Both the position numbers and the translations under genes were made by a program. Below are positions 1 through 36,881 of a DNA stretch of 36,881 nucleotides, piece after piece. The notes beneath the pieces were generated by a model. That model was not told the origin of the DNA. It did no database searches and saw only the letters and a list, made by a program, of their open reading frames with translations. Origin of the DNA: a virus; the IMG/VR virus record IMGVR_UViG_3300021247_000575, positions 1-36,881 of that record; one strand, written 5' to 3'. How positions within the stretch are numbered: position 1 is the stretch's first letter; the number at the start of each line of letters is the position of its first letter.

Positions 1-329
1 GCCTTGGCGGTTTCCTTGGCGGGTTGTTCTCATCCATCATCTCCGGCCGTGCGGTTGGCGGGCCAGTTGTGCCGGGCAGGGCTTACACGGTTGGAAGCGG
101 TGAGCTCATGGTGCCAAGCCAAACAGGGCGCGTGCTTTCGCGCTCCGATGCCATGGCGGCGGTTGGTGGCGGAGGTGGCGGGATCGGCCGCTTGCAAGTT
201 GTTGTGAATGGCGCTCGCGGAAACCAAGAAATTATGGATATGGTGCGGAGCGGCGTGCAACAAGGGCTTGGCCAATATGATAGGGTTGTTGGCCAGCGAG
301 TTGATGAGCATTTCCGGAGGCGTGGCTAA
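1..329 (+). CDS. Tape measure protein, C-terminal end (continues from 34802-36881)
   Basis: The frame is open from the left edge and ends at the stop at 327-329. Base 36881 plus bases 1-2 complete a glycine codon, so this piece continues the tape measure gene that runs off the right edge. It supplies the last ~109 residues: a Gly/Phe-rich segment, then G-R-A-V-G-G-P-V-x-P-G-R-A-Y-x-V-G, the usual C-terminal signature of siphovirus tape measure and minor tail proteins, a GGGGGG run and a charged helix. The following gene starts directly after the stop. Tape measures set tail length inside the tail tube. Confident, because both the frame and the C-terminal motif agree. Confidence 0.88.
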   Translation, partial: LGGFLGGLFSSIISGRAVGGPVVPGRAYTVGSGELMVPSQTGRVLSRSDAMAAVGGGGGGIGRLQVVVNGARGNQEIMDMVRSGVQQGLGQYDRVVGQRVDEHFRRRG

Positions 330-1022
330 ATGACTATGATCAATTGGGCTCATCATGCCCTAGCTCCAAAGGTTATTGATCTCCGGATCTCCAATCAAAC
401 TCGCACCGGAGGCGCAAGCCTCACCGGCTTTGAGCAAGTCAACTATGCGATCACTCAAAGATGGGCGGCCTCGCTGGAGTTCAACAACCTCAAGCGCCAG
501 ACAATCCCGGCCTATCGCGCGATGATCGCCGCGCTCCAAGGCCGCGCCAATGTGCTCCGCGTGCCGGTTTTTGACCAACGCTTTTGGCCATCGGATGCGG
601 TGCTTGGCCTTGGTGAAATTGCCTTCTCCGATGGCGGGATTTTCTCCGATGGCGGAGAGTTCATCACGAATGACATTGAGGGCATCACCGCCACCGGGCT
701 CAAGGGAGAGAAATCCATCTCCATTGATTTTGGAGACTTTGGCGAGGTGATTTCCGGCGGCCTCTATTTCGGGATTGATGATCAAACCTACTTGGCCATT
801 GAGGTTGATTGGACCGGGAGCGTGGCGGCGATCACCTTTGAGCCATCGCTCCGGAAAGATTACACCGCCGGAATGGTGAAGCTCCGGCCGATTTGCTTGA
901 TGCGGCTGGCTAATGATGAGGTTGGAAGCCATCCCCTTGATATGGGCATAGTCACCGCGCCAAGCCTCGCTCTCACGGAGATCTTGCCCGATGAGCTGGA
1001 TCTATTGGAGGCCATGGCGTGA
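330..1022 (+). CDS. Distal tail-like protein
   Basis: A 230-residue protein starting at the ATG directly after the tape measure stop, with GGAGG at 316-320 as ribosome binding site. Residues ~25-90 carry R-T-G-G-A-S-L-T-G-F-E-Q, a W-x-A-S-L step and a Gly-Arg-Ala-Asn segment, a pattern I know from alphaproteobacterial phage tail-tip proteins that follow the tape measure. By position it should be the distal tail protein, capping the tail tube and anchoring the hub. The stop overlaps the GTG start of the next gene by four bases. The family assignment rests on pattern and synteny; no catalytic motif is expected. Confidence 0.6.
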   Translation: MTMINWAHHALAPKVIDLRISNQTRTGGASLTGFEQVNYAITQRWAASLEFNNLKRQTIPAYRAMIAALQGRANVLRVPVFDQRFWPSDAVLGLGEIAFSDGGIFSDGGEFITNDIEGITATGLKGEKSISIDFGDFGEVISGGLYFGIDDQTYLAIEVDWTGSVAAITFEPSLRKDYTAGMVKLRPICLMRLANDEVGSHPLDMGIVTAPSLALTEILPDELDLLEAMA

Positions 1023-1600
1023 GCTTGTTTCCTGAAACCATCCAAGCATACTTGGAAGGGCGCACCGTTCGCGCCTCTTTCCTTGTGCTCCTTGATTTCC
1101 TCTCTCAACCCTCGCGCATTTGGACCGGCGCGGGAAAGATCACGGCCGGGGGCTATGATTGGCTTGGCGTTGGCCAGCTCGCCTCAATCTCCGGCCTTGA
1201 GCAAGCGATCAACGGAGAGGCTCCAACCACAACTCTTGGGATCTCCGGCGTTGATCCGGCCTTGGTGCCTATCGCGCGGGATGAGTTTGAGGCAGAGGCA
1301 AAGGATCGCTTGGCCAAGGTGCTCATCCAGTTTCACAATCTTGAGGATGATCGCCCTCTTGAGTTCTTTGATGCGCCATTTGCGGTTTGGGCTGGTAGGA
1401 TGCAAACCGCTCAATTCGAGATGCAGGGGCCGAAAAAGAGATCTATCTCAATCGTGGCGGAGAGCCTCTTTTCACTTAGATCCCGGCCCTCCTATTCTCA
1501 ATATACGGACACCGATCAACGCGCGCGCTTTGATGGAGATCGCGGCTTTGAGTTTGTGCCAAGCCTCCTCAACAAGATCGTAACGTGGCCGGATTACTGA
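1019..1600 (+). CDS. Tail hub/baseplate protein (DUF2163-like position)
   Basis: A 193-residue protein with a GTG start overlapping the previous stop. It has the shape of a phage hub protein: W-T-G-A-G-x-I near residue 35, G-x-x-W-x-G-V-G-x-L-x-S-I-S at ~45-58, L-G-I-S-G-V-x-P in the middle, and a C-terminal D-Q-R-x-x-x-D-G-D-x-G-F-E-F-V motif. In gene transfer agents and related phages the matching slot holds the DUF2163 hub protein. It overlaps the next reading frame by 16 bases, consistent with coupled translation in a tail-tip operon. Structural role likely; exact family uncertain. Confidence 0.55.
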   Translation: MSLFPETIQAYLEGRTVRASFLVLLDFLSQPSRIWTGAGKITAGGYDWLGVGQLASISGLEQAINGEAPTTTLGISGVDPALVPIARDEFEAEAKDRLAKVLIQFHNLEDDRPLEFFDAPFAVWAGRMQTAQFEMQGPKKRSISIVAESLFSLRSRPSYSQYTDTDQRARFDGDRGFEFVPSLLNKIVTWPDY

Positions 1601-2016
1601 CAGAAACGGCCAAGGAATGGGCTTCAACGCCTTGCCAACCTTTCCCTTGCGGAGAGGATGCTTGGAGCTTCGCGTGCCAGCTCACCGGCATTGAGCGCGA
1701 TCCTCTGCCAACCCATCAACGGCGGAGAGATATGGTGGAGCTTCTCAAGCGTGAGGGCGGCCTTGTAGCCTATGCCGGGCGGCTCCTAACCTCCATCGGC
1801 TGGAGCGAGGTTGAGGATCCAGAGCCCGGCGATATTGGGATCATTGATCTCCCGCGCCATGGCAAGACTTGCGTTATTTGCGTGAGCGCGGGCTCTCCGG
1901 CTAGATGGATGGCAAGGGGTGATGGCATTGTGCTAATCGCACCGGGAGCTCACCTCGCAGCTTGGAGGAAACCATGCCACAGTTCATCGCGGCCATTGTT
2001 GCGGCCATCGGCCTAA
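1585..2016 (+). CDS. DUF6950-type tail-tip protein (NlpC/P60 slot)
   Basis: A 143-residue protein, GTG start overlapping the preceding gene. P-F-P-C-G-E-D-A-W-S-F-A-C near residue 20, an L-x-x-x-G-G-L segment at ~50-58, P-G-D-I-G-I-I-D near 83, a V-C-V-S-A-G strand and a C-terminal A-W-R tail match the DUF6950 family found between hub and central fibre genes. Related phages often carry an NlpC/P60 peptidase here. The usual W-G-x-x-D-C motif reads P-C-G-E-D-A-W, so the cysteine is displaced and enzyme activity is doubtful. The last ~15 residues lie inside the start of the central fibre gene. Confidence 0.6.
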   Translation: MAGLLTETAKEWASTPCQPFPCGEDAWSFACQLTGIERDPLPTHQRRRDMVELLKREGGLVAYAGRLLTSIGWSEVEDPEPGDIGIIDLPRHGKTCVICVSAGSPARWMARGDGIVLIAPGAHLAAWRKPCHSSSRPLLRPSA

Positions 2017-4091
2017 CTGGAGTTGCCGCAAGCATCGCAACGGCGGTGCTCTCTTTGGCGCTCTCCGTTGGCCTCAATGCCTTGATGAATGCCGTTTTCG
2101 GGAAAGGTGGCACCGGCAAGCCCTCCGATGGCCAAAAGCAAGTGCGAGTGGCGGTTGGATCGCGCGTGCGGCACTATGGGATTGTGCGAGTTGGAGGGCA
2201 GCTCACATTCTATGAGAGCCGCAACGGCAATATCTACATTCTCACCACAACCGGCCATGGACGGATCAACGCAATCATTGAGTATCTCATCAATGGCAAG
2301 GTTGTGACGGTTGACGGATCCGGCACCGTTACCTCAATTTCCTACTCCAGCGGCGGCACTCATTATCCCGTCAAGATCCACCATCGGCTAGGGGATCCCG
2401 ATCAAACCGCCTATTCCGAATTGAGCGCGATTTTCTCCGAATGGACAAGCGATCACCGGCAACGGGGATGCTCCTCAATCTTGGTGATCGGTGAGGCGGT
2501 GAAATCGGATTTCTTCTCCGATGTTTACGATGGCGGCCGGGAGCCGGAGGGGACGATCACGGCGGAGACGAGTTTGGTTTATGATCCGCGCTTGGATGAT
2601 ACCGCGATCATCGGCCGGGATGGAGATGGAGCGCCAATCTATGGCACCGGCGCGCACCGTTTGGCGGATCCCTCAACTTGGGCTTTCTCCGAAAATTGGG
2701 CGCTCAACTTTGCCGATTATCTCGCTCACGTTGATGGCTATGGCCTTGGCGCTGATATGATCAATTGGGAGAATATCGCGGCGGAGGCGGAGATTTGCGA
2801 TCAAACCGTGAGCACGGTTGACGCGCGCACCATCGCCCGGTGGAGAGTGGCCGGAAGCTATCGGCTTGCAGAGAATGAGCGCAAGGCGGTTGTTGGTGAG
2901 TTCCTCAAGGCCGGTGATGGCTTCATGTGGCAAGATGCCGATGGCCTCGCCAATATACGGTGCGGCCGGTGGATCACGCCAACCGTTCACATTGATGAGA
3001 AGCACATCATTGGATGCACCGCCTCTTTCGGTGTGAGTGCTCCAGATCGCGCCAATGAGGTGCGGGTTGTCTATATGGAGCCGCGCCTTGGCTATGTGGA
3101 AACGGAGGCCGCTCCGCTCCGCAATGAGGCTTCCATTATCGCCCTTGGCCGGAGTGAGGTGAAGCGGTTTGATGCCTATTTTTGCCCGGATCACAACCAA
3201 GCCCAAAGGATCGGCAAGCGCCTCCTCAATCGGCTTTCCGATAGATGGACAGTCACGCTAACCACCAACCTCGCGGGATTGAATGCCGTTGGCGAGCGTT
3301 TCATCACGATCACGATCAATGAGCTTGCGATTGTCGCTCTGGCCTTTGAGATCACCTCCATCAAGATAGATCCGGAGGGATGCACGGTGGAGCTTGGCCT
3401 CACGCAAGTTGAGGAAACGGATTTCACCTTTGATCCAGAGACGGAGGAGGGAGATCCTCCGGCCGATGCTCCAGACACCACAATCCCGATTGTGATTGAG
3501 GAAATGGCCGGGCTCACTTTGGACGCGGTGCAAATCACCCTTGGCGGATCCGTTGGCGTTGGGATCCAAGCGATTTGGGATGAGCCCTCACGGGTTGGCC
3601 TTGTGGCTCAACTCCAGTATCAGGCCACCGGCGGCACCGAATGGCTAGAGATGACGGTTTCGCAAGATGATCGCATTGCCAAGAGTGGCCTAGTTTCCAC
3701 CGGCGTTGAGTATGGCGTGCGCGGCCGCCTCCTCACCATCGCCGGGCGCGCGAGTGCTTGGAGCGCAACCTCAACCATCACTCCGGTTGCGGATGAGCTC
3801 TCCGTTTCGGTGCCAACGGAGTTCACCGCAACTGGCGGAGTTGGCAACGCCACGATTGATTGGCGCAATCCAAATGAGAGCTCCTTTGATCACGTTGAGA
3901 TCTATGAGAGCGCCACCAATGTTTTTGGCACCGCAACGCAACTTGGGGCCGATCAATTCGGCGCGCTTGGCGAGCTCATGGAGAGCATTGAAACCCTCGC
4001 GGCTGGCACTCATTACATTTGGCTTGTGGCCTATACGAGCGGCGGCGGAAACTCCGGCCCTACGGCCTCGCAAACGGTGACAGTCACCTAG
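1974..4091 (+). CDS. Central tail fibre / host specificity protein (J-like)
   Basis: About 705 residues. I start at ATG 1974 because GGAGG lies at 1964-1968; a TTG four codons upstream lies over the ribosome binding site. The N-terminus is a long hydrophobic segment (residues ~3-45), usual for J-type proteins. The middle holds the tail-hub-like core, with L-N-x-A-D-Y-L, S-T-V-D and V-R-V-V-Y patterns typical of phage tail-tip attachment proteins. The last ~180 residues look like one or two fibronectin-III-type domains (W-D-E-P-S-R-V, W-R-N-P-N-E). It should form the tail spike axis and contact the receptor. A lone gene covers the role; no separate I/K proteins are seen. Confidence 0.8.
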   Translation: MPQFIAAIVAAIGLTGVAASIATAVLSLALSVGLNALMNAVFGKGGTGKPSDGQKQVRVAVGSRVRHYGIVRVGGQLTFYESRNGNIYILTTTGHGRINAIIEYLINGKVVTVDGSGTVTSISYSSGGTHYPVKIHHRLGDPDQTAYSELSAIFSEWTSDHRQRGCSSILVIGEAVKSDFFSDVYDGGREPEGTITAETSLVYDPRLDDTAIIGRDGDGAPIYGTGAHRLADPSTWAFSENWALNFADYLAHVDGYGLGADMINWENIAAEAEICDQTVSTVDARTIARWRVAGSYRLAENERKAVVGEFLKAGDGFMWQDADGLANIRCGRWITPTVHIDEKHIIGCTASFGVSAPDRANEVRVVYMEPRLGYVETEAAPLRNEASIIALGRSEVKRFDAYFCPDHNQAQRIGKRLLNRLSDRWTVTLTTNLAGLNAVGERFITITINELAIVALAFEITSIKIDPEGCTVELGLTQVEETDFTFDPETEEGDPPADAPDTTIPIVIEEMAGLTLDAVQITLGGSVGVGIQAIWDEPSRVGLVAQLQYQATGGTEWLEMTVSQDDRIAKSGLVSTGVEYGVRGRLLTIAGRASAWSATSTITPVADELSVSVPTEFTATGGVGNATIDWRNPNESSFDHVEIYESATNVFGTATQLGADQFGALGELMESIETLAAGTHYIWLVAYTSGGGNSGPTASQTVTVT

Positions 4092-4117
4092 CCTATTCAA
4101 TTGCGCGCGGAGTTGTT

Positions 4118-4144
4118 ATGAGCCTCCCATCAACGGAGGCTCAT
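4118..4144 (+). promoter_or_regulatory. Hairpin sequestering the ribosome binding site of the tail fibre gene
   Basis: ATGAGCCTCC (4118-4127) and GGAGGCTCAT (4135-4144) form a perfect 10-bp stem with a 7-base loop. The right arm contains GGAGG at 4135-4139, ideally placed six bases before the ATG at 4146, so the ribosome binding site is paired in the folded leader. No T-run follows, so this is not an ordinary intrinsic terminator. It could lower or condition translation of the fibre. Confidence 0.7.
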
Positions 4145-4145
4145 C

Positions 4146-5945
4146 ATGGGTTCAATCATCGACAAATTCGCCGCAGTTTTCCGCGACTATGCCACGGCCG
4201 GAGTTTCCTCCAGCGGCCCTCACAACGTAGTCAAGTCGGAGGTGCGCGAGATCGGCCCTCTCTTGGAAACGGCCATCAACAACGCGGCTCTTGGTGCCTT
4301 GGTTGATGTTGTCTATTCAACCCGCGCCGGGCTCAATGCCGATCTTGCCCATGCCGCTAACACCGTGGCGCTTGTCTATGGCGATGCCACCGATGCCAAC
4401 AATGATCTTTATATCAAGGTTGGTGGCACCGGCACCGGATCTTGGACGCTCACAACGGCGCTCCATGATATTATTGGCAATCTCGCTCAACCCTATGTCG
4501 ATGCAGCTCAAGCGATCTCCGATGCTTTGGCCGCCTATCTTTTGATGCTTGATGGCGTGACAGGCTATGGCCCGGCGATTATCGGCTACACCGGCAACCT
4601 CGCTCAAGTTTGGGATGGCGGCGTTGCTATGACAGCCGCCGGGGGATCCAAGAAATACACAATGGGGCAAGCGGTTGGAAATGGCCCGCTTGAGAAATTT
4701 GAGATTGGCGTTTCAACTTTCGGCCTTGGATCCGGAGTTATCAATCTCCTCATCCACACTCCGGAAAGCGTTTTTCCGGATCTTGAGGTTGCCTCCAGCC
4801 ATGCCTTGACGGTGGGAGCTTCCGGAGAGGTCGCTTTCACGGATGCTGATTTTGGCACCATTGACCTAGTGACCGGCCAATATGTTGGCTACTCCATCCC
4901 AAGCGGATCCATCACCTTGCTTGGCGCAAATCCCGGCACTCCCATCACCTATTCCAAGGATAGCCCGGCCTCGCTGACAAGCGGCACAGATACTTTCTCC
5001 GCGCTTGGATCGGCCTCCATGTTTGCGCGCTTCACTCAAGGAGTGGCAACGCTCCAAGTTAAGCCGGTGAATTTTGATCCGGAGATCGCCTCGCTCCCAT
5101 ATTTCGGAAACCCGGCTCCAGCGGTTGAGAAAGATGTGATCGTGATCTTTGGCGATAGCATCGCGCAAGGATCCTCCGGTGAAGCACCAACCATTGATCT
5201 TGATGCCGGGATTGCCTCTCAATTTTATGGCGGCGATTATGATCATATCACCTTTTGGCCAGCCGGATCGCTTACGGAGGTGCTCAAGGATCCGGTTGGT
5301 AACGCCAATGGATCCTCACCGTGGCCAGCCTTCGCGCGGCGTTATTGGGCTCAAACCGGACGCGGTTGCATCTTTGTGCCGGTGGCCGTTGGCGGCTCAA
5401 CGCTCATCTCTCCCGGCATCTTGGGAGTGGATAATTGGGCGGCGGCCGGGAGCCAAGCCAACTTGCGCGCGGCGGCCATCGCTCAAATTGCGGACGCTCT
5501 CGCAGCTATTGAGGCGGCTAACTTGCCAAACCGCTTTGGCGGATTTGTCGCGCACCTTGGGGCAAATGATGCCGCTCGCTATGATCACCATTTCTCGCCC
5601 TATGTTGATTTGAGCGGCAACGCGATCACCGGCGCAACATTCCTTGCAGAGCTGCAATCGCTGGTTTCGGATCTCCGCGATGCGGTTGGCAAATCACGCG
5701 CGCCTTTCGTTTATATTCCGCCTTTCAATCAATACACCTCCACTCTAACGGCTGGCCAATTGCTTGTGCGCCAAGCGTGGGCAGATGCGGCGGAGGCGGA
5801 TGGCCATATCCATTCCGCCTATGACGGTGGCCGCTTGCTCTATGATCAAGATATTCTTGTGAATGGCGGCCATCCAAGCACGGCAACCAATGATCAAATT
5901 GGCACCATGTTGGCGGAGTGCGCGGCTAAAGTTTTTGTCGGTTAA
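4146..5945 (+). CDS. Tail fibre with C-terminal SGNH/GDSL hydrolase domain
   Basis: A 599-residue protein. Residues 1-~130 are helical and Ala-rich, like a virion-attachment segment, and include a G-D-A-T-D-A-N-N-D-x-Y-x-K repeat-like element. A beta-rich middle follows. From ~330 there is an SGNH hydrolase: block I I-F-G-D-S-I-A-Q-G with nucleophile Ser338, a block II Gly in V-G-G-S-T, block III G-A-N-D at ~471-474, and block V G-G-H-P-S with His576. The usual Asp three residues before the His is Asn573. Such domains remove acetyl groups from surface polysaccharide, so this is probably a receptor-modifying fibre. Its ribosome binding site lies in the hairpin at 4118-4144. Confidence 0.82.
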   Translation: MGSIIDKFAAVFRDYATAGVSSSGPHNVVKSEVREIGPLLETAINNAALGALVDVVYSTRAGLNADLAHAANTVALVYGDATDANNDLYIKVGGTGTGSWTLTTALHDIIGNLAQPYVDAAQAISDALAAYLLMLDGVTGYGPAIIGYTGNLAQVWDGGVAMTAAGGSKKYTMGQAVGNGPLEKFEIGVSTFGLGSGVINLLIHTPESVFPDLEVASSHALTVGASGEVAFTDADFGTIDLVTGQYVGYSIPSGSITLLGANPGTPITYSKDSPASLTSGTDTFSALGSASMFARFTQGVATLQVKPVNFDPEIASLPYFGNPAPAVEKDVIVIFGDSIAQGSSGEAPTIDLDAGIASQFYGGDYDHITFWPAGSLTEVLKDPVGNANGSSPWPAFARRYWAQTGRGCIFVPVAVGGSTLISPGILGVDNWAAAGSQANLRAAAIAQIADALAAIEAANLPNRFGGFVAHLGANDAARYDHHFSPYVDLSGNAITGATFLAELQSLVSDLRDAVGKSRAPFVYIPPFNQYTSTLTAGQLLVRQAWADAAEADGHIHSAYDGGRLLYDQDILVNGGHPSTATNDQIGTMLAECAAKVFVG

Positions 5946-5956
5946 GGAGATCAATA

Positions 5957-6739
5957 ATGCTCAATGCAGAGACAATCCAAACCGCTTTGGCCAAGGCCGG
6001 TTTCTATCATGGCGAGGCGGATGGCGATTTTGGCCCGGCCTCGCGTGCGGCGCGTGATGCAGCTCTTGAGAAAGAGCTTGGCTCTGGATCCATCGCCGGT
6101 TGGCCTCACTCGCGGCGAATGATGGCGGTGAGCCAATGGGCGCTCAAGGCGGCCGGGTTTGATCCCGGTGCGATTGATGGGCTGGATGGCCCGGCCACTC
6201 GCGCGGCGGAGTTTGCTTTCCGGAAGCCAACCGGCGGCAAGGCCAACCTCCCATGGATGGAGATCGCGGAGAGCCACCTTGGCTTGCATGAGGTGATGGA
6301 TCACGATCAACTCAAGGCTTTCCTCAAGAGCGATGGCCGCTCCTCTGGAGATCCGGCAACCGTGCCATGGTGTGGCGATTTCGTGAGCACTTGCCTTGCG
6401 CTCGCGCTCCCGGACGTTGAGCAACCGGAAAACCCCTTTGGCGCGCGCAACTGGTCAACATGGGGTGAGGATGCAACCGGGCTCTATGGCGCGGTGATCT
6501 CCTTTTGGCGCGGTGAGCGGCGCGGCTGGCAAGGTCACGTTGGCTTTGTGACCGCCATTGACGTTGAGCGCGGGCTTGTTGAGGTGCTTGGCGGAAATCA
6601 GGGCAATGAGGTCAAGCGGGCTTGGCTTGGCAAGGAGCGGATCCTTGCGATGCGAGCTCCGCCGGGATGGGCGGCCAAGATGGCGAGGCTAGACAAGAAG
6701 GCCAGCGGCAAGGCAAAAGCATCAACCAACGAGGCATGA
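5957..6739 (+). CDS. Endolysin: peptidoglycan-binding repeats plus CHAP/NlpC-like amidase
   Basis: 260 residues, with AAGGAG 11 bases upstream of the ATG. Residues ~5-35 and ~55-90 are two peptidoglycan-binding-type repeats, each with a G-x-x-D-G-x-x-G-P-x-x-R-A-A-like signature. The catalytic part spans ~98-235 with P-W-C139-G-D-F-V, G-H194-V-G-F-V and G-G-N-Q-G-N, matching the TIGR02594/CHAP-like cysteine amidase family (Cys-His catalysis). The C-terminus is lysine-rich. No signal peptide is visible, so release should depend on a holin, and the membrane proteins that follow are candidates. It would cleave host peptidoglycan at the end of infection. Confidence 0.85.
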   Translation: MLNAETIQTALAKAGFYHGEADGDFGPASRAARDAALEKELGSGSIAGWPHSRRMMAVSQWALKAAGFDPGAIDGLDGPATRAAEFAFRKPTGGKANLPWMEIAESHLGLHEVMDHDQLKAFLKSDGRSSGDPATVPWCGDFVSTCLALALPDVEQPENPFGARNWSTWGEDATGLYGAVISFWRGERRGWQGHVGFVTAIDVERGLVEVLGGNQGNEVKRAWLGKERILAMRAPPGWAAKMARLDKKASGKAKASTNEA

Positions 6740-6749
6740 GGGGCGGCCG

Positions 6750-7103
6750 GTGAAAGCGGATGATTTTTTCTTGTGGCTCTTGAGCCTCATTGGCGGCCTC
6801 GCACTTTGCGGCGCTCGCCTTGGTTGGTTGCTCTTTCGAGTGGCCACGGATCCTCCGGTTGATGTGGAGGCGCTGGATCTATGGAAGCGCAAGCGGAGAT
6901 GGCTCATCATTTCGGAGCTCTCATCGCTTCCGGCTTTCGCCACGATCTCCCTCCTTGTTGGCCGGTTGCGTGATTGGCCAATGGAGGGAGTGATCCTCCT
7001 CTCCATGGTGCTTGGCGCGCTTGGTTTCGCGTTCTTTCTTGACGCTCTCCAAACGATTGTGAAGCGCCGGATGGGCATGGATGGAGGTGGCGGCAATGCT
7101 TGA
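6750..7103 (+). CDS. Small membrane protein, candidate holin
   Basis: 117 residues from a GTG (weak GGGGCGG upstream); the gene begins 10 bases after the endolysin stop. Hydrophobic stretches lie at ~6-30, ~50-68 and ~76-97, separated by the charged K-R-K-R-R segment, and the tail R-M-G-M-D-G-G-G-G-N-A is polar. Placement between endolysin and spanins, and two to three membrane helices, fit a holin, but I recognise no named holin family. It overlaps the next small gene by eight bases. Confidence 0.55.
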   Translation: MKADDFFLWLLSLIGGLALCGARLGWLLFRVATDPPVDVEALDLWKRKRRWLIISELSSLPAFATISLLVGRLRDWPMEGVILLSMVLGALGFAFFLDALQTIVKRRMGMDGGGGNA

Positions 7104-7248
7104 GATCCTCATCTTGATTTGCGCGCTCTCGGCTTTCGTGGCCGTTTTCTCCTATTTGAAGGCGCGCAAGATCCATCTCCACATTGAGGCCATCCATCCC
7201 GGCTTTAACAACCTCATGAGGCACCTCCACCGGGGCAAGCGGCCCTAG
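7096..7248 (+). CDS. 50-residue single-span membrane protein
   Basis: ATG at 7096 inside the end of the preceding gene, with GGAGGTGG at 7083-7090 as ribosome binding site. The product begins M-L-E-I-L-I-L-I-C-A-L-S-A-F-V-A-V-F-S-Y, one transmembrane helix, followed by a basic/histidine-rich tail ending H-R-G-K-R-P. The size, overlap and strong ribosome binding site support a real gene. It may be a second holin or a holin regulator in the lysis cassette; the family is not recognised. Confidence 0.55.
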   Translation: MLEILILICALSAFVAVFSYLKARKIHLHIEAIHPGFNNLMRHLHRGKRP

Positions 7249-7309
7249 CTGGCCAACCTCACGCGGGGAGAGTATGAGGGCCGGGCTCACATCAACAAGG
7301 AGAGAGCGA

Positions 7310-7462
7310 ATGAAGAAAAGCTATCTTGTGATGATCGGCGCGGTGCTTTCGGCCGTTGGCGGTTATCTCCATGGGGATCTTTCCATTGCGGAAGCCATCG
7401 GCCTCGCAATCAACGGCCTTGGCATCGGCGCGCTCCGCTCTGCCATTACCAAGATCGGCTAG
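7310..7462 (+). CDS. 50-residue small membrane protein of the lysis cassette
   Basis: I place the start at ATG 7310, since AAGGAGAG lies at 7297-7304 at normal spacing; an ATG at 7274 in frame has no such site. The protein starts M-K-K-S-Y and has two short hydrophobic stretches (~5-18 and ~26-42) with several glycines. The next gene begins on the base after its stop. It resembles unclassified small phage membrane proteins and could contribute to holin function. No homology is claimed. Confidence 0.55.
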   Translation: MKKSYLVMIGAVLSAVGGYLHGDLSIAEAIGLAINGLGIGALRSAITKIG

Positions 7463-7861
7463 ATGCTGGATCGCATTCTTGCATGGATCGGCGGAGCGGC
7501 TTGCATTGGCCTCTCCGCCGCTCTTGCATTCGTGATCATCTCCAAAAACGCGGAGATCTCCGCACTCCAAGATCAAATCAGCAATCCGCGCGATGGCCTT
7601 TCTTTCCGGCTGGAGCGCGCTCAATCGGATCTCACAACTTGCCGCGCCAACTCATCGCTCTTGCAAGGATCCATTGACGCTCAAGGCCGCGCTCTGGAGG
7701 TGCTCGCCTCCGCCGGTGCCTCACGCCTTTCCGCTCTGGATCGGATCCTCTCCAGATCCAGCGATGCCACAAGCGCGGCCGCGCGGATCATGGCCGCCAA
7801 GCCGGAGGGCGATGCTTGCCAAGCGGCGGATCAACTCATCTTGAGGGAGGTTGGCCAATGA
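7463..7861 (+). CDS. i-spanin (Rz-like)
   Basis: 132 residues with one N-terminal transmembrane helix (~7-27), then a helical, heptad-like periplasmic domain (E-I-S-A-L-Q-D-Q-I, R-A-Q-S-D-L-T-T-C, a long Ala/Ser/Leu-rich helix). This is the topology of an inner-membrane spanin subunit. Its stop overlaps the ATG of a lipoprotein gene, the usual i-spanin/o-spanin arrangement. The pair would fuse inner and outer membranes in the last step of lysis. Assignment is by architecture and position, as spanins share little sequence. Confidence 0.7.
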   Translation: MLDRILAWIGGAACIGLSAALAFVIISKNAEISALQDQISNPRDGLSFRLERAQSDLTTCRANSSLLQGSIDAQGRALEVLASAGASRLSALDRILSRSSDATSAAARIMAAKPEGDACQAADQLILREVGQ

Positions 7862-8151
7862 GGCTCTATCCACTCGCGCTTATCCTCCTTGCTGGATGCA
7901 CTCATACGATTGTCAAAGTGCCGGAGCCGGTTGTGAGAACGGTTGAGGTTAAGGTGCCGGTGGATGATCCGGCTTGCGTGCGCGCGGCCATGAAGCGGAT
8001 TGGACCGGCTCCAGCCTATCCGGATGCTCCGGAGAAGCTCCGTGCGGCCGCCAACATCTTTGAGAGAGTGCAGCTCATTCTTGCAGGGCGAGCAATGCGC
8101 GCGGCGCGTGAGGATGCTCTCACGGCCGCGCTTGAGGTTTGTGGCGGTTAG
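7858..8151 (+). CDS. o-spanin (Rz1-like outer-membrane lipoprotein)
   Basis: 97 residues from ATG 7858, which overlaps the i-spanin stop and has GAGGGAGG upstream; this start places the lipobox correctly. M-R-L-Y-P-L-A-L-I-L-L-A-G-C14 is a textbook signal peptide II site, so the protein is lipidated at Cys14. A Pro/Val-rich segment (V-P-E-P-V-V-R-T-V-E-V-K-V-P) follows, typical of o-spanins, then a helical domain. It is the outer-membrane partner of the preceding gene. Its 3' end overlaps the convergent gene on the other strand by four bases. Confidence 0.75.
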   Translation: MRLYPLALILLAGCTHTIVKVPEPVVRTVEVKVPVDDPACVRAAMKRIGPAPAYPDAPEKLRAAANIFERVQLILAGRAMRAAREDALTAALEVCGG

Positions 8152-8158
8152 CTCCGCC
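8143..8158. terminator. Short hairpin between convergent genes
   Basis: GGCGG (8143-8147), six bases, CCGCC (8154-8158), lying exactly where the lysis operon and the leftward zinc-finger gene meet tail to tail. It could act in both directions, but there is no T-run and the stem is only 5 bp. Confidence 0.25.
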
Positions 8159-8531
8159 GATCAATGTAAAGCGTGCCGCTATCCATGAGCTGGCCAACAT
8201 AGGCCACCACATCGCGGCCCTCCTCCTTATCCCGATCCAGAAAGAGGCGGGAGATCTCGGTTATTTGACCGCGCGCGAAAGTGCAGATCGCGGCCTCGCG
8301 TGATCCCGGCTTGGCGTGGCGCGTGGCGTGCCATGCTTTCACGAATGGAGCCAAAACCGCTCCCTCGCTTGTGTGACGGTTGAGGAATGATCGGCGGCAA
8401 GGATCGGAGCAAAACCGCTTGCCCATTCCGCGCCCTCCAGAGGAAAAACTCGCTCCGCAACCGGGGCAAAGGCACGTTGCGGAATTTTCCGATTTCGCGG
8501 CCGTGGCGATAGATTGATCATTGTTAGGCAT
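8148..8531 (-). CDS. Treble-clef zinc-finger protein, single-gene unit
   Basis: 127 residues on the minus strand. The start at 8531 is preceded by GAGCTGAAAGGTGAAACCC, a form of the phage's extended ribosome-binding motif; a GTG at 8540 is also in frame. Residues 20-50 hold C-L-C-P-G-C-G...K-R-F-C-S-D-P-C-R-R, a four-cysteine zinc-binding fold, followed by a helical region. The gene sits alone between the convergent lysis operon and the terminator of the leftward early operon, behind its own palindrome. It could be a regulator or nucleic-acid-binding protein. Function unknown. Confidence 0.7.
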   Translation of the reverse strand: MPNNDQSIATAAKSENSATCLCPGCGASFSSGGRGMGKRFCSDPCRRSFLNRHTSEGAVLAPFVKAWHATRHAKPGSREAAICTFARGQITEISRLFLDRDKEEGRDVVAYVGQLMDSGTLYIDRRS

Positions 8532-8585
8532 GGGTTTCACCTTTCAGCTCATAAGGTGATTGCGTATTAGTCGGAAACGCGATCC

Positions 8586-8608
8586 GATGCAACACTATAT
8601 TGTGCATC
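8586..8608 (-). promoter_or_regulatory. Palindromic operator/promoter region of the zinc-finger gene
   Basis: GATGCA (8586-8591) and TGCATC (8603-8608) are exact inverted repeats around an AT-rich centre that reads TATAGT on the minus strand (8599-8594), a possible -10 element. It lies between the terminator of the upstream operon and the start at 8531, where a promoter is required. The half-site TTGTGCA recurs at 14099 and 25262. Confidence 0.5.
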
Positions 8609-8644
8609 AAAAGAAAGGCCGGAGCGCCCTAGAGCGGCCCGGCC
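8609..8644 (-). terminator. Intrinsic terminator of the leftward early operon
   Basis: Read on the minus strand, GGCCGG (8644-8639) pairs with CCGGCC (8622-8617), with further pairing inside, followed at once by TTTCTTTT (8616-8609). It follows the last gene of the leftward operon (stop at 8677). Confidence 0.7.
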
Positions 8645-8676
8645 GGAAGTTTTGGGAGAGGATGCCTGAAAGGCGC

Positions 8677-8832
8677 TTAGAGCCTTAATCTCTTTCGCTG
8701 GATTTGAAAAGGGAGCTTTCCGGCATCGCGCGCGGCATCGGCCTCCGCCTCTACCATGCTGGCCTTGGGAATGTTACCCCATGAGCCGCACTTGGAGAGC
8801 CGCACGGTGCCATCCAGAGCGGTTGTGATCAC
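8677..8832 (-). CDS. Small protein at the end of the leftward operon, unknown function
   Basis: 51 residues if started at the GTG at 8832, just upstream of the protease stop; a GTG at 8859 would add nine residues. It contains a strand-like V-I-T-T-A-L-D-G-T-V-R-L-S-K-C-G-S-W-G segment, then a helix rich in Ala and Glu and a basic C-terminus (Q-R-K-R-L-R-L). It is translationally coupled to the preceding protease gene. No family recognised. Confidence 0.5.
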   Translation of the reverse strand: MITTALDGTVRLSKCGSWGNIPKASMVEAEADAARDAGKLPFQIQRKRLRL

Positions 8833-8836
8833 ATAC

Positions 8837-9364
8837 TCAAGCGCCGGTGAGCTCCTCACGCGCGGCCTCCCTTATCGCCTTGATCCGCGTGCCGGTGATC
8901 GGATGCGACAGGAGAGAGAACGGAAAGCCAAGGAGCCAAGTGAGCGTGCCTTTCTTGATCACGCTCACGGCCGCCTCTGGATCATAACCGGCGCGCATTG
9001 CGAAGCGCACGCCATAGCGATCCGCCTCCAGCTCCGCCGCAACTCCGCCAAGGTGGCCGGGAGTATTGTGGCCAAGGATCGCGTGAGCCATCTCATGGCC
9101 GATCACAAAGGCGAGCTCATCATCATTGAGGGCATCAACAAGGCCGCGATTGAGCGTGATGTTGCCGCGCTTGGAATAGGCGTTGAAAATCGGAGATCCG
9201 GAAACCTTGATCCAGCCAACGCAAGATTGAGGCTCTCCTCTCACATCATAGGAGCAAGTTGAGAGAGTGGCCTTTCGGAGCGCCATGGAAAGATCTTGGA
9301 CGCGATCCGCGCAAGCCGGAGAGCTCATCGCCAAGAGAGCGATCATCAATGCAACCTTTTTCAT
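8837..9364 (-). CDS. Exported M48-type zinc metalloprotease
   Basis: 175 residues. Residues 1-19 form a signal peptide ending A-C-A before Asp20; there is no lipobox, so the product should be periplasmic and soluble. The zinc site is V-I-G-H90-E91-M-A-H94 with the downstream A-E-L-E-A-D-R-Y-G motif (~110-118), and a late S-H-P-x-T-G-T-R-I motif (153-161) is also typical of M48 peptidases. At 175 residues it is a minimal catalytic domain with no membrane anchor. It lies in the early operon, not with lysis genes, suggesting a role in envelope take-over, superinfection exclusion or quality control; this role is inference. Confidence 0.82.
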   Translation of the reverse strand: MKKVALMIALLAMSSPACADRVQDLSMALRKATLSTCSYDVRGEPQSCVGWIKVSGSPIFNAYSKRGNITLNRGLVDALNDDELAFVIGHEMAHAILGHNTPGHLGGVAAELEADRYGVRFAMRAGYDPEAAVSVIKKGTLTWLLGFPFSLLSHPITGTRIKAIREAAREELTGA

Positions 9365-9374
9365 AACTCCTCCA

Positions 9375-9563
9375 TCATATGCACCGCGCCATCCGGTGAT
9401 CTACTTGATCCGCAATTGCCCAAAAGTGGGCTCTCCAAGCCTTGGCCGCGGATCCTGCCTCATGATCGCTTGGATAGGTTTCTTGGGAATAGACAAGCAC
9501 GCGGCCGCGCTCACAAATCATTTGCCAACTCCAGCCGGTGCCGGTTTTCACGATCTCAAACAC
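9375..9563 (-). CDS. YegP/DUF1508-like small protein
   Basis: 62 residues from a GTG at 9563 that overlaps the upstream stop by one base (TAGTG), with AAAGG upstream. The sequence F-E-I-V-K-T-G-T-G-W-S-W-Q-M-I...G-R-V-L-V-Y-S-Q-E-T-Y matches the compact beta-sheet pattern of YegP/DUF1508 domains, then a helix. These domains are found in bacteria and phages without a settled function. The longer upstream frame is only overlap with the HNH gene. Confidence 0.55.
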   Translation of the reverse strand: MFEIVKTGTGWSWQMICERGRVLVYSQETYPSDHEAGSAAKAWRAHFWAIADQVDHRMARCI

Positions 9564-9973
9564 TATCGCGCAACCTTTCGGCCAAGCGCGCACTCCGCTT
9601 GAAAGGCCATGAGGTTGTGAAACCGGCGATCTCGCTCCTTGCGATCCGCCTTGGCCTTCTCTGCCCTCGCGCGGCGCGAGGTGGCGTGATGCTCTTGATC
9701 GTAAGCCAAATGGCACCGGGCGCACATCGCGCGGAGCACCTCATCCCGGCAATCCTCTGGAGTATGGTTGAGGTGCGCGGTTGTGAGGATCACCTTGGAT
9801 GAGGTAACGGGATGCGGCTCTCCGTGCATCGCCTCGCACCGGCCTTGATGATCGTGGCCGCATTCTCCCTCACACTCGCACCGGCCCTCCGCGCGTTCAA
9901 AGCGGATCCGCTTGGAGATCTCCGGCCAATCCTTGGGATAGCGGTGGCGGTTGTCTGGATGGATCGGCATCAT
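9563..9973 (-). CDS. HNH-endonuclease-like zinc protein
   Basis: 136 residues. It has an early cysteine cluster (R-C-E-C-E-G-E-C-G near 31-39) and a T-A-H67-L-N-H70-T-P-E-D...M-C84-A-R-C87-H-L-A-Y-D motif, the layout of HNH-like proteins common in alphaproteobacterial phages, followed by a very basic, Arg/Lys-rich helix. ATG codons at 9973 and 9970 both overlap the upstream stop; I give the first. It may be a nuclease or only a zinc-stabilised DNA-binding protein. Confidence 0.65.
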   Translation of the reverse strand: MMPIHPDNRHRYPKDWPEISKRIRFERAEGRCECEGECGHDHQGRCEAMHGEPHPVTSSKVILTTAHLNHTPEDCRDEVLRAMCARCHLAYDQEHHATSRRARAEKAKADRKERDRRFHNLMAFQAECALGRKVAR

Positions 9974-10257
9974 CCGGCTCCAACCAAGAGGAGGCGCGAG
10001 GCATCGCGCACAAGGCCAACGGCCCTCTCAATCTCACCATTGCGGAGAAGTGCCTCAAAGAATGATGAGGGCGGGCGGCAACCGCAAGCATGGTGAAAGA
10101 GCCAAGTGAGATGTTGCGGAGTGAGCTTGGCCAGAGCGGCCGCCTTGCTCCAATCGTGGCCAGCCTCAAGGAGTGAGGCCAAAACCTCAAACTCCGCGCT
10201 TGTGGTTGGATCTTGGTGATCCTGATATGGTTTGAAAACCTCGCGCTTGTGGCTCAT
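9970..10257 (-). CDS. Unknown early protein, 95 residues
   Basis: Starts M-S-H-K-R-E-V-F and overlaps its neighbours by four bases upstream and up to four downstream. It is predicted mainly helical (A-E-F-E-V-L-A-S-L-L-E-A-G-H-D-W-S-K-A-A-A-L-A-K-L) with a His/Cys patch (W-L-F-H-H-A-C-G-C) in the middle. The shape hints at a helix-turn-helix-like fold, but I cannot assign a family. Overlapping starts and stops support expression from the leftward operon. Confidence 0.55.
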   Translation of the reverse strand: MSHKREVFKPYQDHQDPTTSAEFEVLASLLEAGHDWSKAAALAKLTPQHLTWLFHHACGCRPPSSFFEALLRNGEIERAVGLVRDASRLLLVGAG

Positions 10258-10493
10258 TCGCCCTCTCCCGATAGGGCAAGCGATCCTTGCGGCTCCGGAT
10301 AGATGATGGCCTTGGTTTCAAAGGCCGGAGGATCCTTGAGGATCTCGACAACCTCAACCTCAACCGGGCGGCCGCCGCGCGCGATCACTTTGGCGTGATC
10401 ACCGATGGCAAGCGGTGCTTGATCATTGTGATAGGTATAGCGCCGGGCATCTACTGGAGAGAAGCGCACGGAGATAAATTGGCGGTTTTGCAT
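10254..10493 (-). CDS. Unknown early protein, 79 residues
   Basis: ATG at 10493 preceded by TCTGGAGCTGGATA, a form of the shared ribosome-binding motif. The protein is beta-rich: F-I-S-V-R-F, R-R-Y-T-Y-H-N-D, a G-D-H-A-K-V-I-A segment resembling an SH3-like barrel, then V-E-V-V-E-I. Similar small proteins with an R-Y-T-Y-H-N core are seen in many proteobacterial phages, without known function. It follows a strong intergenic hairpin. Confidence 0.6.
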   Translation of the reverse strand: MQNRQFISVRFSPVDARRYTYHNDQAPLAIGDHAKVIARGGRPVEVEVVEILKDPPAFETKAIIYPEPQGSLALSGEGE

Positions 10494-10512
10494 TATCCAG
10501 CTCCAGACAATG

Positions 10513-10541
10513 AGCCCGGCGGGATTGCTCCGCGCCGGGCT
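10513..10541 (-). other. Intergenic hairpin without a T-run
   Basis: AGCCCGGCG (10513-10521) and CGCCGGGCT (10533-10541) form a perfect 9-bp stem with an 11-base loop between two genes of the leftward operon. Neither strand has a T-run after it. It may be an RNA-processing or mRNA-stability element. Confidence 0.5.
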
Positions 10542-10549
10542 GGTTGTGG

Positions 10550-10759
10550 TTATTCCTTGGTTTCGGCCTCTCCACCGGCCGGATCGCTTTCGCCCTCGCT
10601 CGCGGTTTCGATTGTGGCACCGTTGCCGATGGCATCGGCCAAGGCTTCCGCGTTGAGAGGCTTGGCCTCAACAACGTGATCCCGCGCCTTGGCAGCACTT
10701 GAGGCGCGCACAATGCGCTCCTTGGTTTCGCCGCGCACGGTAACTCCATAAATGGGCAT
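10550..10759 (-). CDS. Unknown early protein, 69 residues
   Basis: I start at ATG 10759, preceded by ATGGAGTTGAAGCG, the phage's extended ribosome-binding motif. The N-terminus (M-P-I-Y-G-V-T-V-R-G-E-T-K-E-R-I-V-R-A-S-S) looks like a small beta-beta-alpha DNA- or RNA-interaction fold, and the C-terminus is acidic and disordered (E-G-E-S-D-P-A-G-G-E-A-E-T). It lies just downstream of the annealing-protein gene, in the position of an accessory recombination factor. No family recognised. Confidence 0.55.
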   Translation of the reverse strand: MPIYGVTVRGETKERIVRASSAAKARDHVVEAKPLNAEALADAIGNGATIETASEGESDPAGGEAETKE

Positions 10760-10808
10760 CGCTTCAACTCCATTGATTGCCGCCGATCTTGCCCGGCGGT
10801 GTGGCATC

Positions 10809-11576
10809 TCACAAAGGTTGATCGGCCGCTTCCGCGGCTTGCTTGTTCTGGTTGTGATATGGCTCATAGGCCAGCCAACCCTTTTGAGCGGCTGGAAGCG
10901 CGGCAAACCATTCCTGATATTTCGCGGATCCATCCAGCGCGGCCGATCTCCCGGCGTTGACTAGAGCGCGCTGATCATCGGAAAGGCGATCCTCTGGAGT
11001 GCCGCCTCCCTCGCCATCATCATCATCCGCCTCACCTCCCTCAACAATGTTGAGCATGGCTTTCATGGTGTGGCGCTTGCCGTAACTCGCGGAGGATCCA
11101 ACGGCTTGCACCGCGCTCCGGCCGGGGCCGGTATCGGGCGGAAACACCATCGCACTCCCGCGCTCCGTGATGCCGTTGCGATGGGAGAGGATCGGAGTGA
11201 CGGAAACCGCGCCATTCGCGGCCGCGCCAATATCAAAGCTGATTTGCAGATTGTGAGCATCAAGCACCGGCCTCACCTTGCGGTGCATATCCTCAAACTT
11301 GGCATATTTGGCCTTGGTATTGGTATTGGTGCCAGCTTGGAAAATGGCTGGCATCATGGCGATAGCGGCCACCTTATCCCGGTTAAATTCGGCCTCACGA
11401 TCACGATCATCCATCCGGAAAATCAGATCCGCCATGGCCGCCGCTTTGGCTGGATCAACTTGAGGATTGAGAAGCGCCTCGCGCAACATTTCCATCCGTT
11501 GAGCCACCGGCACTCCAGAGGCTTGAGGCGCGAGATCCCGGCCACCGGCGGCGGCCAATTCTTTTGATTGAGACAT
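10809..11576 (-). CDS. ERF-type single-strand annealing protein
   Basis: 255 residues from ATG 11576, with TTGGAGCTGATAAA just upstream. The core (~70-190) shows the ERF pattern: helix, then Y-A-K-F-E-D-M-H-R-K-V-R-P-V-L, S-F-D-I, a G-x-x-x-R-G-S-A-M-V beta segment, and the diagnostic Q-A-V-G-S-S-A-S-Y-G-K-R-H near residue 170. A Gly/Asp-rich linker and a short C-terminal helical domain follow. ERF proteins anneal complementary single strands in phage recombination and genome circularisation. The next gene upstream encodes a RecE-like exonuclease, completing a two-component system. Confidence 0.85.
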   Translation of the reverse strand: MSQSKELAAAGGRDLAPQASGVPVAQRMEMLREALLNPQVDPAKAAAMADLIFRMDDRDREAEFNRDKVAAIAMMPAIFQAGTNTNTKAKYAKFEDMHRKVRPVLDAHNLQISFDIGAAANGAVSVTPILSHRNGITERGSAMVFPPDTGPGRSAVQAVGSSASYGKRHTMKAMLNIVEGGEADDDDGEGGGTPEDRLSDDQRALVNAGRSAALDGSAKYQEWFAALPAAQKGWLAYEPYHNQNKQAAEAADQPL

Positions 11577-11590
11577 TTTATCAGCTCCAA

Positions 11591-11607
11591 GAGGCGTTGA
11601 TCGCCTC
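11591..11607 (-). other. Small hairpin before the annealing-protein start
   Basis: GAGGCG and CGCCTC flank a 5-base loop, directly upstream of the ribosome binding site at ~11584 on the minus strand. It does not cover that site. It could stabilise the downstream mRNA after processing; no T-run follows. Confidence 0.4.
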
Positions 11608-11646
11608 AAATTCCCTTAGCAAATCTTGGCGCGGTTGCCTATTATT

Positions 11647-12837
11647 TTAGGCCACCTCCTCCAGCCAATAGGAGGAGAAATCATCATCCGTGATCTCTCC
11701 AGACGGGTTGAACGGGAGCCACGGATCTCCGGCCGGATAGATCTCCGAATAAGCAAGGAAATCGCGCTTTGCCATGGCGATCTCACGGCGAGCTTTGATG
11801 TGGAGCGCGGATCTTGAGCCATCGCTCATGGCCGCGAGCTTGCGCGCGCGCTCAAGGTGCTCCTCATTCGCGCCGGTGCGCTCCAGCTCTGCCAAGGCAT
11901 CATTTGCCGATGAGTTGAAAAGGCGGAGCTTGCGATCAAGCACGTTTGGCACGCCTCCTTTTTGCTGAAAGATGAGGTGGCAATCCATGCCATCATCGCC
12001 CTTGATCGCGTGAATGAGAGCGGCCTCCTCCTTGGTGTGGTTGCCAATAATCTCCATGCCATCAAAGTTTATGATCGCGTCAATCGCATGATGATAAACA
12101 ACGGCATCAATATAATAGCGATTGAAGCGCACGGCATCGGTGAGGCACTGGTTGAGGTGCTTGCCGTTAACGTTGGCAAAGCTCTTAAACTCAATCCAGC
12201 AATCCGGCTTGAGATAGTCAATCCGCGCTTTCATCGGGATCCCGGTGGCCGGGCAAGTCCAAAAGATCGAAACCTCCGGCGCTCCGCCGGTGAGCAACTC
12301 ATGGACGGAAGGCACGGATTTAATCCGCTCCATATCAATGAGGATTTGATCCCAAGCCTCCGCCGGAATGGCGGTGCGGCCGCCCTTGTCATTTGCCCAA
12401 ATCTCCATTTGGAGGTGCCAAATAAGATCGCTGGAAACTCCGCCCTCATCGCGCAAGCGCCGGGCTTGCTCCATAACGGATCCGGATTTCTTGAGGCCAA
12501 GCTCCTCCAGCTTTGCGCCCATCGCGGAGCCGGTGGAGAGAAAACCCTCAACCTCTGCAAAGTCAGATTGCGACAGCTCGCGCACATAGCGATCATGGAA
12601 GCTCTCCGGCTCCAGCCTCGCGCAATGATAGGCGCGGCCAAGGATCTTGGCCATCTCTTGGCGCTTCTCCATCTCCGGCGTGAGCTTGCGCGGATTAGGG
12701 TTGAGCCATGAGCTCTCCCAAAAATCGGCCGGAGAGATGAGGAGCTTTTTGATCCCGCTCTTGGAGAGCCGATCAACGGCTAGATAATCCTCCTCTGGCA
12801 TGGAAAAATAGATCCCATCTTTGATTGCGGTGCTCAT
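11647..12837 (-). CDS. RecE-like PD-(D/E)XK exonuclease
   Basis: 396 residues. The N-terminus M-P-E-E-D-Y-L-A...L-S-K-S-G-I-K-K-L-L-I-S-P-A-D-F-W is the hallmark of the RecE/DUF3799 phage exonuclease family, followed by G-R-A-Y-H71. The nuclease core has Glu188, Asp207 in A-R-I-D-Y and Glu216-x-Lys218 in W-I-E-F-K-S, the PD-(D/E)XK triad. It should resect double-stranded ends, giving single strands for the adjacent ERF protein. The start overlaps the upstream stop by four bases. The ~70-base gap downstream holds a hairpin and the annealing-protein ribosome binding site. Confidence 0.83.
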   Translation of the reverse strand: MSTAIKDGIYFSMPEEDYLAVDRLSKSGIKKLLISPADFWESSWLNPNPRKLTPEMEKRQEMAKILGRAYHCARLEPESFHDRYVRELSQSDFAEVEGFLSTGSAMGAKLEELGLKKSGSVMEQARRLRDEGGVSSDLIWHLQMEIWANDKGGRTAIPAEAWDQILIDMERIKSVPSVHELLTGGAPEVSIFWTCPATGIPMKARIDYLKPDCWIEFKSFANVNGKHLNQCLTDAVRFNRYYIDAVVYHHAIDAIINFDGMEIIGNHTKEEAALIHAIKGDDGMDCHLIFQQKGGVPNVLDRKLRLFNSSANDALAELERTGANEEHLERARKLAAMSDGSRSALHIKARREIAMAKRDFLAYSEIYPAGDPWLPFNPSGEITDDDFSSYWLEEVA

Positions 12838-13232
12838 GCTTCATATCCCTTCAAGATTGCGATTTCTTCATTGATTTGCAGGATGCGGCGCTCATCAATG
12901 CCGCGCCATTCCGGCGGCGCATCGGGCATTGCATCTAGGCGGCCTTGCGCGCTGGCCTTCTCATTCTCCAGCAAGACCAACCTTTCAGCACGCTTGGCCG
13001 GAGGCGCTGGCAAATTCATATCCGGAAATAGGCCATCCGAAAAAGTGCCATCTCCATTCCAATCCAAGGACACGGAGAAGATCTCCACAACCTCACCATC
13101 CACCTCTCTAGTGTGGAAGGTATATCCAACCACACGGCCTCCGATAGTGCCGAGAAGGCGCGCAAATCGCGGCCCTTGCTTGATGACAAGCGGAAACTCC
13201 GCCTTGCAATAATCGTCTAGTAACTCTGGCAT
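12834..13232 (-). CDS. Unknown early protein, 132 residues
   Basis: The ATG at 13232 is preceded by AAAGGAGTTGAACA. Residues 1-85 are beta-rich with a D-W-N-G-D-G-T-F-S-D-G segment, an EF-hand-like acidic loop. Residues ~90-130 form a charged helix (A-E-R-L-V-L-L-E-N-E-K-A-S-A-Q-G-R-L). It is translationally coupled to the exonuclease gene and may serve recombination, but I recognise no family. Confidence 0.55.
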   Translation of the reverse strand: MPELLDDYCKAEFPLVIKQGPRFARLLGTIGGRVVGYTFHTREVDGEVVEIFSVSLDWNGDGTFSDGLFPDMNLPAPPAKRAERLVLLENEKASAQGRLDAMPDAPPEWRGIDERRILQINEEIAILKGYEA

Positions 13233-13244
13233 TGTTCAACTCCT

Positions 13245-13403
13245 TTACGGGGTGATCTTTTCCCAAGCATCGCCGCACGCAATGGCGATGATGAGGAAGG
13301 CGGAAAATGTGAGGTAAAACCTCCGGCGATCAAGGAGACAATCACCGAATGCCACAAGCGCGAGGGCAATGGTGAGTAGGGTGAAGATGATTGCGGTTGC
13401 CAT
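13245..13403 (-). CDS. Small two-span membrane protein
   Basis: 52 residues from ATG 13403, overlapping the preceding stop (TGATG) with GGAGAAAT upstream. Hydrophobic stretches at ~2-19 and ~28-43 with C-L-L-D-R-R-R-F between them give a hairpin topology with a positively charged turn. It lies at the start of the early operon; such early membrane proteins can block superinfection or alter host membranes, but nothing here proves that. Confidence 0.55.
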   Translation of the reverse strand: MATAIIFTLLTIALALVAFGDCLLDRRRFYLTFSAFLIIAIACGDAWEKITP

Positions 13404-13657
13404 CACATTTCTCCAAGCGGTTGTGCAAAATAGGTTTCCAGATCGCGGCCTCCGCACTGGAGCGGCGCGTTGGCTGGAGCGATGATCAAGCGGTAAACCG
13501 TTGGATCGCCCTTGAGGCGCACGCGGGCTTGATGCACTCCAAAGGTGCCGTTCACTTGTTGGTTGTCAATCGTGATCTCTTGGGAGATCGTGCGGTTGGT
13601 GCTCTCCTTGAGCGCGCTCCGGATCGCAGCGAGAATATAGCCGGGATATATCATCAC
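13403..13657 (-). CDS. Unknown early protein, 84 residues
   Basis: Starts M-M-I-Y-P-G-Y-I-L-A-A-I-R-S-A-L and overlaps the upstream stop by four bases. Mixed alpha/beta sequence with N-Q-Q-V-N-G-T-F-G-V-H-Q-A-R-V-R-L-K and a V-Y-R-L-I-I-A-P strand. No family recognised. Overlap of start and stop codons at both ends shows it belongs to the leftward operon. Confidence 0.55.
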   Translation of the reverse strand: MMIYPGYILAAIRSALKESTNRTISQEITIDNQQVNGTFGVHQARVRLKGDPTVYRLIIAPANAPLQCGGRDLETYFAQPLGEM

Positions 13658-13998
13658 AACTCACCCTCAAGGGCGCGCTCGCAATTCCTCTCATGCCAAG
13701 CATCAATGGCCTTGCAGGTGCCGGAGTTGATCTTGTCGGTTTCAATCCAAACGGCCTCCGGCACCGGAGAGCCATCGCTCATGCAATAGAAAAAATCATC
13801 AATATACTCGCTGAAAATTCCAACATCGGGCTCCGCGCCTTGCATGGAAAAAAACAGCGAAAATTCGTGCTCAATCAGATCCCCTTCCGGATCCTCCGGA
13901 TTTTCGCACTCAAGCGAAACCTCGTGCTCATGGTATTGAGCGAGAGACTTGGAGGAGACGTGCTTTGCTTCAGAATATGGGGTTGGCGTATATTGCAT
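13654..13998 (-). CDS. First gene of the leftward operon, acidic protein of unknown function
   Basis: 114 residues from ATG 13998; AAGGGAGCTGAACCTC stands just upstream, a near-perfect copy of the extended ribosome-binding motif, so I reject the longer 138-residue reading. It is strongly acidic (E-C-E-N-P-E-D-P-E-G-D, E-Y-I-D-D-F-F-Y) with several aromatics. Early, small, acidic phage proteins often bind and inhibit host enzymes or mimic DNA. That idea is inference; no family is recognised. Confidence 0.6.
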   Translation of the reverse strand: MQYTPTPYSEAKHVSSKSLAQYHEHEVSLECENPEDPEGDLIEHEFSLFFSMQGAEPDVGIFSEYIDDFFYCMSDGSPVPEAVWIETDKINSGTCKAIDAWHERNCERALEGEL

Positions 13999-14121
13999 GA
14001 GGTTCAGCTCCCTTGCGTTGAGCCGCTCAACTGGCACACAAAAATGTGAAACGCAAGCCTTGCCCTCCATATTTTTTTATGCAACTAAGCCCTCCGCATT
14101 GTGCAGCATTCGGAGAAACCC
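13999..14121. promoter_or_regulatory. Divergent early control region
   Basis: The two early operons start on either side of this stretch. It holds an AT-rich run ending ATTTTTTTATGCAAC (14071-14085), the half-sites TGCAA (14080-14084) and TTGTGCA (14099-14105), and CACA-AAAA-TGTG at 14037-14048. I cannot assign firm -35/-10 boxes. The first rightward gene is an HTH protein that may bind here. Confidence 0.55.
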
Positions 14122-14325
14122 ATGGACAAACCAAAAGCCCGGCACCCTAGCGAGGTGAGGGAGGCAATCGCCTCCGGCCTTGCGTCAAAGGCAGAGCTTG
14201 CCCGGCGCGCTAAAGTGCATCGCAACTCGCTCAACGCGATTGATGATCCGGCATGGAGCCCATCTTGGAGCACATTGGAGGCGCTTTGCCGCGCGGCCGA
14301 TGAGATCCGGACGGAGCGCGCCTAA
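14122..14325 (+). CDS. Small helix-turn-helix DNA-binding protein
   Basis: 67 residues from ATG 14122 with CGGAGAAACCC upstream; a GTG at 14101 would add seven residues but lies in the operator-like sequence. S-E-V-R-E-A-I-A-S-G-L-A-S-K-A-E-L-A-R-R-A-K-V-H-R followed by N-S-L-N-A-I-D-D-P-x-W-S-P-S-W-S-T-L-E-A-L is an XRE/Cro-like helix-turn-helix. It is the first gene rightward from the divergent control region, the classic place for a Cro-type repressor of early transcription. Confidence 0.68.
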   Translation: MDKPKARHPSEVREAIASGLASKAELARRAKVHRNSLNAIDDPAWSPSWSTLEALCRAADEIRTERA

Positions 14326-14393
14326 CACCTTTCTCCGGAGGAGCGGGAGGCCGCCTCTGGAGTTGATCCCTCTGGCCTCTGGAGTTGAAACCT

Positions 14394-14801
14394 ATGGACG
14401 CGAAAGAAGCGCCGGAAAAGAAACCGGCAACCCCTCCCGAAAACAAGGGCGCGAAACCGCCGGAGAATGGCCCTCCGGCTCCAGACTATGAAGGCGCGGC
14501 AAAGATCATCCGTGAGGAAATCGCCACCTCTGGAGAGCGCCGGGCAAAGATGAATGGCGATCTCTCCGCCTCTTGGAAGCGAGTTGAGGACGGTTGCCAC
14601 GTTCACAAGGGCGCGGCCAAGGATGCACTCAAGATCTCGCGGATGAGCGATGAGCTCCAATCCGAATATTTGCGCGCGCTCTTTGGCCTTATGCGGCCGC
14701 TTGGAATTGGCGTGCGCCGGGATCTTGTGGATCTCGCGGAAGGAGTGGAGGGATTTTCCATTCCGCTCAAGGATGCTCCGGAAAGCGAGCTTGGAGGATG
14801 A
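14394..14801 (+). CDS. Unknown helical protein with proline-rich N-terminus
   Basis: 135 residues from ATG 14394, with CTGGAGTTGAAACCT upstream. The first ~45 residues are a disordered Pro/Lys/Glu linker (E-K-K-P-A-T-P-P-E-N-K). The rest is helical: Y-E-G-A-A-K-I-I-R-E-E-I, C-H-V-H-K-G-A-A-K-D-A-L-K-I-S-R-M-S-D-E-L, then I-G-V-R-R-D-L-V-D-L-A. Proteins with this helix pattern are recurrent in rhizobial and sphingomonad phages. I see weak likeness to GapR/DUF2312-type DNA-binding helices but do not claim it. Confidence 0.6.
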   Translation: MDAKEAPEKKPATPPENKGAKPPENGPPAPDYEGAAKIIREEIATSGERRAKMNGDLSASWKRVEDGCHVHKGAAKDALKISRMSDELQSEYLRALFGLMRPLGIGVRRDLVDLAEGVEGFSIPLKDAPESELGG

Positions 14802-14974
14802 GGCCGCTCCGCGTTCAAGATCGCCACAAGGTTGATTGCTCAAATTGCTACGGCAACGGATGCGCCTATTGCTCCGGCCGTGGCTGGCATGAAAGCGCGG
14901 AAGGGCGTGAGGAGCGCGAGGCGGCGGAGGATGATCGTGCCGATGCGGAGAGAAAAGAAAGGGCTCTCCGTTGA
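14798..14974 (+). CDS. Zinc-knuckle microprotein (DnaJ-like CxxCxGxG)
   Basis: 58 residues; ATG overlaps the previous stop (ATGA) and is preceded by TTGGAGG. Residues 14-32 read C-S-N-C-Y-G-N-G-C-A-Y-C-S-G-R-G-W-H-E, a double CxxC-x-G-x-G zinc motif like the cysteine repeats of DnaJ, followed by a charged, Glu/Arg-rich helix. Its stop overlaps the TTG start of the resolvase gene. Start-stop overlaps on both sides and an intact zinc motif make it a real gene despite its size. It may bind nucleic acid or act as a mini-chaperone. Confidence 0.72.
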   Translation: MRPLRVQDRHKVDCSNCYGNGCAYCSGRGWHESAEGREEREAAEDDRADAERKERALR

Positions 14975-15507
14975 GGCGCTTTCTCGCACTGGATCAATCG
15001 CTCTCATCTTGTGGCTTTGCGCTATGGGATGAGGGCGATCCCCTCCCGCGCTCCGGCGCGTGGCCGCTTTGCGAGGGGATCAAAACCCGCGCGCTCGCCT
15101 TCATCGGATTGCATCGCCAGATCGGCGCAATCCACAAGGAGCGGAGCCTCTACCTCATCGCGCACGAAACCCCTCTCAAGCTCCCGGTTGATAAGATTGA
15201 TAAATTGATCGGGCTCTATGGCCTTGTTGCTCACATTGAGAGCATTGCCCAAATCAAGAGCGTGGCCGTGAAAAGCGTTGATGCCAGCCATTGGCGCGAA
15301 ACATTCCTTGGACCGGCCAAGGAGCGCAAAGGCAAAACTCCATTCCAGCTCAAGCGGATGGCCATTGAGCGGTGCCGCCAATATGGAATGGATCCCGCAA
15401 CCCATGATGAGGCGGAGGCAATCGGGATCCTTGATCACCTCCTCCATGATCACCGGATCACGCCACCTTGGCGGATCGCCCATCCATTCTTGGAAACCTT
15501 GGAATAA
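14971..15507 (+). CDS. RuvC-like Holliday junction resolvase
   Basis: 178 residues from a TTG that overlaps the preceding stop (TTGA). The RNase H-fold metal ligands are visible: Asp8 in F-L-A-L-D-Q-S, Glu66 in A-H-E-T-P, and Asp146/Glu149 in T-H-D-E-A-E-A-I-G-I-L. S-L-S-S-C-G-F-A after the first Asp is the usual beta-turn. Phage RuvC-like enzymes cut branched DNA before packaging or during recombination. It works naturally with the ERF/RecE-like pair on the other early operon. Confidence 0.78.
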   Translation: MRRFLALDQSLSSCGFALWDEGDPLPRSGAWPLCEGIKTRALAFIGLHRQIGAIHKERSLYLIAHETPLKLPVDKIDKLIGLYGLVAHIESIAQIKSVAVKSVDASHWRETFLGPAKERKGKTPFQLKRMAIERCRQYGMDPATHDEAEAIGILDHLLHDHRITPPWRIAHPFLETLE

Positions 15508-15529
15508 CCACAAAGGGAGCTGAAAACCC

Positions 15530-15781
15530 ATGAGCTTATATGATTTTGAGGCGGATCTTGATCCCTCAACCCGTTGGCCTCGCGTGAGGTTCAACTTTGC
15601 AAACGGATGGACGGGATCGCTCCTTGTTAAATCCCTCCGCACGGAGGCGATAGATGCGAGCGTTTGCGCTTGGCCAACTGGCCAGAGCGGCACCGGCAAG
15701 AGCGAGCTTGGCCCGAATGAGGCGAGCGCGGATGAGGCCATTGTGTGGCTTTATGAGATCTCAAAGAGAGCCCGGCCGTGA
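15530..15781 (+). CDS. Unknown small protein, 83 residues
   Basis: Start at ATG 15530, directly after AAAGGGAGCTGAAAACCC, the clearest copy of the recurrent ribosome-binding motif. The protein reads M-S-L-Y-D-F-E-A-D-L-D-P, R-V-R-F-N-F-A-N-G-W-T-G-S-L and a helical E-A-S-A-D-E-A-I-V-W-L-Y-E-I C-terminus. A G-T-G-K-S stretch is not a Walker A motif in context. It overlaps the RNase H-like gene by four bases. Function unknown. Confidence 0.58.
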   Translation: MSLYDFEADLDPSTRWPRVRFNFANGWTGSLLVKSLRTEAIDASVCAWPTGQSGTGKSELGPNEASADEAIVWLYEISKRARP

Positions 15782-16659
15782 TGCGCCTTTTCTCCAGATC
15801 ATCAACAAAGCCTCTCCAGCTCAATCAATTCCGTGAGGCAATTGTTTTGGCTGGTGCGGAGCTCATTGATCCTACAAACGAATGGGAGGTTCTCCGCTAT
15901 CGCCATGATGGCAAGATTGGGATCCTTTACCGCAACAAGAAAAATCTCCTTACTCCCTCCGGAGTGGCGGCGGCTCACCTTGCCAATTTTGAGGCCGGGA
16001 GAGAGATCCACATCAACTCCAAAGATGAAAAGCGCCTCCGCCGGGCTGGAGCTCTCCAGCTTTTCACCGATGCATCAAACCACCATGAGACAAAGTCCGC
16101 CTCATGGGCCGGGATCTTGGTTGCGGATGGCGTTGAGCATGAGGCAAGCGGCCCGCTTAAGGGGGAAATCACCTCCAGCACGGCGGCGGAGGCCCGCGCG
16201 GTTGCAAATGCCTTGCATCACTTTGCCAAAGCGGGGCTCATTGATCGTGATGTGCGAGTTTTCTTGGACAATCAAAATGTGGTCAAGAGGATTAGATCCG
16301 GATCGCACAAGGGCAAGTGCAAACAAACAATTGAGGCGATCAAGCATATCCAGAAAATCGCACGCGGCCGCTTCATAGTTTACGCGGATTGGATCAAGGG
16401 CCATCAACCAAAAGCCTTAGAGGCAACTGATCACAACGTGCGCCTCAATAGGCGATGTGATGAGCTTGCCGCGCTCCACTCAAGAAAGCTCCATGAGGAG
16501 CGGAGAGGGCAATCAACCAACGTGAGGCCAGAGATGCCCTCAAGCCCTTTCCGTCAAATTCCGTGCAATACGGAAACAAAGGAAAAGGCCGCCCTCCACA
16601 ACAGAGAGCGGCCTCCTTTGCGGGAGCTGAAACCGCAAGCCCAAGGAGAAACCCCATGA
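15778..16659 (+). CDS. RNase H-like protein with extra N-terminal domain
   Basis: 293 residues from a GTG overlapping the previous stop; ATG 15781 is an alternative. Residues 1-90 are an additional domain (L-N-Q-F-R-E-A-I-V-L-A-G-A-E-L, Y-R-N-K-K-N-L-L-T-P-S-G). Residues 93-235 are an RNase H1-type domain with Asp98 (L-F-T-D-A-S), Glu138 (A-A-E-A-R), Asp164 (V-F-L-D-N-Q), His209 (K-G-H-Q-P) and Asp228 (R-R-C-D-E-L): all acidic ligands present. The tail after 240 is low-complexity and overlaps hairpins. It could remove RNA primers or R-loops during phage replication. Confidence 0.78.
   Translation: MMRLFSRSSTKPLQLNQFREAIVLAGAELIDPTNEWEVLRYRHDGKIGILYRNKKNLLTPSGVAAAHLANFEAGREIHINSKDEKRLRRAGALQLFTDASNHHETKSASWAGILVADGVEHEASGPLKGEITSSTAAEARAVANALHHFAKAGLIDRDVRVFLDNQNVVKRIRSGSHKGKCKQTIEAIKHIQKIARGRFIVYADWIKGHQPKALEATDHNVRLNRRCDELAALHSRKLHEERRGQSTNVRPEMPSSPFRQIPCNTETKEKAALHNRERPPLRELKPQAQGETP
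16559..16614 (+). other. Two tandem hairpins at the end of the RNase H-like gene
   Basis: TTCCGT (16559-16564) / ACGGAA (16570-16575) is a perfect 6-bp inverted repeat with a 5-base spacer. AGGCCGC (16586-16592) / GCGGCCT (16608-16614) is a second 7-bp stem followed by CCTTT. They lie in the low-complexity tail of the gene. The second could be a weak terminator; the T-run is poor. Confidence 0.45.
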
Positions 16660-16907
16660 GCGGGATCGTAACTATCAAGATGAGAAATGGCCGCAAGGTC
16701 AAAATAGATCATGACACCTATCAAGCCATTTGCCGCGCGGTGCGGATCTATCGTGAGGATCGGCGGATTGCCTCCTTGGTGGCTCTGCCAAGCGAGGGGA
16801 TCACGGAGGAGATAGTGAGCGAGATCCGGAGCAAGATGATCATCCGTGGCGATCTCCCGGCGCGGAGCTATGCGCGGAGCCTTGCCGTTGCACAAAATCA
16901 TGTTTAG
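16656..16907 (+). CDS. Unknown early protein, 83 residues
   Basis: I start at ATG 16656, with AAGGAG nine bases upstream and overlap with the RNase H-like stop; the longer frame from 16563 reads through hairpins. The sequence is basic, M-S-G-I-V-T-I-K-M-R-N-G-R-K-V-K-I-D-H-D-T-Y-Q at the start with a helical rest (E-E-I-V-S-E-I-R-S-K). It could bind nucleic acid. No family recognised. Confidence 0.55.
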   Translation: MSGIVTIKMRNGRKVKIDHDTYQAICRAVRIYREDRRIASLVALPSEGITEEIVSEIRSKMIIRGDLPARSYARSLAVAQNHV

Positions 16908-16914
16908 GAGGAGC

Positions 16915-16955
16915 GAGCGGGCGCTCTCAACTTGCCGGGAGAGAGCGGCCCGCTC
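16915..16955 (+). other. Large intergenic hairpin
   Basis: A 14-base arm (16915-16928) pairs with 16941-16955 with one bulged G, around a 12-base loop. It sits in the leader of the replication-protein gene. There is no T-run, so attenuation, RNA stabilisation or a processing site are more likely than termination. Confidence 0.5.
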
Positions 16956-16986
16956 ATATCAAAGCCTAACAGGAAAGGCGTTGACC

Positions 16987-17043
16987 GTGCATTCATTACA
17001 GCCTCAATCCGTTGACCGCAACCTCCAGCGCGGAGCCATCTAA
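16987..17043 (+). CDS. Possible 18-residue leader peptide
   Basis: A GTG at 16987, behind AGGAAAGG (16971-16978), opens a short frame reading M-H-S-L-Q-P-Q-S-V-D-R-N-L-Q-R-G-A-I. Its stop TAA shares its last A with the replication-protein ATG (TAATG at 17041-17045). The arrangement would couple translation of the replication gene to the leader, behind the hairpin at 16915. Too short to be sure; it may be chance. Confidence 0.3.
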   Translation: MHSLQPQSVDRNLQRGAI

Positions 17044-17783
17044 TGGCCAGTCAACAACGGCACTCATATGTGCAATTCTACTCATCGGATTGGCTTGGCG
17101 GAATGGCCTTCATGCCGCCAATGGCGGAGTGGCTCTATCTCCAAATCTGCCTCTACAATTGGGATAAGCGTGAGCCCTTGCCAGCGGCGGAGGCGCGCTT
17201 GCGCTTCTCACGATCAAGCTCATGGGAGGAGGATCTCACCATGCTCCTTGATGCTGGCAAGGTTGTCCGGACGCAAGGCGGCGGCCTTTTTGTGAGCCGC
17301 GCTCTCGCGGAAGCGGAAAAGGCTTTCGAGCTCTGGACGAAAAAATCTCGCGGAGGAAAGGCCAAAAAAACTCCGGAAAATCAGGAACAAGCTCAACACT
17401 CATCAAAGAGTGATGCCAACACTCTTGGAAGTAACGAGAACGAGAACGAGAACGAGAGTATTCCTAACGGAATACAACAAGCGGATTTTGTGTTTTCCGT
17501 GCCGGATGAGGCGCTCCGGAATTTCCGTGAGCATCGCCGCAAAATCAAGGCTCCGCTCTCGCCTCGCGCGGAGGAGCTTCTCATCTCCAAGCTGGAGCAA
17601 ATCCATACCGATCACGGCCACGATTCAACGGCCGTGATTGATCAATCCATCCTCAATGGATGGAGGGGCGTTTTTGAGCTGAAAGGGAACAACAATGGAA
17701 ACCGCACTAGCCCTCACTCCGGAAACGGCCTCCTTGATGCCGCTCTTGAAGGCATGGAGAGACGAAACGGAAATTCCGGATGA
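17043..17783 (+). CDS. DUF1376-type replication initiator/organizer
   Basis: 246 residues. The N-terminus Y-V-Q-F-Y-S-S-D-W-L-G-G-M-A-F-M-P-P-M-A-E-W-L is the DUF1376 domain (~8-95), seen in phage replication proteins. Residues ~100-150 are a polar linker with a N-E-N-E-N-E-N-E repeat. The C-terminal region (L-S-P-R-A-E-E-L-L-I-S-K-L...S-I-L-N-G-W-R-G-V-F) is the typical helical end of phage replisome organizers. It probably binds the phage origin and recruits host helicase. Repeats in the linker DNA make an internal, lambda-O-like origin plausible. The gene also holds the only GANTC site I found. Confidence 0.75.
   Translation: MASQQRHSYVQFYSSDWLGGMAFMPPMAEWLYLQICLYNWDKREPLPAAEARLRFSRSSSWEEDLTMLLDAGKVVRTQGGGLFVSRALAEAEKAFELWTKKSRGGKAKKTPENQEQAQHSSKSDANTLGSNENENENESIPNGIQQADFVFSVPDEALRNFREHRRKIKAPLSPRAEELLISKLEQIHTDHGHDSTAVIDQSILNGWRGVFELKGNNNGNRTSPHSGNGLLDAALEGMERRNGNSG
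17394..17475. other. Candidate replication origin inside the initiator gene
   Basis: Within 82 bases lie: CAACACTC twice (17394-17401, 17417-17424), the inverted repeat CACTC-N6-GAGTG (17397-17412), tandem AACGAG units (~17433-17456), and a perfect 7-bp inverted repeat GTATTCC-TAAC-GGAATAC (17458-17475). A-rich runs precede at 17341-17380. Repeats in an AT-richer linker of an initiator gene match the known lambda O arrangement. Inferred, not shown. Confidence 0.45.
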
Positions 17784-18369
17784 GATGATCCAGCCTCTCG
17801 CGCTCTTTGCTGACAACCCGCCTCCGGCCCTACCGGCCGCAACGGAGGATGAGATCCGCGAGGTTGTGGCATTTCTCGCGGGATCGCTCAAGGCACCTCG
17901 CACCGGCCTTGAGGCTGGCAAGATCAAACTTGGAGCCTATCGCCTCGCCCTCGCCGGGCAGAGCAAGGCCGCCATCCAGCACGCGGCAACCGTTTGCGTC
18001 AAAACCATGGAGTGGCTTCCGGCTCCCTATGAGGTGCTCACTATCGCCAAGGCTTATCTCGCGCCAACGGCGCTCGCTCACGCCAAGGCCAATCGCCTCA
18101 TCCGTGATCGGAGGCAACGCGAGTTTGAGGAAACGCTCCGCAAGATCCATCTCCGGAAGCTCTCTCAAGATGAGCTGGATGCCCTCTCCGATTACATCAA
18201 GCGAGTGGCAGAGACGCAAGGAAACCTCATCCTCCTCCTTTCCGGCCAATACGTTTACCGCAATCCGGAAACCATCGCACTCAACCTCAAAGAGAGGGGG
18301 GATGCTCTCAAAGAGCTCCAGAATGAGCGGAGCAAACTCGCGCGCGAGGAGGAAAACGGAGATGGATAA
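17695..18369 (+). CDS. Unknown replication-region protein, 224 residues
   Basis: ATG 17695 with GAGCTGAAAGGGAAC upstream, overlapping the DUF1376 gene by 89 bases. It is almost entirely helical: a Pro/Ala-rich start, T-E-D-E-I-R-E-V-V-A-F-L-A-G-S-L-K, E-W-L-P-A-P-Y-E-V-L, a basic R-L-I-R-D-R-R-Q-R-E-F helix, and a coiled-coil-like C-terminus. Its place after the initiator is where a helicase loader or second replication protein sits in lambdoid phages, but no P-loop is present. Function not assigned. Confidence 0.6.
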   Translation: METALALTPETASLMPLLKAWRDETEIPDEMIQPLALFADNPPPALPAATEDEIREVVAFLAGSLKAPRTGLEAGKIKLGAYRLALAGQSKAAIQHAATVCVKTMEWLPAPYEVLTIAKAYLAPTALAHAKANRLIRDRRQREFEETLRKIHLRKLSQDELDALSDYIKRVAETQGNLILLLSGQYVYRNPETIALNLKERGDALKELQNERSKLAREEENGDG

Positions 18370-18643
18370 GAGCAAGCGTTGCGCTCAATGCCAGCATTTC
18401 AGGGCGCGGGATCATCGGTGCAAGTTGCTCCGGATCACCGCGCTCCCTTTCGGTTCTTGCGACAGGTGGCGGCCTCGCGTGATGGCCTATCCGGTTTGCG
18501 GATCTTGTGGCCAGCCTCGCGGATCAAATGAGGCTTGCCGCGAGTGCCGCCTCCGGCTCAAGATAGCCTTAGACTTGGTGCGCTTGGCCAAGTTGTGGCG
18601 CACGTTCAAGCAAGCACTCAAGGAGCTGAAACCATGGAATTGA
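18362..18643 (+). CDS. Cysteine-rich zinc-binding protein
   Basis: 93 residues from ATG 18362, overlapping the previous stop. Two cysteine clusters are visible: C-A-Q-C-Q-H-F...H-R-C with a later C (residues ~7-33), and C-G-S-C-G-Q-P-R...A-C-R-E-C (~46-60), then a basic helix. This reads as two zinc-binding knuckles and a nucleic-acid-binding tail. A gene too small for firm family assignment; operon overlap and intact cysteine pairs support it. Confidence 0.6.
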   Translation: MDKSKRCAQCQHFRARDHRCKLLRITALPFGSCDRWRPRVMAYPVCGSCGQPRGSNEACRECRLRLKIALDLVRLAKLWRTFKQALKELKPWN

Positions 18644-18972
18644 TCCACACAATCTTTCAAATCGCCGGAGGAGCGATGGCCGGGGCGGCCACGTTGATTG
18701 CGGCGGAGGCGTTGCGCCATTGGGTTGGCATGAAGCGGGAGGCCACGATTGAGGCTCTCCATGGCAAGATTGCCCGGCTGGAGCTCCAGCTTGAGGATGA
18801 GCGCGCTTTGCGGCGTGATCCTATCACCGCTCCAGAGCCCTCCATGCCGATCATTGAGCGCCATCTTGGGATCACAAGCCGGGCTCAAGCGGAGCGCCTC
18901 GCGCGCCGGGATCTTGAGATCTCGCTTGGCGCACGGCCACTCCATGGCGGCTATCCGGATCCGCGACCATGA
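18634..18972 (+). CDS. Single-span membrane protein with coiled coil
   Basis: 112 residues from ATG 18634, preceded by AAGGAGCTGAAACC, a copy of the shared ribosome-binding motif. Residues ~5-30 are hydrophobic (I-F-Q-I-A-G-G-A-M-A-G-A-A-T-L-I-A-A-E-A-L), followed by a charged helix (A-R-L-E-L-Q-L-E-D-E-R-A-L-R-R-D). Probably membrane-anchored and cytoplasmic or periplasmic by its tail; the role is unknown. It overlaps the preceding gene by 10 bases. Confidence 0.55.
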   Translation: MELIHTIFQIAGGAMAGAATLIAAEALRHWVGMKREATIEALHGKIARLELQLEDERALRRDPITAPEPSMPIIERHLGITSRAQAERLARRDLEISLGARPLHGGYPDPRP

Positions 18973-19160
18973 GCGGCCCTCGCTGGAGGGAGAATGAGGA
19001 TGGCCGGATCCCATCGCGCCTCAACAAGAAGGGCGCGCGGATGCACGTTGAGTTGAGGAATGGCCTCAAGCCGGAGGCATCATGGGCGGCCATTGGCACG
19101 CGATGGACGCTCACCGGCCATCCCTTTGACGTAGTGCGCTATCGCGCGGAGGTGGAGTGA
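18969..19160 (+). CDS. Unknown protein, 63 residues
   Basis: ATG overlaps the previous stop (ATGA). The sequence has V-E-L-R-N-G-L...A-A-I-G-T-R-W-T-L-T-G-H-P-F-D-V-V, a short beta-rich motif (R-W-x-x-T-G-x-P-F-D) recurrent in small proteins of proteobacterial phages. No function known to me. Confidence 0.55.
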   Translation: MSGPRWRENEDGRIPSRLNKKGARMHVELRNGLKPEASWAAIGTRWTLTGHPFDVVRYRAEVE

Positions 19161-19221
19161 AAGCCGGTTGACGTTACAAGAATTTGTGCCATTGTCGCGC
19201 GGCCAATCACAAGGAGACTTT

Positions 19222-19551
19222 ATGGCCAAGGAAGCAACTCAAGCGGCTGGAGCTGATCTCACCGCTATTCTCGCAAGGCTGGATGCCCTAGAGGCTGACC
19301 GCAAAGCTGATTTTGATCGTGCCATGAAGGATGGCGAGATCATCGCGGATCTCAAGGCTCACGTTGAGGCTCTGGCCAAAACGGTTGATGGCCACACCGA
19401 AATCCTCGCCAATGAAACCGCGCGCCTCATGGATGGCGAGCTCGCGGCCGGTGAGCTTGTTGAGGGCTATGATCCGCGCGGTGAGGTGCTCAAGCTCCAT
19501 CATCAAGTGGAGGCGATGGCCAATCACCTCAATTTCCGTTTGCCGGGATAA
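19222..19551 (+). CDS. Coiled-coil protein, 109 residues
   Basis: I start at ATG 19222 behind AAGGAG (19211-19216); an upstream in-frame start lacks such a site. The sequence is a long heptad-like helix (L-T-A-I-L-A-R-L-D-A-L-E-A-D-R-K-A-D-F-D, then I-I-A-D-L-K-A-H-V-E-A-L-A-K) and a short C-terminal helix. It is likely a dimeric coiled coil. No family recognised. It is followed by an 11-bp inverted repeat. Confidence 0.58.
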   Translation: MAKEATQAAGADLTAILARLDALEADRKADFDRAMKDGEIIADLKAHVEALAKTVDGHTEILANETARLMDGELAAGELVEGYDPRGEVLKLHHQVEAMANHLNFRLPG

Positions 19552-19573
19552 TTCCCCCAATGTCTCGGCAATA

Positions 19574-19622
19574 GGCCGGTTGGCCTCGCGTGCGCCCAAT
19601 CAATCGCAAAAGCCAACCGGCC
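19574..19622 (+). other. 11-bp perfect inverted repeat in an intergenic gap
   Basis: GGCCGGTTGGC (19574-19584) and GCCAACCGGCC (19612-19622) pair exactly around a 27-base spacer. No T-run follows. It lies between the coiled-coil gene and a gene with the shared ribosome-binding motif. It may be a protein-binding site or RNA stem. Confidence 0.5.
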
Positions 19623-19648
19623 ACCTCAATTCAAGGGAGCTGAAACCC

Positions 19649-19981
19649 ATGGAAATCACCGTAAAATTCTATCCCGATGAGGGACCGGCAAGGCCAGCCT
19701 CATCCGATCCGTTGCCGGATCTCCGCTTTCCCCTCTTTGATCGCTTGGTGCGCGCGGCTGGAGAAGCGCGGAAGCGGGTTGGCCGCGCCAAGCGGTGGCA
19801 GGTTTCGGAGGCTGGATGGGCTCACATTGTTCATCAAAACGGCCTCACAAATCGCAACGCGATCACATACTCCACCGCTCCAAAGGAGCCTTATGCCGCG
19901 CTCCTTGGCTATCCGATCCGGCTTGATCGGAGCCTCCCGCGCGGAGTGATCGCCATCCTTGATTGCGGAGATCGGCCATGA
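19649..19981 (+). CDS. Unknown protein, 110 residues
   Basis: ATG 19649 follows CAAGGGAGCTGAAACCC, a full copy of the extended ribosome-binding motif. The sequence starts M-E-I-T-V-K-F-Y-P-D-E-G, has a basic helix (F-D-R-L-V-R-A-A-G-E-A-R-K-R-V-G-R-A-K-R-W) and ends in a beta-rich region with G-Y-P-I-R-L-D-R-S-L-P. Basic and compact, possibly nucleic-acid binding. It overlaps the next start by four bases. Confidence 0.58.
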   Translation: MEITVKFYPDEGPARPASSDPLPDLRFPLFDRLVRAAGEARKRVGRAKRWQVSEAGWAHIVHQNGLTNRNAITYSTAPKEPYAALLGYPIRLDRSLPRGVIAILDCGDRP

Positions 19982-20205
19982 GCGGGGAGGGCTTGCTCGC
20001 TCCTCATCGGAGCATGAGCCGGATCTCCGCCGATAGGAAGGCGCGCGAGGCCAGAGCCAAAGAGCGCGCGGCCTCGCTTCCGGCTGGTGACTATCACGCG
20101 GCAAATAGCGATGTGGTCAACAGCGAAACGCGCGCGCCGGTGCTTGAATGTGAGAGCCATTGGGATGCTTGCCTTGTGCTCTTGGCGATAGGTGGAAACA
20201 AGTGA
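19978..20205 (+). CDS. Unknown protein, 75 residues
   Basis: ATG overlaps the preceding stop (ATGA). The first part is rich in Arg/Ala/Lys (A-D-R-K-A-R-E-A-R-A-K-E-R-A-A), the second part neutral with a H-W-D-A-C-L-V-L-L-A-I-G-G end. It has no motif I know. Overlaps on both sides are the main support. Confidence 0.45.
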   Translation: MSGEGLLAPHRSMSRISADRKAREARAKERAASLPAGDYHAANSDVVNSETRAPVLECESHWDACLVLLAIGGNK

Positions 20206-20366
20206 CAGAGCGCGCGCGTGAGGCATTGGCCAAGGCGGTTGAGGATCAAGGCCCGGCCTATCGCAACGCGGCGGAGAGCATTCGCTCCGGCTTTTCCAAT
20301 TTCTGGATCCAACCGGCGATCACTGCCATTGAGCGCGCGCTCCAAGATGGGCCGGGAGATGAGTGA
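20202..20366 (+). CDS. Unknown small protein, 54 residues
   Basis: A GTG at 20202 overlaps the previous stop (GTGA). The product is helical: T-E-R-A-R-E-A-L-A-K-A-V-E-D-Q-G, then a hydrophobic F-S-N-F-W-I-Q-P-A-I-T-A-I-E. It overlaps the next gene by eight bases. Very small, supported by overlap pattern and reading-frame continuity only. Confidence 0.4.
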   Translation: MTERAREALAKAVEDQGPAYRNAAESIRSGFSNFWIQPAITAIERALQDGPGDE

Positions 20367-20571
20367 TCGCTTTGCTGGAGGCCCGCGCGGCGGCCTAAAT
20401 TTCAGTTATCAGGCGCGGCCGGGCTGGATCCTCTACTCCATCCGCAAGGATCGCAATGGCAGGATCTTGGAGGCCAAGTGGCGGCCGCCGGAGCATGGCA
20501 AGCCGGAGGATCCTCCATCGCAGCACTCACGCGGCGCGCTATCGGTGGAGCGGCAAGATCGCCTCCTATAG
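20359..20571 (+). CDS. Unknown small protein, 70 residues
   Basis: ATG 20359 with GGGAG directly upstream, inside the end of the preceding gene (ATGAGTGA). The N-terminal half contains R-P-G-W-I-L-Y-S-I-R-K-D-R-N-G-R-I-L-E-A-K-W, a short beta hairpin pattern. The C-terminus is polar. No family recognised. Confidence 0.45.
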   Translation: MSDRFAGGPRGGLNFSYQARPGWILYSIRKDRNGRILEAKWRPPEHGKPEDPPSQHSRGALSVERQDRLL

Positions 20572-20625
20572 ACGCGCGCGCTCCATTCGGTTATTTCCAC
20601 CGGCGCAAGGCAAAGGATCTCCTCA

Positions 20626-20976
20626 ATGGCAAACCGCAAAGTGGCAATTTCCGGCGATGAATATATCCGGATCATCGCGGGCAACGGTGTGGAATATGAC
20701 GTTTCACCGGCGCAGCTCGCGCAGCTCTTGGCCGATTACATTGCGGAACAGATCCAAGGCACGGAAGCCGATGCCACCGCCGCGCTCTTGGCCTCCCTCC
20801 ACCTCTATGGAGCCGGTGCTCCGGTTGATTATACCGATGGCACGCCTCCGGCTACCGGCGAGGGAGTTGCGCTCAAGGGCGCGCTCTACAGCGATATAAC
20901 CGCCGGGCTGGTCTATCGGAACAGCGGATCTCAAGCTCAACCGATTTGGACAAAGCTTGCGGATGCCATCGCCTAA
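20626..20976 (+). CDS. Putative virion-associated protein, 116 residues
   Basis: Starts M-A-N-R-K-V-A-I-S-G-D-E-Y-I-R-I behind AAGGATCTCCTC. The C-terminal half (G-T-P-P-A-T-G-E-G-V-A-L-K-G-A-L-Y-S-D-I-T-A-G-L-V-Y-R-N-S-G) is a beta-rich module I know from small phage structural or fibre-associated proteins. It is the last rightward gene before the packaging genes. Role in the virion is an inference. Confidence 0.55.
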   Translation: MANRKVAISGDEYIRIIAGNGVEYDVSPAQLAQLLADYIAEQIQGTEADATAALLASLHLYGAGAPVDYTDGTPPATGEGVALKGALYSDITAGLVYRNSGSQAQPIWTKLADAIA

Positions 20977-21101
20977 TTGCTGGCAAGCCTATTAAGGCAG
21001 GATCGGAGCGCGGCGCGGCGCTCGCGCGCGAGGCGCTCCAAGAGCAACCTCCTATCGCGCTCCAGCCTCCGCGCACGCCATCTCTCAAGATCCGGATCCA
21101 T
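20973..21101 (-). CDS. Possible 42-residue basic protein on the minus strand
   Basis: The 202-base gap before the terminase genes carries this minus-strand frame with ATG at 21101. The product is one Arg/Leu-rich helix (D-P-D-L-E-R-W-R-A-R-R-L-E-R-D-R-R). The ribosome binding site (AGGTGG) is weak, and composition bias alone could produce it. No other gene or clear promoter is visible in this gap. Confidence 0.28.
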   Translation of the reverse strand: MDPDLERWRARRLERDRRLLLERLARERRAALRSCLNRLASN

Positions 21102-21178
21102 AGCGCCACCTAGCCAAGCGCATCTTGCCGATCTCTCAACGGTTGAGGTTAACGCGATGGAGGGATATAGATCCGCCC

Positions 21179-21649
21179 ATGCCGGAAAGAGTTGATCCAG
21201 AGAGAGACAATCGCGGAGCCAAGCGCGGCAAGCGCACCGGCTCACCCGATGAGGGCAAGAGGGGAAACCTCCCTCACATTCGCACCGATGAGGCGGCGGC
21301 CGCAGTCAAGCGCCTTGCCGGTTACGGGATCCCTCAACCGGAGATCGCGCGCGTGCTCAATGATGCCTTTGGCGGTGGCTTCTCCGTTGACACCTTGGAC
21401 CGGCATTATAGGGAGGAGCTGGATAGCGGCCTATCCGTGCAAAAGGAGCAACTACTCAAGCGCGCTCATGAGATGGCCATGATGAAGGAAATTCCGGAAG
21501 GCGTTTCCAAAGATGTGGCCTATACCGTTTCTTCCAAGAAAGTGGATTTCCTCCTCAACGTGGTGCATCGCGTGCGGCCCGGCTCCGTGCATGAGTTTGA
21601 TGGATCGGCCATCAACATCACGATCACCGGCGATGATGCAGAGCTCTAA
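21179..21649 (+). CDS. Terminase small subunit-like DNA-binding protein
   Basis: 156 residues from ATG 21179; an in-frame start further upstream would add 18 residues of poor quality. The first 35 residues are basic and disordered, followed by an HTH-like core (E-A-A-A-A-V-K-R-L-A-G-Y-G-I-P-Q-P-E-I-A-R-V-L...F-S-V-D-T-L-D-R-H-Y). A helical middle and short beta end follow. It lies two bases before the terminase large subunit and should recognise the packaging start. Confidence 0.72.
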   Translation: MPERVDPERDNRGAKRGKRTGSPDEGKRGNLPHIRTDEAAAAVKRLAGYGIPQPEIARVLNDAFGGGFSVDTLDRHYREELDSGLSVQKEQLLKRAHEMAMMKEIPEGVSKDVAYTVSSKKVDFLLNVVHRVRPGSVHEFDGSAINITITGDDAEL

Positions 21650-21651
21650 CC

Positions 21652-22938
21652 GTGGCCGCCATCGCCACCGGCGCGCAATTCAAGCTCACAAGGGCGCAAC
21701 GCAAGGGCAATAAGCTCCTTGCCCGGCACAAATACACGCTCTTGCGAGGCGGCTCCAGATCCGGAAAAACCTTTCTGATTTGCCGCGCCCTCGCCATCCG
21801 CGCGATGCGAGCTCCCGGCACCAATCACGCGGTTTTCCGCTTCCGCCGCAACGCGATCAAGGGCTCCGTTTGGAAAACCTTTCTTGATGTGATGGCCAAG
21901 TGCTTTCCCGGCGTGCCATTCAAGGAGGCGATTTCAGATCTCACCATCACCCTCCCGAATGGCTCCGCCATTGTGTTTTGCGGGCTGGATGATGCGGATC
22001 GCGTTGATAAGATCCTTGGGATGGAGTTCTCAACGGTATTCTTTAACGAGTGCTCGCAAGTGCCATGGGGATCCGTTGAAACCGCGCTCTCCAGACTTGC
22101 CGAAAAGAGCGGCCTCAAGCTCCGCGCCTATTTCGATTGCAACCCTACAACCAAGCTCCATTGGACGTTTCACCTATTCGTTAAGAAGCTCAAGCCCGGC
22201 ACGCGGGAGGAGGTGAGCGATCCCTCTGCCTATGCGGAGATGAGGATCAATCCGGATGATAACCGCGAAAACATTGCGGAGGATTACTTTGAGATCCTCA
22301 ACGCCATGAGCGCGGCCAAGCAAAAGCGATTTAAGGAGGGCGAATGGGCGGCCGAAACGGAGGGCGCGCTTTGGACGCTGGAGGGCTTGGATGCCGGGCG
22401 CGTGGCCATGGGCAGAGTGCCGGATCTTGTGCGAGTGGTTGTGGCGGTGGATCCCTCCGGCACCAAAGGCGGCTCCGATGCCACCAATGATGATATTGGC
22501 ATCATTGTGGCCGGGCTTGGAATTGATGGGCGCTATTACGTGCTTGCTGATTATTCGTGCAACCTCTCTCCGGCTGGATGGGGATCTCGCGTGGTGCGCG
22601 CTTTCCATGAGTTCAAGGCGGATCGCGTGGTTGCGGAAACCAACTTTGGCGGAGATATGGTGCGCCACGTTATCAAAACGGCGGATCCATCGGTTCCATT
22701 CAAGGCGGTTAGCGCCTCGCGCGGCAAGGTTGCGCGAGCGGAGCCGATCTCCTCAATCTATGAGGAGGGCAAGGTTTCGCACGCTGGAAGCCATCCAGAT
22801 CTTGAGGATCAACTTTGCGCCATGACAACCAAGGGCTTTATTGGAGAGGGCTCTCCCGATAGAGCGGACGCGTTGGTATGGGCATTGACAGAGCTTTCCG
22901 CTAAGTCAGCGCGTGAGCCATCGGTTAGGAGCTTGTGA
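21652..22938 (+). CDS. terL: Terminase large subunit
   Basis: 428 residues from a GTG two bases after the small-subunit stop. The ATPase has Walker A R-G-G-S-R-S-G-K-T at 32-40 and Walker B F-S-T-V-F-F-N-E-C at ~126-134, then a D-C-N-P-T-T coupling motif near 162-167. The C-terminal RNase H-fold nuclease starts with V-V-A-V-D267-P-S-G and ends in R-A-D-A-L-V-W. It drives DNA into the prohead and cuts the concatemer. Length is normal for HK97-like phages. The packaging type cannot be told from sequence alone. Confidence 0.92.
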   Translation: MAAIATGAQFKLTRAQRKGNKLLARHKYTLLRGGSRSGKTFLICRALAIRAMRAPGTNHAVFRFRRNAIKGSVWKTFLDVMAKCFPGVPFKEAISDLTITLPNGSAIVFCGLDDADRVDKILGMEFSTVFFNECSQVPWGSVETALSRLAEKSGLKLRAYFDCNPTTKLHWTFHLFVKKLKPGTREEVSDPSAYAEMRINPDDNRENIAEDYFEILNAMSAAKQKRFKEGEWAAETEGALWTLEGLDAGRVAMGRVPDLVRVVVAVDPSGTKGGSDATNDDIGIIVAGLGIDGRYYVLADYSCNLSPAGWGSRVVRAFHEFKADRVVAETNFGGDMVRHVIKTADPSVPFKAVSASRGKVARAEPISSIYEEGKVSHAGSHPDLEDQLCAMTTKGFIGEGSPDRADALVWALTELSAKSAREPSVRSL

Positions 22939-24215
22939 GCATGGGTTGGCTAGATCGTTTCCTTGGCAGGAAAGATAGCGCGGTTGGAGGGATGCTCTCC
23001 GTTCGGAATGTTGGCCAACCCGTTTGGAGTGGCCGCAATTATCGCGCCTTTGCCAAAGAGGGCTATGGCCAAAACCCGGTTGCCTATCGCTGCATTCGGA
23101 TGATCGCGGAGAACGTGGCCGCGATCCCTTTCCTTGCCTATGAGGGCAACAAGGAGATGGCCAATCATCCGCTCCTCACCGTTCTCAATCGCGCCAACCC
23201 ATGGCAGAGCGGCGCGGAGCTCATTGATGCCTTCATTTCCTATCTCAAATTGCATGGCGATGCCTTCTTTGAGGCGGTGATCTTGGATGGCCAGCTCCGC
23301 GAGCTCTATGCCCTCCGGCCGGATCGGATGAAGGCCATTCCCGGCCGCCGGGGCTATCCTCAAGCGTGGCGCTATTCGGTGGAGAGCTCCTCCTCCTATG
23401 ATTTCCAAATGGATCTCCGGCCATCGGAGCAAACTCCGATCATGCACCTCCGCGAGTTCAACCCGCTAAATGATTGGTATGGGATGAGCCCGATGGAGGC
23501 GGCCTCCTTTGCCATTGACGTTCACAATTCGGCCGGAGGCTACAACAAGGCGCTCCTTGACAACTCCGCCTCACCATCCGGCGCGTTGGTTTACAAGGCG
23601 GAGGGCGATGGCGATGGCAAGCTCTCCGATGATCAATTCATCCGGCTCAAGCGCGAGCTGGAGGAGAAGCACTCTGGAGCGGCGAATGCAGGGAGGCCGC
23701 TTCTCCTTGAGGGCGGCCTTGAGTGGCAACCCATGGGCATGAGCCCGCGTGAAATGGAGTTCGTGGTTGGCAAGCGCGAGGCCGCGCGTGAGATCGCTCT
23801 CGCCTTTGGCGTGCCTCCCATGTTGCTAGGCATTCCCGGCGACAACACCTATTCCAACTTTGCGGAGGCCAATCGCGCCTTCCACCGGCAAACCGTGCTC
23901 CCGCTCATGGATCGCCTTTGCGATGCCCTCTCAAACTGGATCCAGCCAACCTATCCCGGCTTGCGCCTCACCTATGACGTTGATCAAGTTGAGGCGCTCT
24001 CCGTTGAGCGCGAGGCGGTATGGAGCCGGGTTGAGAAAGCCTCTTTCCTCACCACGGATGAGAAGCGCGAGGCGGTTGGCTATGAGCCATATTCGCCAAC
24101 CACACAGCCCGGCGGATCCATCTTGGTTGGCGGTGCGATGATGCCGCTTGATGAGGTTGGTTTCCAGCCGGGCGGCGCGGCTCCCTCTGGAAATCCCGAT
24201 GCGGCCGGGGATTGA
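22935..24215 (+). CDS. HK97-family portal protein
   Basis: 426 residues from a GTG overlapping the terminase stop; ATG 22941 is an alternative. The family pattern is clear: V-A-Y-R-C-I-R-M-I-A-E-N-V-A-A-I-P-F, N-P-W-Q-S-G-A-E-L, L-H-G-D-A-F-F-E, L-R-P-D-R-M, G-M-S-P-M-E-A-A, then the C-terminal A-F-G-V-P-P-M-L-L-G-I-P-G-D-N-T-Y-S-N motif and L-T-T-D-E-K-R-E-A-V-G. It forms the ring at the capsid vertex through which DNA enters. It overlaps the next small gene by 17 bases. Confidence 0.92.
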   Translation: MSMGWLDRFLGRKDSAVGGMLSVRNVGQPVWSGRNYRAFAKEGYGQNPVAYRCIRMIAENVAAIPFLAYEGNKEMANHPLLTVLNRANPWQSGAELIDAFISYLKLHGDAFFEAVILDGQLRELYALRPDRMKAIPGRRGYPQAWRYSVESSSSYDFQMDLRPSEQTPIMHLREFNPLNDWYGMSPMEAASFAIDVHNSAGGYNKALLDNSASPSGALVYKAEGDGDGKLSDDQFIRLKRELEEKHSGAANAGRPLLLEGGLEWQPMGMSPREMEFVVGKREAAREIALAFGVPPMLLGIPGDNTYSNFAEANRAFHRQTVLPLMDRLCDALSNWIQPTYPGLRLTYDVDQVEALSVEREAVWSRVEKASFLTTDEKREAVGYEPYSPTTQPGGSILVGGAMMPLDEVGFQPGGAAPSGNPDAAGD

Positions 24216-24375
24216 GCGAGAGCCTCTGGAGGTCAATGGCGTGCTCATTGGCGAGCTGGAGCTCACCTCATCGCGCCGGGAGGGGAATGAGCTTGTGATT
24301 GGCGCGCGCTTCCATCCGAATTGGCCGGGATTGTGGCACGCGGCGGCGCGGAGCCTTGATGGAGATCCCAAATGA
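24199..24375 (+). CDS. Small protein between portal and Mu F-like gene
   Basis: 58 residues if started at ATG 24199 inside the portal gene end, ending in a four-base overlap with the next gene. The product starts M-R-P-G-I-E-R-E-P-L-E-V and has a short beta pattern (V-L-I-G-E-L-E-L, N-E-L-V-I-G-A-R-F). A longer frame starting at 24148 has no better site. Small head-gene insert of unknown role. Confidence 0.5.
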   Translation: MRPGIEREPLEVNGVLIGELELTSSRREGNELVIGARFHPNWPGLWHAAARSLDGDPK

Positions 24376-25235
24376 GCTCCAAGCTCCGGCGCGAGCTGGT
24401 CAAACAAAACCGGCTCCTTGTGAGGCAAGAGGGATTGGCGGAGGCCGATCTCAAGCAGATCCTCAAGGCCATGGCGGCCACTATCGCGGATCGCTATCAC
24501 TATGGCGGAGAGGATGCCGCGCTCCAGATTGTGGAGGATCACCGGCCACTCATCGCGGCAGCCCTTGAGAAGCGCCTCCACCAAACCGCGCTCATCTTTG
24601 GCGGCCGCACGCTGGAGCGCCTCACCGATCTAGCCAAGAGCTACTATCCCGGCCTTGCTCCCGGCGTTGGCCCGGTGCGCGGTGGAGTGGAGGATCTTGT
24701 TGAGTTCCCGCGCGATGGCCTCAATCGTTTCCTTGAGGAGAAGGGCGCGCAAGAGATCTTTGAGAGCACCATCCGCCGATGGGTGAGCTTCCATGCTCTG
24801 GATCGCGCGGTAACGATCACCCGCACGCTCAAAGAGGCGGTGCGAAAGGTGCTCCATGATAGTTTTGCCGATGGCACCGGAGAGGCTGGCACCGCCAAGC
24901 TCATCCGCGAGAGCATCGGCAATCGCCTTTCCCAAACCAACGCGGCGCGGATCGCGCGGACGGAGATGCACACCGCCTCCACCATCGGATCCGATGAGGC
25001 CGCACGCTCCACCGGCCTTGAGCTGGTCAAGACTTGGCAGAGCGCGGAGGATGCTCGCACGCGGCCTAGTCACTCGGCGGCCGATGGCCAAGAGGTTGGC
25101 ATTGATGAGCCTTTTGACGTTGGAGGCGAGAGCCTCATGGTTCCGGGCGATCCCTCTGGATCGGCGGCCGAGATCGTCAATTGCCGGTGCGCGGTGCTGC
25201 ATTATCCGGTGATCGGCGGAGAGGTGATCCGCTAA
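24372..25235 (+). CDS. Mu gpF-like head morphogenesis protein
   Basis: 287 residues, start overlapping the preceding stop. The N-terminal half is helical. The C-terminal ~110 residues hold the Mu F-like minor head domain: A-A-R-I-A-R-T-E-M-H, W-Q-S-A-E-D-A-R-T-R-P-S-H, a D-G-Q...F-D-V-G-G segment, P-G-D-P-S-G-S-A-A-E-I-V-N-C-R-C. It is a minor capsid protein near the portal, needed for head assembly or DNA injection. The family's conserved N-C-R-C end is present. Confidence 0.88.
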   Translation: MSSKLRRELVKQNRLLVRQEGLAEADLKQILKAMAATIADRYHYGGEDAALQIVEDHRPLIAAALEKRLHQTALIFGGRTLERLTDLAKSYYPGLAPGVGPVRGGVEDLVEFPRDGLNRFLEEKGAQEIFESTIRRWVSFHALDRAVTITRTLKEAVRKVLHDSFADGTGEAGTAKLIRESIGNRLSQTNAARIARTEMHTASTIGSDEAARSTGLELVKTWQSAEDARTRPSHSAADGQEVGIDEPFDVGGESLMVPGDPSGSAAEIVNCRCAVLHYPVIGGEVIR

Positions 25236-25244
25236 CTTTCCCTC

Positions 25245-25268
25245 TTGCAATGCACATTGCGTTGTGCA
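25245..25268. promoter_or_regulatory. Palindromic site upstream of the small head-region operon
   Basis: TGCACA (25251-25256) and TGTGCA (25263-25268) are exact inverted repeats with a six-base spacer, preceded by TTGCAA (25245-25250). The half-site TTGTGCA matches 14099 and 8602. It lies between the Mu F-like gene and a set of small genes, where a local promoter or operator would be useful. Confidence 0.45.
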
Positions 25269-25300
25269 ACAAGGCTCCATCAACCAAAGGGAGCTGACCC

Positions 25301-25591
25301 ATGAACGCCACCGAATTTTGCACCGCTTTTCGCGACACCGCCACAATGCCGGATGCCTCTGGCCGCTATCGCACCTCAATCATTCTCGCAACTCGCCTCT
25401 ATGGTGAGTGGAGCGATGAGGCCAAGGCCAGCCAATGCCGGAGCAATCCTCGCCCGATGAAGGCGCTCCGCCTAACGGTTGCCGAGTTTGAGGCTTTGGA
25501 GGCAGATAGCTCACTCCGTTTCGGTTACGTTGACACGGCCGGAGATGTTGAAACGCCATTCACGCCAGAGCCTTGGAATAACGCGATCTAA
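25301..25591 (+). CDS. Unknown protein, 96 residues
   Basis: ATG 25301 is preceded by AAAGGGAGCTGACCC, the shared ribosome-binding motif, so it is translated as a unit of its own. It starts M-N-A-T-E-F-C-T-A-F-R-D-T and contains L-R-L-T-V-A-E-F-E-A-L-E-A and a Trp/Pro-rich end. Genes of this type inserted in a head cluster are often non-structural. No family recognised. Confidence 0.55.
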   Translation: MNATEFCTAFRDTATMPDASGRYRTSIILATRLYGEWSDEAKASQCRSNPRPMKALRLTVAEFEALEADSSLRFGYVDTAGDVETPFTPEPWNNAI

Positions 25592-25598
25592 CCCCAAC

Positions 25599-25618
25599 GG
25601 GGCGGCTCCGGCCGCTCC
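25599..25618 (+). other. UCCG-tetraloop hairpin
   Basis: An 8-bp stem (25599-25606 with 25611-25618, one G-U pair) is closed by the tetraloop TCCG, of the extra-stable UNCG class. It follows a stop codon and has no T-run. The same loop recurs at 28256-28281. Confidence 0.55.
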
Positions 25619-25638
25619 CAACTCTTGGAGCTGAAACC

Positions 25639-25854
25639 ATGAGCTATCTTGATATTGATCCAATGAATATTGATCCAGACACCGGCCGCCCTTACGCGGG
25701 CTATTCCTCGCCATCGCTTGACACATCATTCCATGATCACGAGATGGCCGGAGAGGATGAGTGGAGCGGAGTGGATAATTGCCAACTCCTCAAGCTCTAC
25801 CGCGCCGGAGATGATGAGGCCGGAGAGGAGCTTCTCCGGAGGCAATCGCTATAA
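25639..25854 (+). CDS. Unknown acidic protein, 71 residues
   Basis: ATG 25639 follows TTGGAGCTGAAACC. Strongly acidic (Y-L-D-I-D-P-M-N-I-D-P-D-T-G, H-E-M-A-G-E-D-E-W-S-G) with a helical end (L-L-K-L-Y-R-A-G-D-D-E-A-G-E-E-L). The stop overlaps the next ATG by one base (TAATG). Unknown function; acidic small phage proteins may act as inhibitors or scaffolds. Confidence 0.55.
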   Translation: MSYLDIDPMNIDPDTGRPYAGYSSPSLDTSFHDHEMAGEDEWSGVDNCQLLKLYRAGDDEAGEELLRRQSL

Positions 25855-26099
25855 TGGCCAGCCTCGCGGATCTCATGGCAGAGGACGAGGCTTTCCGGCT
25901 GGAGGAGGCGCGGCGCGAGATCGCGGCGGAAAAAGCGGCATGGGATGCCCTCTCTCCAGAGCAACAAGCGGCGGCCATTGCGGCGCGTGAGGCCAAATTT
26001 GCCAACGTGCCGGATGATGATGAGCCGGAGGTTTGTGAGGAGTGCCTTTGCCTGATCGTGGCCGGTGCTTGTGAGAATTGCGGCGCGGAGCCGGATTGA
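25854..26099 (+). CDS. Helical protein with C-terminal zinc ribbon
   Basis: 81 residues, coupled to the preceding gene (TAATG). Residues 1-50 are an Ala/Glu-rich helix, and the C-terminus carries V-C-E-E-C-L-C...G-A-C-E-N-C-G, a CxxC/CxxC zinc ribbon. The gene is followed by an intrinsic terminator at 26123-26149. It may be a regulator rather than a head protein. No family recognised. Confidence 0.58.
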   Translation: MASLADLMAEDEAFRLEEARREIAAEKAAWDALSPEQQAAAIAAREAKFANVPDDDEPEVCEECLCLIVAGACENCGAEPD

Positions 26100-26122
26100 T
26101 CGCTCACGAATTTAGACCATTG

Positions 26123-26149
26123 AGGCCGGGGGGAAACTCCGGCCTTTTT
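26123..26149 (+). terminator. Intrinsic terminator before the capsid operon
   Basis: AGGCCGG (26123-26129) pairs with CCGGCCT (26139-26145), with a GGGGAAACT-type loop and TTTTT at the end (26145-26149). It ends the small-gene unit and isolates the protease/capsid genes that follow. Confidence 0.8.
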
Positions 26150-26157
26150 GTTGCCAA

Positions 26158-26186
26158 TTGCCAAGGGCGGCCCTTGAGGTTTATAT
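26158..26186 (+). promoter_or_regulatory. Candidate sigma-70-type promoter for protease and capsid genes
   Basis: TTGCCA (26158-26163), 17 bases, TTATAT (26181-26186), placed after the terminator and 29 bases before the protease ATG. The -35 matches TTGACA in five of six positions; the -10 is weak. A promoter is expected here, since the terminator is just upstream. Confidence 0.4.
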
Positions 26187-26214
26187 CGCCTCAAATCCAA
26201 GGTGAGGCGGCTCC

Positions 26215-26916
26215 ATGAAATTCAACTCTCAAATTGCGCGCAAGGATGCACCGGCTCTCGATATGAAGGCGGGCGCGGTTGCGATCCAGCTCAAGGCGCT
26301 TTCCGATAACGGAGAGTTTGAGGGCTATGGATCCACGTTTGGGAATGTGGATCGCGGAATGGATATTGTTGAGGCTGGAGCATTCCGCCGCACGCTCAAG
26401 GAGAAGTCTCTCGCGGCCATCAAGATGCTCCGCGATCACGACACAACCAAGATTGTTGGCCAGTGGCTGGATATTCAAGAGGACAATCACGGCCTCAAGG
26501 TGCGCGGAAAGCTCTTTTCCTCACCGGAGGATGGCGTGCCGCTCGCGCGCGAAACCTACACCTTGATGAAGGCGGGCGCTCTGGATGCCCTCTCCATCGG
26601 CTATCGCACGGTTAAGAGTTCATGGGATGAGCAAAGCGGGATCCGCACGCTCCTTGATTTGGATCTTTGGGAGATCTCGGTTGTAACTTTCCCGATGAAT
26701 GAAATGGCCGGGATTGACGCAGTGAAAAATGATCTCACCGCGAGAGACGTTGAGCGCATACTCCGAGAGGGAGGTGCGCCATCGGCCTTTGCAAAGCTCA
26801 TTGCCATTCATGGCTTTGACGGAGCGAAGGCGCGAATTGGATCACGTCGCGAGGGCGGCTCCAGTTCAATTGCGGAGATGATCCGCGCAACAGCAACGCA
26901 ATTGAAGAAAGGTTAA
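26215..26916 (+). CDS. HK97-type prohead protease (peptidase U35-like)
   Basis: 233 residues. F-E-G-Y-G-S-T-F-G-N-V-D at 35-46, His75 in M-L-R-D-H-D and Ser127 in L-D-A-L-S-I-G-Y, with V-T-F-P-M-N at the end of the fold, are the standard prohead protease features. The enzyme degrades the scaffold and processes the capsid N-terminus during maturation. The C-terminal ~60 residues are a helical extension. The capsid gene follows four bases after its stop, as is usual. Confidence 0.88.
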   Translation: MKFNSQIARKDAPALDMKAGAVAIQLKALSDNGEFEGYGSTFGNVDRGMDIVEAGAFRRTLKEKSLAAIKMLRDHDTTKIVGQWLDIQEDNHGLKVRGKLFSSPEDGVPLARETYTLMKAGALDALSIGYRTVKSSWDEQSGIRTLLDLDLWEISVVTFPMNEMAGIDAVKNDLTARDVERILREGGAPSAFAKLIAIHGFDGAKARIGSRREGGSSSIAEMIRATATQLKKG

Positions 26917-26920
26917 TCCG

Positions 26921-28249
26921 ATGCACAAGATTTCAACCAAGGCCGCCCTCCGTGCCTCCGGCCTCGCTGGCCCGGCTCTGGAGCGCAAGGATGCAAGCGG
27001 CGGTGGCGACACCGGCGCGGAGATCAAGGCCGCTCTGGCCTCGCTGGCCACCGCCAATGAGGAGTTCAAATCCACCGTTCTCGCGGAGGTCAAGGAGCTC
27101 AAGGAGAAGGGCTCCGCCGATCCCCTCATTGCCGAGAAGCTGGATCGCCTCAACACGGAGCTTTCCAATCAGGCCAAGCTCATTGACAATCTCCGCCTCT
27201 CCGAAAAGCGGCCGGAAACCACCGGCGCGGATGGCCGCAAGCGTGAAATGACGGATGCGGAAGCCAAGCACCTCGCGGCGATGGATGCCTATATCCGCAA
27301 GGGCGATGTGGCGGGCTATGACGCTCCGGAGCTCAAGGCGCTTTCGGCCGGTTCGGATCCGGATGGCGGTTATGCCATTGTGCCGGAGCTGGATCGCAAC
27401 ATCTCGCGCGTGGTTTCGCTGGTTAGCCCGATCCGCTCCGTGGCCAATGTGGTCAACATCTCCGGCAGCTCATTCCGCCGCTTGGTCAATGTTGGCGGCA
27501 CCGCGAGCGGATGGGTTGGCGAAAGCGGCTCACGGCCAACCACCGATGGAAGCAAGCTCCGTGAGCGCAACTATCCGGCGATGGAGCTCTATGCCAACCC
27601 ATCGGCAACGCAAACGATCTTGGACGATGCAATGTTCAATATCGAAAGCTGGATCTCGGATGAAGTGCAGATTGAATTTGCGGAGCAGGAGGGCGCGGCC
27701 TTCATCATGGGCGATGGCGTGGCCAAGCCGCGCGGCTTCATCGGCGGCTATACTCCGGTTGCGGATGCCGGTTTCACGGAGGAAAATGGTGCTCCCGGCT
27801 TCATCAAGACCGGAGCCAATGGCGCGCTCTTGAGCACGGCGGATGGCGATGAAATGACCAATTTCATTGACCTGATCACCGCGCTCAAGACACCCTATCG
27901 CGGCAATGCTCGCTTTGTGTTCAACCGGGCAACGGCCGGTATGATCCGCAAGGTGCGCGATGCCAATGGGGAGTTCCTTTGGGAGCAGTCCATGCAAGCT
28001 GGCCAGCCTTCAACGCTTCTCGGCTATCCGGTGCTTGAGGCGGAGGATATGCCCGATTTCGCCAACAACGCTTTCCCGGTGGCGTTCGGTGATTTCAATC
28101 GCGGCTATCAGATTGTTGACCGCATGGGGACGCGGATCCTCCGTGATCCCTATTCGGCAAAGCCCTTTGTGCAGTTCTACACCACCAAGCGCGTTGGTGG
28201 CGGGATCCGCATGGCGGAAGCAATCAAGCTCCTCAAGGCCACCGCATAA
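26921..28249 (+). CDS. HK97-type major capsid protein with delta domain
   Basis: 442 residues. Residues ~1-115 are the delta/scaffold domain, including a coiled coil (~25-95, L-A-S-L-A-T-A-N-E-E-F-K-S-T-V). The HK97 fold follows: S-D-P-D-G-G-Y-A-I-V-P-E-L, W-V-G-E-S, V-Q-I-E-F-A-E-Q-E-G-A-A-F-I-M-G-D-G-V-A-K-P-R-G-F, then the C-terminal G-Y-P-V-L-E-A-E-D-M-P. The upstream protease should remove the delta domain around residues 110-125. It builds the icosahedral shell. Codon use is more biased to C-ending codons than its neighbours. Confidence 0.92.
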   Translation: MHKISTKAALRASGLAGPALERKDASGGGDTGAEIKAALASLATANEEFKSTVLAEVKELKEKGSADPLIAEKLDRLNTELSNQAKLIDNLRLSEKRPETTGADGRKREMTDAEAKHLAAMDAYIRKGDVAGYDAPELKALSAGSDPDGGYAIVPELDRNISRVVSLVSPIRSVANVVNISGSSFRRLVNVGGTASGWVGESGSRPTTDGSKLRERNYPAMELYANPSATQTILDDAMFNIESWISDEVQIEFAEQEGAAFIMGDGVAKPRGFIGGYTPVADAGFTEENGAPGFIKTGANGALLSTADGDEMTNFIDLITALKTPYRGNARFVFNRATAGMIRKVRDANGEFLWEQSMQAGQPSTLLGYPVLEAEDMPDFANNAFPVAFGDFNRGYQIVDRMGTRILRDPYSAKPFVQFYTTKRVGGGIRMAEAIKLLKATA

Positions 28250-28255
28250 CGGAAT

Positions 28256-28281
28256 GAGGAGGGGGCTCCGGCCCTCTCCTC
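28256..28281 (+). other. UCCG-tetraloop hairpin after the capsid gene
   Basis: An 11-bp stem (28256-28266 with 28271-28281, one G-U pair) with the tetraloop TCCG, seven bases after the capsid stop. There is no T-run. It could protect the abundant capsid mRNA from 3' exonucleases, or slow read-through. Confidence 0.6.
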
Positions 28282-28360
28282 AACCCGCTCCGAAACGATC
28301 AAAGGCAGGGCTCCAGAGTTTTAGGATCCGTTGCTCAACAAGCCCAAGGAGGGCAATCCA

Positions 28361-28783
28361 ATGAAGTTTGACATTGCAAACAACCTCAACCCTCTCCGCG
28401 CGATCTCGCCGGTTTCGGTTGCTGACAACACCGCGCAGGTTTCGCAAATCTTCGATATGCAGGGCTATATGGCCTTGGCGCTGATCATCGCGCTTGGCTC
28501 AATCGCGGATGCCGATGCCACTTTCACCGTGCTCATGGAGGAGAGCGATGCCTCCGATATGACCGGCGCAACGGCGGTTGCGGATGCGGATCTCACCGGC
28601 ACGGAGGCGCTCGCGGGCTTCATCTTCTCCGATGATAACAAAACCCGCAAGATCGGCTATGTGGGCGCAAAGCGTTACGTTCGCGCCACGATCACTCCGG
28701 CCAACAACGCCTCCGCCGCGCTGATCGCGGCCGTTTGGGTTGGCGTGCCTGAAAACAAACCGGCGGCCAATCCTCCGGCCTAA
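28361..28783 (+). CDS. Capsid-associated/decoration-like protein
   Basis: 140 residues, AAGGAGGG at 28346-28353 ahead of ATG 28361, a strong site. Beta-rich with N-P-L-R-A-I-S-P-V-S-V-A-D-N-T-A-Q-V-S and a R-Y-V-R-A-T-I-T-P-A-N-N-A-S-A-A-L strand, a pattern I know from small proteins just after the capsid gene in alphaproteobacterial phages. A strong ribosome binding site and flanking hairpin/terminator suggest high expression, which fits a head decoration protein. Role inferred from position. Confidence 0.6.
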   Translation: MKFDIANNLNPLRAISPVSVADNTAQVSQIFDMQGYMALALIIALGSIADADATFTVLMEESDASDMTGATAVADADLTGTEALAGFIFSDDNKTRKIGYVGAKRYVRATITPANNASAALIAAVWVGVPENKPAANPPA

Positions 28784-28804
28784 TTGATCGGCATCAAAAG
28801 GCAG

Positions 28805-28838
28805 GGGCCGGAGGGGAAACTCTCCGGCCCTTTTCTTT
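28805..28838 (+). terminator. Intrinsic terminator after the decoration-like gene
   Basis: GGGCCGGAG (28805-28813) pairs with CTCCGGCCC (28822-28830), loop GGGAAACT, then TTTTCTTT (28831-28838). A strong element between abundant head genes and the following minor genes. Confidence 0.85.
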
Positions 28839-28884
28839 GGCGCTTCGCGGCGGTATGAGGCGGAAACCAAGGAGGCCGGATCCC

Positions 28885-29292
28885 ATGACAGTCCAATTCT
28901 CAACCACCGTTCGCAATGCCGTTTTGGATGCCGTTGAAACGGCCATTGGCGCGAGCGCCATCCTCAAGATTTTCACCGGCGCGAAACCGGCCGATTGCGG
29001 CACCGCCAACTCCGGCACCGTGCTTGCAACCCTCAACCTCCCTTCCGATTACATGAGCGCGGCCTCTGGAGGCAGTAAATCCAAAACCGGCACTTGGGAG
29101 GATTTGAGCTGCGATAATGCTGGCACGGCTGGCCACTATCGGATCTTTGCCAGCGATGGCACAACCTGCCATGAGCAAGGCTCCATCACGGCCACCGGCG
29201 GCGGCGGAGATATGGAGCTGGATAACACCGTGCTCGCGGCTGGCCAGCAATTCACCGTGACAAACAAGACGCTCACCGCAAGCGGAGCCTAA
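28885..29292 (+). CDS. Minor structural protein, 135 residues
   Basis: ATG 28885 follows AAGGAGG. The sequence T-V-R-N-A-V-L-D-A-V-E-T-A-I-G, L-K-I-F-T-G-A-K-P, L-A-T-L-N-L-P, G-T-A-G-H-Y-R-I-F-A-S-D-G-T-T, and M-E-L-D-N-T-V-L-A-A-G-Q-Q-F-T-V-T is a widespread beta-rich phage protein pattern found near connector genes. Assembly place is uncertain. It forms a unit with the next two genes, with only four bases to the next. Confidence 0.6.
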   Translation: MTVQFSTTVRNAVLDAVETAIGASAILKIFTGAKPADCGTANSGTVLATLNLPSDYMSAASGGSKSKTGTWEDLSCDNAGTAGHYRIFASDGTTCHEQGSITATGGGGDMELDNTVLAAGQQFTVTNKTLTASGA

Positions 29293-29296
29293 GCTC

Positions 29297-30124
29297 ATGC
29301 CGATCACCGATGAAAGCACGCTCCTTGCGGCGCTTCGCGCGGCTCCAGCCAATCGGACGTTCAACAAGGCTTCTCAAACGGCGGAGGGCGCTGGCACTTG
29401 GCATTCGCTCTGGAAAGCGGCCGGTTATCCGGCGGCCGGTGCCTCGCCTCCAGCCTTCTCCGCCGGATCCGGCTATACTCCGGACAAGAGCACAACCGGC
29501 GCTTTCCCCTTCACCAATGCGGCATCAAATGGCGATGCGGCGCTCCTCAAGTTCGGTGCCGTTGGCGCAACCGTTGGCCAACTGATCATCTATGATCGGC
29601 TTTGGCATTGCTCCGGCTTTGGCACGGTGATCACCACGGCGCAAAATGTCACCACTCCCGGCAACCTCCCGGCCGGGCGCGATCCAAACTCCGGCCTTGA
29701 TGTTGAGGTTTGGGGTGAGGTTTACACCGCGCCGGGCGCGAGCACCGCAACTTGGACGCTCACCGGCACGGATGGCCTTGGCAATGCCTCCAAGAATTGG
29801 ACTTATACTCATCCGGCGAATGCGGAGAGCGTTGGCCAGATGTTTCCATTTATGCCCGGCGGCGGCGCTCCGGCCACCGTCAACACCATGAGGCAGCTCA
29901 CCTCCTTTATCGCCTCCGCCACCTCTGGCACGGCCGGGGATATTGGGATCACGCTCCTCCGCCGCTTGGCCTCCATCCCGCTCAACACCGCTAATGTTGG
30001 CGCGATCCTTGATGCTTTGGCCACCGGGCTCCCAACGGTTTACAATGATGCTTGCCTTGCCTTCATGGTGCAATGCTCAACCACCAACACCGGCTTCATG
30101 CTTGGTGAGCTTGCGGTTGGATGA
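29297..30124 (+). CDS. Putative virion surface protein, 275 residues
   Basis: A beta-rich protein with N-terminal helix (E-S-T-L-L-A-A-L-R-A-A-P-A-N-R-T-F), W-H-S-L-W-K-A-A-G-Y-P near 35, and a C-terminal sequence rich in N, T, G and A typical of virion surface domains. The middle (Y-D-R-L-W-H-C-S-G-F-G, V-E-V-W-G-E-V-Y-T-A-P-G) looks like a jelly-roll segment. The role, head or tail-neck decoration, is inferred from neighbours. Three bases separate its stop from the repeat-protein start. Confidence 0.5.
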   Translation: MPITDESTLLAALRAAPANRTFNKASQTAEGAGTWHSLWKAAGYPAAGASPPAFSAGSGYTPDKSTTGAFPFTNAASNGDAALLKFGAVGATVGQLIIYDRLWHCSGFGTVITTAQNVTTPGNLPAGRDPNSGLDVEVWGEVYTAPGASTATWTLTGTDGLGNASKNWTYTHPANAESVGQMFPFMPGGGAPATVNTMRQLTSFIASATSGTAGDIGITLLRRLASIPLNTANVGAILDALATGLPTVYNDACLAFMVQCSTTNTGFMLGELAVG

Positions 30125-30127
30125 TGG

Positions 30128-31306
30128 ATGGCTTGGAAACGGTGGCGCAATGATGGCGGGGCGAGCGGTGGCGGCCTCGCCTCTCGCTTTCGTGGTGGGA
30201 TCTATCGCTTTGGCGTAACTGCCAACACCGTTATCCGCGCGGAGGTTTTTTTCACCAAGGCGCGCGGCACCGCAACCGGCACTGTCACGATCACAGGATC
30301 CGGCGGAGCGGTTGCTCCGATCAAGGCCAGCTCAAGCGGATCCTTGAGCATCTCCTCATCATCGGCGGCCGTTTCTCCTCTCTATGCCACCGCAAGCGGC
30401 ACGATCACGCTCTCAAGCTCCGCAACCGGATCGGCACCGGGCGCTCCAGTTTCAGCAACGGCCACCGGCGCGATCTCTATCTCCAGCTCATCGGCCGGAT
30501 CGCTCTTGGCCAAGGGATCGGCGGCGGCCACGATCACCCTCTCCGGATCCGGAGTTGCCAAGGCGCGGATCTTGGCTACAGGCACCGCAAGCCTCACGAT
30601 CACCGGCACGGCCGGAGCGGCCCTCCGCGCCAAGGCAACCGGATCCGCAACCATCACCTTGAGCTCATCGGCTGGAGCTTCATCGCGGATCCTTGCCTCT
30701 GCCTCTGGAGTTGTGACGCTGGCCAGCTCCGCGCAAGCGGCCTCGCGCATTCTGGCCACGGCCACAGCAAGCCTCATTGTGATTTCATCGGCGGCGGCGG
30801 CTATTCCGATCAAGGCAAATGGCACCGCCTCAATTTCTATCTCCAGTTTGGGCAGCGCAGCGGCTCCAGCGCGAGCAGCGGCCTCTGGAGGCATCTCCAT
30901 AGCCTCAACCTCTCAAGGCGTTCTCTTGGCCTCTGGAGCGGCTCTGGCGACGATCTCGATTTCCTCAATCGCCTCCGGAGTTGTTGGATCGGGCATCTCC
31001 GCCACCGCAACCGGCACCATTGAGATCTCCTCCAGCTCCGCCGCGCTTGCCTTGATCCGTGGCTCTGGATCCGGATCCATCACCATCACCGGCGTTGGCG
31101 ATGCTCAAGCTCTGGCCAGCGCGGCCGCGCTGGTCAACATCACGATCACAAGCGGCGCGGTTGGTGAGGCGTTCTGGATTGCGGCCTCTGGATCTCGCAC
31201 GGCCGCGAGCATCGGAGCGCGATCCTTTCCAACGTGGCGCTCTGGCACTATAGCGGGCGGCACCATCACCGGGCGGCACGTTGCCAGCAAGAGAGGCGCA
31301 CAATGA
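30128..31306 (+). CDS. Repeat-rich beta protein, 15 copies of a 20-residue unit
   Basis: 392 residues. After a basic N-terminus (W-K-R-W-R-N-D-G-G-A-S-G-G-G) come 15 degenerate repeats from ~45 to ~350. Each has the form A-T-G-S-A-T-I-T-L-S-S-S-A, with the beta core at residues 52, 72, 92, 115, 135, 155, 175, 195, 215, 235, 255, 275, 297, 317 and 337: exactly 20-residue spacing except two units with 2-3 inserted residues. The composition is Ala/Ser/Gly/Thr/Ile with almost no charge, as expected for a beta-solenoid or fibre. It lies between minor head genes and the connector, so a virion fibre is probable. Its stop overlaps the connector start. Confidence 0.65.
   Translation: MAWKRWRNDGGASGGGLASRFRGGIYRFGVTANTVIRAEVFFTKARGTATGTVTITGSGGAVAPIKASSSGSLSISSSSAAVSPLYATASGTITLSSSATGSAPGAPVSATATGAISISSSSAGSLLAKGSAAATITLSGSGVAKARILATGTASLTITGTAGAALRAKATGSATITLSSSAGASSRILASASGVVTLASSAQAASRILATATASLIVISSAAAAIPIKANGTASISISSLGSAAAPARAAASGGISIASTSQGVLLASGAALATISISSIASGVVGSGISATATGTIEISSSSAALALIRGSGSGSITITGVGDAQALASAAALVNITITSGAVGEAFWIAASGSRTAASIGARSFPTWRSGTIAGGTITGRHVASKRGAQ
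30260..31177 (+). repeat. Degenerate ~60-bp tandem coding repeats
   Basis: The DNA encodes 15 protein repeats with a period of about 60 bases, but the copies have diverged at nucleotide level and few stretches are identical, so the array is old or selected at protein level rather than recently expanded. The recurring words ATCACC, CTCATCGGC and GCAACGGC mark the units. Confidence 0.6.
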
Positions 31307-32178
31307 TCAACTTTCTCCGGCGCTATGCAGAGGATGAAACCTCTTTTGCATGGGCTCCTCCGCTTTCGGATGGAGACACAATCACCAACTCCACCGCAAC
31401 GCTCTTGAGCGGATCCACAACCGTAAATCTCGCGGATGCCTTCACCGATCTTGAGGCGAGTTTCAGGATCTCCGGTGGCGCGGCCGGTGAGGATGTTTTC
31501 ATTGGATGGACGGTGGAAACCGCCAATGGCGACACCTTCACGGAAACCGCTTTCGTGGCGATCCGCTCAAGCGCGGATTTTGACGCGGTGACACCGGCGG
31601 AGCTCCGGCGCGAGCTCCGCGATGTTGAGGATGCGGATGAGGTGCTTGCCGAATTGATCGCGGCGGCCCGGCGCTATGTGGAGGAGGCCACCGGCGTTGA
31701 TCTTATCCCTCACACTCGCACGCTCTCCATTGATCAATGGGCTTGCGGCGGTGATGGCCTTGGTTGGTGGGATGGCGTGCGCGAGGGAGCGATCACGGCC
31801 GGAGCGCCTCGCGCCATTGATCTCATCGGTTGGCCAGTCAATGAGCTCACCAAAGTTGAGATCTATTCCGCCGATGGCACGCCTAGCGTGGTTCCTTCCG
31901 GCACGTTCTACCTCGCCAACGGCCGCAAGCCCGCGCGAGTGGCCTTAGTGCAGGGCGCAACGTGGCCGATCCTCTACAGGCCAGCCGATGCCGCGCTCAT
32001 CACCTATTCAACCGGCTACGCCAACCCGGCGGCGGTGGATCCTGCCCTCAAGCGTGCGGTGATCCAGATCGCGGCTCATTGGTATGAAAACCGCGAGCTC
32101 ATGAGCACTGACAGTCCGGACAAGGTGCCGATGCAAGCCGGGCGGATCCTCCGCCAATTTGGCACGGTGAGGCTATGA
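31303..32178 (+). CDS. Head-tail connector (gp6/phiE125 gp8-like) with N-terminal beta domain
   Basis: 291 residues from ATG 31303, overlapping the repeat protein stop. Residues ~10-85 form an extra beta-sandwich-like domain (W-A-P-P-L-S-D-G-D-T-I-T, F-R-I-S-G-G-A-A-G-E-D-V-F-I-G-W). The rest is the connector fold: V-T-P-A-E-L-R-R-E-L-R-D, L-A-E-L-I-A-A-A-R-R-Y-V-E-E-A-T-G, then T-R-T-L-S-I-D-Q-W, and the P-A-L-K-R-A-V-I-Q-I-A-A-H-W-Y-E-N-R-E helix. It joins the portal to the neck. The fusion of the beta domain is the odd point. Confidence 0.78.
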   Translation: MINFLRRYAEDETSFAWAPPLSDGDTITNSTATLLSGSTTVNLADAFTDLEASFRISGGAAGEDVFIGWTVETANGDTFTETAFVAIRSSADFDAVTPAELRRELRDVEDADEVLAELIAAARRYVEEATGVDLIPHTRTLSIDQWACGGDGLGWWDGVREGAITAGAPRAIDLIGWPVNELTKVEIYSADGTPSVVPSGTFYLANGRKPARVALVQGATWPILYRPADAALITYSTGYANPAAVDPALKRAVIQIAAHWYENRELMSTDSPDKVPMQAGRILRQFGTVRL

Positions 32179-32537
32179 GCGGCGCTCGCAACCTTGGCCG
32201 GATGCGGCACCGGCTAGAGATCCAGATCATCACGCGCGTTGCGGATGGCGGCGGCGGCAATGCAAGGGCCGATGTGCCGGGCAAAACGGTTTGGGCGCGC
32301 GTTGAGGTTGTGAAAGCCCATGAGGCGAGCGTTTATGCTCAACTCCAACAGCGAGTGACGCATAAGGCGATCATCCGGCGCACCGATCTCAAGCAAGGCC
32401 AAACCGTGATTTGGAAGCGGCCAACCTCGCACGGCGGAGATCTCTCGCTCTATGTTGAGAGCGTGGTTGATGCGGATCCCGATGGGCGGCCGGGAGAGTT
32501 CCTCAAGGCGATGCTCCGCGAGGGAGGCAACCTTTGA
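32175..32537 (+). CDS. Head closure / head-tail joining protein
   Basis: 120 residues, overlapping the connector stop by four bases. R-M-R-H-R-L-E-I-Q, V-W-A-R-V-E-V-V, T-H-K-A-I-I-R-R-T-D-L-K-Q-G, and the final L-K-A-M-L-R-E match the SPP1 gp16-like head closure family (phage head-tail joining protein). It plugs the capsid after packaging. Position between connector and gp10-like protein is canonical. Confidence 0.82.
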   Translation: MSGARNLGRMRHRLEIQIITRVADGGGGNARADVPGKTVWARVEVVKAHEASVYAQLQQRVTHKAIIRRTDLKQGQTVIWKRPTSHGGDLSLYVESVVDADPDGRPGEFLKAMLREGGNL

Positions 32538-32980
32538 GAAACCCGGTTAAGGTCAAGGTGACGCGGACAGAGGTTTCCTCCGGCGGCCTCCTTGGCGTTG
32601 AGCCGAAAGTGCGAGCTGGAGCCATTGATGGGCTTAACGCCATCGGCCTTGCCATGCTCAACACCGCAAAAACCAAGATCAACAAGGGCGCGAGCACCGG
32701 GCGGCTCTATCGCAAATATGGACCGCGCCGGGATCATCGGGCAAGCGCACCGGGGCAACCTCCAGCGACAGACACCGGCGGCCTTGTCAATTCGGGCTTC
32801 CATGAGCTGGATGAGCCAGCGATGGAAACGCAAATTGGCTTTGCAAAGCTCTATGCCGCGATGCTGGAATATGGCACCCGCAAGATGGCCAAGCGGCCGT
32901 TCCTCTTGCCCACGGTGGAGGAGTGGCGCAAAAGGATCGCGGGCATCATCTCCAAGGCGATCAAGGCTAAACTCCAATGA
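32534..32980 (+). CDS. HK97 gp10-like tail completion protein
   Basis: 148 residues from a TTG overlapping the preceding stop. The HK97 gp10 family pattern is visible: basic N-terminus, A-M-L-N-T-A-K-T-K-I-N-K-G-A-S-T-G-R-L-Y, S-A-P-G-Q-P-P-A-T-D-T-G-G-L-V-N-S-G, then Y-A-A-M-L-E-Y-G-T-R-K-M-A-K-R-P-F-L-L-P. It helps join the tail to the head. Start by TTG is unusual, but the overlap supports it. Confidence 0.82.
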   Translation: MRNPVKVKVTRTEVSSGGLLGVEPKVRAGAIDGLNAIGLAMLNTAKTKINKGASTGRLYRKYGPRRDHRASAPGQPPATDTGGLVNSGFHELDEPAMETQIGFAKLYAAMLEYGTRKMAKRPFLLPTVEEWRKRIAGIISKAIKAKLQ

Positions 32981-33402
32981 GCGATCCATCTTTTGAGCTC
33001 CAATGCGCGATGCGGGATGCAGCGGTTGCGGATGCCGCTCTCCAAGCCCTCATGGGCGGCGCGGTGGCATTCTATGATCACACTCCAGAGCGCGCGGAGA
33101 TGCCCTATATTGTTGGCGATGAGCCGCAATCGGCAGAGTGGGACGTTACCCCAACGGAAACGGATGATGGATTTGGCAAAGAGCATAGGATCATGCTCCA
33201 CGTTTGGAGCGCCTATGAGGGCCGGAAAGAGGTGAGCGCGATCCTCCGGCGGCTGGAGGAGATCTATCGTGATTTTGCTCCCGCATTGACCGGCCATCGC
33301 CTTATCAATATACGCTTCCAGATGAGTGACAGGCTCCGCGATCCAGACGGGCAAGCCTATCATGGAGTGATCCAGTTTCGCGCGGTGACGGAGGAAAGTT
33401 AA
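32977..33402 (+). CDS. DUF3168-type tail completion protein
   Basis: 141 residues, overlapping the previous gene by four bases. F-E-L-Q-C-A-M-R-D-A, V-A-F-Y-D-H-T-P-E-R-A-E-M-P-Y-I, a L-H-V-W-S-A-Y-E-G-R-K-E-V strand and a final V-I-Q-F-R-A-V-T-E match DUF3168 (HK97 gp11-like/lambda gpU-type). It terminates the tail tube at the head end. Confidence 0.82.
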   Translation: MSDPSFELQCAMRDAAVADAALQALMGGAVAFYDHTPERAEMPYIVGDEPQSAEWDVTPTETDDGFGKEHRIMLHVWSAYEGRKEVSAILRRLEEIYRDFAPALTGHRLINIRFQMSDRLRDPDGQAYHGVIQFRAVTEES

Positions 33403-33403
33403 A

Positions 33404-33811
33404 ATGGCAGCTCAAAAGGGCAAGGAAATCCTGATCAAAGTTGACAGCGATGGAGCTGGCACCTTTGTAACCATCGGCGGGATGCGGACTAAATCCATCT
33501 CGCTCAACAAGGAAACCGTTGACGTAACGGACAGCGACAGCACCAACCAATGGCGCGAGCTTCTCTCCGGTGCGGGCGTGAAGCACGCGGCGATCTCCGG
33601 CTCCGGCGTTTTCAAGGATAGCGCGAGCGAGGGCTTGATCCTCACCTATTGGCGCACCGATGTTGTGCGGGATTTCCAATTCGTGGTGCCGGGGCTTGGC
33701 ACCTTTGAGGGCGCATTTGATATTCCCTCAATCGAATACTCTGGCGAGTATAACGGCGAAGCGCAGTTCTCAATGAAGTTTGAGAGCGCCGGAGAGCTCG
33801 CCTTTACTTAA
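33404..33811 (+). CDS. Major tail (tube) protein, TP901-1 family
   Basis: 135 residues, AAAGTT just upstream and start one base after the previous stop. G-K-E-I-L-I-K-V-D-S-D-G-A-G-T-F-V-T-I-G-G-M-R-T-K-S-I-S-L-N, V-D-V-T-D-S-D-S, and G-S-G-V-F-K-D-S-A match the TP901-1-like major tail protein family (TIGR02126). It polymerises to form the tail tube around the tape measure. Expression should be high. Confidence 0.88.
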   Translation: MAAQKGKEILIKVDSDGAGTFVTIGGMRTKSISLNKETVDVTDSDSTNQWRELLSGAGVKHAAISGSGVFKDSASEGLILTYWRTDVVRDFQFVVPGLGTFEGAFDIPSIEYSGEYNGEAQFSMKFESAGELAFT

Positions 33812-33825
33812 TCGGGAGAATTGGC

Positions 33826-34179
33826 ATGGCTCAACTCGCACCGCTCACCATTGATCTTGATGGCCTCACTCCGGCCTATTCGGCGGTGAATGCTCAAGAC
33901 AAGGTGCAGCAACCCTCCGATCAACGCCTTTTCTTGCACGTTAAGAACGGCGGCGGCGTTTCCACCAATGTCACCATCAACGCTCAACAGGCTTATGTGA
34001 CAACTCCGGAGGTTGGCCGCTTGGCGCTCACGGATATGGTTGTGGCGATCCCGGCCGGTGAGGAGCGGATGATTGGCCCATTCCCTCCGGCCTATGTTGA
34101 TGCCAATGGCGATGTGGTGATTGACTACTCTGCCACGGCATCGGTTACGGCCAAGGCGTTCAAACTACCTCGCGTCTAG
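33826..34179 (+). CDS. Putative virion protein, 117 residues
   Basis: Starts M-A-Q-L-A-P-L-T-I-D-L-D-G-L-T. Beta-rich, with F-L-H-V-K-N-G-G-G-V-S-T-N-V-T-I and P-A-G-E-E-R-M-I-G-P-F-P-P-A-Y-V-D. This is a recurrent small beta-sandwich found after the major tail protein or capsid in proteobacterial phages. It is probably a tube or capsid decoration. A strong terminator follows it. Confidence 0.6.
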   Translation: MAQLAPLTIDLDGLTPAYSAVNAQDKVQQPSDQRLFLHVKNGGGVSTNVTINAQQAYVTTPEVGRLALTDMVVAIPAGEERMIGPFPPAYVDANGDVVIDYSATASVTAKAFKLPRV

Positions 34180-34206
34180 CGTTCAACCGGATTTCAGCTA
34201 AGGGAG

Positions 34207-34237
34207 AAGGGCGGCAATTAGGCCGCCCTTTTCTTTT
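34207..34237 (+). terminator. Intrinsic terminator between tail tube and chaperone genes
   Basis: AAGGGCGGC (34207-34215) pairs with GCCGCCCTT (34222-34230) around AATTAG, then TTCTTTT. It lies 12 bases before the chaperone start. It should reduce transcription of chaperones and tape measure relative to the tube protein. Confidence 0.88.
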
Positions 34238-34249
34238 GGAGTTGAAGCA

Positions 34250-34570
34250 ATGGCAAATCGCGCTCGCGGTGAGGTTGAAATCACAGTTCCCAAGGTTGGC
34301 AAGGTGCTCCTCTGCCTCACCATGGCCGGGATGGCCGCCCTTGAGGATGCCTTTGAGGTGGAGAGCCTCCAAGATGCAATCGCCAAGATCGGCGCAACCC
34401 CATCATCCAAAAACCTCGCCACCGTGCTCCATGCCCTCACGCTTGGCAGCGATAACGGCAAGGAGTTTACCGTTGAGGAGATCCGCCGGTGGGCGATTAG
34501 CCCGGCCGTGATCAAGGATGCAATGGCCGCAATGAATGCCTCTAATTCGGAAGGCGAGGGAAACGAATAA
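34250..34570 (+). CDS. Tail assembly chaperone (G-like, GTA gp10-type)
   Basis: 106 residues from ATG 34250, with TTGGAGTTGAAGCA upstream. R-A-R-G-E-V-E-I-T, L-L-C-L-T-M-A-G-M-A-A-L-E-D-A-F, L-A-T-V-L-H-A-L-T-L-G and S-P-A-V-I-K-D-A-M-A-A-M-N match GTA-gp10-like tail chaperones. It ends in E-G-E-G-N-E and a stop four bases after a GGGAAAC slippery site. It coats the tape measure before tube assembly. A minor frameshifted form is expected. Confidence 0.8.
   Translation: MANRARGEVEITVPKVGKVLLCLTMAGMAALEDAFEVESLQDAIAKIGATPSSKNLATVLHALTLGSDNGKEFTVEEIRRWAISPAVIKDAMAAMNASNSEGEGNE
34558..34564 (+). promoter_or_regulatory. Canonical -1 ribosomal frameshift site GGGAAAC
   Basis: G-GGA-AAC (34558-34564) is in the correct frame: the zero-frame codons GGA and AAC can re-pair at GGG and AAA. 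The zero-frame stop follows within four bases, and the -1 frame is open from 34546 to 34821. A 5-bp stem CCGGC/GCCGG (34592-34596 with 34602-34606) lies downstream. Lambda uses the related GGGAAAG for gpG/gpGT. Confidence 0.78.
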
Positions 34571-34821
34571 AGCCCGGCGCGCGCGGCACCTCCGGCGCGG
34601 AGCCGGATCTCAAAACCCCTTGGCGGCGCTGGATGGAGCTTGGCCTTGGTCACTTGAGGTTGGCTCCGGCCGTTTTTTGGCGGTATAGCGTCAAAGAATG
34701 GATGGCGGCCGTTGATGGCTACATGGAGAGCATCGGAGCGGAGCAAGCTCAAGAGCCCTTCACTAGAGATCAATTGGCCGATTTGATGGAGGAATTTCCC
34801 GATGATCGGCACTCTACTTGA
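34564..34821 (+). CDS. T-like extension of the tail chaperone, read by -1 frameshift
   Basis: After slippage the frame reads R-I-K-P-G-A-R-G-T-S-G-A-E-P-D-L, then W-R-R-W-M-E-L-G-L-G-H-L-R-L-A-P-A-V-F-W-R-Y-S-V-K-E-W, matching the small L-G-L-x-P-x-x-F-W-x-x-T/S-x-x-E-W domain of the second chaperone. The fusion would be ~190 residues. ATG 34633 is an alternative start without a good ribosome binding site, so frameshifting is the better reading. The tape measure gene starts inside its end. Confidence 0.75.
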   Translation, partial: RIKPGARGTSGAEPDLKTPWRRWMELGLGHLRLAPAVFWRYSVKEWMAAVDGYMESIGAEQAQEPFTRDQLADLMEEFPDDRHST

Positions 34822-36881
34822 GAGGCTCTTTGTTGCCGTTGGCGTGGATCTATCGGGATTTGGTGATGAGCTTGCCAAGGCCAACAGTGACGTTGGCAAG
34901 CTCACCGCCGATCTCTCCAAGAAGTTTGATGATGTGGGCAAGAGCTGGCAGGAAACCGGCAAAAAGATGATGAAGAATGGCGCGATCATGAGCGCCACGA
35001 TCACCGCTCCACTCCTCCTCTTTGCCAAGACAAGCGCCACGGCCGCGACAGAGAGCGCGCAAGCCATGGCGCAAGTCAACGCGGCCCTCAAGTCAATGGG
35101 GCCGGTGGCCGGTTACACCGGAGAGCAACTCTCCCAAATGGCCGGGCATCTCCAAGATGTTTCCACCTTTGATGATGATGATATTCTCAAAAAGGTAACG
35201 GCCAACCTCCTCACCTTTGGCAACGTGCAAGGCGATGTTTTTGCGCGCGCGCAGCAATCGGCGGTGGATCTCTCCGCACGCCTTGGCCAAGATCTCCAGA
35301 GCTCCACCATCCAGCTTGGCAAGGCGCTCAACGATCCCGTTAAAGGCGTTACCGCGCTCCAGCGCGTTGGCGTGAGCTTCACCGCTCAACAGAAAGATCA
35401 AATCAAGGCCATGGTTGAGGCTGGCAATTCGGCCGGAGCCCAAAAACTCATCCTTGGTGAGCTGGAAAAACAGTTTGGCGGCGCGGCTAAGGCAATGCGC
35501 GATGCCTCTCCGGATGCGGCGATGCAACAGGCTTGGCGCACCTTCCAAGAGACGGTTGGCGCTATCGTGGTGAGCGTGCTCCCTCCGCTCACCTCCATGC
35601 TCACCGATGTTCTCAATGGCTTCAACGCTCTTGATCCGGGGATGCAAAAGATCGCTCTTGGCGCGGTGGCATTCGTGGCGGCCATCGGCCCTATCTCCGT
35701 GGCTATCGGCGCGGTTGTCACCGGCTTTGGCTTTCTCATCCCGATCATCGGCGCGGCGATCCCGATCATTGCCAGCATTGTTACGGCCGTAGCCGGGCTG
35801 GCAATCGCCTTTTGGCCGGTAACTTTGGCCGTGGCGGCCGTGGCGGCGGCTTGGTATTATTGGGATGATATTGTTGCCATTGTCGGCAAGGTTGGCGCGG
35901 CGGTTTCGGATTGGTATTCCAAGAACGTCAAGCCAACCATGGATGCCGTGATGGCGGTGCTCCGGCCTTTCGTGGCATTCTTCAAGGATTATTTCGGAGC
36001 CACGATCACCGGCGCAATCAACGTGATCTCCGCGCTCCTCAAGGGAGATTTCTCCGGCGCTTGGAAGGCGGCCAAGGAGATGGCTTTCGCGCAACTCCAA
36101 GCTCTGGCCAACCTCTTTGGCGCAATCGTGCCTAAGATAATCGGCTTCGTTTCATCGCTCTATTCCGGCATCAAAACTTGGCTCCAAGACAAACTCACGG
36201 CCGTTTTTGATTGGCTCAAGGGCAAGCTGGAGGCGGTTGGAAAGTGGTTTTTTGATCTCTATGATGCGGTTGTTGGCCACTCCTATATTCCCGATATGGT
36301 GAATGAGATTGGAGAGAACATGAAGCGCCTTGATGCGCTCATGGTTACTCCAGCCAAGAAGGCCACCGATGCCACGAAAAAGGCATTCCGGCAGCTTGCG
36401 GAGGATGCGGCCTCAATCCTCAAGGAGCTCTTTCCTCTGGATGCGGCGCTCCTTGAGATCACCAAAAAGATGGAGACGCTCGCCAAGGCGCGGGCGGCTG
36501 GAGCCATCTCGCAAGGCACCTATGATAAGGCCATGGGCGAGCTCAATGGCCAAAAGGCTGGCATCGGCTTTGATAAGGCCATGGAGAAAAATCCGGATAA
36601 TCCGCTTGGCGTGCCAATCCTGAAAACCGGCGAAACCATCGCGCCTATGATTGAGTTTGTTGGCGAGATCGTGAAGCTCCCTCCAGCATTGAGCGAGGCG
36701 CAAACGGCACTCAAGAATTTTGGCGAGCAACTTGGTGATCGGATCATGGGAGGGCTCCGCGATGTGCTCACCGGCCGGGCAAGCCTCAAGGACGTTCTCA
36801 AGAATATGTTTGCGGATTTCTTGGAGCGGATGATCACCGGCGCTCTCCGTAGTCTGGAAAAGTCCATCTTTGGCGAGGGCG
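34802..36881 (+). CDS. Tape measure protein, N-terminal part (continues at base 1)
   Basis: ATG 34802 lies inside the chaperone end, with GGAGG at 34789-34793. The 693 residues seen start with a helical domain (L-A-K-A-N-S-D-V-G-K-L-T-A-D-L). A conserved block follows (A-L-K-S-M-G-P-V-A-G-Y-T...L-L-T-F-G-N-V...D-L-S-A-R-L-G-Q-D-L-Q). Two long hydrophobic segments (~280-330) come next, then an extended coiled region. No stop occurs before the right edge, and the frame resumes at base 1. Full length is about 802 residues, which by the 1.5 angstrom per residue rule would give a tail near 120 nm. Confidence 0.92.
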   Translation, partial: MIGTLLERLFVAVGVDLSGFGDELAKANSDVGKLTADLSKKFDDVGKSWQETGKKMMKNGAIMSATITAPLLLFAKTSATAATESAQAMAQVNAALKSMGPVAGYTGEQLSQMAGHLQDVSTFDDDDILKKVTANLLTFGNVQGDVFARAQQSAVDLSARLGQDLQSSTIQLGKALNDPVKGVTALQRVGVSFTAQQKDQIKAMVEAGNSAGAQKLILGELEKQFGGAAKAMRDASPDAAMQQAWRTFQETVGAIVVSVLPPLTSMLTDVLNGFNALDPGMQKIALGAVAFVAAIGPISVAIGAVVTGFGFLIPIIGAAIPIIASIVTAVAGLAIAFWPVTLAVAAVAAAWYYWDDIVAIVGKVGAAVSDWYSKNVKPTMDAVMAVLRPFVAFFKDYFGATITGAINVISALLKGDFSGAWKAAKEMAFAQLQALANLFGAIVPKIIGFVSSLYSGIKTWLQDKLTAVFDWLKGKLEAVGKWFFDLYDAVVGHSYIPDMVNEIGENMKRLDALMVTPAKKATDATKKAFRQLAEDAASILKELFPLDAALLEITKKMETLAKARAAGAISQGTYDKAMGELNGQKAGIGFDKAMEKNPDNPLGVPILKTGETIAPMIEFVGEIVKLPPALSEAQTALKNFGEQLGDRIMGGLRDVLTGRASLKDVLKNMFADFLERMITGALRSLEKSIFGEG

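What the first reader, a model, noticed from the sequence alone, without database searches (positions are those of the whole stretch)
30128..31306. Virion-region protein built of fifteen 20-residue beta repeats
The repeat period is exactly 20 residues over most of ~300 residues, with I/L/V-T-I/L-S cores and almost no charge. It sits between head-accessory genes and the connector. I do not recognise the family. A solenoid or trimeric head fibre would be a new structural module for this phage type.
Basis: partly seen in the sequence, partly recalled or inferred. Interest (0 to 1): 0.62.

Follow-up and report, generated by a model that had tools for sequence, protein, structure and literature searches.

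The report
Phage fibre protein of 20-residue repeats
This phage gene encodes a long repetitive beta protein that is probably the fast-changing rod of an extra fibre at the neck of the virus; related cassettes with the same repeat length but very different sequences turn up in many phages.

Summary
ORF 30128-31306 (392 aa) carries about 15 repeats of 20 residues (autocorrelation z = 10.7 at lag 20). AlphaFold2 draws two short strands per repeat, a beta-solenoid (pLDDT 62, pTM 0.58, moderate). The protein is not an orphan: its upstream neighbour (29297-30124) belongs to a large jelly-roll-like family. In 69 independent loci the gene directly downstream of that family is periodic in 39 of 59 testable cases, with period 20-24 in 37; control genes in the same loci are periodic in 16 of 393. 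Many of the repeat proteins share a short N-terminal motif (RGG..W....L..DFF) and then diverge almost completely. Next to them lie fibre parts. The gene before (28837-29292) is a homologue of a solved 141-aa chain in the tail-fibre structure of phage 7-7-1. The connector after it (31303-32178) carries a Gp77 'fiber-tail adaptor' domain at its N-terminus. Nine related connectors lack that domain, and no homologue of the fibre genes was detected in their loci. Best reading: a plug-in fibre module anchored at the head-tail connector, with this protein as its hypervariable solenoid. Location in the virion, oligomeric state and target are inferred. Closest precedents: GP4 gp77/gp80, LSH1 gp34-36, 7-7-1 garland plus long fibre.

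The parts
28837..29292 (+). Small beta protein P0009 (phrog_3758); homologue of a 141-aa chain in the tail-fibre structure of Agrobacterium phage 7-7-1, probably its dimeric garland protein. Real start may be the ATG at 28885.
   Evidence: phrog_3758 E=6e-31; family profile hits 9rkv_A E=1.3e-9 and 44nx_B E=1.5e-12; homologues directly upstream of the P0007 family in 10 other clusters.
29297..30124 (+). P0007, conserved partner; predicted single-domain beta-sandwich of jelly-roll type.
   Evidence: AlphaFold2 pLDDT 88.7, pTM 0.88; about 100 relatives in IMG/VR and three MAG contigs; only weak fold matches, Z <= 4.9.
30128..31306 (+). P0001, the finding: repeat protein, 392 aa.
30128..30256 (+). 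N-terminal anchor region of P0001 (residues 1-43) with the motif FRGGIYRFGVTANTVIRAEVFF.
   Evidence: Similar RGG..W....L..DFF motif at the N-terminus of many downstream repeat proteins.
30257..31165 (+). Repeat domain of P0001 (residues 44-346), ~15 x 20 residues, two predicted strands per repeat.
31166..31303 (+). C-terminal tail of P0001 (residues 347-392), degenerate repeats and basic end; mostly low confidence.
   Evidence: pLDDT under 50 from residue 363.
31303..32178 (+). P0008, head-tail connector with an extra N-terminal domain.
   Evidence: PHROG head-tail adaptor E=9.5e-21, Pfam Phage_connect_1.
31339..31557 (+). Gp77 domain (fibre-tail adaptor of podophage GP4) in P0008, residues 13-85.
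   Evidence: PF23148 E=1.9e-9, above the curated cut-off; not detected in 9 related connectors.

Best explanation
P0001 is the variable structural rod of an accessory fibre. The block P0009-P0007-P0001-Gp77 domain is one module. The Gp77 domain on the connector forms the docking collar at the neck; P0009 is the small fibril or linker subunit; P0007 is a conserved jelly-roll unit; P0001 is held by its short conserved N-terminal motif and extends as a beta-solenoid of about 15 turns of 20 residues. Shown: the repeats, the conserved linkage, the shared N-terminal motif, the homology of P0009 and of the Gp77 domain to fibre proteins, the presence of the block here and its absence at the same place in related phages, and fast evolution of the repeat gene in a related cassette. 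Inferred: presence in the virion, attachment at the neck, which protein P0001 binds, its copy number or trimer state, and its role (reach and surface adhesion, with sequence and repeat number changing under host or environment pressure).
For: Period 20. Solenoid model: regular short strands, two per 20 residues, pLDDT 62, pTM 0.58; VIA-align Z 15-17 over 217-372 residues to beta-helix folds, among them phage tailspikes and phi29 gp12. Linkage: 39 of 59 downstream genes periodic, 37 with period 20-24, against 16 of 393 control genes. Shared N-terminal motif. The gene before the P0007 family is a fibre-type protein in many loci: Gp80/GP4 fiber I (PF23140 E=7e-43; PDB 8jou E=1.9e-9) or the P0009 family (7-7-1 tail-fibre chain). 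Gp77 domain in the window connector, and in 17 other loci, mostly overlapping or touching the end of the repeat gene; Gp77 is the commonest Pfam family just downstream of the cassette (3 of 92 genes scanned). Nine related connectors have no detectable Gp77 domain, and no P0009 or P0007 homologue was detected in their loci. Cultured Pseudanabaena phage Pan4: P0009 homologue, a different 309-aa protein, a 630-aa protein with 20-residue repeats alignable to P0001 (z = 13.3 over shuffles), then a 98-aa protein. In six related phages the repeat gene has mean dN 0.18 against 0.015 for P0007; without the most divergent one, dN about 0.08 at dS about 0.19.
Against: No virion proteomics for this phage. 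AlphaFold2 is known to invent beta-helices for repetitive sequence (noted in PMC13243795), and no Foldseek hit to P0001 was significant (E >= 0.17). Some proteins in the same slot have repeats that can hardly form a solenoid (SPSASVSPSSS in L025) or only 13-residue W-rich repeats (Rhodobacter phages), so the slot may tolerate flexible or unlike rods. In many loci the cassette is not beside a connector. The identity of 9rkv_A as the garland protein is by elimination from chain length and copy number.
Confidence: 0.66

Rival explanations
1. Capsid (head) fibre or decoration: P0007 and P0001 sit on the shell.
For: Genes lie between capsid and connector genes; P0007 has weak fold similarity to Pam1 and KHP40 capsid cement proteins (Z about 4.3); PHROG labels the P0009 and Gp80 families 'head and packaging'; phage 7-7-1 has protein head fibres whose genes are unknown (PMC12796354).
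Against: P0009 family matches a tail-fibre structure chain; Gp77 is fused to the connector, not to a shell protein; related cassettes lie beside tail genes in Rhodobacter phage RcZahn, and the Pan4 one follows a metallopeptidase gene downstream of tail genes.
Confidence: 0.17
2. Flexible low-complexity linker or tether: the repeats have no regular fold and only space apart two ends.
For: A/S/G/T-rich; extreme divergence of the repeats; SPSASVSP variants; dN/dS about 0.4 in the repeat gene of a related cassette; moderate pLDDT.
Against: Strict 20-24-residue period kept across sequences that hardly align, with I/L at fixed phases; dN/dS is still below 1.
Confidence: 0.12
3. Trimeric beta fibre (for example a triple beta-spiral or stacked hairpins) rather than a single-chain solenoid. 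This concerns the fold only and is compatible with the fibre module as such.
For: Two strands per repeat with regular turns is also compatible with trimeric shafts; many phage fibres are trimers (general knowledge).
Against: The single-chain model already resembles beta-helix folds over most of its length; no oligomer could be modelled here.
Confidence: 0.2

Closest known systems
Ralstonia podophage GP4 tail-fibre system (gp77 adaptor, gp80 fiber I; PDB 8JOU)
   Same: Gp77 domain present in the window connector (PF23148) and next to many cassettes; Gp80 homologues occupy the slot before the P0007 family in other loci.
   Different: In the window the gp80 slot is filled by the P0009 family, with no detectable profile similarity to Gp80; the GP4 genome was not available, so homologues of P0007 and P0001 there could not be checked; here the adaptor domain is fused to a siphophage-type connector.
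Alishewanella phage LSH1 module gp34-36 (PMC13243795)
   Same: Small co-occurring gene set detected in virions by mass spectrometry; one member matches the 8JOU fibril protein, one has an Ig-type fold, one has a poorly predicted beta-helix region suspected by its authors to be repetitive.
   Different: LSH1 gp34 carries an enzyme-like beta-helix domain; no LSH1 sequence was compared here, so homology was not tested; gene content and order differ.
Agrobacterium phage 7-7-1 garland (gp014) and long tail fibre (gp015) (PMC12796354; PDB 9RKV)
   Same: P0009 family is homologous to a 141-aa chain of 9RKV. The long fibre has a beta-helical middle and a jelly-roll end, the two folds predicted for P0001 (Z 10.1 to chain O 168-433) and P0007 (Z 4.5 to chain N 474-580).
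   Different: In 7-7-1 the beta-helix and jelly roll are one protein on a myophage baseplate; fold matches are weak for P0007.
Anabaena myophage A-1(L) neck fibre gp80-gp82 (PMC10966104)
   Same: Three-gene accessory fibre anchored on a neck ring.
   Different: Bead-chain of trimers, no 20-residue repeats mentioned in the passages read; no sequence link tested.

Membership tests
GP4-type accessory fibre module | Gp77-type fibre-tail adaptor domain | tested here: met
   PF23148 E=1.9e-9, 38.4 bits against cut-off 27, in P0008 residues 13-85.
GP4-type accessory fibre module | Gp80-type fibril protein | tested here: inconclusive
   Window slot holds the P0009 family, no Pfam hit, no profile similarity to Gp80, but homologous to another tail-fibre chain, 9rkv_A.
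GP4-type accessory fibre module | Physical assembly into a fibre on the virion | not testable with these tools
   No virion of this phage.
Single-chain beta-solenoid / beta-helix proteins | Repeats of about 18-25 residues, two or three strands per turn, stacked | tested here: inconclusive
   Period 20 met; model has two strands per repeat, Z up to 17 to beta-helices but pLDDT 62 and no significant Foldseek hit.
Phage tailspike depolymerases (beta-helix enzymes) | Catalytic site or recognisable enzyme domain | tested here: inconclusive
   No Pfam or PDB sequence hit and only five D/E residues, which makes an acid-catalysed glycosidase unlikely, not excluded.
Triple beta-spiral fibre shafts | Trimer of intertwined chains | not testable with these tools
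   Only single-chain prediction is offered.
Capsid decoration / head fibre | Binding to the capsid shell | not testable with these tools
   Only weak fold similarity of P0007 to cement proteins.

The most novel reading that the evidence does not exclude
A widespread, undescribed class of phage appendage: a plug-in cassette in which a conserved anchor and jelly-roll unit carry an interchangeable, fast-evolving beta-solenoid whose period (20-24 residues) is fixed by structure while its sequence and repeat number are free to change, giving phages a tunable adhesive whisker at neck or tail.
Probability: 0.42. Interest if true: 0.72.

Novelty: new variant of a known kind. Interest (0 to 1): 0.57.

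Why it matters
Fibres set phage host range, and accessory fibres are poorly annotated because repetitive proteins defeat sequence search: of the dozen or so proteins of this kind scanned here, none reached a Pfam cut-off through its repeats (two did so only through a separate glycine-rich domain). Tying the repeats to a recognisable partner gene, a short N-terminal motif and a Gp77 docking domain gives a practical way to find and name them, and may explain the unexplained, possibly repetitive region reported in a recent structural study (LSH1 gp34).

Tried and rejected
Direct homology of P0001: no hit in Pfam, PHROGs, PDB or cultured phages by tblastn. The one IMG/VR hit (L001) lies in a predicted 546-aa protein of another make-up and was treated as a compositional match; not pursued. 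The period-20 match to Pan4 was missed by tblastn and recovered only by genome position and an unfiltered alignment. Foldseek on P0001 gave nothing significant in PDB or BFVD. A sequence link between P0009 and Gp80 profiles: not found (hhalign probability 0.5%), so they are not claimed to be one family; Gp80 and phrog_644 profiles do match (80%). Ralstonia phage GP4 was not found under the accession I tried. The P0007 family HMM found no match among the phiM5, C72C1 or CRP-4 neighbours of Gp80 homologues, so the jelly-roll partner is not universal. Charlie gp22 and phiM5 gp18 do not align with the P0001 repeats above shuffled sequence.

Full report
Observation. The ORF 30128-31306 encodes 392 residues. 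Residues 46-350 repeat every 20 residues: autocorrelation z is 10.7 at lag 20, 7.2 at 40 and 6.1 at 60, and no shuffle came near. The units are almost gap-free: starts at 44, 64, 84, 107 and then every 20, with one 3-residue and one ~2-residue insertion. Each unit reads roughly [RP]-[IL]-x-A-[ST]-A-[ST]-G-[TS]-[IL]-[ST]-[IL]-[ST]-S-S-A-x-x-A-x. Acidic residues are nearly absent, basic ones are not.

No family by sequence. Pfam, PHROGs, PDB and tblastn against 50,697 phage records gave nothing. The surroundings are those of an HK97-type siphophage: terminase, portal, protease and capsid upstream, then head-tail adaptor, head closure, tail completion and tail tube downstream, and a J-like tail fibre at the start of the window.

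The partner gene. The gene just upstream, P0007 (29297-30124), is the key. It has relatives in Rhodobacter and Microcystis phages, about 100 in IMG/VR and three in MAG contigs. I took the gene directly downstream of each relative and measured its periodicity. In 69 clusters (80% identity of the P0007 relative), 59 had a downstream ORF of 100 aa or more; 39 were periodic at z >= 4.5, and 37 of these had a period of 20 to 24 (19 of them exactly 20). Of 393 other ORFs in the same loci 16 were periodic, 6 with a period of 20 to 24. The true rate is probably higher: at least five of the non-periodic cases look like second copies of P0007. The repeats themselves differ greatly between phages: TITLSSS in the window, LAGTSAITASGKR in L044, TPLSVNYxLN in L061, TFYTQSLRRTLRPTN in L026. 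What many share is the N-terminus: RGG[SA][DA]xWDxxxAGxxLxxDFFG in the commonest form and a looser version in the window, RGGIYRFGVTANTVIRAEVFF (read by eye, not tested statistically). So a short anchor is conserved and the repeat domain is replaced or diverges.

Evolution. In six related phages (L010 to L018 group) the repeat gene changes far faster than its neighbours: mean protein identity 77% against 97% (P0007), 95% (Gp80-like gene) and 91% (Gp77-like gene). For the five closest, dN is about 0.08 at dS about 0.19, so dN/dS is about 0.4 against about 0.05 for P0007; the sixth has a repeat protein 31 residues shorter. This is fast but still constrained evolution. It was measured in a related cassette, not in the window phage, for which no equally close set of relatives was found.

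Fold. With seven rows AlphaFold2 gives a regular chain of short strands, two per 20 residues, pLDDT 62 and pTM 0.58. VIA-align scores Z 15 to 17 against beta-helix proteins such as the Sf6 tailspike, phi29 gp12 and Vag8, above the 13 that the tool gives as a guide for repeats; Foldseek itself is not significant. Because AlphaFold is known to hallucinate beta-helices on repetitive sequence (PMC13243795), I hold the solenoid at moderate confidence. P0007 is predicted well (pLDDT 88.7) as a beta-sandwich of jelly-roll type with only weak matches, none above Z 4.9.

What the neighbours say. (1) The gene before P0007 is often a 120-150-residue beta protein of one of three families: phrog_240, which is Pfam Gp80, 'Podophage GP4 fiber I' (PDB 8jou); phrog_644; or phrog_3758, the window's P0009. 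The P0009 profile matches two solved chains: 44nx_B (1.5e-12) and 9rkv_A (1.3e-9). 9RKV is the tail-fibre model of phage 7-7-1; its 141-residue, four-copy chain is by size and number the dimeric garland protein that contacts the fibres (my inference by elimination). (2) The gene after the repeat protein is in some loci a small adaptor. A profile of P0008 residues 1-95 finds 17 other loci, twelve of them with a start within about 75 bp of the end of the repeat gene, ten of these at the same ATGA-type overlap; eight of the ten belong to one group of close relatives. Pfam calls this domain Gp77, the GP4 fibre-tail adaptor. (3) In the window this domain is fused to the head-tail connector. Nine relatives of that connector (209-248 aa) show no Gp77 domain, and no P0009 or P0007 homologue was detected in their loci; where enough upstream sequence is held the order is capsid, one small gene, connector. 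So the block from 28837 to about 31557 looks like one insertion of a complete fibre module with its own dock. (4) The cultured cyanophage Pan4 has a P0009 homologue (58% identity), a 309-aa protein not detectably related to P0007, a 630-aa repeat protein and a 98-aa protein. Its repeats (TASGTLDLTGSATGAVRVAG) align with those of P0001 at z = 13.3 over shuffled sequence. LUZ24-like C72C1 also has a period-20 protein right after its Gp80 homologue.

Mechanism. I conclude that P0001 is most likely the solenoid rod of an accessory fibre docked at the connector by the Gp77 domain, together with P0009 and P0007. The N-terminal motif most likely binds one of these three. Shown: linkage, homology of the dock and of P0009, presence of the block here and absence at the same place in relatives, period and divergence. 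Inferred: virion location, binding partner, trimer or monomer, adhesive role. The pattern (fixed period, free sequence and length, fast change) fits a rod or adhesin that meets a variable surface; it does not identify the receptor.

Known or new. The closest described systems are GP4 gp77/gp80, the LSH1 gp34-36 module, the 7-7-1 garland with its long fibre, and the A-1(L) neck fibre. The window shares real homologues with the first and third. The link between the P0007 family and the hypervariable repeat proteins, and their N-terminal motif, I did not find described in the papers I read, but I read only a few and the GP4 fibre paper (J Mol Biol 2023) did not turn up in the library. I therefore file it as a new variant of a known kind.

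Noticed in passing
L002:6767-7015, L003:5761-6006, L054:1058-1297, L092:6830-7051: In Rhodobacter phages and some IMG/VR contigs the slot after the P0007 relative holds a short protein, in L054 and L092 with the same N-terminal motif, and 11-13-residue W-rich repeats (KVWTGSAWV), which look like small binding units.
   Followed up: partly
L041:6112-9441 and L025:6682-9111: Extreme variants in the same slot: a 1109-aa protein ending in Cys-rich repeats (CQTxCQ) and an 809-aa protein with 16-residue SPSASVSPSSS repeats.
   Followed up: no
L024, L043, L070, L071, L078: Apparent tandem second copies of the P0007 family directly downstream of the first.
   Followed up: no
L027:4073-5539 and L027:6669-7586: Two genes on one contig share a nearly identical stretch of repeats although their N-termini differ, suggesting recent duplication or conversion between repeat genes.
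   Followed up: no
L110:2408-3625 (Mycobacterium phage Charlie gp22): Annotated minor tail protein with a 21/42-residue periodicity (z about 5), two genes before a P0009 homologue.
   Followed up: partly
window 34198-35091 (-), 35093-36100 (-), 15022-15741 (-), 17807-18643 (+), 19331-19981 (+): Long ORFs with no PHROG match at E <= 0.01.
   Followed up: no
L020:4932-5659: The P0007 relative in this contig is split between reading frames (broken gene or sequencing error).
   Followed up: no
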